Under the pieces are notes generated by a model, which made no database searches, was not told the origin of the DNA, and was given only the letters and a program-made list of their open reading frames with translations. A stretch of 56,119 bases of DNA, from the NCBI GenBank assembly GCA_017634065.1, contig JAGBOC010000028.1:1-56119 (forward strand), written 5' to 3'. Both the position numbers and the translations under genes were made by a program. This document shows, one piece after another, positions 1-56,119 of this stretch (position 1 is its first letter; the number at the start of each line of letters is the position of its first letter). The stretch comes from Lachnospiraceae bacterium. GTDB taxonomy: Bacteria; Bacillota; Clostridia; Lachnospirales; Lachnospiraceae.

Positions 1-191
1 GGTGTATTTCTACTTAATTCTATATAGAACTTGGTAATATTTCTAAGCACTGGCACTTGATAAAAAGTAATTATAGTTAATGCTAAGCCAATAATAATTG
101 CAAATATTATCCCTATAATTCCTATTTTAAGTGTTAATATTACTGCATTCTTATATAGTGGCAAAAATTTTATAATGAATTCATAATCCAT
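1..191 (-). CDS. Amino-acid ABC transporter permease (5' part, cut by window edge)
   Basis: The reading frame starts at ATG 191 and stays open to base 1, giving the first 63 residues. The N-terminus MDYEFIIKFLPLYKNAV, a long hydrophobic segment (residues about 17-45) and the following VPVLRNITKFYIELSRNT match the start of HisM/GlnP-type permeases of polar amino-acid ABC importers, which form the membrane channel. The start follows an intrinsic terminator at 222-252 and a cysteine-rich leader peptide at 281-361. That arrangement suggests a cystine or cysteine importer controlled by attenuation. The family call is fairly safe from the N-terminus; the substrate is inferred from the leader only. 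Confidence 0.75.
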   Translation of the reverse strand, partial: MDYEFIIKFLPLYKNAVILTLKIGIIGIIFAIIIGLALTIITFYQVPVLRNITKFYIELSRNT

Positions 192-221
192 ACTACATCT
201 ACATATCCTTTCACAATAAAA

Positions 222-252
222 AAATGCTACGGACTCATTTTCCGTAGCATTT
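222..252 (-). terminator. Intrinsic terminator in the permease leader (attenuator)
   Basis: A perfect 12-bp stem (222-233 with 241-252, 7-nt loop) is followed on the minus strand by seven T. It lies between the leader peptide stop (281) and the permease start (191), so it can stop transcription before the permease. Part of the leader peptide's cysteine-codon region (GTTGCAT) can pair 6 of 7 bases with ATGCTAC in the terminator's first arm, giving a possible antiterminator. Confidence 0.8.
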
Positions 253-280
253 AACAAATATTATTTATTAATTCATACCA

Positions 281-361
281 TTATTTGTATGCACACGAAA
301 AATGAATTGCTTTCATGCAACATACACAACAACTATTTAAATTTGCATATACATTTTTCAT
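281..361 (-). CDS. Cysteine-rich leader peptide (26 aa), candidate attenuator peptide
   Basis: This short frame reads MKNVYANLNSCCVCC followed by MKAIHFSCAYK. Five of its 26 residues are cysteine (11, 12, 14, 15 and 23), four of them clustered. A ribosome-binding site AGGT lies 7 nt upstream of the ATG, and a promoter (TTGCCA, 16 nt, TATAAT) ends about 17 nt upstream of it. The stop codon is 28 nt before the terminator hairpin. Ribosome stalling at Cys codons when charged tRNA-Cys is scarce would be expected to alter hairpin choice, as in trp or his attenuation. The reading frame and hairpin are seen; the regulation is inferred. Confidence 0.6.
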   Translation of the reverse strand: MKNVYANLNSCCVCCMKAIHFSCAYK

Positions 362-378
362 GTGAATTACCTACGATT

Positions 379-406
379 ATTATATCATTATACAAAATAA
401 TGGCAA
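379..406 (-). promoter_or_regulatory. Promoter of the leader peptide/permease transcript
   Basis: On the minus strand, -35 TTGCCA (401-406), a 16-nt spacer and -10 TATAAT (379-384). The predicted start is near 373, about 12 nt before the leader peptide ATG. Confidence 0.6.
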
Positions 407-447
407 TACTTTTTTCTCATTTAAGTTATATGTTTTATAACCACTTA

Positions 448-476
448 TTGGAAATATATGTAAACTATAGTATAAT
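448..476 (+). promoter_or_regulatory. Promoter of the rhodanese gene, leaderless arrangement
   Basis: -35 TTGGAA (448-453), 17-nt spacer, perfect -10 TATAAT (471-476). Only 6 nt separate the -10 box from ATG 483, so the transcript would begin at or next to the start codon. Confidence 0.65.
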
Positions 477-482
477 TTGTAT

Positions 483-761
483 ATGATAAAAAATATGCAA
501 AATATAGAGATAGGTATAAATGACTTTATAAATATCAAAGACAACGATGATGTTGTGGTTATTGATATGCGAAGTGATATTGAAAGGTCATACGGTAATA
601 TAAAAAATAGCATTCATCTTGATGGTGAAAATCTCAAAAATGACCCACCTCACGATGCAAATAAAAACTACATTATCTGTTGCTCTCGCGGAAAAACAAG
701 CTATGAAATAGCAAAAGAACTTAGAGACAGAGGATTTTCAAACTATTATAGTCTAAATTAA
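483..761 (+). CDS. Rhodanese-like domain protein (sulfurtransferase-like), short
   Basis: A 92-residue single-domain rhodanese. VVVIDMRSDIERSYGNIKNSIHL is the usual N-terminal signature (shown in part as VIDMRSDIERSYGNI), and CCSRGKTS forms the active-site loop with the persulfide cysteine. Such domains pass sulfane sulfur between partners in the cytoplasm. ATG 483 was chosen because it lies 6 nt after a perfect -10 box; ATG 495 is a possible alternative. The protein stops right after YYSLN, where relatives continue with a GG...W segment, so the C-terminus looks clipped. It is divergent from the putative cystine permease, which fits a sulfur theme. Confidence 0.65.
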   Translation: MIKNMQNIEIGINDFINIKDNDDVVVIDMRSDIERSYGNIKNSIHLDGENLKNDPPHDANKNYIICCSRGKTSYEIAKELRDRGFSNYYSLN

Positions 762-1115
762 CCTAAAAATCGTGCAACCCCTGCAACCCCAACTGCAACC
801 CTATGAACATTTAAAATATTAAAAATTGAAAAATATGCTGACATAGCAAAAACGAAATCCCCAATAATCAAAGGAATTTTTAGATACGGTATCATAGTAG
901 CGGTTACTTTGTTCACTACAACATAGATATTGATACAATAAAAAAACCGCTAATATAAAGCATATTAACGGTTTTAAATCATTTTCTACTTTTTTAACTG
1001 CTACCTTTTTGATAATTTTTACTTTTGCATTAGTCAAAAATCACACATTTTTGAAAAAGATGCAAAGTTTAACTAGATATATTGTTATAATAAATTAGAC
1101 TTAACCTTCTTTATT
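762..1115. other. Non-coding stretch with one terminator and short repeats
   Basis: No convincing gene. Bases 770-803 hold three close copies of a TGCAACCC-like word just after the clipped rhodanese. The terminator at 943-975 closes the leftward operon. A 72-codon minus frame at 819-1037 crosses that terminator and is not credible as a gene. Confidence 0.5.
943..975 (-). terminator. Terminator of the macrodomain-SirTM operon
   Basis: Stem 943-956 with 962-975 (7 bp, one mismatch, 6 bp), followed on the minus strand by a T run. It lies 140 nt after the last gene of the leftward operon. Confidence 0.65.
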
Positions 1116-1619
1116 CTACTTATTTGTAACTATAGGGATTTCATATATTATATCTTTTGTTGAGTCTAAAAAATTACATTCAATCTTATATTCATTGAAC
1201 CTTTTTTTATACTCTTTTGAAATTTGTTTTATCTCTAGTTTTTTCGTTAAAGTCTCTAGTGATAAATCATTAGTATCAATACACCTTGATTTATACCACT
1301 GACCATCACATATTATTGATACTGCACATATTTTCGCTTTCACTATATCATTTAAGTCTCTTTTAAACTCTTCATAATCTTCAAAACTTAAATTATAATG
1401 ACTATGAAAATAACCCAACCCAATCGTAATTTCATCAGTTAAATCAATCCATAATATTTCTTTCTTATTCTTTTCAACTATTATAGAATAATTACCATCA
1501 CTAAGCCAATCATATCCTTCATCATCATTTGTATGAATGACTGGATTATATGATTTAAGAATATTAACTATTTCTTCTTTTGCTTTTTTTAGATTTATTA
1601 TATTATTTGTCTCACCCAT
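1116..1619 (-). CDS. Unknown protein, last gene of the SirTM operon
   Basis: A soluble protein of 167 residues, rich in Asp, Glu, Lys and Ile, with no signal peptide or membrane segment. It opens with a helical stretch (LKKAKEEIVNILKSYNP), has aromatic-rich strands in the middle (YFHSHYNLSFEDYEEF, then ICDGQWYKSRCID) and ends in a Lys/Glu-rich tail. The style recalls small immunity-type proteins, but I do not recognise the family. AGGAG lies 10 nt upstream of the ATG. It follows the 83-aa gene by 28 nt on the same strand, so it is probably co-transcribed with the macrodomain and SirTM genes. Confidence 0.6.
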   Translation of the reverse strand: MGETNNIINLKKAKEEIVNILKSYNPVIHTNDDEGYDWLSDGNYSIIVEKNKKEILWIDLTDEITIGLGYFHSHYNLSFEDYEEFKRDLNDIVKAKICAVSIICDGQWYKSRCIDTNDLSLETLTKKLEIKQISKEYKKRFNEYKIECNFLDSTKDIIYEIPIVTNK

Positions 1620-1647
1620 TTCATTAAACTCCTATTTTAAAATATAG

Positions 1648-1899
1648 TTAATACTTATATATATAAAACCCATAAACTCCATTGCTAAATTCACAACATG
1701 CAAATTCACATTCTTCTTTATCTATAACTACTTTATAAATTGAAGCATTATGCTCTTGACCATAAATAGGATCTTTTACAATTATACTTTTCCCTATGTT
1801 TTCCCATTTATAATCAAATATTTTCACTCCAAATAACATTGTATGATTTTCACTACCTGTTACTTCATACTGCCAAGTTCTATATTTCCACATTTTCAT
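1648..1899 (-). CDS. Small unknown protein (83 aa) after SirTM
   Basis: A Trp/Tyr/Cys-rich small protein beginning MKMWKYRTWQYEVTGSENH and ending GVYGFYIYKY, probably all beta. The internal GQEHNASIYKV and ECEFACCEF segments show a paired cysteine. No family is recognised. It starts 42 nt after the SirTM stop on the same strand. No clear ribosome-binding site is seen; ATG 1893 is an alternative start. Operon membership is inferred from spacing and from the single terminator at 943-975. Confidence 0.55.
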   Translation of the reverse strand: MKMWKYRTWQYEVTGSENHTMLFGVKIFDYKWENIGKSIIVKDPIYGQEHNASIYKVVIDKEECEFACCEFSNGVYGFYIYKY

Positions 1900-1941
1900 T
1901 TTATTTTTTCATTATCAAGCCCCAGCACACGACGAACTCAT

Positions 1942-2886
1942 TCATACGGAAACTTCTTCATTTAGTATTATTACATCATCTAACACTTTATCAATATCTT
2001 CATTGATAATTATTGACCTATCAAGTATCTCATCAGTGCAAAATGCTTCTTTATAATTAATACAGGCATAAGTTGCTTTATCATTTTCAAGAGTTAATTT
2101 CCAAAATGGATACTTGATAATTACTGGTGTATTCATACCAACACCCAATTCCAGTAGCAACAATGTTTGATTTTTTCTTTTATTCGTAAAATCACTATAT
2201 CTTATTGATGCTTCAACCCACCCCTCATCTTCAACAAAGTTATCATCTGCTCTTAAGTTCATAATCATATCAGAGCCATCATCAGAACATATTGGTATAA
2301 GTTCAGTTGGTATGCTCATACTTATATTGCCATTTATAGGTATATCATATATACCTTTTTCATTTTTCTTAAACCCCTGGGCTTCAAGCATTTTATAAAT
2401 TATCTCTTCATTATCATATGTTTTTCTATTTGTCTTGTTGACAGATTGAAAAAGTCCATAGTCTCCTTGAGTATAAAATAATCTTTTTTTATCAAACCCG
2501 GCTTTTTGAAATTGGTGGTCAACATTTGTTGTAATCACAAAATAATCTTTATCTTTAACAATACTTAATAATTTTTTGTAAGTATCTTTCAACGCATCTA
2601 AATATCTATTTACGTAAATGTTTCTACTCCAAAATGCCCACATAATTTCTTTAGTAGGAAATGGATAAAACCCTCCACTATAAAAATCCGTTATCCCATA
2701 TTCTTTTATAAAATCGAACATATATTTTTTAAATGTTTCGCCATTATAAATAAACCCAGCTGAAGTACTGAGTCCAGCTCCAGCACCTACAACTATTGCA
2801 TCTGCATTTTTAATTTTTTCCTTAAGGAGTTTAATATCTTCCAAGTAAGTTCTTGTAGATTTCGTAGTCACATTCTTTAAATACAT
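1942..2886 (-). CDS. SirTM: macrodomain-linked sirtuin, protein ADP-ribosyltransferase
   Basis: 314 residues of the class-M sirtuins. The NAD-binding loop is VVGAGAGLSTSAG (32-44) rather than the deacylase form ending SGIPDFR, and TTNVDHQFQKAGF (119-131) replaces TQNIDxLH; N121, D123 and H124 would line the active site. Known SirTMs transfer ADP-ribose to a partner protein, often a lipoylated GcvH-like carrier, and the macrodomain removes it. The start at ATG 2886 is supported by GAGGTGA 6 nt upstream. It lies inside the macrodomain gene, giving a 56-nt overlap and likely translational coupling. No GcvH-L or lipoate-ligase gene is visible in the window. Confidence 0.88.
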   Translation of the reverse strand: MYLKNVTTKSTRTYLEDIKLLKEKIKNADAIVVGAGAGLSTSAGFIYNGETFKKYMFDFIKEYGITDFYSGGFYPFPTKEIMWAFWSRNIYVNRYLDALKDTYKKLLSIVKDKDYFVITTNVDHQFQKAGFDKKRLFYTQGDYGLFQSVNKTNRKTYDNEEIIYKMLEAQGFKKNEKGIYDIPINGNISMSIPTELIPICSDDGSDMIMNLRADDNFVEDEGWVEASIRYSDFTNKRKNQTLLLLELGVGMNTPVIIKYPFWKLTLENDKATYACINYKEAFCTDEILDRSIIINEDIDKVLDDVIILNEEVSV

Positions 2887-3610
2887 TAAAAATCACCTCT
2901 AACTTCGGTTTAGAAGCTTTTTGATAATCTCGAACAGTATTTACTGCTATTTCTGCCGCTAGTTCATTTGGAAAACCAAAAATTCCTGTAGATATGCAAC
3001 AAAATGCAATGTTATCAAGTTTATTTTCACAAGCAACTTTTAGGCACGACATATAGCAAGACTTAAGCTCTTCCTTATTTTTACTTGTCACATTTCCACT
3101 TACTATCGTCCCTACTGTATGAATAACATATTTACTTGGCAAATTATATGCACTTGTAATCTTTGCACTACCAGTTTCTTCTTCATGACCTTGCTTTATC
3201 ATTATATCATTACAAACACTGCGTAACTGTACCCCAGCATAAGTATGTATGATGTTGTCGATACAATTATGACATGGTATATAGCAACCTGTCATTCCAC
3301 TATTTGCTGCATTTACTATCGCATCACATTTTAATGTTGTAATATCACCTTGCCATAAATATATTCCATCTTCAATCTCTGATAAATCTTTTATGTCAGT
3401 TATCCCTTTAAGTCTTGTTTCTTCTTGCAAATATTCATCTTGGATTTTCAAAAACTCTTCATCTATTTTCGCAGGAAGTCGCACATTAAACAAACTCCGA
3501 AGCAATCTCTTTTGTTCATCTTCATTACTTGGTATCTCTACATCACTATACTTGTTATTCTCACTTAATAAATATTTAATTAAATATATTCTTCTTTCAT
3601 CCTGATTCAT
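2831..3610 (-). CDS. Zinc-containing macrodomain protein, ADP-ribosyl hydrolase partner of SirTM
   Basis: 259 residues. After a helical N-terminal extension of about 80 residues, a macrodomain begins at LWQGDITTLKCDAIVNAANS. The Cys/His cluster GCYIPCHNCIDNIIHTYAG (108-126) is the zinc site of the macrodomains linked to SirTM. ISTGIFGFP is the ribose-phosphate loop. The family hydrolyses ADP-ribose from proteins modified by SirTM. It is the first gene of a leftward operon. A -10-like TATAGT ends 6 nt before the ATG and no ribosome-binding site is seen, so the mRNA may be leaderless. Confidence 0.88.
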   Translation of the reverse strand: MNQDERRIYLIKYLLSENNKYSDVEIPSNEDEQKRLLRSLFNVRLPAKIDEEFLKIQDEYLQEETRLKGITDIKDLSEIEDGIYLWQGDITTLKCDAIVNAANSGMTGCYIPCHNCIDNIIHTYAGVQLRSVCNDIMIKQGHEEETGSAKITSAYNLPSKYVIHTVGTIVSGNVTSKNKEELKSCYMSCLKVACENKLDNIAFCCISTGIFGFPNELAAEIAVNTVRDYQKASKPKLEVIFNVFKECDYEIYKNLLGRY

Positions 3611-3616
3611 TTAAAT

Positions 3617-3645
3617 ACTATATTTTCACACCTTTTTATAAATAA
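3617..3645 (-). promoter_or_regulatory. Possible promoter of the macrodomain-SirTM operon (leaderless)
   Basis: -10 TATAGT (3617-3622) with a weak -35 TTATTT (3640-3645) at 17-nt spacing. The ATG at 3610 is 6 nt after the -10 box, the same geometry as at several other genes here. Confidence 0.35.
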
Positions 3646-3706
3646 TTGATGATAAACTTACTCCTACGATTACATTAAAGGCACTTTTCTCTTCTTTTGT
3701 ATTTTA

Positions 3707-4834
3707 TCATTCAAAAGTCTCTTTAACTTTTACAAGCAAATCTCTTATTTTTAGATGTTGTGGGCAGACTTTTTCACATTTGCCACATTTGATGCAATCA
3801 GAAGCCTTTCCATGTCCATCATTTGTAAGTGCATTATTATAATAATAAGCTGTATTCCAGTTATGAAATGCTTCATGGGCATTAAGTGCAGAAAACATAT
3901 CTGGTATTCTTATTTTTTTCGGACATTCATTTTCTTCTACACAGTAATGACAGGATGTGCAAGGTATAAGATTTAAACTCTTAAAAATCTTACAAACTTT
4001 ATCTATGGCATCAAGTTCAGTCTGGTTTAATTCTTTAAAATCTGCCATACTACTTAAGTTGTCAGTCATCTGCTCCATATTGCTCATACCAGAAAGTACC
4101 ATAGCAATATTTTTGTGACTTCCTGCAAATCTTAAAGCGTAACTTGCATTACTTCCACCATTTAGGTCTCTAAATATTTTATCAGCATCTTTTGGAAGAT
4201 TTACAAGACTTCCACCCTTTACTGGTTCCATAACTATTACTGGCTTATTATATTTCTCACAAACTTCATAAACTTTTTTGCTTTCAACAGTTGCATCATC
4301 CCAATCAACATAATTAAGTTGTATTTGAACTATCTCAACTTCTTTGTGCTCTTTTAATATCATCTCAAGTACTTCTGCTTTATCATGAAATGATATACCA
4401 AAATGTTTTATAAGACCTTCTTCTTTAAACTTATAAGCTGTCTCATATGCTTTACATTTCTTAAAATGCTCATAGTTATTTTTATCTTGCGCATGCATTA
4501 AATAAAAATCAAAATACTCTACTCCACACGCCTTTAGCTGACTTTCAAAAAATGGTCTTATGTCTTCCTTTTTCTTAAAATATGGCTCGGTAAGTTTATT
4601 AGTTAATAAAAACTTACTTCTATCATATTTTGTTGCAAGGCATTCTCTTATCGCTATTTCTGATAAACCATTGTGATAACCATGAGCGGTATCAAAATAG
4701 TTAAGTCCACTATCTAAAAATGCTTTAATCATCTTTCCAAACTCATCATAATTAATCTTATCACCACTCATCGGAAGTCTCATACATCCAAAACCAAAAA
4801 TACCATTAATCTCATTAAAAAATCTGTTTTTCAT
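3707..4834 (-). CDS. Aldo/keto reductase with C-terminal two-cluster ferredoxin domain
   Basis: 375 residues. The N-terminal TIM barrel (about 10-280) carries the AKR tetrad: D48 and Y53 (YFDTAHGYHNG), K80 (LTNK) and H114 (YLMHAQ). The C-terminus has two [4Fe-4S] motifs, CTSCHYCVEENECP and CIKCGKCEKVCP. Such fused enzymes are cytoplasmic NAD(P)H or ferredoxin-linked oxidoreductases of anaerobes with unknown substrates. GAGGTAAATGT precedes the ATG. It follows the acetyltransferase gene by 19 nt on the same strand, so the two are likely co-transcribed. Confidence 0.9.
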   Translation of the reverse strand: MKNRFFNEINGIFGFGCMRLPMSGDKINYDEFGKMIKAFLDSGLNYFDTAHGYHNGLSEIAIRECLATKYDRSKFLLTNKLTEPYFKKKEDIRPFFESQLKACGVEYFDFYLMHAQDKNNYEHFKKCKAYETAYKFKEEGLIKHFGISFHDKAEVLEMILKEHKEVEIVQIQLNYVDWDDATVESKKVYEVCEKYNKPVIVMEPVKGGSLVNLPKDADKIFRDLNGGSNASYALRFAGSHKNIAMVLSGMSNMEQMTDNLSSMADFKELNQTELDAIDKVCKIFKSLNLIPCTSCHYCVEENECPKKIRIPDMFSALNAHEAFHNWNTAYYYNNALTNDGHGKASDCIKCGKCEKVCPQHLKIRDLLVKVKETFE

Positions 4835-4853
4835 ACATTTACCTCATTTATTA

Positions 4854-5303
4854 TTAAAACTGTTTTTCTTCCATTCTGAAAATTAACCACTGATTATCTT
4901 GTTTCGCACCAAGCTTCTCATAAAACTTAATACTTGACTCATTCCAGTTGAGACACTGCCATTCAAAACGGCCAAGCTTTTCTTTTTTGCAAATATTTTT
5001 TAATTCATTAATTAATACCAAACCATATCCCTTATACCTATATTCGGGTAAAACAAATAAATCTTCAAGATATAGACCAGCTTTTCCAGTAAATGTTGAA
5101 TAGTTATAAAAATATAAAGCATAACCAACTTCTTTATCATTTTCCACTGCGAATATCACACTTGCTTTTTTCTTCTCAAATATCCATTCTTTTATAAGTT
5201 CAGGTGTCGCTGTCACTAGTTCTGACATTTTTTCATATTTAGCAAGTTCTTTTATAAAGTATATTATTTTGTCTACATCATTAATTGTTGCTTTTCTAAT
5301 CAT
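4854..5303 (-). CDS. GNAT N-acetyltransferase, SSAT/thialysine-acetyltransferase type
   Basis: 149 residues. LYLEDLFVLPEYRYKGYG is the acetyl-CoA-binding motif A of GNAT enzymes. FYNYSTFTGKAGLYLEDLF and FEWQCLNWNESSIKFYEKLGA are the marks of the spermidine/spermine- and thialysine-acetyltransferase branch, which acetylates polyamine-like amines with acetyl-CoA. The start is ATG 5303, because AGAGGTG sits at ideal spacing before it; the GTG nine bases earlier overlaps that ribosome-binding site. The gene precedes the aldo/keto reductase on the same strand. Confidence 0.88.
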   Translation of the reverse strand: MIRKATINDVDKIIYFIKELAKYEKMSELVTATPELIKEWIFEKKKASVIFAVENDKEVGYALYFYNYSTFTGKAGLYLEDLFVLPEYRYKGYGLVLINELKNICKKEKLGRFEWQCLNWNESSIKFYEKLGAKQDNQWLIFRMEEKQF

Positions 5304-5351
5304 ATTTTTCACCTCTAATAAATCTCACTCAAAATCATTATCTACTAATTC

Positions 5352-5723
5352 TTAATCTTTAATCTCATTTTTAATCCACATCATTATAACTTTAACAATA
5401 TAGTCAATCTCATCTTTAGTTAGCTCTCTACCTTTCTCTATATGATGTATTCTTTCTAAACACTTTCTGCAACAAGTTCCTGTTGCATGTTCAGCTATGA
5501 AAACTGGATGAACTTGCTTCATAGGTGTTTGCTTACCATCATTTGCTATTACAGCAGGTGCTATTCTTTTTGTTATTAAATCATATGCGTCAGATTTTAT
5601 TTTATCAATCCCCTTATCTTTTACATAACCAAGCATTTTGACATTTAAATGAAATGAACCTCTAAACTTGGTTTTATTCAAACTTTTTAATAATGTTTCA
5701 ATTTCCTTATCACTACTACACAT
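5352..5723 (-). CDS. DUF4186 family protein
   Basis: About 123 residues. FRGSFHLNVKMLGYVKDKG, the segment TKRIAPAVIANDGKQTPM, HPVFIAEHATGTCCRKCLE and the C-terminal GRELTKDEIDYIVKVI match the uncharacterised DUF4186 family. The CCRKCLERIHHI cluster could bind a metal, but this is inference. ATG 5723 is preferred over the upstream TTG; no strong ribosome-binding site is seen. The gene abuts a decayed radical-SAM gene upstream. Confidence 0.8.
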   Translation of the reverse strand: MCSSDKEIETLLKSLNKTKFRGSFHLNVKMLGYVKDKGIDKIKSDAYDLITKRIAPAVIANDGKQTPMKQVHPVFIAEHATGTCCRKCLERIHHIEKGRELTKDEIDYIVKVIMMWIKNEIKD

Positions 5724-5725
5724 TT

Positions 5726-6115
5726 TTAACAATTTTTATTATCTTTTACTAACTTTTCTATCTCTTCTTTCTTTTCAAATAGAATGTATCCACCATTAGG
5801 ATCATCTTTTAGTAAATTACCTTCTCTTATTAATCTAAACAATTTTGATTTTAATGCATCCTTTAATGTCATATTCTTAATATTGACATCTGGATAAGAT
5901 TATCTGTAGCATCCTTTTCACCTTCTGGCTCTCCTCCTGCAAGTAAAATAAAACTTATACCAATTTCACTTGCTTCTTCAAATATTTTCTTCCAATCATT
6001 TCTATCAAGTAAATTGTCATATATGATTGTATATCAAACTTTTCTCCCATCGTTACTCCATAAGTTATTTGTATATACTCTACCCCATCGCAACCTTTTT
6101 TCCTTTATTTGTCAC
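5726..6115 (-). pseudogene. Decayed radical-SAM family gene
   Basis: Broken minus-strand frames retain recognisable parts. One reads WKKIFEEASEIGISFILLAG after frame correction, followed by the radical-SAM glycine motif GGEP. Another, from about 5872, reads MTLKDALKSKLFRLIREGN and then LLKDDPNGGYILFEKKEE, the C-terminal end of clostridial radical-SAM proteins. The [4Fe-4S] CxxxCxxC loop and the whole barrel middle are gone. Family relatives generate a 5'-deoxyadenosyl radical from SAM; this copy cannot. The call rests on translated fragments across frameshifts. Confidence 0.6.
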
Positions 6116-6118
6116 ACA

Positions 6119-6373
6119 CTAAAATATACCAAATAACTTCTTTTTCTCATATGGTTCTATCTTGCCATCAATGTATTTATACCCAGTTTTGTCTATAGCA
6201 TTTTTTATAAGGAGCAAGTCAATCTCTTTATCTATGACAAAACTTGCTTCTTTCTTTTTGTGTGATGCTTTTACTTCTTTTGCATCATTATAGGTCTTTC
6301 TAATAGCATCTGCTATATGCGACTCACACATAGGACAAGCCATACCATCAATTTTTAATATCACCTTATTCAT
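6119..6373 (-). CDS. Heavy-metal-associated (HMA) domain protein, CopZ-like
   Basis: 84 residues with the beta-alpha-beta HMA fold. The metal site is GMACPMCESH (C13, C16), the C-x2-C of copper chaperones and transporter N-domains. A Lys-rich middle and the hydrophobic tail KKKLFGIF are less usual for a free chaperone. It lies 3 nt after the flavodoxin-like gene and is probably translated with it. It may carry copper or another soft metal in the cytoplasm; no metal ATPase gene is adjacent, so its partner is unknown. Confidence 0.8.
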   Translation of the reverse strand: MNKVILKIDGMACPMCESHIADAIRKTYNDAKEVKASHKKKEASFVIDKEIDLLLIKNAIDKTGYKYIDGKIEPYEKKKLFGIF

Positions 6374-6376
6374 TTC

Positions 6377-6823
6377 TTACTTTACAACTCCTTTAATAAA
6401 CTTTTTAGCTTTTTCCAAATCTTTATTATTTGGTCTATTTTTAGCAATGCCTCCGAAAATCTTAAACGGACCAAATGTGTCAAAACCTGCACATTCAAAA
6501 GTTGATAAATAAGAGATATTCTTTTCTTTCAAGATTTTCGCAACTTCCTTTGTATGATCTATAAATGGCGAACCACAGGTACATACTAAAAATACCTTTT
6601 GCTTACTATTTAATTTATCAGACTTTACAAAATCAATTATCTTTTTATGCATATTGTGAAAAAAGGCTCCTGATGCGAGTCCCACAACATCATATGTGGA
6701 TAAATCTACATTTCCACTCTGATTCAAATTAAATAAGTCTGCATTAATCTCCTCTGCCATCGCTTTTACAACTTTTTCAGTATTCTTATGATGTACTGAT
6801 ACATAAACTATTGCTACTTTCAT
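6377..6823 (-). CDS. Flavodoxin family protein
   Basis: 148 residues starting MKVAIVYVSVHHKNTEKV, the N-terminal strand and FMN-phosphate loop of short flavodoxins. VGLASGAFFHNMHKKIIDF and VFLVCTCGSPF correspond to the later FMN-contact loops. These proteins carry electrons in the cytoplasm. ATG 6823 is chosen because AGGAG lies just upstream; the frame extends 20 codons further without support. The downstream HMA gene is 3 nt away. Confidence 0.85.
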   Translation of the reverse strand: MKVAIVYVSVHHKNTEKVVKAMAEEINADLFNLNQSGNVDLSTYDVVGLASGAFFHNMHKKIIDFVKSDKLNSKQKVFLVCTCGSPFIDHTKEVAKILKEKNISYLSTFECAGFDTFGPFKIFGGIAKNRPNNKDLEKAKKFIKGVVK

Positions 6824-6992
6824 ATTTTTTCTCCTATATAAAATTACAAAACTTTTTAGCCTTGTTAATGATTTTTTTAACATCAGTAATTCCTGGAAAA
6901 ATGGCGAAATAAAGCAAGATGTATAAATACCATTTTTATTATGTCACCCAACTCAAAAATCAAAATGTGAACTTTTTTAATATCCGCTATAA

Positions 6993-8792
6993 TTAGTTTG
7001 GTACTTTTATTATTATAGAATTAGTGTTGTAAACACTTATATAATTTGCTGACTTGCTTAACCCCGTAACAAGTTTTATGCTATTTACACTTTGTTCTAT
7101 ATCATTTTCTTCATTTATATTACCTATGCTTATCGGATTAAACAACTCACAGTCATCTCGTATTCTAAGTATTGTCTCTAATTCTTTTATTACCACTCTT
7201 ATATTTATTGAATATTCTTTTTTATCATCAAATCTATTTTTTATTATGCTACTACATATTTCTTCGACACAGAGAGAAATTGTGTTAGTGCTTTTGCTAC
7301 TCAAGTTATTTTCTTTACAAAATAAACTTACCATACCTGATGTACCAAGTATTTCTTTCATACTATTAGCCGTAAACTCTATCTCATTTACTTTACTTGC
7401 TACTTTCTTCTTATCAAGAAGCAATCTTCTTTCATTAAGCGGCTGATTTCTATCATATGTATATATAATTATTAGTGCCAATAATAATGTCAAAAACGCA
7501 ACTACTGGCAGTGCTACATATGCTCCACGCCCTCCACGCATTCTAATAAGTATATATGACACCGGAACAAAAAATCCGAATTGATACATGAAAAAATACA
7601 AATTAGATTGCTTGATGTGCTTTGTACCTATCATATAATTTCCAAATATGTAGCTTAAAGTAAGTATAGGTAAAGCAATAGCCACCATTCTTATACTTTC
7701 AATTCCCATTTCATATAGATTGAACTCATATCGTCCAAGATAGGCTTTTGTCAATACTCTTGCAAGTAATACTAACGTTACTGATACAGAAGTTGCAACT
7801 ATTAAACCAACTTTTATACTTATATTTTGTAACTCTTTAAGAGCATTTCGATCTTCTTCTCCATAAAATATTCCTGACAAAGCCCACACAGTATCTGCAC
7901 CTGCTATATATGCACTTCCAACTAAATTCAATATTGATTTTTGTGCTGACAGTACTGCTAAGGCAATACCTGTCGAATACATCATAAGCATATGATTGAC
8001 AAGAAGTCTTGCAAGTATTTTAGATATTCTTATGACAATGACACTTGAACCATTTACAAAAACGTCTTGAATGCATTTTACTATCTTGACTTTGCTTTTT
8101 AATAAGAACTTTAGTGACTTATCTTTCCTTAAAAAGTGACAAAGTAAAACCAAAAGCCAAACTAGATTACTTATGGTTGTTGCCAAACCTATTCCAAAAA
8201 TACCACTATAAGTATATTTCACTACATAAAAATCTAGAACAATATTAACTGCTGTCATAATAATAAGTGAATAAACACTTCTTTGTGTATCTTTATCAAA
8301 GTGCATAAATCCATTCAAAAATCTTGCTAAATTAACAAAGACTATACCTGGACTCATGCCACATATATATGCTTCCAAATCAGGTGCTAAATAAGAGTGT
8401 GCTCCATATGCCCCTAGACAAATTGCTAACTGCTTTGAAAAGATAATACTAACTAATGAAAAAGTTATAGATAAAATTATTAATAGAATTATTGAAAATG
8501 AAAAAATAAAATTACCTTGCTCAATTTCGCCTTTACCAATCAGATTTGCATATACATTTCTGCTACCTCCTGTGATTATTCCTGCAATCATAAGATAAAG
8601 CAACATAAACGGAGCAAATAATCCTACTGCTGCCACAGCCCTTATTCCTAAAAAATTTGCTATGACTGCCGAATCAATAAGTGGTGCTATAACTAAAGGT
8701 ATATCAGAAATAACATAAGCTGCAAAAGAGTTTAAGAACATCTTTCTTATAATTTTTTTCTTATAATTATCCTGTGATATTTTTCTTACCAT
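6993..8792 (-). CDS. MATE-family exporter fused to a C-terminal HATPase-like domain
   Basis: 599 residues. The first ~450 form a MATE/MOP-type multidrug exporter with about 12 membrane segments (for example YVISDIPLVIAPLIDSAVIA and the paired half around ISIKVGLIVATSVSVTLVLL). The last ~130 residues are cytoplasmic and resemble the anti-sigma-factor/serine-kinase ATPase fold: LCVEEICSSII fits the N-box and ILRIRDDCELFNP the G1 region. Ordinary MATE proteins are about 450 residues, so this is an added domain. A weak promoter lies at 8911-8939. The substrate is unknown; the tail may couple transport to ATP level or a signalling partner. Confidence 0.85.
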   Translation of the reverse strand: MVRKISQDNYKKKIIRKMFLNSFAAYVISDIPLVIAPLIDSAVIANFLGIRAVAAVGLFAPFMLLYLMIAGIITGGSRNVYANLIGKGEIEQGNFIFSFSIILLIILSITFSLVSIIFSKQLAICLGAYGAHSYLAPDLEAYICGMSPGIVFVNLARFLNGFMHFDKDTQRSVYSLIIMTAVNIVLDFYVVKYTYSGIFGIGLATTISNLVWLLVLLCHFLRKDKSLKFLLKSKVKIVKCIQDVFVNGSSVIVIRISKILARLLVNHMLMMYSTGIALAVLSAQKSILNLVGSAYIAGADTVWALSGIFYGEEDRNALKELQNISIKVGLIVATSVSVTLVLLARVLTKAYLGRYEFNLYEMGIESIRMVAIALPILTLSYIFGNYMIGTKHIKQSNLYFFMYQFGFFVPVSYILIRMRGGRGAYVALPVVAFLTLLLALIIIYTYDRNQPLNERRLLLDKKKVASKVNEIEFTANSMKEILGTSGMVSLFCKENNLSSKSTNTISLCVEEICSSIIKNRFDDKKEYSINIRVVIKELETILRIRDDCELFNPISIGNINEENDIEQSVNSIKLVTGLSKSANYISVYNTNSIIIKVPN

Positions 8793-8910
8793 ATAACTAT
8801 TCTTACCACCAGTATACTTTTTTAAATTATCTTTTTAAAGTTTGTTGATGCTGTCGCAAACTTGCTACTATATTTATAACAAGTTTTTCTGATAATTATT
8901 AACCAATAAT

Positions 8911-8939
8911 ATTATATCACTTTCAATCGTTTTTATAAA
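8911..8939 (-). promoter_or_regulatory. Possible promoter of the MATE gene
   Basis: -10 TATAAT (8911-8916), 17-nt spacer, weak -35 TTTATA (8934-8939) on the minus strand, leaving a leader of roughly 110 nt before ATG 8792. Confidence 0.4.
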
Positions 8940-8992
8940 TAGAAATTAAAAAATAGAGTAATGCTTTATCAGGTACACTTTTTTCTAAAATA

Positions 8993-9019
8993 AAAATGCT
9001 CTCTTTGGGAGAGCATTTT
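8993..9019. terminator. Bidirectional intrinsic terminator
   Basis: Perfect 11-bp stem (8993-9003 with 9009-9019), 5-nt loop, T-rich on both strands. It closes the leftward transcript that ends with the 32-codon frame and separates it from the MATE gene. Confidence 0.85.
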
Positions 9020-9024
9020 TTATT

Positions 9025-9123
9025 TTATGCTTTACTAAACATTTCTTTTCCTTCTTCGCCGCCAAAGACCATAGCTTCAGAATAAAATCCATCTCTTCTA
9101 AACTTAACTGCTTTAATCTCCAT
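9025..9123 (-). CDS. Possible small protein (32 aa)
   Basis: A frame of 32 codons begins MEIKAVKFRRDGFYSEAMVF and ends GEEGKEMFSKA. It starts 17 nt after the flavin-binding gene and ends 6 nt before the terminator. The ribosome-binding site is weak (GGTAAG). The residue mix looks coding, but it could also be the tail of a lost gene. Confidence 0.4.
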   Translation of the reverse strand: MEIKAVKFRRDGFYSEAMVFGGEEGKEMFSKA

Positions 9124-9140
9124 ATCTTACCGCATAAAAA

Positions 9141-9542
9141 TTAAAACTTAAATGTTTCTGGTGCTTCTGTAAAAGAACTAAAAGTTGCAGTAGCATTCTT
9201 AAGATAAAACATTTCCATGCTATCATCATCAGGATTATATGAACTCTTAAGGCTTGGCATTTTTTCAAGCATTGCAACTTTTACATCATGATTGTTATCA
9301 TTTACAAGTTCAGCAGATACACGAAGCCATTTTGTACCATTAAATGCACAGATTTCTACATTTGGATTATTTTTTATTTGATTAGTTACATATTTTCCTT
9401 TTCCTGTCTGAATATATAATTTGCCATCACAAACTATATTTGTTCCAAAGGCTCTAACTCTTGGCTTGTTTCCATCAATAGTTGCTAGAAAATAACATTT
9501 TGTTTCATCTAAAAAATCACATACTCTCTTTACGTTATCCAT
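9141..9542 (-). CDS. Pyridoxamine 5'-phosphate oxidase-like, FMN-binding split-barrel protein
   Basis: 133 residues. FLDETKCYFLATIDGNKPRV opens the split barrel, and LYIQTGKGKYVTNQIKNNP, VEICAFNGTKWLRVSA and the terminal ATFSSFTEAPETFKF match the short pyridoxamine-oxidase-like proteins of anaerobes. They bind FMN or F420-like flavins; real substrates are mostly unknown, and true PdxH activity is not implied. AGGAGG precedes the ATG at ideal spacing, with a strong promoter at 9612-9640. Confidence 0.9.
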   Translation of the reverse strand: MDNVKRVCDFLDETKCYFLATIDGNKPRVRAFGTNIVCDGKLYIQTGKGKYVTNQIKNNPNVEICAFNGTKWLRVSAELVNDNNHDVKVAMLEKMPSLKSSYNPDDDSMEMFYLKNATATFSSFTEAPETFKF

Positions 9543-9611
9543 AATTTCCTCCTTTATCCTAAAGATTAATTAGATATTTCTCCTATCTAACATCTTATAG
9601 TTATGTAAAAT

Positions 9612-9640
9612 ATTATATCGCATACGACATATTTTGTCAA
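9612..9640 (-). promoter_or_regulatory. Strong promoter with a dyad in its spacer
   Basis: TTGACA (9635-9640), 17 nt, TATAAT (9612-9617) on the minus strand. The spacer and -10 contain an imperfect dyad at 9615-9630 (half sites ATATCGCA and ATGTCGTA), a plausible repressor site over the promoter of the split-barrel flavoprotein gene. Confidence 0.7.
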
Positions 9641-9711
9641 GATTAATAATGTATGGATTTTGGTAAAGATTTTTTTAATTTATTCCTTTTACAAATATAA
9701 AGTTTTTTATG

Positions 9712-10395
9712 CTAAATAAAAAATGCGATTATTGGTGCAATTATTATTGCTGGTAAGAGATTAGCTATCTTAATTTTAGTTATCTCCATAAGGTTTAACC
9801 CTATGACCATAACCATAAGATTTCCTACACAGGTTACTGCACCCATCATTTGTTCATTTTCAGATAGGAATACTAAAAACTGTGATAAAAAAACGACTAG
9901 CCCTTGAATAATAAAAACACTTATTGCAGAAAACATAACTCCTATACCAAGTGTTGCTGAATATATTACTGCTGAAAATCCATCAAGCATTGATTTTAAA
10001 AAGTAAATACTATAATCGTGTTTAATTCCTGCATCAATTCCTCCAAGTATGACCATAGCTCCTACACAGTACAATACACTTGTAGTAACAAATGCTTCGA
10101 CAAACTTGTCATCTTTATTCTTTTTAGCAAACTTTCGCTTTAATAATTTACCAACTTCATTTACATATTTATCTATATCTATCGTTTCACCTATTATGGT
10201 GCCAAAAGCAAGTGAGATTACTACAACAAGTGAATTAACCTCTACCATTGCACTTTTTATACCTATGAAAAAAGTTGCTATACCAAGAGCCTTCATTACA
10301 GATGATGATATTTTTTCTGGTATACCCTTCTTAAATATTAATCCTAAAGTTGACCCTGCTATTATTGACGCCGCATTTACTAATACACCAAGCAT
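9712..10395 (-). CDS. DUF554 family membrane protein (YdfK/YqgA-like)
   Basis: 227 residues with about six to seven membrane segments. MLGVLVNAASIIAGSTLGL, the repeat-like KALGIATFFIGIKSAM and VGAMVILGGIDAGIKHD are hallmarks of DUF554 inner-membrane proteins, whose role is unknown. GAGGTAAGTA precedes the ATG. It follows the flavin-reductase gene by 12 nt on the same strand, likely in one transcript. Confidence 0.88.
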   Translation of the reverse strand: MLGVLVNAASIIAGSTLGLIFKKGIPEKISSSVMKALGIATFFIGIKSAMVEVNSLVVVISLAFGTIIGETIDIDKYVNEVGKLLKRKFAKKNKDDKFVEAFVTTSVLYCVGAMVILGGIDAGIKHDYSIYFLKSMLDGFSAVIYSATLGIGVMFSAISVFIIQGLVVFLSQFLVFLSENEQMMGAVTCVGNLMVMVIGLNLMEITKIKIANLLPAIIIAPIIAFFI

Positions 10396-10407
10396 TACTT
10401 ACCTCTT

Positions 10408-10989
10408 TTATGCCAAACTGCCTTTCATTAATTCTTTACCAGCATTCCATGCCTGTCCTACTTTTTCATTTGACACATAATATCCACTTTGAAATTGATC
10501 AAATATTAATGCATTTAATTTGCTTGGATCAATTTTTCCATTTTCACTTAATACTTTTTCATTAGCATTTACATTTACTATCTTACCAACTACTGCAAAC
10601 ATATTTTCTGTATCAACTATTTCAGCAAGTTCACATTCCATACACACTGGGAACTCCTCTATAATTGGAGCATTCACCTTATTACTTTTTTTTGCATGAT
10701 AACCTGTATACTCAAACTTATTTAGCATTTTATTTCCGGTTGCTATACCAAAAAAATCTGCTACATCCATATGTTCTTTGTCAGCAATGCTTACTGTAAA
10801 TGCTTTTACCTTTCTTATGTTTTGTGTTGTCTTATGTTCATCATCAATAAATAGCGCAATCTTATCCATATCGCAAATCATTCCCCAGGCTGCATTCATC
10901 ACATTTACAACTCCATTTTCATCATAAGCTGCTACCATAAGAACTGGCATAGGATAAATTGCAGGGATCACCCCTAAATCTTTTCTCAT
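10408..10989 (-). CDS. Flavin reductase-like domain protein (FMN-binding)
   Basis: 193 residues. IYPMPVLMVAAYDENGVVNV and NAAWGMICDMDKIALFID begin the flavin-reductase-like split barrel; HKTTQNIRKVKAFTVSIADK and ADFFGIATGNKMLNKFEYTG are typical of the clostridial subfamily. These bind FMN and serve as flavin reductases or flavoredoxins in electron transfer. AAGGAAGG precedes the ATG. The gene is followed by the DUF554 gene and preceded by the ABC ATPase on the same strand. Confidence 0.88.
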   Translation of the reverse strand: MRKDLGVIPAIYPMPVLMVAAYDENGVVNVMNAAWGMICDMDKIALFIDDEHKTTQNIRKVKAFTVSIADKEHMDVADFFGIATGNKMLNKFEYTGYHAKKSNKVNAPIIEEFPVCMECELAEIVDTENMFAVVGKIVNVNANEKVLSENGKIDPSKLNALIFDQFQSGYYVSNEKVGQAWNAGKELMKGSLA

Positions 10990-11030
10990 AAAATACCTTC
11001 CTTTTACTAAACTAATTTTATTAATATATA

Positions 11031-12108
11031 TTAAATACTAAATCTATATGAAACTTCCATCTTCTCCTGATCTACATTTTTTTCGATAAGGTTATTATTT
11101 ATAATTGATGATGAAAGTTTATCTGTGTGATTAAAATCAAAATTAAAACCATCCAAATCTTTATATCCTATATATAATTCATTTTCTCTAATTTGTAATT
11201 GACACTTTATATTAGAATTATTTGACAAATTACTAAAAATCTCATTTAGTGTTACTTCTTCAAAAAGCAGGTTTACCATATTGACTTTATATATATCAAG
11301 TTTCTTTTTCGCTATATATGCCATAAGTTCGCTTATGAAGTAATATAGATCAAAATTAGTTTTGCTAATTTCTTTTTCAAATGAATCTACTTTAAATATA
11401 AAGTTCTGTGTCTTAATTTTTTTTGGATGGTCAAAAATGTCTTCTGGTGTCCCTTCTTCATAGACTATTCCTTCATCCATATAAAAAACTCTATTTGAAA
11501 CTTTTTTTGCAAATTCCATCTCGTGGGTCACGAGCATCATTGTTAAGTCTTTTGAGTGTAAATCATTTACAATATTTGCTACCTCATTTACCATCATTGG
11601 GTCAAGAGCAGATGTCGGCTCATCAAATAATAAAATCTCTGGCTCCATAGCAACTGCTCTCATGATAGCAACCCTTTGCTTCTGCCCACCCGACAATTCA
11701 TGCGGATAATTTTTCATCCTATCTTTAAGAGAAAATCTATCAAGAAGATTTACTGCTATATCATAAGCTTCTGATTTTGTTTTGTGTAGTATCTTCATAG
11801 GAGCAACCATCAAGTTTTCTATCACATTTAAATTATTAAAAAGATAAAATGATTGAAAAATCATACCAATCTTTTTCCTTACATCAGGTAAAGAGTAGTT
11901 TTTATCATATATGTTTTTTTCCATCAAAAATAACCTCTCCACTTGTTGCATCTTCAAGTCTATTTATGCATCTTAAGAATGTTGATTTACCTGTTCCACT
12001 TGGTCCTATGATTGATATGACATCATTCTTAAAAATACTTGCATTTACATCTTTAAGAGGTGTGGCATTTTCATATTCTTTTCTTAATTTTTTAATCTCA
12101 AGTATCAT
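11031..12108 (-). pseudogene. Amino-acid ABC transporter ATPase with +1 frameshift and HATPase-like tail
   Basis: Two frames make one ATPase of the polar amino-acid importers. The first (12108 to about 11915) has Walker A GPSGTGKST. The second has the Q-loop MIFQSFYLFNN, signature LSGGQKQR and Walker B ILLFDEPTSALDP. They join if one base is removed from a run of seven A (minus strand, 11914-11920), so this is a real frameshift, a slippage site or a read error. The corrected protein has 358 residues, about 115 more than usual. That tail (LLFEEVTLNEIFSNL, then LYIGYKDLDGFNF) resembles a degenerate HATPase domain. ATG 12108 overlaps the permease stop as ATGA. Confidence 0.75.
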
Positions 12109-13637
12109 CTCTTTTTCCAATCTACTTTCATCACAAACTTATTTAATACATTTGCCACAATAAGTGCAAATATATAATATATTATCGCAACTGCAATTAT
12201 AGGTATAAACGGCTCAAATGTTCTACTTCTAACTATGTCACTCATCTTTGTCAAATCTTGAACTGCTATATAGCCAACTATAGCAGTCGACTTTATAAGT
12301 GATATTATTTCTCCTTTGTAAACAGGAATTGCAGAAACCAGACTTTGCGGAAATATAAAGCGAAGGAATGTATGCATATATCCAAAGCCAAGCGCGTATG
12401 CTGCCTCCCACTGACCTACATCTACACTTCTTATAGAAGTAATCAAGATTTCAGAGACATATGCAGAAAAGTTTAATGTAAATGCAACTATCGCTACATA
12501 CTCTGCAGGTAATGCATTTGACTTAAATAGAGTGTAGTAAAATAATAAAAGTAAAACTACTATTGGTATTCCTTGAAGTATAGAGACATATGCATCACAG
12601 ATTTTATTTGTCAAAGGTCCTCCTATAAGTCTTAAAAGACATATAGCAAATGAAAGTATAGTTCCAAGGATTATAGATGCAAATGACATAAATATTGTAG
12701 TCTCTAATCCCCTCAAAAATAATTTATATCTATCTTCGTCTATGAAAGTGATTTTCACTGCTTCTTTAATTCCACTAATAGGGTTTAAGGAAACTTTATT
12801 TTCTGTATCTCTTTTTGCATATAAAAACATTTGATTTGATTTTAGTGGGTCAGAGAAATCTACACTCTTTTTTCTTTCTTCCGTTATAGTATTTCCGCCG
12901 CCACCTATATCAAACTTTCCTGACTTTATTCCAGGAAGCATTCCACTAAAATCTACTGCTTTAACATCAAGCCCATACTTGTATTCTTCACAAAATCTAT
13001 ACACTACCTCTACATCAAATCCAACAAAAGAATTATTGTACACATAACAATATGGTGGATAAGTCGCATCTATTGCAAAAATTATAACCCCATTTGTACT
13101 GTCAAGAGCATCAAAATCAAATGTCACAATATCACTATCATCTCCAAACCATCTATCATCTATTTTTTTTAGTTCACCATTTGATTTTATCTTTGCTAAA
13201 AACTCATTAAACTTTGGCAGTATTGTTTTATTCTTTTCACTTCTTGCAAAAAATATACCAGATTCTGCATCTCGAAGAGAATCGCCTACAAGCATAAGTG
13301 CATTATTTCTTTTTCTATTGTAATCATCTACAGCAAACTTTAATGCCATACCATACTTCTCATTTCCGATTTCTACTGCATACATTGCATCACTATTCAA
13401 ATTGTAAGTTTTTATTTCTGCTTCTTTAAATAAGGTTCTCGCAAGTTGTTCTGCTGATGAACCTGTGAGAACTGCTATAGCAGACTTTGAAGCATCTTCA
13501 ACAGATTTTATGGTTTTAGCATTTTCATTTTCTTTTTTTGATAAAAAACTAAAAATAGTAATCGCTATGATTAAAATAGCAATTATTGCTATGATTAAAA
13601 AATCAATAAAGTTGTTTTTTCTTATACTCTTATCCAT
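12105..13637 (-). CDS. Fused substrate-binding protein and permease of an amino-acid ABC importer
   Basis: 510 residues. An N-terminal membrane anchor (FLIIAIIAILIIAITIFSFL, 11-30) is followed by two SBP_bac_3-like regions. The first (about 45-165) looks partial; the second (about 180-275) shows YPPYCYVYNNSFVGFDVEV and FDIGGGGNTITEERKKSVDF. The permease domain (about 300-505) includes QGIPIVVLLLLFYY and the EAA-type loop QWEAAYALGFGYMHTF. The binding domain therefore sits tethered next to its own channel. The next gene, the ATPase, overlaps by 4 nt, so the two form one transporter. The substrate is likely a polar amino acid, not further defined. Confidence 0.9.
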   Translation of the reverse strand: MDKSIRKNNFIDFLIIAIIAILIIAITIFSFLSKKENENAKTIKSVEDASKSAIAVLTGSSAEQLARTLFKEAEIKTYNLNSDAMYAVEIGNEKYGMALKFAVDDYNRKRNNALMLVGDSLRDAESGIFFARSEKNKTILPKFNEFLAKIKSNGELKKIDDRWFGDDSDIVTFDFDALDSTNGVIIFAIDATYPPYCYVYNNSFVGFDVEVVYRFCEEYKYGLDVKAVDFSGMLPGIKSGKFDIGGGGNTITEERKKSVDFSDPLKSNQMFLYAKRDTENKVSLNPISGIKEAVKITFIDEDRYKLFLRGLETTIFMSFASIILGTILSFAICLLRLIGGPLTNKICDAYVSILQGIPIVVLLLLFYYTLFKSNALPAEYVAIVAFTLNFSAYVSEILITSIRSVDVGQWEAAYALGFGYMHTFLRFIFPQSLVSAIPVYKGEIISLIKSTAIVGYIAVQDLTKMSDIVRSRTFEPFIPIIAVAIIYYIFALIVANVLNKFVMKVDWKKR

Positions 13638-13652
13638 ATCTTTTTATTAAAA

Positions 13653-13672
13653 AATCCCTATTTCTAGGGATT
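13653..13672 (-). terminator. Terminator after the BCCT gene
   Basis: Perfect 8-bp stem (13653-13660 with 13665-13672, loop TTTC) followed by a T run on the minus strand. It separates the BCCT transcript from the fused ABC transporter gene. Confidence 0.75.
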
Positions 13673-13719
13673 ATACCAAAAAGAATATATACTTTTCAAT
13701 GTTTTTAATAAAATATGTA

Positions 13720-15270
13720 CTACTTTTCTTTTAGATACCTATTAAAATCTATAACTGATGAGATTATAACAAGCATTATAATAATCGCCGCCGGAAAACC
13801 TGCTATGACTGCAATATTTTGTACATTTTCATAACTTGCATTAGAAAAAGTTATCGCAACTGGCAAAAGTATAAGTAAGGTTGCCCAAAACTGTTTTACT
13901 ATCTTACTTGGCGACTTGTCGTGGCTTAAGTTTTTATATGAATAATAAGAGCAGGTAAGTGAGATTGAATCAAAACTTGTAGAGCAGAAAACTATCATTG
14001 ATACACAAATTGTAAAAAGAGCAAGTGGTGCAAGTGGCAAAGAGCTTATCGTGCTACCGATAACATCATACATTTCACCAGTCTTTGCAAATTGGCCAAG
14101 CAAATCTAACTTCCCTGACAACTGCTTTCCTATAGAATAATTTGGTATAACAAAGAAACTAAGGAGGGTTCCTGGTATTGCAAATAAATAACCTTCCAAA
14201 ATAGTTTGCTTTATAGTCCTACCTCTACTTATGATGCCGATAAAAAATGGCACTGTGATAGCCCAGGTCATCCAAAATGCAAGATAAAACACATTGTAAT
14301 TTTGAACAAATGCATTTTTTCTTGTAGGATCCACATAAGTAAATAATGGTATAAGATTATTTAAGAAAACTCCAATCTGTCTAAATGAACTTTCAATGAT
14401 AAACTGTGTCTCTCCACCAAATAAAAATATATAGGCAACAAACGCAAGAAAAATATATACACAGGCACTTGATAATTTCTTAATTCCTTCAAGTCCATGA
14501 TATAAAGATATACTATAAATAATAAATATTATAAGTAAAACTGCTATTGTAGTTATATTATTATCTGGTAAATTAAACAATCTATGTAAACAATTAGTTA
14601 TAACAGGTGGTGCAAAACAAAGCGAACAAGTCACAGCAGATATGATTGCAATCACTGCAAATACATCTATGATATTTCCTAAAACTCCATCAACTTTATC
14701 TTTGAAAAGAGGTCTTAAAGCTTCACTAAATCTTTGCTTTGTTCTTTTTCTTGTATGCATCATAAATCCAAAACAAACAGCGAGTACTAAATAAAGCCAA
14801 TAATTTGCCCAGAAATAAAATGAATGTGCTTGAGCCATACTATAAGAATCAACAAATAAATTATTTGCACTATCAAAACTTTGTATAAATGGTTCATTTA
14901 CATAATAAATCCATTCTGTAAATGAATAATAAATAATGTCTCCAGCAAGTCCTGCACAAAACATCATCGCTCCATATGCAAAAAATGAATACTTTGGTTT
15001 CTCATCTTTTTTACCAAGTCTTATATTTCCATATTTTGAGAATGCAAGAAAAAACGAAAAAACAAAAACAAATAGATTTACTGCCAGATATAAAATCGTC
15101 ATCTTATCTCTAAAAAAGGGATTGATTGCTGCAAAAAAATCATTTGCATTTTGAGGAAATGTAAAAAATAAAAAACAAAGAACTGCAATAATCATAAATG
15201 GTATAATCATTATTGATAGTTGCAACTCTCTTATATCAAATTTCTTTTGTTTTTTTAGTATGTTTCTCAT
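13720..15270 (-). CDS. BCCT-family transporter
   Basis: 516 residues with about 12 membrane segments. FFAYGAMMFCAGLAGDIIYY and FTEWIYYVNEP cover the region where BCCT carriers have their conserved glycine/aromatic substrate path. AFWMTWAITVPFFIGIISRG and VFCSTSFDSISLTCSYYSYK match the later conserved blocks. The family imports betaine, carnitine, choline or related zwitterions with Na+ or H+, or by exchange. GGAGGA precedes the ATG. The leader is about 190 nt and strikingly A/C-rich on the mRNA strand. It is divergent from the oxoacid oxidoreductase operon and shares a mirrored element with it. Confidence 0.85.
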   Translation of the reverse strand: MRNILKKQKKFDIRELQLSIMIIPFMIIAVLCFLFFTFPQNANDFFAAINPFFRDKMTILYLAVNLFVFVFSFFLAFSKYGNIRLGKKDEKPKYSFFAYGAMMFCAGLAGDIIYYSFTEWIYYVNEPFIQSFDSANNLFVDSYSMAQAHSFYFWANYWLYLVLAVCFGFMMHTRKRTKQRFSEALRPLFKDKVDGVLGNIIDVFAVIAIISAVTCSLCFAPPVITNCLHRLFNLPDNNITTIAVLLIIFIIYSISLYHGLEGIKKLSSACVYIFLAFVAYIFLFGGETQFIIESSFRQIGVFLNNLIPLFTYVDPTRKNAFVQNYNVFYLAFWMTWAITVPFFIGIISRGRTIKQTILEGYLFAIPGTLLSFFVIPNYSIGKQLSGKLDLLGQFAKTGEMYDVIGSTISSLPLAPLALFTICVSMIVFCSTSFDSISLTCSYYSYKNLSHDKSPSKIVKQFWATLLILLPVAITFSNASYENVQNIAVIAGFPAAIIIMLVIISSVIDFNRYLKEK

Positions 15271-15466
15271 GGGTCCTCCGATGTTTTAATAAATTAAATG
15301 TGTTTTTACACAAACTTTTGCTAGTATTTGTAAGTGAACTTGTGTTTTTGTCTGTTCTTTTGATTATATGTAAGTTTATATTTGTGGTTGTGGTTACGTT
15401 TACTAGTGCCTATGTTTGTGTCTATCGTTCAAATATTTATTAAAACTAATAATTTTGAACACTAAA

Positions 15467-15495
15467 ATATTATCATAATTCCTTTTATCTGTCAA
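15467..15495 (-). promoter_or_regulatory. Promoter of the BCCT gene
   Basis: TTGACA (15490-15495), 17-nt spacer, TAATAT (15467-15472) on the minus strand. Confidence 0.75.
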
Positions 15496-15530
15496 CCACA
15501 TAAGTCATTTTTTTAAAGTCTTAAGAAATA

Positions 15531-15558
15531 TTGACTTTTATTAAAATAATGCTATAAT
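15531..15558 (+). promoter_or_regulatory. Promoter of the oxoacid oxidoreductase operon
   Basis: TTGACT (15531-15536), 16-nt spacer, TATAAT (15553-15558). The predicted start near 15565 leaves a 46-nt leader holding the shared 19-bp element. Confidence 0.75.
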
Positions 15559-15611
15559 TAGTGCGTTCACAAATAGTAATATTTATAAATATTTGAACGA
15601 TAGGATAATAT

Positions 15612-16643
15612 ATGAAAAAGTTTATTAATGGAAATGAGGCATTTGCATATGGGGCTCTTGCTTCGGGTATAGATTTTTATGCTGGTTACCCTATAACCCC
15701 TTCAACAGATGTGTATGAGTTCTTTGAAAAAAATGCCGAAAAATATAATGTAAAGTTTGTTCCTACAAGTTCTGAAGTTTCAGCTATAAATATGATTATG
15801 GGAGCAAGTATTGCTGGGGCGAGAGCATTAACAGTGACTTCAGGTTGTGGTTTCTCTCTGATGCAAGAAGCGATATCATATATGGCTTCTGATTTTGTTC
15901 CTTGTGTCATCTTAAATGTGATGAGAGAAGGTGCAGGTCTTGGAGACATACCAAGAAGTCAAGGTGACTATGACCAAATGACAAAAGGTGGTGGCAATGG
16001 CGATTACCACACCATCGTTTTGTCTTGCAAAAGCTGTAAAGACTGTATGGAAATGCCAAATCTTGCTTTTGAACTTGCTGAAAAATATAGAAATCCTGTC
16101 ATAGTCACTTACGACAGCGACATTGCTCACACAAAAGAAAATGTAGAAATACTAGCACAGACTAAAAATAATATTGATAAACTTAACTTCACACTAAAAG
16201 GAAATAAAACTGGAAAACCAAAATTAATTCAAAATGTCTATTACCATGATAAAAATTACAACGAAACTCTCTCAAACAAATATAATATCATTGAAGAAAA
16301 AGAACAACGCTTTGAAGAATATGAAACTAATGATGCAGAAATAATACTTGTGGCATTTTCTATCTGTGCAAGAGTTTGTATGGATGTAGTAAAAAGAGCA
16401 AGGAAGGAAGGTATAAAACTTGGGCTCATAGTTCCAATCACTCTTTATCCATTTCCTAAAAATGCTTTTTTAAATCTTCCTTCTCTTAAAAAAATAATAG
16501 TCGTAGAGCTTAACATACTTAAACAAATGAGAAAAGATGTAGAATACTACACAAAGTTTAGATATGAATATTTTTCGATAAATAGTATGTCAACTTGTCC
16601 TACAGTTCTTGACATTTTATCTTTTGTAAAGGAAGTAAAGTAG
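15612..16643 (+). CDS. 2-oxoacid:ferredoxin oxidoreductase, alpha subunit (KorA/VorB type)
   Basis: 343 residues. AYGALASGIDFYAGYPITPS and STDVYEFFEK form the N-terminal signature of the pyrimidine-binding subunit, followed by TSSEVSAINMIMGASIAGAR and TSGCGFSLMQEAISYM. With beta and gamma subunits it decarboxylates a 2-oxoacid (oxoglutarate, branched-chain or aromatic) to acyl-CoA and reduces ferredoxin in the cytoplasm. The start has AGGATAAT upstream. It heads a tight operon of four genes. The exact oxoacid cannot be read from the sequence. Confidence 0.9.
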   Translation: MKKFINGNEAFAYGALASGIDFYAGYPITPSTDVYEFFEKNAEKYNVKFVPTSSEVSAINMIMGASIAGARALTVTSGCGFSLMQEAISYMASDFVPCVILNVMREGAGLGDIPRSQGDYDQMTKGGGNGDYHTIVLSCKSCKDCMEMPNLAFELAEKYRNPVIVTYDSDIAHTKENVEILAQTKNNIDKLNFTLKGNKTGKPKLIQNVYYHDKNYNETLSNKYNIIEEKEQRFEEYETNDAEIILVAFSICARVCMDVVKRARKEGIKLGLIVPITLYPFPKNAFLNLPSLKKIIVVELNILKQMRKDVEYYTKFRYEYFSINSMSTCPTVLDILSFVKEVK

Positions 16644-16644
16644 T

Positions 16645-17349
16645 ATGTATGATATGCTCTGTCCTGGTTGCGGTCATAGGACTGCTATGATGATACTTGA
16701 TGAATTAATTGAAAATCATAAACTAAAAGAAAAGGTAATCTTTGCTCTTGATGTAGCTTGTTGCTCATTACTTATAGATTTTGTAAATTATGATTCGATA
16801 ATGTGTGCGCACGGTCGAGTTCTTGATGTCACAAAAGGATATAAAGAGATAAGAAAAGAAAATATAGTCATTTCCTATATGGGTGATGGTGCAGCATACT
16901 CTATAGGAATGGAAGAAATGCTTCATAGTGCAAGAAGAAATGATGATGCATTAATTATAGTTATAAATAATGGTTTATACTCTATGACAGGTGGTCAAAA
17001 ATCTCCTACTTATATAGATGTGAAATCTCAAAACGATAGAATAACGACCACTAATTCTTTAGATAAACCACGACAAGTTTATAATGGTTTTCTTATCGAA
17101 AATGTCATAAGTAAGCTTCCCATAAATTATCTTGCAAGAGCTTCTCTTACAGACAAAGATAATATAGACATTGCAAAAAAATATATAGAAAAAGCACTTA
17201 AAAAATATATAAATATTGGTGGTTTTAATATGGTGGAACTCTTATCACCTTGCCCTACAAACTATAAACTTACTCCAAAAGATATGATTGATAGAATAAA
17301 TAATGAGTTCACCAAAATATATAAGATTATGGAGTTCGTAGATGCTTAA
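16645..17349 (+). CDS. 2-oxoacid:ferredoxin oxidoreductase, beta subunit (TPP and Fe-S)
   Basis: 234 residues. CPGCGHR (C6, C9), a Cys pair near 39-40 and SPCPTNY near the end supply the [4Fe-4S] ligands. SYMGDGAAYSIGMEEMLHSA and IIVINNG form the thiamine-diphosphate site (GDG...N). It pairs with the alpha subunit encoded one base upstream. AAGGAAG lies before the ATG. The C-terminal part after NGLYSMTGGQKSPTY matches KorB/VorA enzymes. Confidence 0.9.
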   Translation: MYDMLCPGCGHRTAMMILDELIENHKLKEKVIFALDVACCSLLIDFVNYDSIMCAHGRVLDVTKGYKEIRKENIVISYMGDGAAYSIGMEEMLHSARRNDDALIIVINNGLYSMTGGQKSPTYIDVKSQNDRITTTNSLDKPRQVYNGFLIENVISKLPINYLARASLTDKDNIDIAKKYIEKALKKYINIGGFNMVELLSPCPTNYKLTPKDMIDRINNEFTKIYKIMEFVDA

Positions 17350-17791
17350 AGAAATATTTATAATAGGAATAGGCGGCGAGGGAGCCCAAACTATCGGAGA
17401 GATATTATCAATCTCTGCATGTATTAAAAACTTTGCCACTTCCTTCTACCCTTTTTATGGCTCACAGATGAGAGGAGGGGAATCTGGTTGCATAATCAAA
17501 ATCGATACCGAAGGTAATGACATAACAAATCCAACCATTAATATACCTGATGATTTCTTAATATTAAATGATGCATTTTTTGATAAATATAAAAAGTTTG
17601 CGAGTGATACTTCTAAATATTATCAAATTGATAATTCAAATATTAAAAATAAAAACATTAAACTATTAAAAAAGTATATAGATGAAAGTAAACTTTTTGA
17701 TGAAGAAACAATTATAAATGCAATAAAAGAAAAGTTTAAAAAAGAAGAAACATATAATAAGGTAATTGAGGTATATAAAAATGAATTATAA
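17342..17791 (+). CDS. 2-oxoacid:ferredoxin oxidoreductase, gamma subunit
   Basis: 149 residues. IIGIGGEGAQTIGEILS is the nucleotide-like loop and YPFYGSQMRGGESGC the conserved CoA-side segment of the gamma domain. It overlaps the beta gene by 8 nt and the next gene by 11 nt, so translation is coupled. It is shorter than the usual 170-190 residues at the C-terminus. No delta (ferredoxin) subunit gene is present in the cluster. Confidence 0.88.
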   Translation: MLKEIFIIGIGGEGAQTIGEILSISACIKNFATSFYPFYGSQMRGGESGCIIKIDTEGNDITNPTINIPDDFLILNDAFFDKYKKFASDTSKYYQIDNSNIKNKNIKLLKKYIDESKLFDEETIINAIKEKFKKEETYNKVIEVYKNEL

Positions 17792-19157
17792 AGAACTTTT
17801 TAATCCAAAAACTATAGCTGTAGTTGGTGCAAATGAATCAGAAGGTTTTGGTGGAGCTGTTTGTAAAAATCTAAACTTATATATTGATGATGAAAATAGG
17901 ATTTTCTATGTAAATCCAAAAAGGAATATTTTATTTGGAAAAAAGTGTTATCATAGTTTATCTGACATACCAATTGACATTGATTTACTTATTATAGCAA
18001 CTAATAAAAAAACAGTTATAAATATATTAAAAGAAGGCAAAGAAAAAAACGCAAAATCTGCTGTTATATTTGCAAGTGGTTTTAGTGAGACTGGAAAAAA
18101 CGAAGATATACTATTAGAAAAAGATCTTATCGAAACCGCCACAAAGCTTGATATCACAATACTTGGTCCTAACTGTGCTGGTTTCTCTAATTTTATAGAT
18201 AACATAAATGCATTTGCTTTTTTATCAGAAAAGAGAAATCGAAAAGGAAGTATAGGTATAATTTCTCAAAGTGGTATGATTGGTTTATCATTAATTGATA
18301 ATCAATATATGAAGTTTTCATATAATATCTCTTGTGGAAATGCAAACTTTCTTACTATGCCTGATTTAATAACTTTTCTATCTGATGATAAAAATACAAA
18401 AGTGATTGGTTTATACATTGACGGAATAAAAGATTTACAAAGTTTTGAAAGATCAATCGCATATGCAAAATCGAAAAATAAAAAAATTGCTATCATAAAA
18501 TCAGGTTCAAATGAAAAGACAAAGGTTCTTACTAAAAATCATACTGGAAGCATTGAAAGTTTTACAAATGATGAGTTTAACACTTTAATTAAAAAATATA
18601 GTGTTATAAGATGTAATGACCTTGAAGAGTTTATATATACTCTTGTCGTTTTATCAAGTTATGATATTTTGCCAAAAGGAAATAGGGTCGCATCAATTAA
18701 TCTGTCAGGAGGAGAGGCTACTCTCATCGGCGAAATGTCAGACTCTTTTAATCTTTTATTTCCTGATTTAAATGAAAATGTAACAAAATATCTTAAGGAA
18801 AGACTCCCTGACTATGCAAATATCTCTAACCCTCTTGATATGACTGTCACTTTGTCTTATGATGCAGAGAAACTAAAAGATGCTCTCATAACTATAATGA
18901 GTCAGGATAATATCGATGTGGTTCTTTTTGGATACACTCTTCTCTATCACATTGATGACCCATGTATCTACTATATGATAGAAGCAATAAAAAAAGTTAA
19001 AGATACTCTAAAAGAAAAAATGAAACCGATTTTTATATTATCATTTATGTCAAACACTAGGAACCAAGATGCCATAGAAAAACTGCTTGAGCTTGGTGTT
19101 ATCTGCCTTCCTACACCATATTATGGTCTTAAAGTTTTAGAAAATGCCATTCAATAA
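17781..19157 (+). CDS. ADP-forming acyl-CoA synthetase-like protein (alpha part, no ATP-grasp domain)
   Basis: 458 residues from ATG 17781, chosen because GAGG sits 9 nt upstream. The CoA-binding domain starts FNPKTIAVVGANESEGFGG; ILGPNCAGF and IISQSGMIG belong to the succinyl-CoA-synthetase-like core. The phosphohistidine loop is preserved as NHTGS. NLSGGEATLIGEM follows. The family converts acyl-CoA, ADP and phosphate to acid, CoA and ATP, which fits the oxidoreductase encoded upstream. The ATP-grasp (beta) part is missing here, so a separate beta subunit elsewhere or a different role must be assumed. Confidence 0.85.
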   Translation: MNYKELFNPKTIAVVGANESEGFGGAVCKNLNLYIDDENRIFYVNPKRNILFGKKCYHSLSDIPIDIDLLIIATNKKTVINILKEGKEKNAKSAVIFASGFSETGKNEDILLEKDLIETATKLDITILGPNCAGFSNFIDNINAFAFLSEKRNRKGSIGIISQSGMIGLSLIDNQYMKFSYNISCGNANFLTMPDLITFLSDDKNTKVIGLYIDGIKDLQSFERSIAYAKSKNKKIAIIKSGSNEKTKVLTKNHTGSIESFTNDEFNTLIKKYSVIRCNDLEEFIYTLVVLSSYDILPKGNRVASINLSGGEATLIGEMSDSFNLLFPDLNENVTKYLKERLPDYANISNPLDMTVTLSYDAEKLKDALITIMSQDNIDVVLFGYTLLYHIDDPCIYYMIEAIKKVKDTLKEKMKPIFILSFMSNTRNQDAIEKLLELGVICLPTPYYGLKVLENAIQ

Positions 19158-19166
19158 TTCAAGCAC

Positions 19167-19190
19167 ATTAAATCCTACTAAACACTTCTC
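19167..19190. repeat. 24-bp direct repeat, duplicate of the 3' end of cobB (second copy 19946-19969)
   Basis: Bases 19167-19190 are identical to 19946-19969, which encode the last residues and stop of the sirtuin gene. The two copies bracket about 755 bp holding a decayed ATPase gene and the 151-residue gene. Confidence 0.8.
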
Positions 19191-19199
19191 TCTGAAATT

Positions 19200-19470
19200 A
19201 TGATTTCATCCCTTCATTATAGCATCATTGCCATATAATGTGGCAATGTTATCAACTCTTCCTGCATTTTCATCTATAAACTTATATGAAAGTTTTGGTT
19301 TAAATCTTTAAATGTAGCAATTAAGTGATTCTGTCTTTCCATTTTTTGATTTAACTTCAATAGGAATGATATTTGAATCTTTACTAATAACAAAATCAAT
19401 TTCACTCACACCTATCGCCCACAAAACTCCTCAAAATCCATTGGTAACATTTTTATTTCTAACTAAAACT
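19200..19470 (-). pseudogene. Remnant of an AAA ATPase/DUF4143 gene
   Basis: Minus-strand frames read MLPMDFEEF and then, in another frame, VLWAIGVSEIDFVISKDSN and IIPIEVKSKNGKTESLN, an in-frame stop, then RFKPKLSYKFIDENAGRVDN. The first part is the SxxPLxFEEF region of the ATPase domain and the second is the EIDFVI...PIEVKS nuclease-like core of DUF4143. The middle of the protein is deleted. Intact relatives are about 400 residues and function is poorly known. Confidence 0.6.
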
Positions 19471-19489
19471 GCTAAATAAACCTATAAAT

Positions 19490-19945
19490 CTATTTTAAGT
19501 TATTTGTCGTTGTTATAACTTGTTTCAAATAATACACATCTCTTTTAAATGGTAATTTTTCTATAAGTTCTTTTTCAAAAAGTCCTAGTTTATCATATTT
19601 ACTCTTACTTTCTTTCAGCTCTCTAATATTTATCAGCTCATAATCATCTTTATTTATATTTCCTTTTTTTACTTTTTCAAAATATATTTTTCCAAATTCA
19701 TTATTTTTTTTGACAATATCATATTGTAAGTTTTCATTTCTACTTGGTTCGTATAAAAGAATGATATTATTTTCAATTAAATAATCCCATATCATAGTTA
19801 TCACTGATTCTTCAGAAATTGGAAATGTCAATTCTTTCACAATTACACTTATCGGTTTTTTATTCTTAAACTTTGCAATCACTTCATTTCTACATGCAAA
19901 ATCTTTTATAAAGTTTGCTAAACTTTTATTAAAATAATCTTCCAT
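19490..19945 (-). CDS. Conserved hypothetical protein downstream of the sirtuin
   Basis: 151 residues without membrane segments. The N-terminal half (YFNKSLANFIKDFACRNEVI, then VKELTFPISEESVITMIWDY) looks like a small winged-helix-like fold and resembles proteins I recall next to sirtuins in clostridia. The C-terminal half is Lys/Glu/Asn-rich. The start ATG is 1 nt after the sirtuin stop, with AGGA from the sirtuin tail as ribosome-binding site, so the two are translationally coupled. No function is known. Confidence 0.65.
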   Translation of the reverse strand: MEDYFNKSLANFIKDFACRNEVIAKFKNKKPISVIVKELTFPISEESVITMIWDYLIENNIILLYEPSRNENLQYDIVKKNNEFGKIYFEKVKKGNINKDDYELINIRELKESKSKYDKLGLFEKELIEKLPFKRDVYYLKQVITTTNNLK

Positions 19946-19946
19946 A

Positions 19947-20669
19947 TTAAATCCTACTAAACACTTCTCCCGCCTTGCAGTGCACTACATAATCTATGCT
20001 ATCTTCGTTTGGGACTTCAGAAAGATTTATTAATATCATTTTATTGCCCTTATAATAATTTATGAATGATGCTGCAGGTTGCACGATAAGTGTTGTCCCT
20101 GATATAATTAATACATCTGCCTTACTAATTGCTTCAATGCTTTTTGCTATAGTATTTTGGTCAAGTCCTTCTTCATATAAAACTACATCTGGTTTTATTA
20201 TACCACCACAAGTGCATCGTGGCACTCCATCTGCTTTTAAAATATCTTCTACAGTGTAACTTTTTCCACATTCCATACAATGATTCTTAAACGAAGTTCC
20301 GTGCAACTCATAAATATTTTTATTTCCCGCTCTATGATGTAAATCATCTATATTTTGAGTAACTATCGCTTTTAATTTCCCTTCCCTTTCAAGTTTAGCA
20401 AGGGCAAGATGAACAGCGTTTGGTTCTGCTTTTAGCATAGGGTTTAGACATTTGTCCTTATAAAAACGATAAAACTCTTCAGGGTTGTTCATAAAAAATG
20501 TATGACTTATGATGGTTTCTGGTGGGTATTTATATTTTTGATTATAAAGGCCATCAACTGATCGAAAATCTGGAATTCCAGATTCTGTTGACACTCCAGC
20601 GCCACCAAAGAAAACTATATTATCAGATTCTTTAATTATTTTTACAACCTCATCAATAGTTGAAATCAT
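19947..20669 (-). CDS. cobB: NAD-dependent protein deacylase, sirtuin (CobB/Sir2)
   Basis: 240 residues, a canonical bacterial sirtuin. GGAGVSTESGIPDFRS is the NAD loop, TQNIDDLHHRAG contains the catalytic region with the active-site His at ELHGT, and CMECGKSY...CTCGG gives four zinc-binding cysteines. It removes acyl groups from lysines using NAD+, releasing nicotinamide and O-acyl-ADP-ribose in the cytoplasm. AGGAGG precedes the ATG. It is the second sirtuin of the window besides SirTM. Its 3' end is partly duplicated 780 bp downstream. Confidence 0.95.
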   Translation of the reverse strand: MISTIDEVVKIIKESDNIVFFGGAGVSTESGIPDFRSVDGLYNQKYKYPPETIISHTFFMNNPEEFYRFYKDKCLNPMLKAEPNAVHLALAKLEREGKLKAIVTQNIDDLHHRAGNKNIYELHGTSFKNHCMECGKSYTVEDILKADGVPRCTCGGIIKPDVVLYEEGLDQNTIAKSIEAISKADVLIISGTTLIVQPAASFINYYKGNKMILINLSEVPNEDSIDYVVHCKAGEVFSRI

Positions 20670-20759
20670 AATAACCTCCTATCGTAATTGCCATATGGTT
20701 TTAAAATTAACTTTAATTCCTTCATCGAAGTTTTAGATTTTGATTTACATACCTTTATA

Positions 20760-20797
20760 AAAATAATGAGGCACTTATACATTTGCCTCATTATTTT
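20760..20797 (-). terminator. Terminator after the symporter gene
   Basis: Perfect 14-bp stem (20760-20773 with 20784-20797), 10-nt loop, beginning 31 nt after the symporter stop on the minus strand. Confidence 0.8.
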
Positions 20798-20827
20798 CTA
20801 CATTATAATGTCATATTTTTTAACGAC

Positions 20828-22108
20828 CTATTTATTTTTAGTCTTTAAGCCCTTTAAAACTCCTTTACTAGCTTCTGTATTTGACACACAAAGTGCACAA
20901 GCAGAATCACCAGTAATATTTACAACTGTTCTACCCATATCAAATATTCTATCAACACCAAGTACAAGTGCTATACCATCAACAGGAAGTCCAACTGCTT
21001 GAAGAACCATTGCAAGCATAACAACTCCTGCTCCAGGCACACCTGCTGTACCTATAGATGCAACTGTAGCTGTAACAATTACTGTCGCAATTTGTGCAAA
21101 TGTCAACTCAATGCCATAACAACTTGCTATAAACACTGTGCAGACAGCTTGATAAATAGCTGTTCCATCCATATTTATAGTTGCACCAAGTGGCAAGACA
21201 AATGAAACTATATCTGATCTTCCACCCATCTTCTTTGTACACTCAATATTGAGTGGCAACGTTCCTACTGATGATGCACTTGAAAATGCCATCACCATAG
21301 CAGGTGCGATACCTCTAAAGAATTCAAATGGTGTAACCTTTGTAAAGAATGATACCATAGATGAGTAAGTAATAATCATATGTAATATGTAGCCAAGATA
21401 TGCAATTCCTATAACAAGTGCAAGAGAACTCAAAACCTTTGGTCCATTCTCTGCGATTACTGGTGAAAGTAAGCACACGATACCAATAGGCGAAAAATGA
21501 ATAATCATATCCATTATTTCTATAAATACAGCATTTCCTGATTCTATGACATCGGCAAATGCCTTCGCCTTATCACCTGCTATGATAATCGCAAATCCGA
21601 TAAATAATGCTATGACAATTACTTGAAGCATAGAAGCATTTAACATTGGCGCTAAAATATTTGATGGGAACATATCAGCTACAACTTTTATAAAGTTCTT
21701 TGTCTCCACTGCCTTATATGCTGCTTCACTAACATCAAGTACTGCGAACTTGTTTTTAAATAGCATTGCGATAATCACACCTATAACAAGCGCGATGAAT
21801 GTAGTGCAAAGATAAAAAACGATAGTTCTTATGCCTATAGACCATACTTTTTTAATGTCGCTTAAACTTATGATGCCTGAAATTATTGAAAGTAAAACTA
21901 TTGGCACAACTACAAACTTTAACAAGTTCAAGAATATATCACCTATTGGCTTGATATACTCTTGAAGCATTTTAAGTGCTGTCATCTCTGAATTACTAAA
22001 AAATACTTTGTCGATAGGTCCGTTATTGATACACAAAAGTCCTAAAACAATACCTATGACGAGTCCAATTAAAATCTTAATTGACAATGGGATTCTTGAT
22101 TTTTTCAT
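20828..22108 (-). CDS. Dicarboxylate/amino acid:cation symporter (DAACS family)
   Basis: 426 residues with about eight membrane helices and two re-entrant loops. AFSSASSVGTLPLN is the serine-rich loop, GATINMDGTAIYQ the NMDGT cation motif, and GTAGVPGAGVVMLAM the second hairpin. Members import glutamate, aspartate or C4-dicarboxylates with Na+ or H+. AAGGAAG precedes the ATG. It ends at the terminator at 20760-20797. Confidence 0.93.
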   Translation of the reverse strand: MKKSRIPLSIKILIGLVIGIVLGLLCINNGPIDKVFFSNSEMTALKMLQEYIKPIGDIFLNLLKFVVVPIVLLSIISGIISLSDIKKVWSIGIRTIVFYLCTTFIALVIGVIIAMLFKNKFAVLDVSEAAYKAVETKNFIKVVADMFPSNILAPMLNASMLQVIVIALFIGFAIIIAGDKAKAFADVIESGNAVFIEIMDMIIHFSPIGIVCLLSPVIAENGPKVLSSLALVIGIAYLGYILHMIITYSSMVSFFTKVTPFEFFRGIAPAMVMAFSSASSVGTLPLNIECTKKMGGRSDIVSFVLPLGATINMDGTAIYQAVCTVFIASCYGIELTFAQIATVIVTATVASIGTAGVPGAGVVMLAMVLQAVGLPVDGIALVLGVDRIFDMGRTVVNITGDSACALCVSNTEASKGVLKGLKTKNK

Positions 22109-22125
22109 AATGTTTGCTTCCTTTT

Positions 22126-22875
22126 TTATTTTATTGAATTACTATTTATTGGAAATGTAAAGTATGTATCAGTGTATGGTTCGTCTGCTAAAGTGAAATG
22201 CCACCACTCTTCTGCAAGAGGTTTGAAGCCATGTGATACCATCGCATCTCGAAGTATCATTCTATTATTATATTGCTCTTCTGTAATTCCCTTATAATCT
22301 GGGTGACTTTCTTCGCCGAAAAAATCAAATGTCCCACCCATATCTACTTCCTTCTCAGTATTCATATCAAATAAGGTTAAATCAAATGTGCTTCCCCGAC
22401 TATGACCTGAATGTTCCATTATATAACCCTGTGGAAATAAAACATCTTTATCAAGATTTGGATAAAAATATTTTTTCATTTTGACATCGTTTAAATCTTT
22501 TGCCCATCTAACAAAGTGACTTACAGCTTTCTGTGGTCTATATGCATCATATATTTTTAATCTGTAACCCTTCTTTATTAATTCATCACTAACTTCTTTT
22601 AATTTCAAAGATGCCTCTTTTGTAGCAAAAGCAAGTGGTTCTTCATATCCATCAATTCTTTCTCCTACAAAATTATACGTAGAATAATATCTTATCTCCA
22701 ATATTGCATCTGGCACTACTTCGCTTAACAAAACGAAACCGCTACTATCTTCTGACAACTTATATTCATCATCTTTTGCATTATCTAAAGTACTACTCTG
22801 TGCATTTATGTTACTGCAAGAAATTAGAGTCCCTGCAACTATTATACTTACGATTGTTAATATTATCTTCTGCAC
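22126..22875 (-). CDS. D-Ala-D-Ala dipeptidase, VanX/DdpX family, lipoprotein
   Basis: 249 residues. A signal peptide ends in the lipobox LISC, so the protein is probably lipid-anchored outside the membrane. YDAYRPQKAV, SGHSRGSTFDLTLFD and EWWHF hold the zinc ligands and catalytic Glu of VanX-type M15 peptidases. These split D-Ala-D-Ala; here the likely role is cell-wall dipeptide salvage, not vancomycin resistance, because no van ligase is nearby. The start is GTG 22875. The only ribosome-binding site is a run of ten G ending 9 nt upstream, a potential slippage switch. It follows gyrA by 21 nt. Confidence 0.9.
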   Translation of the reverse strand: MQKIILTIVSIIVAGTLISCSNINAQSSTLDNAKDDEYKLSEDSSGFVLLSEVVPDAILEIRYYSTYNFVGERIDGYEEPLAFATKEASLKLKEVSDELIKKGYRLKIYDAYRPQKAVSHFVRWAKDLNDVKMKKYFYPNLDKDVLFPQGYIMEHSGHSRGSTFDLTLFDMNTEKEVDMGGTFDFFGEESHPDYKGITEEQYNNRMILRDAMVSHGFKPLAEEWWHFTLADEPYTDTYFTFPINSNSIK

Positions 22876-22884
22876 TTATTTCTA

Positions 22885-22894
22885 CCCCCCCCCC
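22885..22894 (-). repeat. Homopolymer of ten G in the ribosome-binding position of the VanX-like gene
   Basis: The minus strand carries ten consecutive G between the gyrA stop and GTG 22875, with 9 nt between tract and start. Such tracts change length by slipped-strand mispairing, and here that would change ribosome-binding spacing. Confidence 0.6.
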
Positions 22895-22896
22895 TA

Positions 22897-25341
22897 TTAT
22901 GGTTTTATCTTCGTGATACTTGTTACCTTTGCATCTTCTTCGCTTCTCATTATCTTAACTCCTGCTGCACTTCTTCCCATCACTCTTATATTTTTTACTG
23001 CAGTCCTTACTACTAATCCTTTTTCATTTATAATCATTAAGTCTTCATCGCCATCCACAAGTTCAGCACCGATTAGCATACCTGCTTTTTCATTTGGCTT
23101 AAAGCATATCATGCCCTTTCCACCACGGCCTTTTACAGAAAACTCTGTTGCATCTGTTCTCTTTCCCACACCATTTTCTGTGACAAGAAGAAGTTCTTTT
23201 CCTTCATTTGATACAAGCATTGCTATAAGTTCATCTCCATTTTGAACTTTTATACCTCGAACTCCTGATGCAGTTCTTCCCATATCACGAATCTTTTCTT
23301 CATTAAATCGCATACACAGACCTTTTTTTGTGATAAGGAAAATGTCGTCATTTCCATTTGTTATCTTTGCAGTGATAAGTTGGTCCCCATCTTTGATATT
23401 TAATGCTTTAAGTCCATTTTGGCGAACCGAACTAAACTCTGAAAGTTTAGTTTTCTTTATAAGACCATTTTTAGTAGCAAATAATAAATACTTATCGTCA
23501 GTCCATTCTTTATTGTCTATACCAGCAGTTACCTTTTCGCCCTCTTTAAGTTTTAGCATATTTACTATTGCCGTTCCCCTTGCAGTACGACCACCTTCTG
23601 GAACTTCATAGCCTTTCATCTGATACATGACACCTTTATTTGTGATAAACATAAGAGTAGAATGCTTTGTAGTCATAAATACATCTTGGACGAAGTCATT
23701 ATCTATGGTTGCCATTCCCTTTACTCCGACACCACCTCTACCCTGTTTTCTAAATGTATCTGGGTCCATACTCTTTATATATCCAAGGTGTGACATCGTG
23801 ATAACTAAATCGCCTTCTACTATAAGTTCTTCTGCTTTAAACTCTTTATCTTCTTTGTCATCTATTATCTTTGTCGTTCTCTCATCATGTTCTCTTTTCT
23901 CCATCTCTAGAAGTTCATCTTTTATGACAGACAAAAGTTTTTTATTATCATTTAGTATACTTCTATAATAAGTTATCTTTTCATTTAAATCTTTTAATTC
24001 ATCTTTTAGTTTTGTAGACTCAAGACTTGTGAGAGCTTTTAATCTCATCTCAACTATTGATTCTGCCTGTTTATCAGTAAAACCAAAGTTTGTAATGAGT
24101 TTATTTTGTGCTTCATTTGGGTCTTTTGATTCTCTTATAGTCTTTATCACTTCATCTATTATACTTATTGCTTTTAAGAGACCCTCTACTATATGGGCTC
24201 TATCTTCTGCTTTTTTTAAGTCAAACTTTGTTCTTCTTGTCACTACTTCTTCTTGATGTTTAAGAAACTCAAAAAGATATTGTAAGATATTAAGTGTCTT
24301 TGGTTCCCCATTTACAATGCAAAGCATTATGACAGAAAAACTTGACTGCAACTCTGTCATCTTATATAACTGGTTGAGTATTATATTTGCTGGAGCGTCT
24401 TTACGAAGTGTAATTTCTATCTTGTCAGTTGTTTTCTTTCCATAGACATCAAGTATATGAGTTATGCCCTCTATCTTTTTCTCTTTTACAAGTTCTGCAA
24501 TTTTTGCGATAAGCTCTGACCTATGCACAAGATATGGAAGGTCGTGAACTACGATTTTTTGTTTTCCTTTATCACTTTCTACTATCTCACAATTTGCTCT
24601 TATCTTTACTTTTCCTCTACCTGTAGTTAGATAATCAGCAATTCCTTTTTTACCAAGTATTAAAGCGCCAGTTGGGAAATCCGGACCCTTAATTATCTCC
24701 AAAATCTCATCAAGAGTTGGTTCTCTATCATTTATCTTATCATCAATTATTTTAACTACAGCATTTATAACCTCTGTAAAATTATGTGGTGGTATGTTTG
24801 TCGCCATACCAACAGCTATTCCTGTAGCACCATTTACGAGAAGGTTTGGAAATCTTGCTGGAAGAACTAATGGCTCTTCATATTCATTTGAAAAGTTTGG
24901 AACAAAGTCTACTTCATCTTTATTTATACCATCAAGCATCCATCCTGCCATCTTTGACATTCTTGCTTCTGTATAACGCATAGCAGCAGGAGCATCTCCA
25001 TCTTCTGACCCAAAGTTTCCCTGCTTATCAATAAGAACTTTTCTATAGTTCCATGGTTGACCCATTCCGACTAGTGCGCCGTAAATAGATGAGTCGCCAT
25101 GAGGGTGATATTTACCCATTGTCTCACCGACTATAGTTGCACACTTTTTTGTCTTCTTATCTGGGGTTACACCAAGAGCTTGTAGGGCATATAAAATACG
25201 GCGCTGAACTGGTTTAAGTCCATCTCGCACATCTGGTAGAGCTCTTGAAACTATAACTGACATAGAATAGTCAAGATAACTATTCTCCATCGTTTTCTTC
25301 AGATCTACTTCTTTAATTTTATCAAATACATTTGGTTCCAT
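22897..25341 (-). CDS. gyrA: DNA gyrase subunit A
   Basis: 814 residues, full length. The catalytic Tyr is Y123 in AAMRYTEARM. The quinolone-determining region reads GKYHPHGDSSIYGALVGMGQ, with Gly at residue 88 where most GyrA have Asp or Glu. The C-terminal beta-pinwheel has GyrA-box-like motifs FRKQGRGGVGVKG and GRGGKGM. With GyrB it introduces negative supercoils. Unlike the usual gyrB-gyrA pair, gyrA lies about 10 kb from gyrB, behind the giant surface-protein gene. The ribosome-binding site is weak. Confidence 0.97.
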   Translation of the reverse strand: MEPNVFDKIKEVDLKKTMENSYLDYSMSVIVSRALPDVRDGLKPVQRRILYALQALGVTPDKKTKKCATIVGETMGKYHPHGDSSIYGALVGMGQPWNYRKVLIDKQGNFGSEDGDAPAAMRYTEARMSKMAGWMLDGINKDEVDFVPNFSNEYEEPLVLPARFPNLLVNGATGIAVGMATNIPPHNFTEVINAVVKIIDDKINDREPTLDEILEIIKGPDFPTGALILGKKGIADYLTTGRGKVKIRANCEIVESDKGKQKIVVHDLPYLVHRSELIAKIAELVKEKKIEGITHILDVYGKKTTDKIEITLRKDAPANIILNQLYKMTELQSSFSVIMLCIVNGEPKTLNILQYLFEFLKHQEEVVTRRTKFDLKKAEDRAHIVEGLLKAISIIDEVIKTIRESKDPNEAQNKLITNFGFTDKQAESIVEMRLKALTSLESTKLKDELKDLNEKITYYRSILNDNKKLLSVIKDELLEMEKREHDERTTKIIDDKEDKEFKAEELIVEGDLVITMSHLGYIKSMDPDTFRKQGRGGVGVKGMATIDNDFVQDVFMTTKHSTLMFITNKGVMYQMKGYEVPEGGRTARGTAIVNMLKLKEGEKVTAGIDNKEWTDDKYLLFATKNGLIKKTKLSEFSSVRQNGLKALNIKDGDQLITAKITNGNDDIFLITKKGLCMRFNEEKIRDMGRTASGVRGIKVQNGDELIAMLVSNEGKELLLVTENGVGKRTDATEFSVKGRGGKGMICFKPNEKAGMLIGAELVDGDEDLMIINEKGLVVRTAVKNIRVMGRSAAGVKIMRSEEDAKVTSITKIKP

Positions 25342-25371
25342 TCTTTAACTCAAAACTTTTATAACTTCTAA

Positions 25372-28300
25372 CTACTGCATAGATTCATACTGCTGTACTT
25401 GAAGAGCATTTTTCATCATCTCATCTAATGCTACATCTTTATCTTTATTGTATGCTACATTTAAATCTATCTTTCCATCTGCTCCTACATAATATCCATC
25501 AAGAGTCCACTCATTTGCATACATCTCGCCGTATGATTTTCCTGCTGACTCTACAAGTGACCACTTACCACTTCTTTCATCATAAGACCAGTTATATGGT
25601 TGGAAAGGTTGGAAATAATAATATGCTCCATCTATTTCTGCCCAACCTTTATCAACTGAATTACTTGATTCATTTAAGTGATATACTTTATTATTGTTCG
25701 TATCTACTGCCCAGCCTTTGATAGGATTTTTATTTTCATCTTCTATCCACCAAGAGCCATCACTCTTCTTATGCCAAGCATTATTTGATGAAATTGTTTT
25801 TGCCCCTGTTTTTTGTGCCACTTGATTTACTTGCTGCTGTAAGTTCATTTGCTCTAACTGCTGCAATGCCTGTTGCTCTGCTGCTCTCTGTGCTTCTTGC
25901 ATCTTTTCAGCTTGTAGTCTTGCTGCTGTTTTTTCTCCATTTGCTATAGCTTGTTGATTCATATAAGCTACCGCTACCATAGTTGCCGCATCTGCAACAC
26001 ATCTACCATCTTCATCTACATAGAAGCCATCAGGTGTAAACTCATTCATATACATTGAGCCTTTACTTTTTTTGTTGTCTTTAAGATTTATATCTGTTGC
26101 CCATTCAGACCCAGCTCCTGCATTGGACCAATTACTTGAATAATTTATCTCGCTGAAATAATAGAAATCATTTCCAATTTGAGTCCAACCTATCGCCATT
26201 ATTCCTGTACTTCTATCAAGATAATAAACCTGTTTATCCTGTTCATCTTCATGCCAACCTATCTTCATTCCTTTTGTCGTATGAGTATAATACCAAACAT
26301 TGCTTGATACTTTATGCCACTTATATCTTCCACCATCTCCACCTGCTGCAAGTTCATCAATGCTTGGGCCTCCGCTAAATGTCGCTCCTGATTTATTCAA
26401 ATTATAAAGTTGTTGTAATTCATTTTTATCTACATCTTCATCATCAACTTTATCAATGTCACCATCTTTTAAGAACTCTTCAATCTGCTCTACTTTTGGA
26501 TCAACTTTAGGTTGTGGTTTTATTGGTTCTTGTGGTATCACTGGCACTGGTGAGTTTGGATCGATTTGTGTAATTATTTCTATCGGTGTTATAGGATTAT
26601 CTGGATTTATAGTTCCACCTGGGCCTACTATGACATCTCCAGGTCCTTTATTTGTTTCATCAACATAGCGGGTTCCACCGCCGCCACCTCCACCACCCCC
26701 TCCGCCACCGCCGCCACCACCTGTACTTCCTCCTCCACTACTTGGCACTACTGGTGTAGGTACATCTCTTACATAAACCCATTTTGCTACTATATCATAA
26801 TCGCTATTTATAGATGTAGTAAAGTCAAATGCTGTTGTGTCATCGCCTGCTTCATGCCAATACTCAAATCTATATACCTTATTTTGACTTGTTGCCTCTT
26901 CTCCTACACTTGGTTTAGCTGGTGCTATAATATTTCTACCCTCTTCTACAGCCTCTCTTACTTTTGATGGCGCCTTATATGTTGAGGTATATGTTATAAT
27001 GTATCCATTTACTCTATCCCATCCAGCATTTAATGTTATGCTCTCATTTGTTGTTCTTGATATTAGGTCTTGTTCAAAATTAAATAGTGTATTTGATGGT
27101 GATGCATACCAACCAGTAAATCTATAAAACTCATCTGTTGTAGTCTTTATGACATCGCCTTCATTTATAATACTTGGTTTAATTATTCTCTCGCCCTCTA
27201 TCTTACCTATTATTTGATTTGGTAGTCTTCTTACGTGAGATGTGTCTTCATTTACAAATACATTACTTGAATCGGTAAATGTAAAGCTATATAATCCCAT
27301 CTCTTCCCATTTTGCTTTAAGGTAGACATTTGAAATTATCGCTGTATTAAAATCAAATGGCGATTTAGATATGTCAGTAGACTCATACCAGTGTAAAAAC
27401 TTTTTCGCATGAGTTCTTTCATTATGAGCATTCTTTTCTTCATATATAGTTCCACTAACAGTGCTTGTAAGAGAGGTTACTTTTTCACCATTTATTACTG
27501 TCTTTTCAGTAGGAAGTTCTCCAGTTTCAAGGTCAAAAATTACTTTCCATCTTGTTATATCTTTCCATTTAATTTTTATAGTCGTATCTTCATCTACTGT
27601 CTCATTCACAAAATCAAATGGTATATTGCTATTTGTTGAATACCAATAATCAAACTTATATGTGTGTCCATTACTGTGCGTTACTTCATCACCATCAAGT
27701 GGGCTACTTGGACGAGCTATATGATCAGCATCACTTACTTTTTGTGGTTGTGGATCAGTTATTATACCTCCAGCATCAAAAGTTATCTGATTTAATTTTG
27801 TATCAGTAAACTTTGGTTTCAATACCACATTTCCATTTATATCACTGGAAAAATCAAAAGGTGATTTGCTTGGATCTGATTCATCATACCAATATTCAAA
27901 TGTGTATTTGTGATAATGCCCATCTGGTTCTAATCTTTCTTCTTCATCTCCGCTTGATATCTCTGTTGGCTCTACAAGATTTACATCTGGATAAATCGTC
28001 TGGTTAGAAATGCTGATTGTAGAGAAGTGTCCATCTAAATCAAATGATACTGTCGCACCAGTAAATGTCACAAAGCTTGTATCAAGTATTAAGTTTTGAT
28101 TTATAATACTCTCAAAATCAAAATTATTACTTCCAAGTTTCCATCCATTAAACTTAAAGTACTGCCCTGCTCCTATCTTTACGATTTCGCCTATCTTTAT
28201 TTCTGATGGAGTTGATATAGTATTTCCAGCAGGTATTCCTTCTATAAGACTTGGTAAAGTATAAGTTTTAAGCTGTGAACTTGATAAATAACCTAAAGTA

Positions 28301-31300
28301 TCTCTAAACTCTACTTTATAAAGTGGTATATTTGACCAAGTTGCTTTAATAAGTGTATCTGCATTTATTTTTTCATTTGCAAAATCAAATGCTATACTGT
28401 CATCAGATCCTTTATACCAGTGTAAGAACCTATATGCTTCTACAACTTTTCCTGCACTATTTTTTCTTTCCCATACTGTGCTTGTATTTATATTTGTTGG
28501 TTCTGTCGCATATTCATCTATAAGAACTTTTTGATTATCAGGATTTACTATACTTGTATTTGTCTTTACTGCATCAAATGTCACAGTGTAAATACTTAAT
28601 TCTGTCCAGTGTCCTTTTAAAGAAGTAGTGCTATATACTGGTTCATTTTCAAAATCAAATGGCACATTTTCATCTGTATCATACCAATAATCAAACTTAT
28701 ATGCCTTATTTAATTTTCCATCGCTTCCATTTTCTCTTCTTATATAGCTATCAACTGGTGCTGATGGAGTTGATATAGTGTTTCCCCATACTACTATTTG
28801 TGATGGTGGATTTGTCTCGCCTTGTCTATTTATATCAAATGTTACATTATACTCTGTCACATTTTTATATCTTGCTTCTATAACAGTGTCTACAAAAAGA
28901 GATGTATTAAAATCAAATGCTTCTATATCGCCTTGTCTAAACCAACCTATAAATCTATATTTTTCTGTGCCAACTGTTATATCACCTTCTCCTACTGTAT
29001 GAGTTGTAGGAACGTTTACCACTTTTTGTCCACTTATTATAGTCTCACTTGCTGGGGCTGTTTTATAATCATCACTGTATGAGATATTAATATCTGTTAT
29101 CTCACTATATGATGCGACCATTGTTGTATCAGTAGTGAACTGAATGTATGTTCGCTCACTTCCAGAAACAATTGTTGGAACTTTGATTGTCTTTGATGGA
29201 TCAGACTCATCATACCAACCAAGCATCTTATAACTCTTTCCTGTCGATTGGTCTACCACCGTTTCATCTTTCAAAGGTTTTATACAATTAACATAAACAA
29301 ATTCATTATTATATGTTTTTATTTCTTCATAAGTATTTATATAATCTGCTTTAAATATAACTGTTTTAAGTTGAGAAAGTGATCTATTGTAATAATTATT
29401 AAACTCAAGACGAACTGTTGTATTATTGCTTATAACTATATCTAGATTATAAGGAGGATCCCCTATATTTGTACCATTTACATAATAGCCTAAGAAATAT
29501 GCATAATTATTACTGCTTGTTGTTATTAAGTTTTTATAAAATGCTCCTTTAATTAAATTTGGTAATGTAAATGTATCTCCATCAGCAACTTCATAAGTTT
29601 TTCTCGCAGTATCATCTAAAACTCCTTCAAATCTATTACTTCCATATGAACTTCCGTATTTAGTCTCAACTGTTACTGTCCAAGTAAATGGTATCTCTTC
29701 CCACTTTGGATAAAATACTATATCATCATAAAATCTTTCATTTGCAAAATCTACTCGAACATTACTATCGGTTGCATACCAATATTTTAATTTATATGCT
29801 TTCTTATTTGTTGTATCTTTATATACATATACATCCTCTTGATAAGAAGATGGCGGTGTTATAGTTTTTCCTGATGGATTATCATAATTATACCAGGCTT
29901 CAACATTAGTATAATAATTATAATCTAAGTCATAATAAAACTTAGAAAGGTTTTGTTTTTCCCATACTGCATGGATAGTAGTATCTTGATTAAATGTCGC
30001 ATTTGCACTTGCTGATATAGTATGCTCTATATTATTTTCATCCACCCACTTCCAGCCTCTTAATTTATAGTATCTATTTGTATTATAATCACTCTCATAT
30101 TTTTGTCCTCTATAAGAGTAGCTATTGCTATTTACCTGAGGCTGTGTTGGGAACCACGTATTCGTTGCTTCACTCTTTTCTACTTTTAGAGACTTTGTTG
30201 TTGAATTATTTGGTAATCTAAATGAAATTGTGTTACTAAATCCATAAGGGTCAAGTTCATAAGTAAGTGTTACTGTCTCTAGCTTTAACCAATAAGCATT
30301 AAGTGTCACACTTTTACTAATTCTCTTACTAAAATCAAATGGCACCGTTGACTGTGTCGCATACCAATACTTAAACTTATATATGTCACCACCACTTTCA
30401 ACTTGTGTCACATCTTTTTTGAAATTAGTATTATTTGGTTCTGATAAAAGATATGGTAAATTATTTTCATACACAGTTTGATTTGATGGTTTATAACCTG
30501 TATTATAATCTGATTCGTATTTAATCTTTATAAATCCACTACTCCATTCTGGTTTAAGTGTTATGTCGCCAGTTACTATTGTATTAAAATCATAATAGTT
30601 GCCACTTTCATCAAGCCAACTTCCATAGAAATTATAATAAACTCCATTATCTTCTACTTCATCGCCACTTGAAAGTTCAGTTGGTTCTACCGCCTTATGA
30701 GCCGTCATAACTCTTTGTGCTGGTATATTTACTCCGTGCGTATCAGTAAATGTCACCGTGAACTCTTGCACATCTGTCCAGACTGCTTTAAATACTATGT
30801 TTTCATAACTATAAGAAATAGAGTCATAATACATAGTGTTATCATCATAACTTAAAAAGTATTCATCAAGATCATTTAATGTTGTATCCCCTTCAATATA
30901 ATACTGCCACTTTGTCAGCACTTTTTTAACACCACCTACTTCAACTACATCACCTATCTTTGGAGTATTTGGTGCATAATATATCTTTGTATCTGTTTCA
31001 CTATCTACTGGAGATGAGTTAAATACTGAATAACTATCTTTCTTTAAAAACTTGTATGTAGGTGATACTGTCCCATAATCACTTTCATATTTGATAATTC
31101 CAAAGTTTGCTTCATTAAATATCGCATAGAAAGTTTTGTCTTCAAATGTTGCACTGTCATAATAGACATCCCATTTCCAAGAATCAAATGCATAACCATA
31201 ACCATTTATGTTATCATTATAATCCCCAGTAAATTGATATACTTTATCACCTTCAATTATTTTTGTACCATATGTAATCTCATTTAAATCTACACTTGTT

Positions 31301-34300
31301 ATGTCATCTTTTTTTACATATCTTTCAAAAGAATAACTACCATGATTAGATAAGATTGTTATTTTCTTAAACGTGCCAGTCACACTTGTCCAACTTGCAG
31401 TAAATGTTGTATCTGATGTGATATTTGCTTCTGATATTTTTTGTCCTGCTGCATTTCTAAAACCATTAAATACATAATAACTTGATCCGTCTTTATATGT
31501 CGCTCCTTCTGTAAGATTAGTACTATCAACTGCCTTTCCATTATATTCTATCATCTGGTCTATAAAAGGACCAAAGTGATCAGTTTCAAATGATACTCTG
31601 TAATATGCTATCTCCTCTTTCCATTTTGCATGTAATGCTATATCCTTTGTAACTGCTGCATTAAAATCAAATGCTATATTTTCATCATTTTCATACCAAT
31701 ATAAAAATGTCCATTTTTTATCTGTCTCATTTTTTACAAATCCTGTTTTTGTTTCATCTGGTTCTTTTGCCTTTTCACCATCTAAAATATATTGAGAAGA
31801 AATGTTTTGTATATAATTTTTTGAATCAGAAAAACTTATAGTGTGTGGATTTACTTGTTGCCACTTTGCTATAAATACTACATTATCATCTTCCCCGAGA
31901 CTATTGTTATAGAAATCGTATTCCCCTAACGTTCCTTCTTTTTCCCAATATAAAAACTTATAAAAGTCACTACCTTCTTTATAAATCTGATTTTTTACCA
32001 AATCACCTATAGGATTAAATCTATGAAACTCCGAAAACTTCTTTTCCACATCTGACGTAAGTATATGGTCTGATTTAAATGTTGCTGTTCTATTACATTC
32101 TACCCACACAATTTGTATATGATTTACAAATGCTGTTGTCGAACCATAAGAATCTGAACTTACGGCTACAGTAAAGTTTTCTATCTTTTCTTCATCAATT
32201 GTTACTTCTTGACCATCATATCTTTTATATCCTGTACATATATAATAAGCATCTGCAGTTCTTGAGGTGCTTGTATCTATCGGAAAATACCTTACACCAT
32301 TCATTGTGTTAAGTCTCTTCGAACCATCACCTATCTTTGGATACTTAAATAAATCATACTCACTATCTCTAAACTCTACTACTTCTCCTACTCTAAAACC
32401 AGTTATTTTAAAAGAATAGCTTTCGTATGATGCTACTGTACCAGTATCTAATTCTGCTGTATACACAGCTTTATATATCTTGTCAGTATTTTTTATTGGT
32501 TGACTTCCTTTTTTATTATTTGCACTACTTGAAAATGTCACATCATATAATTTATTTGCTTCCACAGGACTTTTACTTACCTGAACAAAATATCCTGGTG
32601 TATAATATGTATCTCTTCTTGCATATGTTTTATCTACTCCCATATACCAATCACCATATTTTGATCTATTTTCACCTGTCATCAAAGCTCCCGTAAACAT
32701 ATCAGTATCTTTAGTTACATTTGACAAATTCCATGTATCTTCATCAAATATTACTCTTGAAAAATATGAGTTCTCAAACATATGAGATGTGTTTTCAACA
32801 CTATCAACTATCCAGCCTGATATATCAAGGTCTCTTTGATTTGTAGCAGTTGCATATATTGAACCTACATCCTTAAACATATTTGACATATTTTTTACAT
32901 TTGATGTATTTAGATTTTTTGCTATTGCAGAAAATACACTTGGCTGTAAAATATGTTGCAAGTATTCGTCAATTTTACCAAAATTAAACTTTGCCCCTTC
33001 AAACATACCTGACATATCTACTACATTTTGAGTATTATATTTTTCTGTCACATCTATTGGACTTGTACCCGCAAGATAAACATTTCCATAACTTCCAAAA
33101 TATACATCTTTAGCACCCTTAAACATATTTTTCACAGAAGTTAAATTAGTTATATCAAGATATGAAAACATATCAAGTCTTGATCTAATAGGGCTATTGT
33201 TTGTGAAATAAGTAGATAAATCTTCTGCTTCTCCAGCTCCACTTGCTTCTAAACTTTCTGTAAAATCACAACCTTCAAACCATCCTTCCATAGTTGTAAG
33301 GCCATTATCTATACCTGTTTGTGCTAATGCAACTTTTCTCCAGTCAACATTTTTTATCTGGGAATTCTTAAATAAGTTTTTAGAGTTTTCTCCATCAAAT
33401 ACTAATGAATCTCCATCGTTTAATATAAAATACATACTATTATCTTCAAATCCAGAATCACTAGTTTCATAATCATTTCGTGCTGCTACTGATAACTCAA
33501 GGCTATCATTATAGAAAATCTCATAATCAAGTGATTCCCAATAATTATATACTCCGTATGCACTTCCTGTAGATAAATAAGTTATATCTGATTCATATAA
33601 GATACCTATTCTTTTCTTTCTTTGCATATTACTTACTACATCTGCTATCTCAAGAGCTGAACCAGGTAACTCCCAGTGATCATTCCATCCTTCTACCCAC
33701 TTATGAACTTTGCTCGTTCCTACACGAGTTATCGCTGTAAATGTACCATTAAATAAACTTAAGTTAAACTTAAGCTGTTTACTTTTATATTCGTTATAAA
33801 ACTCATCCCATCTTTTGTCGCCATTCCAGCTACTTTGATAAACAACCTCTTTAAGGTTAAAACTTACTGTTGCTTCTCCTCTACTACTATCAGCTACTAC
33901 TCCACTATTCCATATTCCACCGCCTAAACTCCAAGTATCAGATATACTATACTCACTACCAATAAGCTGATCAATAAATATTACATCTTCAATACGAGCA
34001 TTATTTTCAAGATCTGAAGTTCGAAATGAAGAATTGTTTGCTGGGTAACTTATTTTTACACTTAATATACCATCTTTTCCAAGTCCTATTGAATTAATTG
34101 TTACTTCACTTGAATCGCCATATATTTTATCTGCAGTTGATGCTGTAGCAGATACTTTCTCTAAAAGAATTAAATCTGATTTTGTTGCTATTTCTTTCTT
34201 ATCATTATTTTCTTCATCATCATTTTTATCTTTTATCTCTTCTTCTGTCTCCGATAATGTAGAAATCTTTATATTATCTTCTTCACTTTCTTTTATCTCG

Positions 34301-34833
34301 TTTTCTGTTTCATCTGTTTCGTCTGTTTCATTTATTTCATTTTCTACTTTTTGCTCTTCTGTTGCTATTTCATCCGTTGTTTCATTTATTTGTTCACTTT
34401 CACTTTTTATGGTTTCTGCTTTTACGCTTTCCTCTTTCTCTATTTCTTCTTCCTTCTTTTCATCTATATCTTTTTCTGTTATATTTTCTTCTTTTTTCTC
34501 TTCTTCGTTCACTTCACTTATAAAAGTTCCTTCACTTTCATCTTCTAAAATATCTTCTTCCGGCTCTTCTAAATCTTTTGCTTTTACAGATTCTTCTACC
34601 TCTTCTATACTCTCTTTTGTCTCTGCTTTTTCATCTGTTTTTAACTCATCTTTAGACTCAAATAAAATAGTTGTTTCTTCTTTTGTCTCACTTATCTCTA
34701 TATAGTCTTTTTCATTTTTTAAATCAACTACATTCGTTTCCATTTCACCCAAATTAAGCCCATTTGCTATTGGCACCTGGATGTTACTCAACATTAAAGA
34801 AATTATTAAGATAGTAGAAATAATCTTTTTCAT
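25372..34833 (-). CDS. Giant surface protein with BspA-like and about 20 InlB-type repeats (3153 aa)
   Basis: Signal peptide (MKKIISTILIISLMLSNIQ), Glu/Lys-rich stalk (about 40-230), an ordered domain, then a BspA-like DUF285 region (about 510-720; for example NTSNVKNMSNMFKDVGSI). From about 915 to 2690 there are some 20 repeats of 80-110 residues ending like FDFNTAVTKDIALHAKW, the InlB B-repeat (Flg_new) type. A 17-Gly run (about 2695-2712), a Pro-rich linker and a Gln-rich helix lead to C-terminal Trp/Tyr-rich wall-binding repeats (WHKVSSNVWYY, GWTQIGNDFYYF). There is no LPXTG, so binding is probably non-covalent. AAGGA precedes the ATG. Adhesion or host interaction is inferred. Confidence 0.92.
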   Translation of the reverse strand: MKKIISTILIISLMLSNIQVPIANGLNLGEMETNVVDLKNEKDYIEISETKEETTILFESKDELKTDEKAETKESIEEVEESVKAKDLEEPEEDILEDESEGTFISEVNEEEKKEENITEKDIDEKKEEEIEKEESVKAETIKSESEQINETTDEIATEEQKVENEINETDETDETENEIKESEEDNIKISTLSETEEEIKDKNDDEENNDKKEIATKSDLILLEKVSATASTADKIYGDSSEVTINSIGLGKDGILSVKISYPANNSSFRTSDLENNARIEDVIFIDQLIGSEYSISDTWSLGGGIWNSGVVADSSRGEATVSFNLKEVVYQSSWNGDKRWDEFYNEYKSKQLKFNLSLFNGTFTAITRVGTSKVHKWVEGWNDHWELPGSALEIADVVSNMQRKKRIGILYESDITYLSTGSAYGVYNYWESLDYEIFYNDSLELSVAARNDYETSDSGFEDNSMYFILNDGDSLVFDGENSKNLFKNSQIKNVDWRKVALAQTGIDNGLTTMEGWFEGCDFTESLEASGAGEAEDLSTYFTNNSPIRSRLDMFSYLDITNLTSVKNMFKGAKDVYFGSYGNVYLAGTSPIDVTEKYNTQNVVDMSGMFEGAKFNFGKIDEYLQHILQPSVFSAIAKNLNTSNVKNMSNMFKDVGSIYATATNQRDLDISGWIVDSVENTSHMFENSYFSRVIFDEDTWNLSNVTKDTDMFTGALMTGENRSKYGDWYMGVDKTYARRDTYYTPGYFVQVSKSPVEANKLYDVTFSSSANNKKGSQPIKNTDKIYKAVYTAELDTGTVASYESYSFKITGFRVGEVVEFRDSEYDLFKYPKIGDGSKRLNTMNGVRYFPIDTSTSRTADAYYICTGYKRYDGQEVTIDEEKIENFTVAVSSDSYGSTTAFVNHIQIVWVECNRTATFKSDHILTSDVEKKFSEFHRFNPIGDLVKNQIYKEGSDFYKFLYWEKEGTLGEYDFYNNSLGEDDNVVFIAKWQQVNPHTISFSDSKNYIQNISSQYILDGEKAKEPDETKTGFVKNETDKKWTFLYWYENDENIAFDFNAAVTKDIALHAKWKEEIAYYRVSFETDHFGPFIDQMIEYNGKAVDSTNLTEGATYKDGSSYYVFNGFRNAAGQKISEANITSDTTFTASWTSVTGTFKKITILSNHGSYSFERYVKKDDITSVDLNEITYGTKIIEGDKVYQFTGDYNDNINGYGYAFDSWKWDVYYDSATFEDKTFYAIFNEANFGIIKYESDYGTVSPTYKFLKKDSYSVFNSSPVDSETDTKIYYAPNTPKIGDVVEVGGVKKVLTKWQYYIEGDTTLNDLDEYFLSYDDNTMYYDSISYSYENIVFKAVWTDVQEFTVTFTDTHGVNIPAQRVMTAHKAVEPTELSSGDEVEDNGVYYNFYGSWLDESGNYYDFNTIVTGDITLKPEWSSGFIKIKYESDYNTGYKPSNQTVYENNLPYLLSEPNNTNFKKDVTQVESGGDIYKFKYWYATQSTVPFDFSKRISKSVTLNAYWLKLETVTLTYELDPYGFSNTISFRLPNNSTTKSLKVEKSEATNTWFPTQPQVNSNSYSYRGQKYESDYNTNRYYKLRGWKWVDENNIEHTISASANATFNQDTTIHAVWEKQNLSKFYYDLDYNYYTNVEAWYNYDNPSGKTITPPSSYQEDVYVYKDTTNKKAYKLKYWYATDSNVRVDFANERFYDDIVFYPKWEEIPFTWTVTVETKYGSSYGSNRFEGVLDDTARKTYEVADGDTFTLPNLIKGAFYKNLITTSSNNYAYFLGYYVNGTNIGDPPYNLDIVISNNTTVRLEFNNYYNRSLSQLKTVIFKADYINTYEEIKTYNNEFVYVNCIKPLKDETVVDQSTGKSYKMLGWYDESDPSKTIKVPTIVSGSERTYIQFTTDTTMVASYSEITDINISYSDDYKTAPASETIISGQKVVNVPTTHTVGEGDITVGTEKYRFIGWFRQGDIEAFDFNTSLFVDTVIEARYKNVTEYNVTFDINRQGETNPPSQIVVWGNTISTPSAPVDSYIRRENGSDGKLNKAYKFDYWYDTDENVPFDFENEPVYSTTSLKGHWTELSIYTVTFDAVKTNTSIVNPDNQKVLIDEYATEPTNINTSTVWERKNSAGKVVEAYRFLHWYKGSDDSIAFDFANEKINADTLIKATWSNIPLYKVEFRDTLGYLSSSQLKTYTLPSLIEGIPAGNTISTPSEIKIGEIVKIGAGQYFKFNGWKLGSNNFDFESIINQNLILDTSFVTFTGATVSFDLDGHFSTISISNQTIYPDVNLVEPTEISSGDEEERLEPDGHYHKYTFEYWYDESDPSKSPFDFSSDINGNVVLKPKFTDTKLNQITFDAGGIITDPQPQKVSDADHIARPSSPLDGDEVTHSNGHTYKFDYWYSTNSNIPFDFVNETVDEDTTIKIKWKDITRWKVIFDLETGELPTEKTVINGEKVTSLTSTVSGTIYEEKNAHNERTHAKKFLHWYESTDISKSPFDFNTAIISNVYLKAKWEEMGLYSFTFTDSSNVFVNEDTSHVRRLPNQIIGKIEGERIIKPSIINEGDVIKTTTDEFYRFTGWYASPSNTLFNFEQDLISRTTNESITLNAGWDRVNGYIITYTSTYKAPSKVREAVEEGRNIIAPAKPSVGEEATSQNKVYRFEYWHEAGDDTTAFDFTTSINSDYDIVAKWVYVRDVPTPVVPSSGGGSTGGGGGGGGGGGGGGGGTRYVDETNKGPGDVIVGPGGTINPDNPITPIEIITQIDPNSPVPVIPQEPIKPQPKVDPKVEQIEEFLKDGDIDKVDDEDVDKNELQQLYNLNKSGATFSGGPSIDELAAGGDGGRYKWHKVSSNVWYYTHTTKGMKIGWHEDEQDKQVYYLDRSTGIMAIGWTQIGNDFYYFSEINYSSNWSNAGAGSEWATDINLKDNKKSKGSMYMNEFTPDGFYVDEDGRCVADAATMVAVAYMNQQAIANGEKTAARLQAEKMQEAQRAAEQQALQQLEQMNLQQQVNQVAQKTGAKTISSNNAWHKKSDGSWWIEDENKNPIKGWAVDTNNNKVYHLNESSNSVDKGWAEIDGAYYYFQPFQPYNWSYDERSGKWSLVESAGKSYGEMYANEWTLDGYYVGADGKIDLNVAYNKDKDVALDEMMKNALQVQQYESMQ

Positions 34834-34869
34834 ATCTATATTCCTTTTTATTTCCTTTATTTCTTTTTT

Positions 34870-35319
34870 TTACCTATCAAAAATCTCGACAGGTTTTTTC
34901 ATAACCATTACACTGTGTATGTTTAATCTTCTTTTTATATCATTAATTATTTTATCAAGTGTCTCTTCGTCTATCCTGTCCATCTCAAGAACCAAGGTCT
35001 TTTCCGTATGAAGAATCCCACCATCATTATAACCACCATTTGCATTATAAATAGTATACGCAACATTATTATTTATACAAATTGTCTTCACGAGTTCCAG
35101 TGCTACATCATCTTCTATAATTTGTCTATTTTGATTCTTGTCAGTTAATCCAATGTAGACACTATAAGAAATATCTTCCGCCACTACTCCCTCTTCTGCT
35201 CTTGTCCTTGTAAAAGATGCAACTCTTATAAGGCTTATAGTAGAAAAAGCAAGTGCAAGAGCTGTAACAATAATTACTGCTGGATGGGTAACTGTTTTTA
35301 ATTTATTTTTCTTTTCCAT
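34870..35319 (-). CDS. Small membrane-anchored extracellular protein of unknown function
   Basis: 149 residues. One N-terminal membrane helix (THPAVIIVTALALAFSTISL) is followed by an outside domain of about 100 residues. YSVYIGLTDKNQNRQIIEDD, ICINNNVAYTIYNANGGYND and a TEKTLVLEM strand suggest a small alpha/beta fold like that of DUF3574-type proteins; the match is by pattern only. GAAGGTG precedes the ATG. It sits 36 nt upstream of the giant surface protein and 53 nt after gyrB on the same strand, so it may be co-transcribed with both. Confidence 0.7.
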   Translation of the reverse strand: MEKKNKLKTVTHPAVIIVTALALAFSTISLIRVASFTRTRAEEGVVAEDISYSVYIGLTDKNQNRQIIEDDVALELVKTICINNNVAYTIYNANGGYNDGGILHTEKTLVLEMDRIDEETLDKIINDIKRRLNIHSVMVMKKPVEIFDR

Positions 35320-35372
35320 AATTCACACCTTCTTTTTTATTTTATGCTTTTACTTTATAAAATTAATTGTTT

Positions 35373-38448
<3,076 letters not shown>

Positions 38449-38451
38449 TAA

Positions 38452-39564
38452 TTATATTTTAACTGGTGTTATAAGGAATGAATACGTCTCTTGTTTATTT
38501 TTTATTATTATAGGATTTTTTGGTCCTGAAAAATATAAGTTTATATTTTGGTCATCTATAGCATTTAAAACTTTTATCAAATAATTTGCATTAAAAGCTA
38601 TCATAAGATCTTTACCTGTCTTTTTTATCTCAAGTTTTTCATAAGAATCACCTGACATAGTATTAAGGCTTATACTCATCTCATCATCTTTTATATCTAT
38701 AACAACTGGTTTATTATCATTTTCTCTTAAAAATGGTATTGATCTTATTAGACTTTCTACAAACTCATTTTTATTTATATTTACTTTTGTAGAATACTCT
38801 ATATTAAATATCCTATCTGTATCAATATAATTATTAGGAATTATTATAGATGTAAATATTGTATTATTAAACTCAAATGCAATATTCTTCTCATTAAAAT
38901 AAATAAATACATCTTTATTAACTTCACCACTTATTAATTTATTTAATTCTTCAAGAGAAGTACCTGGGACAATTGTCTCATATTTATTTTGGTTATCATT
39001 TATTATTTCATTAATTATAGAAATAATATAACCATCCATTGATTTAGCTGTTATCTTATCTTTATTTACATTTATATAAATACCTTTTAATACAGCATTT
39101 GTAGTATCAGAGTTTCTATCGTAAGAAAATTTTGTTTTTTCTATAAGTTTTTTTAATTTTAATTCATTTATTATAATTTTATTTTCTTTATTTACTGATG
39201 TTACATTTGGATAAGTAGTCTCATCTTTGGCTTGGATAGTCTTTTTTATACTTTCTCCGCAAATAATTGTGCATTCTCTATTTTTATCTACATTTATTTC
39301 TATATCAGAATTTTCAGGCATATTTCTTATAATGCTTATTAATAAACTTCCATCAATAGCAGTAATTCCTTTTTCTAATATATCGCCTTCTGTTTTGTTT
39401 TTAATTGTTATTTCTTTTCCATCTTGACAAGTCAAAAATATATTATTTTTTGATGCATCAATAAGTATACAATCTAATATCTGATATAAATTACCCTTTT
39501 TTAATGCTTTACTAACAATATTTAAAGAGTTTAAAAAATCTTCTTTTTTTACATTTATTTTCAT
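38452..39564 (-). CDS. dnaN: DNA polymerase III beta sliding clamp
   Basis: 370 residues, close to the family norm. MKINVKKEDFLNSLNIVSKA begins domain 1; the C-terminus FSGPKNPIIIKNKQETYSFL, then ITPVKI, is the conserved end of domain 3. Many Ile/Asn/Lys substitutions reflect the AT-rich genome. AAGGAG precedes the ATG. It is separated from dnaA by a very AT-rich 126-bp gap. Confidence 0.96.
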   Translation of the reverse strand: MKINVKKEDFLNSLNIVSKALKKGNLYQILDCILIDASKNNIFLTCQDGKEITIKNKTEGDILEKGITAIDGSLLISIIRNMPENSDIEINVDKNRECTIICGESIKKTIQAKDETTYPNVTSVNKENKIIINELKLKKLIEKTKFSYDRNSDTTNAVLKGIYINVNKDKITAKSMDGYIISIINEIINDNQNKYETIVPGTSLEELNKLISGEVNKDVFIYFNEKNIAFEFNNTIFTSIIIPNNYIDTDRIFNIEYSTKVNINKNEFVESLIRSIPFLRENDNKPVVIDIKDDEMSISLNTMSGDSYEKLEIKKTGKDLMIAFNANYLIKVLNAIDDQNINLYFSGPKNPIIIKNKQETYSFLITPVKI

Positions 39565-39690
39565 AACACTCCTTTTTTATTTATATATATTTATTTTATT
39601 TATTATTATTAGGCCTGTTAATTTGTTAATAATACTAATTTTTCCTTATTTTATAATAATTTTAGATTTTTTAATTTGTTTATAAATATT
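39565..39690. other. AT-rich dnaA-dnaN gap, possible origin unwinding part
   Basis: Almost only A and T, with one minus-strand TTATTAACA word (39624-39632) like those upstream of dnaA. In other Firmicutes this gap holds the unwinding element; here that is inferred from composition only. Confidence 0.45.
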
Positions 39691-41052
39691 TTATAATAAC
39701 ATTTTTTCTTTTATATTTTTTATATTTTCAGCCAATTCTTTTTCTATTTTTAATTTATTTTCTATTTTCTGACAAGAATTAATAACAGTACTGTGATCTC
39801 TGTTAAAAAAATCACCTATTTTTTCTTGAGTTATATCTTTTATCATATCTCTACATAGATATATAGCTATATCTCTTGCATATACAAACTCTCTATTTCT
39901 TTTTGGGCCACAAATATCAAGTATATTTACACCAAAATATTCACAAACAATGTTAGTAATTCTTTCTGGTGTAAGTTTCTTTTCTTCTTTATTTTTTATA
40001 TCTGTTAGTCTTTCTTTAGCTAAATTAATATCTACTGGTTGATTTATTATTTTTGAATAAAGTATTATATTATTTAGAGCAGATTCAAGTTCTCTTATAT
40101 TTGATTTTACATTTTGGGCAATATATTTTATAACTTCATTATCAACTTTAAACTCTGGATGTCTATTTTTCTCTTTTTGACGAAGGATTGCTATTCTTGT
40201 CTCATAATCAGGTAGATAGAGTTCACAAGTTGTCCCCCAGGTAAATCTTGATTTAAGTCTTTCTTCCATATCATTTCCAAGTTCTTTTACTGATTTATCA
40301 CAGGTTAATACTATTTGCTTTTTATTTTCGTGTAAAGTATTGAAAGTATTGAAAAACTCTTCTTGAGTTTGATATTTACCACATAAAAAATGTATATCAT
40401 CTATTAACAAGATATCAACATTTCTATATTTATTTTTGAAATCAGTAATATTATTTTTTTGAAGACTATCAACATATTCCTGGACATATTTCTCACAAGT
40501 TGTGTATAAAATGTTAAGATTTGGATTTTTCTTTAGTGCATAATTTGCAATGGCCTGCATAAGGTGGGTCTTTCCAAGACCTGTTTTTCCATATAAAAAT
40601 AAAGGATTATATTCTTCTCCTGGATTTTCTGCTACGGCTATACAAGTTGCATAGGCTATACTATTTGATTGACCTTGGACAAAGTTTTCAAAAGTATTAA
40701 GTGGATCATTTATGCCAGATGCTTTAAGAAGAGATGTAAAATCTTCGTTTTCACTTTTTATTTTTTTAAGAGAAGAGTTTTTAGCTTTAAATATAATTTC
40801 AAGATCTTCTGTAGCGATACCAGTAAAGTGTGATACGGCAATCCGAAGTTGAGAAAGGATTCTATTTTGCAAAAAACTAATGTACCCTTCTTCTGGAACT
40901 TCAAGATACAGTGTATTTTTATCAAGTTTTATAGGTTTAATAACATTTTTAATAAATGCATTATAAACGTGGTCGCTAATCTCAAAATCTTCTTTCATCT
41001 GCTTAAGTAGAGATTCCCAGCCTTGATTTAGTTTTTCAAAGTTTTTAGACAT
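39691..41052 (-). CDS. dnaA: Chromosomal replication initiator DnaA
   Basis: 453 residues from ATG 41052. Domain I is at 1-85. The AAA+ core contains LYGKTGLGKTHLMQAIANYA and the Walker B DILLIDDIHFLCGK. Domain IV has the DnaA-box reader NRDHSTVINSCQKIE. It binds 9-bp boxes and opens the origin. An in-frame ATG at 41061 directly abuts the -10 box at 41062-41067 and would lie upstream of the expected transcript start, so 41052 is preferred. No ribosome-binding site exists, so the mRNA is probably leaderless. Confidence 0.97.
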   Translation of the reverse strand: MSKNFEKLNQGWESLLKQMKEDFEISDHVYNAFIKNVIKPIKLDKNTLYLEVPEEGYISFLQNRILSQLRIAVSHFTGIATEDLEIIFKAKNSSLKKIKSENEDFTSLLKASGINDPLNTFENFVQGQSNSIAYATCIAVAENPGEEYNPLFLYGKTGLGKTHLMQAIANYALKKNPNLNILYTTCEKYVQEYVDSLQKNNITDFKNKYRNVDILLIDDIHFLCGKYQTQEEFFNTFNTLHENKKQIVLTCDKSVKELGNDMEERLKSRFTWGTTCELYLPDYETRIAILRQKEKNRHPEFKVDNEVIKYIAQNVKSNIRELESALNNIILYSKIINQPVDINLAKERLTDIKNKEEKKLTPERITNIVCEYFGVNILDICGPKRNREFVYARDIAIYLCRDMIKDITQEKIGDFFNRDHSTVINSCQKIENKLKIEKELAENIKNIKEKMLL

Positions 41053-41061
41053 ACACTGCAT

Positions 41062-41090
41062 ATTATAAATGAAAATGGGGTATTTTTCAA
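41062..41090 (-). promoter_or_regulatory. dnaA promoter, leaderless arrangement
   Basis: TTGAAA (41085-41090), 17 nt, TATAAT (41062-41067) on the minus strand. The expected start near 41055 is 3 nt before ATG 41052. Confidence 0.65.
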
Positions 41091-41249
41091 GACAAATGAT
41101 GGTGGAAAACTTATTTTTTTTAATATTTTTATGTGGAAAAAGACATTTTATTTATAAACAATTTAAGTAACTATAATTATAGTAAAAACATAGATTAAAT
41201 AAAAAGTTATTAACATTTTATTAACAGAGAATTATAAGTGTTTTTTATG

Positions 41250-41278
41250 TTGACAAAAAAGGCAAAAACTAATATAAT
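41250..41278 (+). promoter_or_regulatory. rpmH-rnpA promoter
   Basis: TTGACA (41250-41255), 17 nt, TATAAT (41273-41278), an almost perfect housekeeping promoter. A leader of about 80 nt with two short hairpins follows. Confidence 0.8.
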
Positions 41279-41365
41279 TTTTAGGATTTACACAATTTCT
41301 AAAAAGCAATTCTATTGCTTGAGAGCTTTTAGTATGCTCTAAAAATAATTAGGAGGTAGATGAAT

Positions 41366-41503
41366 ATGGCAAAAATGACACTTCAACCAAAGAAAAGACA
41401 AAGACTTAAAGTGCACGGATTTAGATCAAGAATGAGCACAGCTAACGGAAGAAAGGTATTGTCTGCAAGAAGGGCTAAAGGAAGAAAACAATTAACTGTG
41501 TAA
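41366..41503 (+). CDS. rpmH: 50S ribosomal protein L34
   Basis: 45 residues, [20 protein letters not shown] and on to [12 protein letters not shown], the conserved bL34 sequence. It binds 23S rRNA in the large subunit. Start ATG 41366 is preferred because AGGAGGT (41351-41357) lies 8 nt upstream; an ATG at 41360 is too close to it. First gene of the rightward operon. Confidence 0.96.
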
Positions 41504-41537
41504 GTAAAAACTTTAGGCTTATTTTTATCAAATCAAA

Positions 41538-41870
41538 ATGAAATACTCGATAAAAAAAAATAGCGACTTTAAGAAAATATACGAAGAAAAAAACTCTTTT
41601 GCTACAAAAAATATAATAATGTATATTTCGAAAAACAGTGATATGGAAAGTAACCGACTTGGGATTTCTGTATCACATAAAGTTGGAAACTCGGTTGTTA
41701 GACACACCTTATCAAGAAGAATAAGAGAAATCTTTAGAAAAAATGTAGACCAGATAGAACAAGGTATTGATATGGTCATAGTTTTAAGGGCAGGTTCTGA
41801 CAAAGTTGAGTTTTTTAAATTAAATGAAGATTTTTTGAAATTGTGTAAGAAACATGGAATATTAAGATAA
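41538..41870 (+). CDS. rnpA: Ribonuclease P protein component
   Basis: 110 residues. [20 protein letters not shown] and SRRIREIFR correspond to the RNA-binding RNR region, here with [12 protein letters not shown] in place of the common RNRxKRxLRE. C-terminal LCKKHGILR is usual. The protein helps RNase P RNA mature tRNA 5' ends. The ribosome-binding site is weak; the gene follows rpmH by 34 nt. Confidence 0.95.
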
Positions 41871-41881
41871 TCATAAAGGAC

Positions 41882-42097
41882 ATGAAAAGAGTATTAATAT
41901 ATTTTATAAAACTATATCAAAAATATATTTCTCCGACACTTTCTTTGTTTTCAAAATGTCCTTACACTCCAAGTTGTTCTAATTATGCGATAGAAGCTAT
42001 AGAAAAACACGGAGCGATAAAAGGAAGCATTTTAGGTTTTTTTAGAATATTAAGATGCAACCCTTTTTCAAAAGGTGGTTACGACCCAGTTCCATGA
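41882..42097 (+). CDS. yidD: Membrane protein insertion efficiency factor YidD
   Basis: 71 residues. [20 protein letters not shown] and [20 protein letters not shown] are the family core with its conserved cysteines, and [14 protein letters not shown] the C-terminus. It is a peripheral inner-membrane protein supporting YidC. It lies 11 nt after rnpA with AAAGGA just before the ATG. Confidence 0.95.
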
Positions 42098-42130
42098 AAG
42101 AAAAGGCGGAAGAGCCTTTAAGGAGGATAG

Positions 42131-43417
42131 ATGGTATTTTTAACCGCTCATGATGGATTACTTGGACCAATAGCAATGCTTTTTGGATACTTAATGAATG
42201 GTATATATCTTGTGCTTGATAAGTTTGGTCTAGGAAATATAGGAGTTGCTATAATTATTTTCACGCTTATCACAAGACTTATCCTATATCCATTTACAGT
42301 AAAACAACAAAAATCGTCAAAGCTTATGGCGATAATTCAGCCAGAAATAAAGGCGATACAAGCAAAATACGAAGGTAAAAAAGATCAACAGTCTATGCTT
42401 GCTCAACAAGCAGAGATAAAGGCTGTGTATGAAAAGTATGGTACATCAATGACAGGAAGTTGTGTGCAACTTCTTATTCAGATGCCTATAATATTTGCTT
42501 TATATAGGGTTATAATGAATGTACCTGCATATGTACCAGCTATAAAAGAAAAGTTCACAAGTATAGTTGATGCAATATTAACAGATAGTGGTGCAATAGA
42601 TAAACTTATAAAGTTCCATCAAGATAATAACTTTGAAAGAGTTATAAGTCTTGAGAAGCAACTAAATAATTTTGCTGGTTCAGGGGAAATACAAAAAAAT
42701 CATATAATAGATTTTCTTTATAAATTAAATCCAGCACAGTTTAATGAGTTTATATCAGGCTTTGGTGAAAATGTACAAAACATAGTAGCACCAGCATATG
42801 AAGTAATTGATAAAGCAAATACTTTCTGTGGATTAAATCTTTCTACAGCACCAAGCTCTGGTGGTTTCGCATCTGCATATATACTTATACCTATTCTTGC
42901 CGCTCTTTCTCAATATCTATCAGTATGGCTTATGCAAAAACAGAATAAGAGCAAAGTAAATACAAATGATGAAAATGATACGATGCAACAGACTATGAAC
43001 TCTATGAATATAATGATGCCTATTATGTCTGCAGTATTTTGTTGGGGCTTTGCAACAGGTATCGGTGTATACTGGATAGCAACATCAGTATTTATGGTTT
43101 TAACACAGCTCATAGTAAATAAGCAACTTGAAAATCTTGATATAGACAAGATGATAAAAGAGAATGTAGAAAAGGCAAATAAAAAGAGAGCAAAAAAAGG
43201 TCTTCCACCAATAAATGAAGATAGAGCAGCAAATAACATAAAGAAGATGGAAGAAAACATAGAAAAGAAGACAAAAGAAAGAGAGAACTTGATAGAAAAC
43301 CAGAAGAAGCAAATTGAAGAAGCAAATAAATATTATTCATCTGGTGAAGAGAATCCAAACTCTTTATTTGCAAAAGCAAATATGGTACAAAAGTACAATG
43401 AAAAACATAATAAATAA
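42131..43417 (+). CDS. yidC: Membrane protein insertase YidC
   Basis: 428 residues. The insertase core includes IGVAIIIFTLITRLILYPFT with the conserved groove Arg, then QQKSSKLMAIIQPEIKAIQA and CVQLLIQMPIIFALYRVI. A long soluble insert (about 140-235) separates helices 2 and 3, and the C-terminus is a Lys/Glu-rich tail of about 90 residues. No lipoprotein signal is seen, unlike Bacillus SpoIIIJ. It inserts proteins into the membrane with or without Sec. It ends 27 nt before khpB. Confidence 0.95.
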   Translation: MVFLTAHDGLLGPIAMLFGYLMNGIYLVLDKFGLGNIGVAIIIFTLITRLILYPFTVKQQKSSKLMAIIQPEIKAIQAKYEGKKDQQSMLAQQAEIKAVYEKYGTSMTGSCVQLLIQMPIIFALYRVIMNVPAYVPAIKEKFTSIVDAILTDSGAIDKLIKFHQDNNFERVISLEKQLNNFAGSGEIQKNHIIDFLYKLNPAQFNEFISGFGENVQNIVAPAYEVIDKANTFCGLNLSTAPSSGGFASAYILIPILAALSQYLSVWLMQKQNKSKVNTNDENDTMQQTMNSMNIMMPIMSAVFCWGFATGIGVYWIATSVFMVLTQLIVNKQLENLDIDKMIKENVEKANKKRAKKGLPPINEDRAANNIKKMEENIEKKTKERENLIENQKKQIEEANKYYSSGEENPNSLFAKANMVQKYNEKHNK

Positions 43418-43444
43418 TTAAGATAAAACTCGAAAGGAGAGGAA

Positions 43445-44215
43445 ATGAGGGTAGAAATAAAGGGAGAAACTCTTGATGAAGCAATAAATAATGCGATGAT
43501 AGAACTCTCAACTACAAGTGACAACCTTGCATACGAGGTGAAGCAAGAAGGAACATCAGGATTTCTTGGTATAGGTGCAAAACCATTTATCATAGAAGCA
43601 TATAAAAAAGATGACAAAGAAGAAAAATACAAGAAAGAAAGCATAAATAAAAAAGAAAAACTTGTTGAAAATGCTACTGGTGTATATGAGTTTAAGACAG
43701 AAAAGGTATCGACAAGTAAAGGTTTTGCAAAAAAAGAAGAAAAGATGACAAGAGACCCAGAAGAAGTATTTAACGAAGTAAAGAAGTTTTTGACACCGAT
43801 ATTTAAAGAGTTTAACACTGAAATAAATATGAGTTATACTGCAAATGTAGATTCAAACACTCTAATACTTAATATAAGTGGCGAAAGAATGGGAGTAGTT
43901 ATAGGAAAGCATGGTCAAACTCTTGATGCCATACAGCATTTAGTAAATATCGTAATAAATAATGGAAAGAGTAGTAGAGTAAAAATAAGAATAGATAGTG
44001 AGAACTATAGAGATAAGAGAAATAAAACTCTTGAATCACTTGCTAAATCTGTTGCTAATAATGTCAGAAAAACTCATAAGGATTATGAACTTGAGCCAAT
44101 GTCATCATATGAGAGAAGGATAATCCATTCAGTGCTTCAAAAAGAGAGAAACATAGAGACTACATCTATAGGACTTGATAAAGAAAGACATGTAGTTGTA
44201 AAATATAAAAGATAA
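43445..44215 (+). CDS. khpB: RNA-binding protein KhpB (Jag), KH and R3H domains
   Basis: 256 residues. The Jag-N domain (1-50) includes GTSGFLGIGAKPFIIEAY. A charged linker follows. The KH domain has the GxxG-type loop VVIGKHGQTLDAIQ, and the R3H domain ends with MSSYERRIIHSVLQKE. The protein binds mRNAs and influences cell division and envelope regulation in Firmicutes. GAAAGGAGAGG precedes the ATG. It is the last gene before the terminator at 44215-44244. Confidence 0.95.
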   Translation: MRVEIKGETLDEAINNAMIELSTTSDNLAYEVKQEGTSGFLGIGAKPFIIEAYKKDDKEEKYKKESINKKEKLVENATGVYEFKTEKVSTSKGFAKKEEKMTRDPEEVFNEVKKFLTPIFKEFNTEINMSYTANVDSNTLILNISGERMGVVIGKHGQTLDAIQHLVNIVINNGKSSRVKIRIDSENYRDKRNKTLESLAKSVANNVRKTHKDYELEPMSSYERRIIHSVLQKERNIETTSIGLDKERHVVVKYKR

Positions 44216-44244
44216 AAAAAGGCGGGATTAAAACCGCCTTTTTT
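44215..44244. terminator. Bidirectional terminator between khpB and mnmE
   Basis: Perfect 11-bp stem (44215-44225 with 44234-44244) with A/T runs on both flanks, serving both convergent genes. The mnmE stop codon overlaps its right arm. Confidence 0.88.
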
Positions 44245-45646
44245 ATTTACCCATGCAGAACTTGGAGAAGATTTCATTTACTATATCATCAGTAACTTCT
44301 ATACCAAGAACTTGCGACAAATATGTATATGCATAAGTTAAATCAATAGTGAGAAAGTCTTCTGGCATATTTTTTTCTATAGAATCTAAAACATTTTGAA
44401 GAGAAAACTTTGCGTTTTTAATAAGTGAAAGTTGTCTTTCGTTTGAGATAAAGATTTCGTTATTAAAATCAAGGTCTTTATTTATGAAAAGCTTCTCGAT
44501 AGTTTTTATAAGTTTATCAAGACCAAGATTTGTCTTTGTAGAAAAATTAATAAAAAGAGCACTATCAAAAGTATTTATTATATCATTTTCATTAATTAGG
44601 TGATCTTTTATATCATATTTATTTAGTAAGATAATAGTTTTCTTATGTAATTCTTTACAAAGATTTATTAATTCAATGTCATTTTTATCAAGGTTATTTG
44701 ATGAGTCAAGAACAAGTAAAATTAAATCAGAAGAACTAGCTTCTTTTTTTGCCCTATCTATGCCTATTTTTTCTACCGTATCAATGTTTTTATCTTCTCT
44801 TATACCAGCTGTGTCAATAATATTTAATGTGATGCCATTTAGATTTATACTCTCTTTTATAGTATCTCTTGTCGTACCAGCGATGTCAGAAACTATTGCC
44901 CTATCTTCGTTAAGTAAAGTATTTAGTAGACTTGATTTTCCGACATTAGGTTTACCAAGGATGACAGTGTTCACTCCTTCTTTTATAATTTTGCCGTTAT
45001 CATAATTCTTTATGATTGTAGTTAGTTCACTTATAATGTTATCGCACAGATCTTTTAGTTTAGGTTTAAATCCTTCTATCGACATATGCTCTGGATCATC
45101 AAGACAGGCTTCTATAAATGCAGTACTTTCTAAAATATTTTCTCTAAATAAAACTAGTTTATCAGAAAGATTTCCCTTTAGTTGATTGAAACTTGCTTTA
45201 AGAGCATAATTATTTTTTGACATAATGATGTCAGACACAGATTCGGCTTTTGATAAATCAAGTCTACCGTTTAAGAAAGCTCTTTTTGTGAACTCTCCAG
45301 GTTCAGCTAACCTTGCACCTTTATCTACTAAAAGATTTAGGATATTTTTTAATACAAGTAGTCCACCATGGCACTGTATCTCTATGACATCTTCAGCTGT
45401 ATATGATTTAGGTTTAAACATTGTGAGAACTATAACTTCATCAATGAAACTATTTTTTACATCATCAAAAATATATCCGTAATATACTTTGTGAGAGATA
45501 TCTAAACTTATTTTCTCTTTTTTTCTATTTACAAAAATATTAGAGACTATACTCACTGCATTTTCTCCAGAAACTCTTATGATGCCTATTCCGGCAGGTG
45601 TTAGGGATGTAGCGATAGCACAAATTGTATCATCATTTACCATCAT
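44243..45646 (-). CDS. mnmE: tRNA modification GTPase MnmE
   Basis: 467 residues. The N-terminal domain starts TICAIATSLTPAGIGIIRVS. The G domain has GKPNVGKSSLLN, DIAGTTRDT, IDTAG and NKYD. The C-terminal CMGK supplies the catalytic Cys of the C[ILM]GK motif. With MnmG it makes cmnm5U at tRNA wobble positions. It runs against its khpB neighbour, an inverted arrangement. ATG 45646 or 45643 lies 6-9 nt after a -10 box with no ribosome-binding site. Confidence 0.95.
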   Translation of the reverse strand: MMVNDDTICAIATSLTPAGIGIIRVSGENAVSIVSNIFVNRKKEKISLDISHKVYYGYIFDDVKNSFIDEVIVLTMFKPKSYTAEDVIEIQCHGGLLVLKNILNLLVDKGARLAEPGEFTKRAFLNGRLDLSKAESVSDIIMSKNNYALKASFNQLKGNLSDKLVLFRENILESTAFIEACLDDPEHMSIEGFKPKLKDLCDNIISELTTIIKNYDNGKIIKEGVNTVILGKPNVGKSSLLNTLLNEDRAIVSDIAGTTRDTIKESINLNGITLNIIDTAGIREDKNIDTVEKIGIDRAKKEASSSDLILLVLDSSNNLDKNDIELINLCKELHKKTIILLNKYDIKDHLINENDIINTFDSALFINFSTKTNLGLDKLIKTIEKLFINKDLDFNNEIFISNERQLSLIKNAKFSLQNVLDSIEKNMPEDFLTIDLTYAYTYLSQVLGIEVTDDIVNEIFSKFCMGK

Positions 45647-45652
45647 AAGTAG

Positions 45653-45681
45653 ATAGTAGCATATAAAAATATTTTTTGCAA
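45653..45681 (-). promoter_or_regulatory. mnmE promoter, leaderless arrangement
   Basis: TTGCAA (45676-45681), 17 nt, extended -10 TGC-TACTAT (45653-45658). ATG 45646 is 6 nt after the -10 box. Confidence 0.55.
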
Positions 45682-45687
45682 AAAAAA

Positions 45688-45706
45688 AGTAGGCATATAG
45701 CCTACT
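45688..45706 (-). terminator. spoVG terminator
   Basis: Perfect 7-bp stem (45688-45694 with 45700-45706) followed by a run of T on the minus strand, separating spoVG from mnmE. Confidence 0.8.
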
Positions 45707-45731
45707 CTATTTTAAGACCGGACAATGAGTA

Positions 45732-46007
45732 TTAAACTGTTTGTGGGCCTGCTGCAAGTACCTCATTGTACTTGTCGATGATAGTCTTTTGAATCATTTC
45801 TCTAGTTTCAGAATTGATTGGATGAGCGATATCTTTGAACTCTCCATCTTTTCTTTTTACTGAAGGCATAGCGATGAATAAACCATTATCTCCCTCTATA
45901 ACTTTGATATCGTGAACTACGAATACGCCATCAATAGTTATAGCTGCGATAGCTTTCATCTTTCCTTCCTTCTCCATTGTTCTGATTCTTACATCTGTAA
46001 TATTCAT
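45732..46007 (-). CDS. spoVG: Septation and regulatory protein SpoVG
   Basis: 91 residues. [38 protein letters not shown] and [20 protein letters not shown] are the SpoVG core. It is a small nucleic-acid-binding regulator tied to sporulation, capsule and septation in Gram-positives; its presence does not prove sporulation. AAGGAGG precedes the ATG at good spacing. It has its own promoter (46040-46067) and terminator. Confidence 0.95.
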
Positions 46008-46039
46008 GTCTTAAACGCCTCCTTAAATAATACCCTATT

Positions 46040-46067
46040 ATGATAGCATAAAAAGAAAAAAAATCAA
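46040..46067 (-). promoter_or_regulatory. spoVG promoter
   Basis: TTGATT (46062-46067), 16 nt, TATCAT (46040-46045) on the minus strand, about 33 nt before the spoVG ATG. Confidence 0.6.
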
Positions 46068-46191
46068 GAGCTAAATTGAAATAATAAAAAGAGAGCAATA
46101 CTAATTTTAAGCAAAAACAGGCAAAAAGAAAATGATTATTTGACAAAAAGCAAAAAATGTAAAAATATGAAAAACTATTCTTGCAAACTAA

Positions 46192-46707
46192 TTATATAGT
46201 CACAATGTGACAAGATTTCATAACATTTAGTGCAGAAGTATGATTGTCAGGTGTTGTACCAGCACATAAATCTTTTTCTACTTCAATATCTTTTTCAGGA
46301 TAAAAAGCTTTTATAAGAAGGGCATTGCTAATAACACAAATGTCTGTGCAAAGACCTATAAGAGTTATCTTATCATAGTCTGAAAGATATTTTGGAAAAT
46401 CCTTAAAGCCAAAAGTATTTTTTATAAATATTTCTTTTGCATTTTTTTCATAAGGTTTAATCTCATCGCAAATGTCGTGGCCAGAAGTTCCCTCTATACA
46501 ATGAGAAACTGGAAGGAACTTACCTTCACAAGTATTAAGATAATCATTATAGTGAGTATCTTTTGTGAAATAAATATCTTCCCCATCTTTTATTGCTTTT
46601 TCAATTCGAGATTTTACTTTTGGAACTATTTTTTCTGCTTCTTTAGTACCAAGAGAGCCAGTAATAAAATCGTTTTGCATATCTATAACTAATAAACAAT
46701 TTTTCAT
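46192..46707 (-). CDS. Isochorismatase-family hydrolase, nicotinamidase-like
   Basis: 171 residues. LLVIDMQNDFITGSLGT gives the catalytic Asp, IFIKNTFGF the Lys and GLCTDICVISNALL the Cys nucleophile. TKDTHYNDY and the later His in PVSHCIEGT fit the metal site of nicotinamidases. That reaction turns nicotinamide into nicotinate for NAD salvage; two sirtuins encoded in this window release nicotinamide. Other isochorismatase-family activities remain possible. A weak -10-like TATACG lies 9 nt before the ATG. Confidence 0.85.
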   Translation of the reverse strand: MKNCLLVIDMQNDFITGSLGTKEAEKIVPKVKSRIEKAIKDGEDIYFTKDTHYNDYLNTCEGKFLPVSHCIEGTSGHDICDEIKPYEKNAKEIFIKNTFGFKDFPKYLSDYDKITLIGLCTDICVISNALLIKAFYPEKDIEVEKDLCAGTTPDNHTSALNVMKSCHIVTI

Positions 46708-46838
46708 TTTTCTATTCGTATAATTAAGTGATTAGTTTTATAAAACTTATTATACTTTCTCCTTTCTATTATATTTGTTATATAAATGTAACTAAAAATA
46801 CAAGATTTTTGAAAACTTACTTCATACGTTTTTATAAA

Positions 46839-47726
46839 TTATTTATGTAAAATCTTTTTGGCTTTTAATATAGGATACATTTGAGAGAAAAATGCACCAC
46901 TTATAACAAGTATAATACCAAAAACTTGCAGCAGTTGCAATTCCTCTTTTAGTATAAGTGTAGACAAGATGACTGCTGATACAGGATCAAGATAAGAAAA
47001 GATAGCAATAGTTGAGATAGGAAGATTTGGAATCGTAGAGTAATAAAAGAAGCAAGAAAGACCCGTGTTAATAACTCCTATCCACAAAACAGGTATCCAT
47101 TCAAAGCCTGTTATTTTTATATGTATGCCAGTTGTAAGAAGCATAAAAATTGATACAAGAAAGAAACTTGATACAAGTTGGCAGGTAGTGTTTTCAATAC
47201 CTGTGGCAGTTTTTATTTTTTTATTTAATAAAACTGTAACTGCATAAAGAAGTCCTGACATAAAACCGCAAAAGAGTCCAAAAAGTTTATTTGAGTCACC
47301 AGAGAAACTTGGATTTAAAAGTAATACTCCAATAAAAACTATAATGACACCAATTATTTTTTCGAAGGTTAGTTTTTCATTATAAAAAAATGGTGATAAA
47401 ACCATAGCAATCATAGGACCGAGATAATAAAGTATAGTTGAAATACTTACACCAACCAAGTTATATCCTTCAAATAAAAAAATCCAACCAGCACCAAGGG
47501 TTAGACCAGATAGTAAAAGAAATATAACATCATGGGGATTTCTAAGGCACAAGTATTTTTCTCTATGAAGTAAACTTACAAGTATAAGAACTATGCTTCC
47601 TATAAATGTCCGAAGGAACACTATCTCAATGCTACTAAGGCTTATAAAATGAGCAATGATACCATGGGAGCCCATGATGACAAGAGATACTAAATATAGA
47701 ATTAGGTTTATATTGATTTTTTTCAT
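46839..47726 (-). CDS. EamA/DMT-family transporter
   Basis: 295 residues, ten predicted helices in two EamA repeats (for example LGAGWIFLFEGYNLVGVSIS in repeat one and ISTIAIFSYLDPVSAVILST in repeat two). The family exports metabolites or amino acids; the substrate is unknown. ATG 47726 was chosen because it lies 7 nt after a -10 box and starts a normal repeat; the open frame extends 56 codons further upstream without support. No ribosome-binding site, hence probably a leaderless mRNA. Confidence 0.88.
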   Translation of the reverse strand: MKKININLILYLVSLVIMGSHGIIAHFISLSSIEIVFLRTFIGSIVLILVSLLHREKYLCLRNPHDVIFLLLSGLTLGAGWIFLFEGYNLVGVSISTILYYLGPMIAMVLSPFFYNEKLTFEKIIGVIIVFIGVLLLNPSFSGDSNKLFGLFCGFMSGLLYAVTVLLNKKIKTATGIENTTCQLVSSFFLVSIFMLLTTGIHIKITGFEWIPVLWIGVINTGLSCFFYYSTIPNLPISTIAIFSYLDPVSAVILSTLILKEELQLLQVFGIILVISGAFFSQMYPILKAKKILHK

Positions 47727-47733
47727 AAATAAA

Positions 47734-47761
47734 AGTATAGCACGATTGCAGAAATTAGCAA
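47734..47761 (-). promoter_or_regulatory. EamA gene promoter, leaderless arrangement
   Basis: TTGCTA (47756-47761), 16 nt, TATACT (47734-47739); the ATG is 7 nt after the -10 box. Confidence 0.6.
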
Positions 47762-47842
47762 GAAAAAATTGGATATGGGTGCTATCATATGTTACGAATT
47801 GTGTGGATAAGGATATATAAAAATTGCCAAGAATAATTTTTA

Positions 47843-47871
47843 TTGACAAGAAAAATAAAAATTGATAGGAT
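47843..47871 (+). promoter_or_regulatory. Promoter of the structured leader
   Basis: Perfect -35 TTGACA (47843-47848), 17 nt, TAGGAT (47866-47871). The expected start near 47878 coincides with the first base of the long outer stem. Confidence 0.6.
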
Positions 47872-47877
47872 AATAAG

Positions 47878-48051
47878 TGCGAGAAAGATATCAATTTTTT
47901 ATTGGCATTATTGTGCCAACTTTTGTATTACTTCAATAGGTCATACTTGGTAAAATGTGGGCTTAAATCAACCTATTGAGGTAATTGATATCTTGTCTCG
48001 CAGCAAGGGCTCACTTTTCGCTCGTGGGCTCCGGCTCGCGAGTTTTTATTT
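47878..48051 (+). promoter_or_regulatory. Riboswitch-like leader: branched aptamer-like fold plus terminator
   Basis: Outer stem 47878-47896 with 47983-48002 (about 18 bp, one bulge). It encloses hairpin 47902-47907/47914-47919 (loop TTATTG) and hairpin 47933-47941/47971-47979 with a 29-nt loop, a three-way junction. The 3' strand of the outer stem, CTCGC (47997-48001), is also the first arm of an intrinsic terminator (47997-48042, ending GCGAG, then TTTTTATTT). The two folds exclude each other, as in terminating riboswitches. The structures are read by eye; no known class is recognised. Confidence 0.6.
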
Positions 48052-48074
48052 GGGGCGGAAAAAGGGAGGAAAAA

Positions 48075-48674
48075 ATGATATATATTATAGTTTTGCTGCT
48101 AATAGCATTGATTCCAGCGCATATTGCAAAAAACAAAGGTTATAATTTTGGTTTATGGTATGTGTATGGAATTTTTTTATGGATAGTTGCACTTATCCAT
48201 TCACTTGTTTTAAAAGATAAATCAGAAGAAATAAAAAAAGAAACAGAGGCAGAAAAAAGAATAATAGAAAAACAAAAGAGTTTAAAAAAGACAATCACAA
48301 CCGCAAATAGATTAATAGATATTATTGAATTGCTTAACAATGGAATATTAACAAAAGATGAATTTATTAGTCAAAAAAATAAAATGTGGCCTGAAATAGA
48401 AAAAAGATTAGAAAGGACAACGGATTTGAGTATTATAAAAAATGCATATGACAAAGAACTAATTACAGAAAAAGAATATAAAGAAATAAAAGAAGAGACA
48501 CTAAATCCAGTAAAAACAATAACATGGATAGTTAAATTTGATAATTCATCAATACTTGATCACACAGAAGTTGAGGCACCACTAAATGCAACAAAAAATG
48601 AAATAGAGCAAATTGTAAGAAAAGAAAACTATACATCTCAAATAAAAAGGATTTATCCAAAACCAGAAGATTAA
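48075..48674 (+). CDS. Small membrane protein with SHOCT-like helical hairpins
   Basis: 199 residues. Two N-terminal membrane helices (IYIIVLLLIALIPAHIAK and FGLWYVYGIFLWIVALIHSL) precede a charged cytoplasmic part. Two short helical hairpins, LIDIIELLNNGILTKDEF and IIKNAYDKELITEKEYKEI, resemble SHOCT or oligomerisation motifs. The C-terminus is a small beta-rich domain. Function unknown. ATG 48075 follows GGGAGG at good spacing; an upstream in-frame start would lie inside the structured leader. Expression is probably controlled by that leader. Confidence 0.7.
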   Translation: MIYIIVLLLIALIPAHIAKNKGYNFGLWYVYGIFLWIVALIHSLVLKDKSEEIKKETEAEKRIIEKQKSLKKTITTANRLIDIIELLNNGILTKDEFISQKNKMWPEIEKRLERTTDLSIIKNAYDKELITEKEYKEIKEETLNPVKTITWIVKFDNSSILDHTEVEAPLNATKNEIEQIVRKENYTSQIKRIYPKPED

Positions 48675-48733
48675 AAATATATTTCTATGTTTTTAGTTTA
48701 TTAGAAAAAAGAAATAAAGAAATTAAAGTGCCT

Positions 48734-49075
48734 TTAAGATATTAAAAAAGTGGCCATTTGTGCCACTTTTTTAATGACTAAATATTTTTTTCTAAAATAT
48801 AAAGCTTTCTCTTTATCAATTCTTAATTTCATTCCTCTATTTTTTAATGGATATCTTACAATATCTACGGGAACATTAAACTTTTCTTGGATTTCTTGCA
48901 TTAATCCGACCGTGGTAAAAATTGAAACTGTAGGAGTATTATATTCTACCATTAAATCAATATCACTATCTTCTCTATTGGTACCATTTGCACGAGAACC
49001 AAATAATATAACCTTTTTAAGATTATATTTGCTAGAAATTTCATTTATGAAGTTTTTCAATTCGTTGTTAGCCAT
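48734..49075 (-). CDS. MntA-like minimal nucleotidyltransferase
   Basis: 113 residues. FGSRANGTNREDSDIDLMVEY is the DNA-polymerase-beta-like core (shown as GSRANGTNREDSDIDL), with D38 and D40 as metal ligands. In MntA/HepT systems this protein AMP-labels and neutralises the HEPN RNase HepT. No hepT gene is beside it. ATG 49075 lies 6 nt after a perfect -10 box. The last codons run through the terminator at 48742-48774, so its natural C-terminus was probably replaced. Confidence 0.8.
   Translation of the reverse strand: MANNELKNFINEISSKYNLKKVILFGSRANGTNREDSDIDLMVEYNTPTVSIFTTVGLMQEIQEKFNVPVDIVRYPLKNRGMKLRIDKEKALYFRKKYLVIKKVAQMATFLIS
48742..48774. terminator. Bidirectional terminator overlapping the 3' end of the MntA-like gene
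   Basis: Perfect 13-bp stem (48742-48754 with 48762-48774), 7-nt loop, with A/T-rich arms. It serves the rightward membrane-protein gene and lies inside the last codons of the leftward nucleotidyltransferase gene. Confidence 0.85.
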
Positions 49076-49081
49076 ATAATA

Positions 49082-49110
49082 ATTATACATAAGTAGTGAC
49101 AGTTTCGCAA
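49082..49110 (-). promoter_or_regulatory. Promoter of the MntA-like gene, leaderless arrangement
   Basis: TTGCGA (49105-49110), 17 nt, TATAAT (49082-49087); ATG 49075 is 6 nt after the -10 box. An in-frame ATG at 49090 overlaps the -10 box. Confidence 0.6.
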
Positions 49111-49114
49111 TATT

Positions 49115-49381
49115 TTATTTGTTGTCGTAGTGACCTTTGCACTGGGTGATTAGTAATTTGTTATCTACAAATTTATAAATCAATCTATCCTTTTCGTTAA
49201 TTCGTCTACTATAGTAACCAGATAAATTACCTTTTAATGATTCGGGGTTACCAATACCTTTTAGTAAACCATTTCTTTCTATATCTTTTAGTAAGTCATT
49301 TATTCTTTTAATCATTTTTTTGTTTTCATTTAATAGACTTGTATATTGTTCCCAAGCAAGGTCTGTCCAGATTTTTTCCAT
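49115..49381 (-). CDS. yoeB: YoeB-type toxin, ribosome-dependent mRNA endonuclease
   Basis: 88 residues. WTDLAWEQYTSLLNENKK, GNPESLKGNLSGYYSRRI and the C-terminal CKGHYDNK define Txe/YoeB toxins. E47, R66, H84 and Y85 correspond to the catalytic and mRNA-contact residues, so it looks active. The toxin cuts mRNA in the ribosomal A site. It starts 3 nt after the antitoxin gene. The ribosome-binding site lies within the antitoxin end. Confidence 0.93.
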   Translation of the reverse strand: MEKIWTDLAWEQYTSLLNENKKMIKRINDLLKDIERNGLLKGIGNPESLKGNLSGYYSRRINEKDRLIYKFVDNKLLITQCKGHYDNK

Positions 49382-49384
49382 ATG

Positions 49385-49639
49385 CTATACCTCTATTATA
49401 TCATGTGTAGCATATTTTCCTTCTTCAAATTGTTTGATTGACTTCTCAAGCCATTTCATATTTGATTCGCTATAAAATGGATCTTCGTTATAAGTTAATT
49501 CAAAAGGTACCTTCTTCTCTTTTACAACCTTTTTTGCAAATACATTAAAGAGGCTTGACATGCTAAGCCCTATATTGTCGCAGAAATCTGCAAACTGTTC
49601 TTTTAAAGTATCGTCCATTCTTATATTTACATTTACCAT
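49385..49639 (-). CDS. RelB/DinJ-family antitoxin
   Basis: 84 residues. NVNIRMDDTLKEQFADFCDN and GLSMSSLFNVFAKKVV form the ribbon-helix-helix DNA-binding half. FYSESNMKWLEKSIKQFEEG and the end HDIIEV form the toxin-neutralising half often found before YoeB. It represses its own promoter with the toxin. AAGGGGGT precedes the ATG. Confidence 0.92.
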   Translation of the reverse strand: MVNVNIRMDDTLKEQFADFCDNIGLSMSSLFNVFAKKVVKEKKVPFELTYNEDPFYSESNMKWLEKSIKQFEEGKYATHDIIEV

Positions 49640-49718
49640 AGAAACCCCCTTTATATTTTCATATACTATTTTTGTAGGTGGAGAGTAACCCCACTATATT
49701 TTATGTTAATACGCTATA

Positions 49719-49748
49719 ATTATAATATAAACTTATAGTATTTGTCAA
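49719..49748 (-). promoter_or_regulatory. Toxin-antitoxin promoter with dyad
   Basis: TTGACA (49743-49748), 18 nt, TATAAT (49719-49724) on the minus strand. An imperfect CTATAA...TTATAG dyad spans the spacer and -10 box, a likely DinJ/YoeB operator. A GTGG...CCAC hairpin lies in the leader. Confidence 0.7.
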
Positions 49749-49859
49749 TAAATATACACATAAACCATAAGGATTTCCTAAAAATGTAGACAAAAAAACT
49801 AATAAATTGTAAAATTATATGTTATGAATTATTATGTGTGAAAGTAAAAGGGGGATTAA

Positions 49860-50756
49860 ATGAATAAACGAATTGATTGGAAAATATTAGTAGCAATTTT
49901 TGCCATTTTTTTATTTGCTTGTACAAATACTGAATTGAAAGAAACAACTGTAAATAACACATCTGAAATCGAAACAAGTTTGACAATAGAAACCACAGAG
50001 ACAGAAGAAAGTATAGAAGAAAGTACTAATAATTATGAATTAGCAAAAGAGAGTTTTGAATTAGGCGAAAAGTATGCAATGGGTGATGGCGTAAAACAAG
50101 ATTATCAAATTGCAAAAGAATATTATGATAAAGCAGCAGTCATGGGAAATAGTGATGCATTAGTTCGTATAGGTGTTTTATATCAAAGGGGTTTGGGTGT
50201 TGATTTAGATTATAAAATAGCTAAAACATATTTTGAACAAGCAACAAACCTTGGAAATGGAGATGGTGCATATAAACTTGGACAAATATATCAATTTGGA
50301 ATGGGTGTTGATATAGATTATCAAATGGCAAAAAAATATTATGAGCAGGGAGCAAACTTAAATAGTCTAGCGGCAATGCATGATCTTGGAACTATGTATG
50401 CAGCAGGACTTGGTATAGAAAAAGATATGCTTAAAGCAAAAGAGTATTATGAAAAAGCCGCTACAATGGGAAGTGCAGAGGCGATGTTTGATCTTGGACT
50501 TATGTATGATAGGGGTGATGGAGTTTCGCAAGATTATCAAATGGCAAAAAGTTATTATGAAAAATCAGCAAGTTTAGGAAACTCTAGTGCACTTTGTAAT
50601 CTTGGAATTATGTATGGAGCAGGAAATGGAGTAACACAAGATTATGATATAGCAATAAATTACTTGAAAGAGGCTACAATAAAGGGAAATGCAAGAGCAA
50701 AAGAAATTCTTGAGCAGCTAGCACTTGCAGATATTATGAATGGAGTAGGAAAATAA
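49860..50756 (+). CDS. Sel1-repeat lipoprotein
   Basis: 298 residues. The signal peptide ends in the lipobox LFAC (Cys about 21), followed by a Thr/Glu-rich linker of some 45 residues and about six Sel1-like repeats of 36 residues, such as MYDRGDGVSQDYQMAKSYYE and MYGAGNGVTQDYDIAINYLK. Sel1 repeats are helical protein-binding solenoids. The protein is probably membrane-anchored outside; partner unknown. The ribosome-binding site is GGGGG about 6 nt before the ATG. Confidence 0.9.
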   Translation: MNKRIDWKILVAIFAIFLFACTNTELKETTVNNTSEIETSLTIETTETEESIEESTNNYELAKESFELGEKYAMGDGVKQDYQIAKEYYDKAAVMGNSDALVRIGVLYQRGLGVDLDYKIAKTYFEQATNLGNGDGAYKLGQIYQFGMGVDIDYQMAKKYYEQGANLNSLAAMHDLGTMYAAGLGIEKDMLKAKEYYEKAATMGSAEAMFDLGLMYDRGDGVSQDYQMAKSYYEKSASLGNSSALCNLGIMYGAGNGVTQDYDIAINYLKEATIKGNARAKEILEQLALADIMNGVGK

Positions 50757-50771
50757 AATAACTAATATAAA

Positions 50772-52805
50772 ATGAGTAATGAAAACAAAAACCTAGTTTG
50801 TGAAAATTATGATGCAGTTGTGGTTGGTGCAGGTCATGCTGGTTGTGAGGCAGCACTTGCTCTTTCGCGACTTGGATTTAAGACCATTGTGTTTACTGTG
50901 TCAGTAGACTCGATTGCTCTTATGCCTTGTAATCCAAATATTGGTGGAAGTAGTAAGGGTCATATAGTTCGAGAAATTGATGCCCTTGGTGGTGAGATGG
51001 GTAAATGTATTGATAAGACATTTATCCAATCAAAGATGCTTAATAAAAGCAAAGGACCAGCAGTTCATTCGCTTCGAGCTCAAGCCGACAAGCAGTGGTA
51101 TACAAGAGAGATGAGAAAAACCCTTGAGAATCAAGAAAACTTAACTATAAGACAAGCAGAAGTGTCAGAACTTATTACAGAAGAAATTGGAGCTCGTGAG
51201 ACTTACCAACATGATAGCGAAAATGTCGGGGAGAGCAGGAGTCCTAGCGTTTTTTCCGAGCATAGTGAAGGAAGTGCGACAAAGCACTCTCGGGGTGCGA
51301 GTCACTGTAAGGGCGAGTTAAATATGCCCACACCAAAAAAAATAATTGGAGTAAAAACCGTTTCAGGTGCAACCTATTTTGCAAAGACAGTGGTTCTTGC
51401 AACTGGAGTTTATTTAAATGCAAGATGCCTTTATGGAGATGTTATAGAATATACTGGACCAAATGGACTTAAGTCAGCAAACCATCTTACGGATAGTTTA
51501 TTAAAAGAAGGAATTACCATAAAAAGATTTAAGACAGGAACACCTGCAAGAATAGATAAAAGGTCACTTGACTTTTCGAAAATGGAAGAACAATTTGGTG
51601 ATGTTCCGATTGTGCCATTTTCATTTTCTACTGACCCAGAAAAAATTCAAAAAGAACAAGTAAGTTGTTATCTTACATATACAAATGAAGTAACGCATGA
51701 TATCATAAGAAAAAATATAGATCGCTCTCCGCTTTTTTCTGGTGTGATAGAAGGGACGGGTCCGAGATACTGTCCATCTATAGAAGATAAGGTAATGAAG
51801 TTTCCAGATAAGGATAGACATCAGATTTTTGTAGAGCCGGAAGGTCTTTATACAAATGAGATGTATCTATCTGGTATGAGTTCATCTCTTCCAGAAGATG
51901 TGCAACACAAGATATATAGGACGATGCCAGGTTTTGAAAATGCCGTCATAGTTAGAAATGCTTATGCGATAGAATATGATTTAATTGATTCAACTGAACT
52001 AAAACCTTCTTTGGAGCTTAAAAATATAGAAGGACTATTTTGTGCAGGTCAAATAAATGGTTCTTCTGGTTATGAAGAGGCAGCAGGGCAAGGTTTAATG
52101 GCAGGAATAAATGCGTCAAGACTTATGCAGGGAAAAGAAGCAATAATCTTAAAAAGGTCAGATGGCTATATTGGAGTTCTGATAGATGACCTTGTGACAA
52201 AAGATACCACGGAACCATATCGTATGATGACAAGTCGTGCTGAATATAGACTTCTTCTTAGGCAAGATAACGCTGACCTTAGACTTACAGAAATTGGTTA
52301 TGAGATTGGACTGGTTTCAAAAGAGAGACTGGATTATGTGAATAGAAAAAAGGAAATGATAAAAAAAGAAGTGGATAGACTTAAAAATACTCATGTTGGT
52401 GTAAATGAAAAAATAAATACATTTCTTAAAGAAAAGAAAACCACGGAACTTTTAAGTGGAGTAACTTTGGCAGAACTTTGTAAGAGACCGGAACTCTCCT
52501 ATCAAATGATTTCTGAAATTGATGAGGGAAGACCAGAACTACCAAGGGATGTTTTAGAGCAGGTAGGAATAGAAATAAAATACGAGGGATACATTGCTCG
52601 TGAAATGCAGCAGGTAGAGAGTTTCAAAAAAATGGAGAATAAAAAAATCCCGAAAAACTTTGATTATGATAAAGTGAAAAACTTAAGAATAGAGGCGAGA
52701 CAAAAATTAAAAAAATATAGACCAGAAAATATTGGTATGGCATCAAGAATTTCAGGGGTTAGCCCTGCTGATATATCGGTGTTACTTGTCTTTTTGAAAA
52801 GTTAG
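50772..52805 (+). CDS. mnmG: tRNA uridine-5-carboxymethylaminomethyl modification enzyme MnmG
   Basis: 677 residues, about 50 longer than normal. [20 protein letters not shown] is the FAD-binding start; [31 protein letters not shown] and [20 protein letters not shown] are family signatures, and the C-terminus binds MnmE. The excess lies in one insertion (residues 139-187) between two strands at ELITEE and [19 protein letters not shown]. The frame stays open across it, so the enzyme may still work. No ribosome-binding site is clear. mnmE lies 5 kb away on the other strand. Confidence 0.95.
51186..51332. repeat. In-frame GC-richer palindromic insertion within mnmG
   Basis: About 147 bp that interrupt the otherwise aligned MnmG sequence. 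It is visibly richer in G and C than the flanks and encodes a low-complexity Ser/Gly/Glu/His peptide. It holds a hairpin (CCGAG 51256-51260 with CTCGG 51289-51293, plus AGTGC 51273-51277 with GCACT 51284-51288). Its ends show short inverted words (CTCG/CGAG, CTTAC/GTAAG). Confidence 0.65.
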
Positions 52806-53558
52806 TTATAGTAATTTATATTTTTTTAATTCTTCTTTATGTTTGGCGCTTACTCTAAAACTTTCCAGTGCCTTTTGTATAGTTTTGTTGTGGGTCCAAA
52901 CATCAAGTTTATGGTTTTTGATATATGGTAGAGTGTCATTATACTGTTTTGCAAGAGCTGTAGCAAAATACCAAGCACACATCATTTCCACATAGTATTT
53001 GTCTGGGTCTATAGATATGTTTATTGCTTTGGCACTTTGATGATTTGTTTTTGAACTTTTGTATTTTACATTTGAAACCATCTCAAGATATTTTTTATCA
53101 AAATCGTCGTCAAGAAAATGTTGCATGAGCATACCGATTGCAAATCTTATAGTATAAGATTTTTTAGACTTTATCCAAACTTTTATACATTTAAGTAATT
53201 CGTTTTTATTTTTTCTAAAACATTTTGGTGATAACTGGTCACAAGTTGCCCAATTATCTATATAGGGTAAGAACTCATCAACTCTCTTTATGCAAATGTC
53301 AAAATCTTTAATTTCTGATATTAGAAAAGCATGTAATTGATTTTCATCAAAATATTTATGAGGAAGTTTTTGTAGAAACTTCTCTACCTCTTTCTTATCA
53401 TTCCCATCTTGTTTTATTAATTCTTTCGCAAGGTTTCGAAGTTTTGGTGTTCTAACACCGATGATAGTTTTACTATCAATAGTAGGAACTAATTTCGCTT
53501 GAAATGAGGCATACTTTTTGTCTTTAAGCTTATTTAGTTTTTCTAATATTTTGTTCAT
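52806..53558 (-). CDS. DNA alkylation repair protein, AlkD family
   Basis: 250 residues of HEAT-like helical repeats. IIGVRTPKLRNLAKELIKQ begins the domain; IDNWATCDQLSPKCF carries the catalytic Trp and Asp, and CAWYFATALAKQ the second Trp. AlkD glycosylases remove bulky N3/N7-alkylated bases without base flipping. Its stop codon directly abuts the mnmG stop on the other strand. ATG 53558 lies 8 nt after a TATAAT with no ribosome-binding site. Confidence 0.92.
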   Translation of the reverse strand: MNKILEKLNKLKDKKYASFQAKLVPTIDSKTIIGVRTPKLRNLAKELIKQDGNDKKEVEKFLQKLPHKYFDENQLHAFLISEIKDFDICIKRVDEFLPYIDNWATCDQLSPKCFRKNKNELLKCIKVWIKSKKSYTIRFAIGMLMQHFLDDDFDKKYLEMVSNVKYKSSKTNHQSAKAINISIDPDKYYVEMMCAWYFATALAKQYNDTLPYIKNHKLDVWTHNKTIQKALESFRVSAKHKEELKKYKLL

Positions 53559-53566
53559 ATTTTGAT

Positions 53567-53595
53567 ATTATAACATAATTAATACTATTACGTAA
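53567..53595 (-). promoter_or_regulatory. Possible alkD promoter, leaderless arrangement
   Basis: Perfect -10 TATAAT (53567-53572), 17 nt, weak -35 TTACGT (53590-53595); ATG 53558 is 8 nt after the -10 box. Confidence 0.45.
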
Positions 53596-53778
53596 GCACT
53601 TTAATTAATATGACAGAGCAAAGTCTTTCTACAAAATGCTTTAGAAATATGCTAAAATCTAATTTGATGATGGTAGACAATTTTAATCTGAAAGTATAGG
53701 AATGCTGTATTTCTAATAGTCATAATATTTATATGTTTTGGATTTGTAAAGATTTCGCATAAAGAAAGTGAGGTAAAA

Positions 53779-55536
53779 ATGTTTGACAATATTATCCCTA
53801 ATCTTCAGGAAGATTTACACTTAGAAAATGAATTATTTTATGAAAAATACAATGATGTATTTGATGAAATTTCAGAAGTAAGAGTATATAAAGTGCTGCA
53901 TAAATTAGTGGAGAGGGATAAATCATTTAAAGTTATATATGGATATTTTTATCATCCAGAGGGAAGTTTCGTTTTTCCTGGAGGACAAATTGATTTTATA
54001 GTGTATAAAGAGAAAAAAGGCCTTGCGCTTATTGAAGTTAAAGGATTAAATAAAAATGAATATTTCCAAAATAAATATGAATATGCACAGAAACAACTCA
54101 TGAGAGCAAATGATACATTAAGAAAACAAATAAATGGATTAAAGTGTTACACTATAACAATGTTTCCTAATTATTCATTAAATGATATTCAAAAAACGGA
54201 TTCACAATATAAATATTTTGTTTCCAAAAATGAATTTGAATTGTGGGAAAGTGAAATCGAAAAAGTGCAAAGCTATTTTAATGAATTTTTTAATGAAAAA
54301 AGATTTGATGGCGAATTAAATGAATGTACAAAAAAATGGATTAATGACATATTTAGTATTGACAAGTATAATAAAGAATTAGAAAAAGAAAGAATAGCCA
54401 AAGAACAAATTATTATTAATTATAAAACTAAAATCTTTGATTTCGTAAAAAATAGTGGGTATAATTGTTTTTTGATAAAAGGATATTCTGGTACTGGAAA
54501 AACATTTATAGCAATGAATATGGCAATGAAAAGTGATAGAAATACGATTTTCATTGTTAATACTGTTGCACTATTTAATAGCATTGAGAAGTATTTTAAT
54601 AAGTATTTACAAAAAATAAAAGAGGAATATAGAAATTATAAGCATCCTAAAAATGATATAAAAAAATATGTTGAGTATAAACTTTGTGCTGATAAAAAAT
54701 TAAAATTGCTTATATTAGATCATAAAAACAATCAGAAAGAATACCAAAAAATAGAGGCATTAGAAAAAGATATATCTGGTTTTGATTTAATTATTCTAGA
54801 TGAAGCACAAGACGCAAAAGGATATGTAGTTGAAACGTTATTTAAAGAATGTCAAATGAATAATAAATGTAAACCAGATAAAAAATTATATTTAATTGGA
54901 GATGATAAGCAATTCATTAGTGATGCTTATCATAGTGAGAAGGATTTTAATGAAGTAAAAAGCATAATAATAGAACAAAAAAGAAATAACAAAATACTGT
55001 ATTTAGATTTGGATGATGATAATTGTAGAAACAATATGGAAATTAAGAGTTTTATTTATAAATTAAGAGATCAAAGCAAGATTAATGATTATACAATAAA
55101 AGGAATTAAAGTATATTTTGTGGATAAAAAATCTCAAATTGACAATGCAAAATTAATAGAATGCATTAAGAATTACGAAGAAATTATTATTAGCAATAAT
55201 AAGAATGATTATCGAACGAACACAATAAAAAAAATAAGAGAGGAAGTAAAAAAAGAGAATGAATTTAGTGTAAAGAATTATAAACTGATAAAAGGTTGTG
55301 AGTATAATAGTGTTGTTGTATTAGGATTAAGCAAACATAATTTATTACACGAAACCAGTGATACAGATGCAAGACGAATATTATATGTTTGTGCGAGTAG
55401 GGCAAAACAAAAGTTAGCCTTAGTTTTTTACATTGAAAACAATGGCTTTGAGGAAATTCAAAAAGAGAAAAATGACATTAAGGATATTTTAGTAAAAACA
55501 TATTTATTTGATGGAGAAGAATGTTTTGATAATTAA
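53779..55536 (+). CDS. NERD nuclease-like domain fused to SF1 helicase
   Basis: 585 residues. The N-terminal NERD-type domain has D72 (GQIDFIVY) and E86-K88 (LALIEVKG), the D...ExK pattern of restriction-like nucleases. The helicase part has Walker A GYSGTGKT (235-242), Walker B IILDEAQD (338-345), GDDKQ (374-378) and a motif VI-like YVCASRAKQ near the end. Such stand-alone nuclease-helicases act on DNA, and some, such as the Nhi type, defend against phages; that role is inferred. GTGAGGT precedes the ATG. Its very Lys/Asn/Ile-rich make-up differs somewhat from the housekeeping genes. Confidence 0.85.
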   Translation: MFDNIIPNLQEDLHLENELFYEKYNDVFDEISEVRVYKVLHKLVERDKSFKVIYGYFYHPEGSFVFPGGQIDFIVYKEKKGLALIEVKGLNKNEYFQNKYEYAQKQLMRANDTLRKQINGLKCYTITMFPNYSLNDIQKTDSQYKYFVSKNEFELWESEIEKVQSYFNEFFNEKRFDGELNECTKKWINDIFSIDKYNKELEKERIAKEQIIINYKTKIFDFVKNSGYNCFLIKGYSGTGKTFIAMNMAMKSDRNTIFIVNTVALFNSIEKYFNKYLQKIKEEYRNYKHPKNDIKKYVEYKLCADKKLKLLILDHKNNQKEYQKIEALEKDISGFDLIILDEAQDAKGYVVETLFKECQMNNKCKPDKKLYLIGDDKQFISDAYHSEKDFNEVKSIIIEQKRNNKILYLDLDDDNCRNNMEIKSFIYKLRDQSKINDYTIKGIKVYFVDKKSQIDNAKLIECIKNYEEIIISNNKNDYRTNTIKKIREEVKKENEFSVKNYKLIKGCEYNSVVVLGLSKHNLLHETSDTDARRILYVCASRAKQKLALVFYIENNGFEEIQKEKNDIKDILVKTYLFDGEECFDN

Positions 55537-55689
55537 ATTGAATTAGCATAGTAGATGTAAAAAAGTTGGGATAATTATAAGGGACTATGGATAGGTAATA
55601 AAACATTAAAAGAATCGAAAAATGAGATGTAAAATAAAGACAATTAAAGAATTTGGGATTTATTTAAAAAAATCTATATAGGTGGTTTT

Positions 55690-56119
55690 TTAGACATTTT
55701 TGAATAGCTCTATATATTCTTCATATACATATACTCTATTTCTTTTAATGTCTTTTTTTAGTTTAATTATTTTAGTGTTTTCCAAATATTTCACTACAGT
55801 ATTCAATGTATTATAACTTAAATCCGTTGCTTTTTGCATTTCTTTAATTGCAAAAATAGGATTTTGTTCTATATAATTAAAAACTATTTTATATGAATTT
55901 TTTTGTCGGTTTGTTTTAGGAAGTTTTGAAATGTTGTCTTTATGTAATCTATCAATGTTACTAATTTTATTTATGACAGATATTGTTGAATCCTTCAAAC
56001 AAAGTAAAAAAAATTTGATATATTCTTCATATTTATCATTGAGTCTGACATCCATTAGTCTATGGTAGTATTCCAATTGATTTATTTTTAAAAAATATGA
56101 TATATATATATTTGGTTTA
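55690..56119 (-). CDS. Fic-family protein, C-terminal part (cut by window edge)
   Basis: The frame is open to the window edge and reads KPNIYISYFLKINQLEYYHR and then LMDVRLNDKYEEYIKFFLL, the last helices of the Fic domain. A winged-helix domain follows (NPIFAIKEMQKATDLSYNTL, then KRNRVYVYEEY), as in the AMPylating Fic proteins with a DNA-binding tail. The HPFxxGNGR active site would lie beyond the edge and cannot be judged. The frame could also begin inside the window at TTG 56076, but the upstream residues fit the family. Confidence 0.8.
   Translation of the reverse strand, partial: KPNIYISYFLKINQLEYYHRLMDVRLNDKYEEYIKFFLLCLKDSTISVINKISNIDRLHKDNISKLPKTNRQKNSYKIVFNYIEQNPIFAIKEMQKATDLSYNTLNTVVKYLENTKIIKLKKDIKRNRVYVYEEYIELFKNV

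Follow-up and report, generated by a model that had tools for sequence, protein, structure and literature searches.

The cysteine attenuator that we propose here follows the logic of classical trp/his attenuation. It occurs in Clostridia, whose phylum is better known for T-boxes. Polycysteine-encoding leaderless open reading frames (ORFs) were reportedly described in mycobacteria by Canestrari et al. in 2020, whose title speaks of cysteine-responsive attenuation. For the mycobacterial polycysteine ORFs the term ‘translation attenuation’ is used (PMC13236596). Cys leader peptides are also on record from actinobacteria, with no conserved terminator hairpin found in Mycobacterium (PMC1262725). 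In the Rhodobacterales, the uORFC-8-2 motif is a predicted cysteine attenuator located upstream of cysS (PMC8632094). His leader peptides of hisS and hisZ occur in bacilli (PMC2965389), and a leucine-rich attenuator peptide occurs in Staphylococcus aureus (PMC5794164). Among the matches listed from the open-licence literature, none described a cysteine leader in Clostridia.

The window (the whole 56,119-nucleotide stretch of DNA analysed) belongs to a Lachnospiraceae assembly that is 87% complete in 33 contigs. Its first base is also the first base of its contig, and the nearest relatives with a name are MAGs of uncultured Lachnospiraceae. An earlier note on this DNA, made from the letters alone, described a 26-codon frame with a promoter, a ribosome-binding site and five Cys codons, four of them clustered at positions 11–15; all of these were re-found, on the minus strand (Table 1). 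It also gave the leader stop as 28 nt from the hairpin, and the hairpin as 30 nt from the permease ATG (A of the ATG = 191), and on measurement both distances are correct. The computed parts are those of an attenuator: a short leader ORF with a promoter and a ribosome-binding site, clustered codons for an amino acid linked to the downstream genes, and an intrinsic terminator between the leader and the first gene. This terminator is the sole terminator-like site that the scan found in positions 1..900, where shuffled sequences are expected to yield 0.3. The Shine–Dalgarno (SD) sequence is weak in the window; it is stronger in many of the other leaders discussed below, and none was found in one (L236). 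In three same-genus species the promoter region is identical at 40–43 of 45 nt, AGGT is present at the SD position, and the leader peptide has at most one substitution and one additional C-terminal residue.

Table 1. Features of the leader region and the start of the permease gene (positions in the window)
Feature	Position	Strand	Basis or remark
Amino-acid ABC permease, first 63 codons, cut by contig end	3..191	-	NCBIfam HEQRo_perm_3TM 1.7e-9
AAAGGA, likely permease ribosome-binding site, 14 nt 5' of ATG	206..211	-	by reading
Intrinsic terminator hairpin, 12 bp, T-rich tail from 221	222..252	-	scan; z-score -3.48
Segment 3, antiterminator partner of segment 2	233..258	-	duplex pairing tests
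Leader peptide ORF, 26 codons, MKNVYANLNSCCVCCMKAIHFSCAYK	281..361 (361..281)	-	Cys codons 11, 12, 14, 15, 23
Segment 2, post-Cys stretch, ends just 5' of stop codon	284..307	-	duplex pairing tests
Sensor Cys codons 11, 12, 14, 15 (TGT TGT GTA TGT TGC)	317..331	-	ORF reading
Segment 1, start-codon region, proposed protector helix	352..364	-	13 bp possible with 304..292
Shine-Dalgarno-like TAGGT of leader ORF, 7 nt 5' of ATG	369..373	-	by reading
Leader promoter, TTGCCA-16-TATAAT with extended -10 TG	379..406	-	consensus matches 11/12

Two further details of this region can be recorded. The fifth Cys codon (codon 23; 293–295, minus strand) falls within segment 2, where a stalled ribosome would cover that segment; the attenuator model leaves this codon unexplained, and a lone Cys some codons 3' of the Cys run is also present in several other leaders. 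The sequence ATGTAGATGTAG (193–204, minus strand), which separates the T-run from the ATG of the permease, contains two tandem start–stop pairs, and differs in the relatives.

Our preferred reading, to which we assign a probability of roughly 0.85, is that the window leader is a transcription attenuator which works through the ribosome, is specific for cysteine and controls an operon for a cysteine ABC importer. We infer that the leader is translated, that ribosomes stall in it, that the terminator terminates and that cysteine is the signal. When charged tRNA-Cys is scarce, a ribosome would stall at Cys codons 11–15, leaving segment 2 free to pair with segment 3, which takes in the 5' arm and loop of the terminator, the 6 nt preceding them and 1 nt of the 3' arm. 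With the 5' arm and loop so occupied, RNA polymerase would continue into the importer genes. With ample cysteine, the ribosome would proceed to the stop codon (283..281), directly after segment 2, and cover that segment, and the terminator would form. In a leader that is not translated, segment 2 would pair instead with the start-codon region (segment 1), and the terminator would form once again.

The antiterminator is not where the earlier note had placed it. That note had the Cys-codon region pair with the first arm of the terminator, and such pairing proved to be at chance level; it is the segment downstream (307..284) that pairs. We compared leaders with their own and with swapped terminators in 19 cases, the window standing for its genus, and L180, L198, L213, L230, L232, L233, L235 and L236 being left aside; the Cys cluster of L045 was set by hand to codons 10–12. 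Each leader contributed the 48 nt that follow its last clustered Cys codon; the partner was the 5' arm of the terminator, extended by 6 nt on its 5' side and by 8 nt on its 3' side. Pairing to the own arm and loop averaged -18.41 kcal/mol, versus -13.06 for swapped partners, and 0 of 20000 permutations did as well; omitting the 8 nt gave -14.52 versus -10.68, again with 0/20000. The Cys codons themselves show no preference for their own arm over swapped ones (10468/20000 permutations as good), and were rejected as the antiterminator strand; for the pre-Cys stretch the figure is 17415/20000. Because nine of the 19 terminators had been set by eye, we split the test: the ten found by scan gave 0/20000, and the nine set by eye gave 13/20000, or 292/20000 without the 8 nt.

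Individual leaders vary in strength. In mononucleotide shuffles the window and the same-genus leaders were equalled in 0 of 1000 cases, and six others in many: L038 in 274, L037 in 232, L049 in 343, L075 in 578, L096 in 191 and L189 in 636, so that pairing alone is unconvincing for these six. The window's antiterminator joins 307..284 with 258..233 by 23 pairs that are interrupted by a small mismatch and a bulge of 3 nt (-21.3 kcal/mol), and covers the terminator's loop together with its entire 5' arm; dinucleotide shuffles equalled it in 1/5000 and 2/5000 cases. Pairing between the start-codon region and segment 2 is also leader-specific (own -14.97 versus swapped -12.19; 1/20000 permutations, 19 leaders), the start-codon region overlapping the Cys run in some leaders. 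In the window it comprises a 13-bp helix inside a -21.1 kcal/mol duplex (10/5000 shuffles as good), which we propose to be the protector helix that an untranslated leader would be expected to form.

Folding was also modelled with the ribosome at fixed positions, using only the RNA that lies 3' of it and ends before the 3' arm of the terminator. In the window, sequestration of the 5' arm is 0.82 whichever of the four clustered Cys codons the ribosome occupies, and 0.17 when it is at the stop codon. With the ribosome at the first clustered Cys, 22 of 22 leaders show more sequestration than at the stop, by a narrow margin in L069 and L229; at the last clustered Cys, L049 and L069 reverse, and show no toggle. 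Shuffling the stretch before the arm, as a control for length, gave a mean of 0.53 over the 22 leaders versus 0.70 observed, which means that part of the difference between stall and stop is plain length, and weakens the toggle. The window compares well with its own shuffles (0.82 versus a mean of 0.49; 3/100 reach 0.82), and L037, L185, L049, L069 and L229 are not above their own shuffle means. With the ribosome at the stop, the terminator forms with a probability of 0.68–1.00 in the 22 of 30 leaders folded, whose terminators were found by scan (13) or set by eye (9). In full-length equilibrium folds with the ribosome at Cys, the terminator has a probability of 0.37–0.87 in the window, versus 0.96 at the stop, and it dominates in several other leaders (e.g. 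0.99 in L038). Given this competition, the switch would have to be kinetic, decided during transcription. An earlier fold model, which permitted pairing across the stalled ribosome, was rejected: it returned 0.64 for stall, 0.53 for stop and 0.64 for no ribosome in the window. As it gave no clear toggle and was then replaced, the toggle rests on the downstream-only model. By that model the window possesses an exclusive antiterminator, exposed by a stall and masked at the stop; other leaders are mixed.

The permease that follows the leader is truncated in the window, and its fragment scores under the HEQRo_perm_3TM cut-off. Intact orthologues, 97–98% identical over the fragment, are present in three same-genus genomes. 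In two of these (L031 and L033) the operon consists of permease, permease, ATPase, solute-binding protein and mnmA, and the order in the third (L032) agrees as far as the stretch examined. Among the relatives' proteins MnmA is above its NCBIfam cut-off and the general HEQRo_perm_3TM domain passes; the ATPase comes closest to TcyN and the permeases to models of ectoine and cystine permeases, none of these matches reaching its cut-off. The best PDB matches of the solute-binding protein are 2yjp (9.7e-70) and 1xt8 (1.5e-65), the latter of which we take to be the C. jejuni protein. 2YJP is the L-cysteine-binding protein NGO2014 (PMC7170509), and the C. jejuni and N. gonorrhoeae binding proteins bind cysteine selectively (PMC7373191). 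L-cysteine receptors are the best matches of the binding proteins of both L031 and L163, which identifies a CjaA/NGO2014-type importer in the relatives. The earlier note had looked to a full transporter beyond the window edge. One was identified in the same-genus relatives, and not in the window's own assembly, where the best match to the binding protein is only 33% identical and no close orthologue was found; for the window itself, then, the operon is deduced from its relatives. A leader for the CjaA/NGO2014 importer goes without mention in the available portions of PMC7373191 and PMC7170509.

Upstream, the earlier note placed a rhodanese gene beside the leader. A rhodanese ORF does adjoin it (477–761, plus strand; 94 aa), as a shortened form of a 390-aa rhodanese–TtcA-like protein (tRNA 2-thiocytidine type) found in two same-genus relatives. 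It seems not to belong to the system, being shortened in the window and replaced by a different upstream gene in one of the three same-genus relatives (L002/L032), and we rejected it as a component. In relatives, two tRNA-thiolation genes (the rhodanese–TtcA-like gene, and mnmA at the operon end) flank the cysteine importer. Elsewhere in the window, within 1942–3610 (minus strand), a 314-aa protein that appears sirtuin-like by eye matches nothing in Pfam or NCBIfam at E up to 0.001, and overlaps the end of a gene for a macrodomain protein-ADP-ribose hydrolase (NF003163, 1.6e-107).

Within the genus, conservation of the leader is weak evidence of selection, since the permease is equally unchanged (173–179 of 180 nt identical to the window). 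In the comparison with related genomes that the earlier note had proposed, the Cys codons proved to be almost unchanged in the genus and poly-Cys leaders to recur in other Clostridia. The permease was found at E up to 1e-50 in 71 of 397 family genomes; upstream DNA from 70 of these (G340 was left out), the window and three same-genus loci made up 74 loci. An ORF with at least four Cys in six residues lies within 500 nt upstream at 12 of the 74. Four of these 12 are the window and its near-identical same-genus kin, leaving 8 of 70 elsewhere. Over 40 rounds of dinucleotide shuffles the number averaged 0.10 of 74 and never exceeded 1, and on the antisense strand it was 0. Gly and Leu each reach the same four-in-six mark at 14/74 loci, the shuffle control applying to Cys; the Gly ORFs, checked at five of six residues, belong to the 3' portion of a metI-like gene located upstream, and no pattern was evident by eye among the Leu ORFs. 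We rejected two of the 12 (L092 and L102) by judgement and accepted ten. With longer stretches (800–1500 nt) where present, accepted leaders number 14 of 74, or 10 of 70 outside the genus: the window, L002–L004, L037, L038, L040, L045, L049, L058, L061, L069, L075 and L096. In L038 and L040 the leader precedes an operon that begins with the binding protein. At the other 60 of 74 loci no leader was accepted within the DNA examined. One reason is that many of these permeases lie behind another gene, so 60 loci should not be equated with 60 operons lacking a leader.

Other loci add to these. Among 80 named loci, 21 passed a loose Cys filter, of which ten are new leaders: L159, L160, L163, L171, L180, L185, L189 (from Faecalibacterium), L198, L211 and L213. 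L155 is the same as L037, and L147 and L148 are same-genus contigs; these were not recounted. Cultured bacteria with such a leader include Hominifimenecus microfluidus CLA-AA-H215 (L155) and Clostridium porci WCA-389-WT-23D1 (L213). L190 has a Cys cluster and no terminator was found there, and L149, L153, L161, L178, L191, L204 and L222 were excluded by eye. A pattern built from the Cys-Cys-Cys-Arg/Ser-Met and CGGGC elements shared by leaders matched 10 of 397 family genomes, and its reversed control none among the matches listed. For nine of the ten, the match falls within a poly-Cys ORF that precedes a sulfur-amino-acid gene: six are new leaders (L229, L230, L232, L233, L235 and L236) and three were known already; the tenth (L228) is false. 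A different pattern, TGYTGYTGYNNNATG (11 genomes), was rejected as too loose; 30 of its 77 matches were examined, and comprised five known leaders and a short ORF (L144). The total is 30 leaders, 26 of them outside the genus. Among 17 leaders chosen for Cys-Cys-Cys-Arg/Ser-Met, both TGT and TGC occur at every one of the Cys codons.

What follows these leaders is consistently related to sulfur amino acids. The first gene encodes an OAH/OAS sulfhydrylase (TIGR01326, above cut-off) in L159, L180 and L236, and one with the same N-terminus, judged by eye, in L213, L232 and L233. It encodes CysK (TIGR01139, above cut-off) in L185, and a cystathionine gamma-synthase/lyase-like enzyme (below cut-off) in L229. 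A MetQ-like methionine-binding lipoprotein gene (below cut-off) follows the poly-Cys leader of L230, which suggests cysteine control of methionine-type uptake. The remaining leaders precede an importer, as judged by eye and by the search that retrieved the loci. Several non-genus leaders (L040, L159, L163, L185 and others) have a CCTA-N-TAGG-like inverted repeat at or near the -35 element, within about 70 nt 5' of the leader ATG (e.g. CCTACTTGGTAGG in L159). This repeat is possibly a repressor operator, and hence a second layer of control; none was seen by eye at the window leader.

Three other explanations deserve consideration. The poly-Cys peptide might itself be the functional product (e.g. 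a small metal- or thiol-binding peptide), the terminator only setting expression ratios. CCxCC-like clusters could indeed bind metal, and the same-genus peptides hardly differ; yet across genera the peptides have little in common beyond the Cys run, save for an M-CCC-R-M-xx-SRA subgroup, and a peptide product would not predict post-Cys RNA matched to its own terminator arm, a match that no permutation equalled. We regard this explanation as very unlikely. Still less likely, in our estimation, is a ribosome-dependent attenuator that senses some other signal, for instance a drug, oxidised thiols or generally slowed translation. Drug-responsive leader attenuators do exist in Gram-positive bacteria (mef/mel, HflXr), but the genes after the pattern-found leaders are those of cysteine and methionine uptake and synthesis, and these genes were unselected, although the leaders themselves were found by their Cys runs.

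The least likely of the three is a chance short ORF before the plain terminator of some upstream transcript. Short Cys-containing ORFs do arise by chance: a pattern, TGYTGYNNNTGYTGY, has 14 matches in the window's own genome, and three of the 13 others lie in short ORFs, only the window leader having a convincing ORF by eye. A 77-codon minus-strand frame (613..380) also ends just upstream, although it is antisense to the rhodanese ORF. Against chance stand the excess of poly-Cys ORFs at permease loci over shuffles, the rarity of equally good antiterminators among shuffled sequences, and the recurrence of leaders before sulfur genes in other genera. We favour cysteine attenuation because poly-Cys leaders recur, terminators follow them, sulfur-amino-acid genes lie downstream and, over the leaders tested together, the post-Cys segment is matched to its own arm. 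On this comparative evidence, the classical amino-acid attenuation for cysteine that the earlier note put forward appears sound, and cysteine attenuators apparently recur across genera. Somewhat more probably than otherwise, they constitute a fast-evolving, previously undescribed class by which Lachnospiraceae and other Clostridia control a sulfur-amino-acid regulon (the cysteine importer, MetQ, CysK, OAH/OAS sulfhydrylase and a cystathionine enzyme), and in which each leader keeps its Cys run and re-invents a matched antiterminator–terminator pair.

If so, these leaders would provide a simple, testable account of cysteine sensing in some anaerobic Clostridia, and independent evidence for cysteine import by the CjaA-type ABC system. 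Import of this type has been called ‘likely, albeit unproven’, and the system is said to be lacking in most Clostridia (PMC7373191). No T-box riboswitch matched in the window, nor in positions 1..800 at E up to 1, and this candidate was rejected; T-boxes were likewise not found in 73 permease loci or 16 further leader loci. The only two Rfam hits were Clostridiales-1 in L067 and TwoAYGGAY in L056. Across the loci of all 30 leaders there was no leader-type Rfam 15 match at gathering scores, and a search for such leaders could therefore reveal cysteine-controlled genes. Attenuation of this kind is known already, and the cysteine leader of Clostridia is apparently new to Rfam and to the open-licence literature matches listed.

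Compared with the systems introduced at the outset, the Firmicutes leader-peptide attenuators (hisS/hisZ, S. aureus) share the same leader logic and serve other amino acids. The mycobacterial and actinobacterial leaders share runs of Cys codons before cysteine genes; unlike them, the leaders here are followed by terminators matched to the post-Cys segment. The uORFC-8-2 motif shares an upstream ORF with tandem Cys codons, an intrinsic terminator, and a proposed ribosome-mediated attenuation for cysteine supply (PMC8632094). We rejected membership of the window leader in that family, its first gene being an ABC permease and not cysS. uORFC-8-2 is alphaproteobacterial, precedes a cysteinyl-tRNA synthetase gene and has two Cys codons within the first stem (PMC8632094), whereas the leaders described here are clostridial, precede importer and biosynthesis genes, and have three to five clustered Cys codons with the antiterminator downstream of them.
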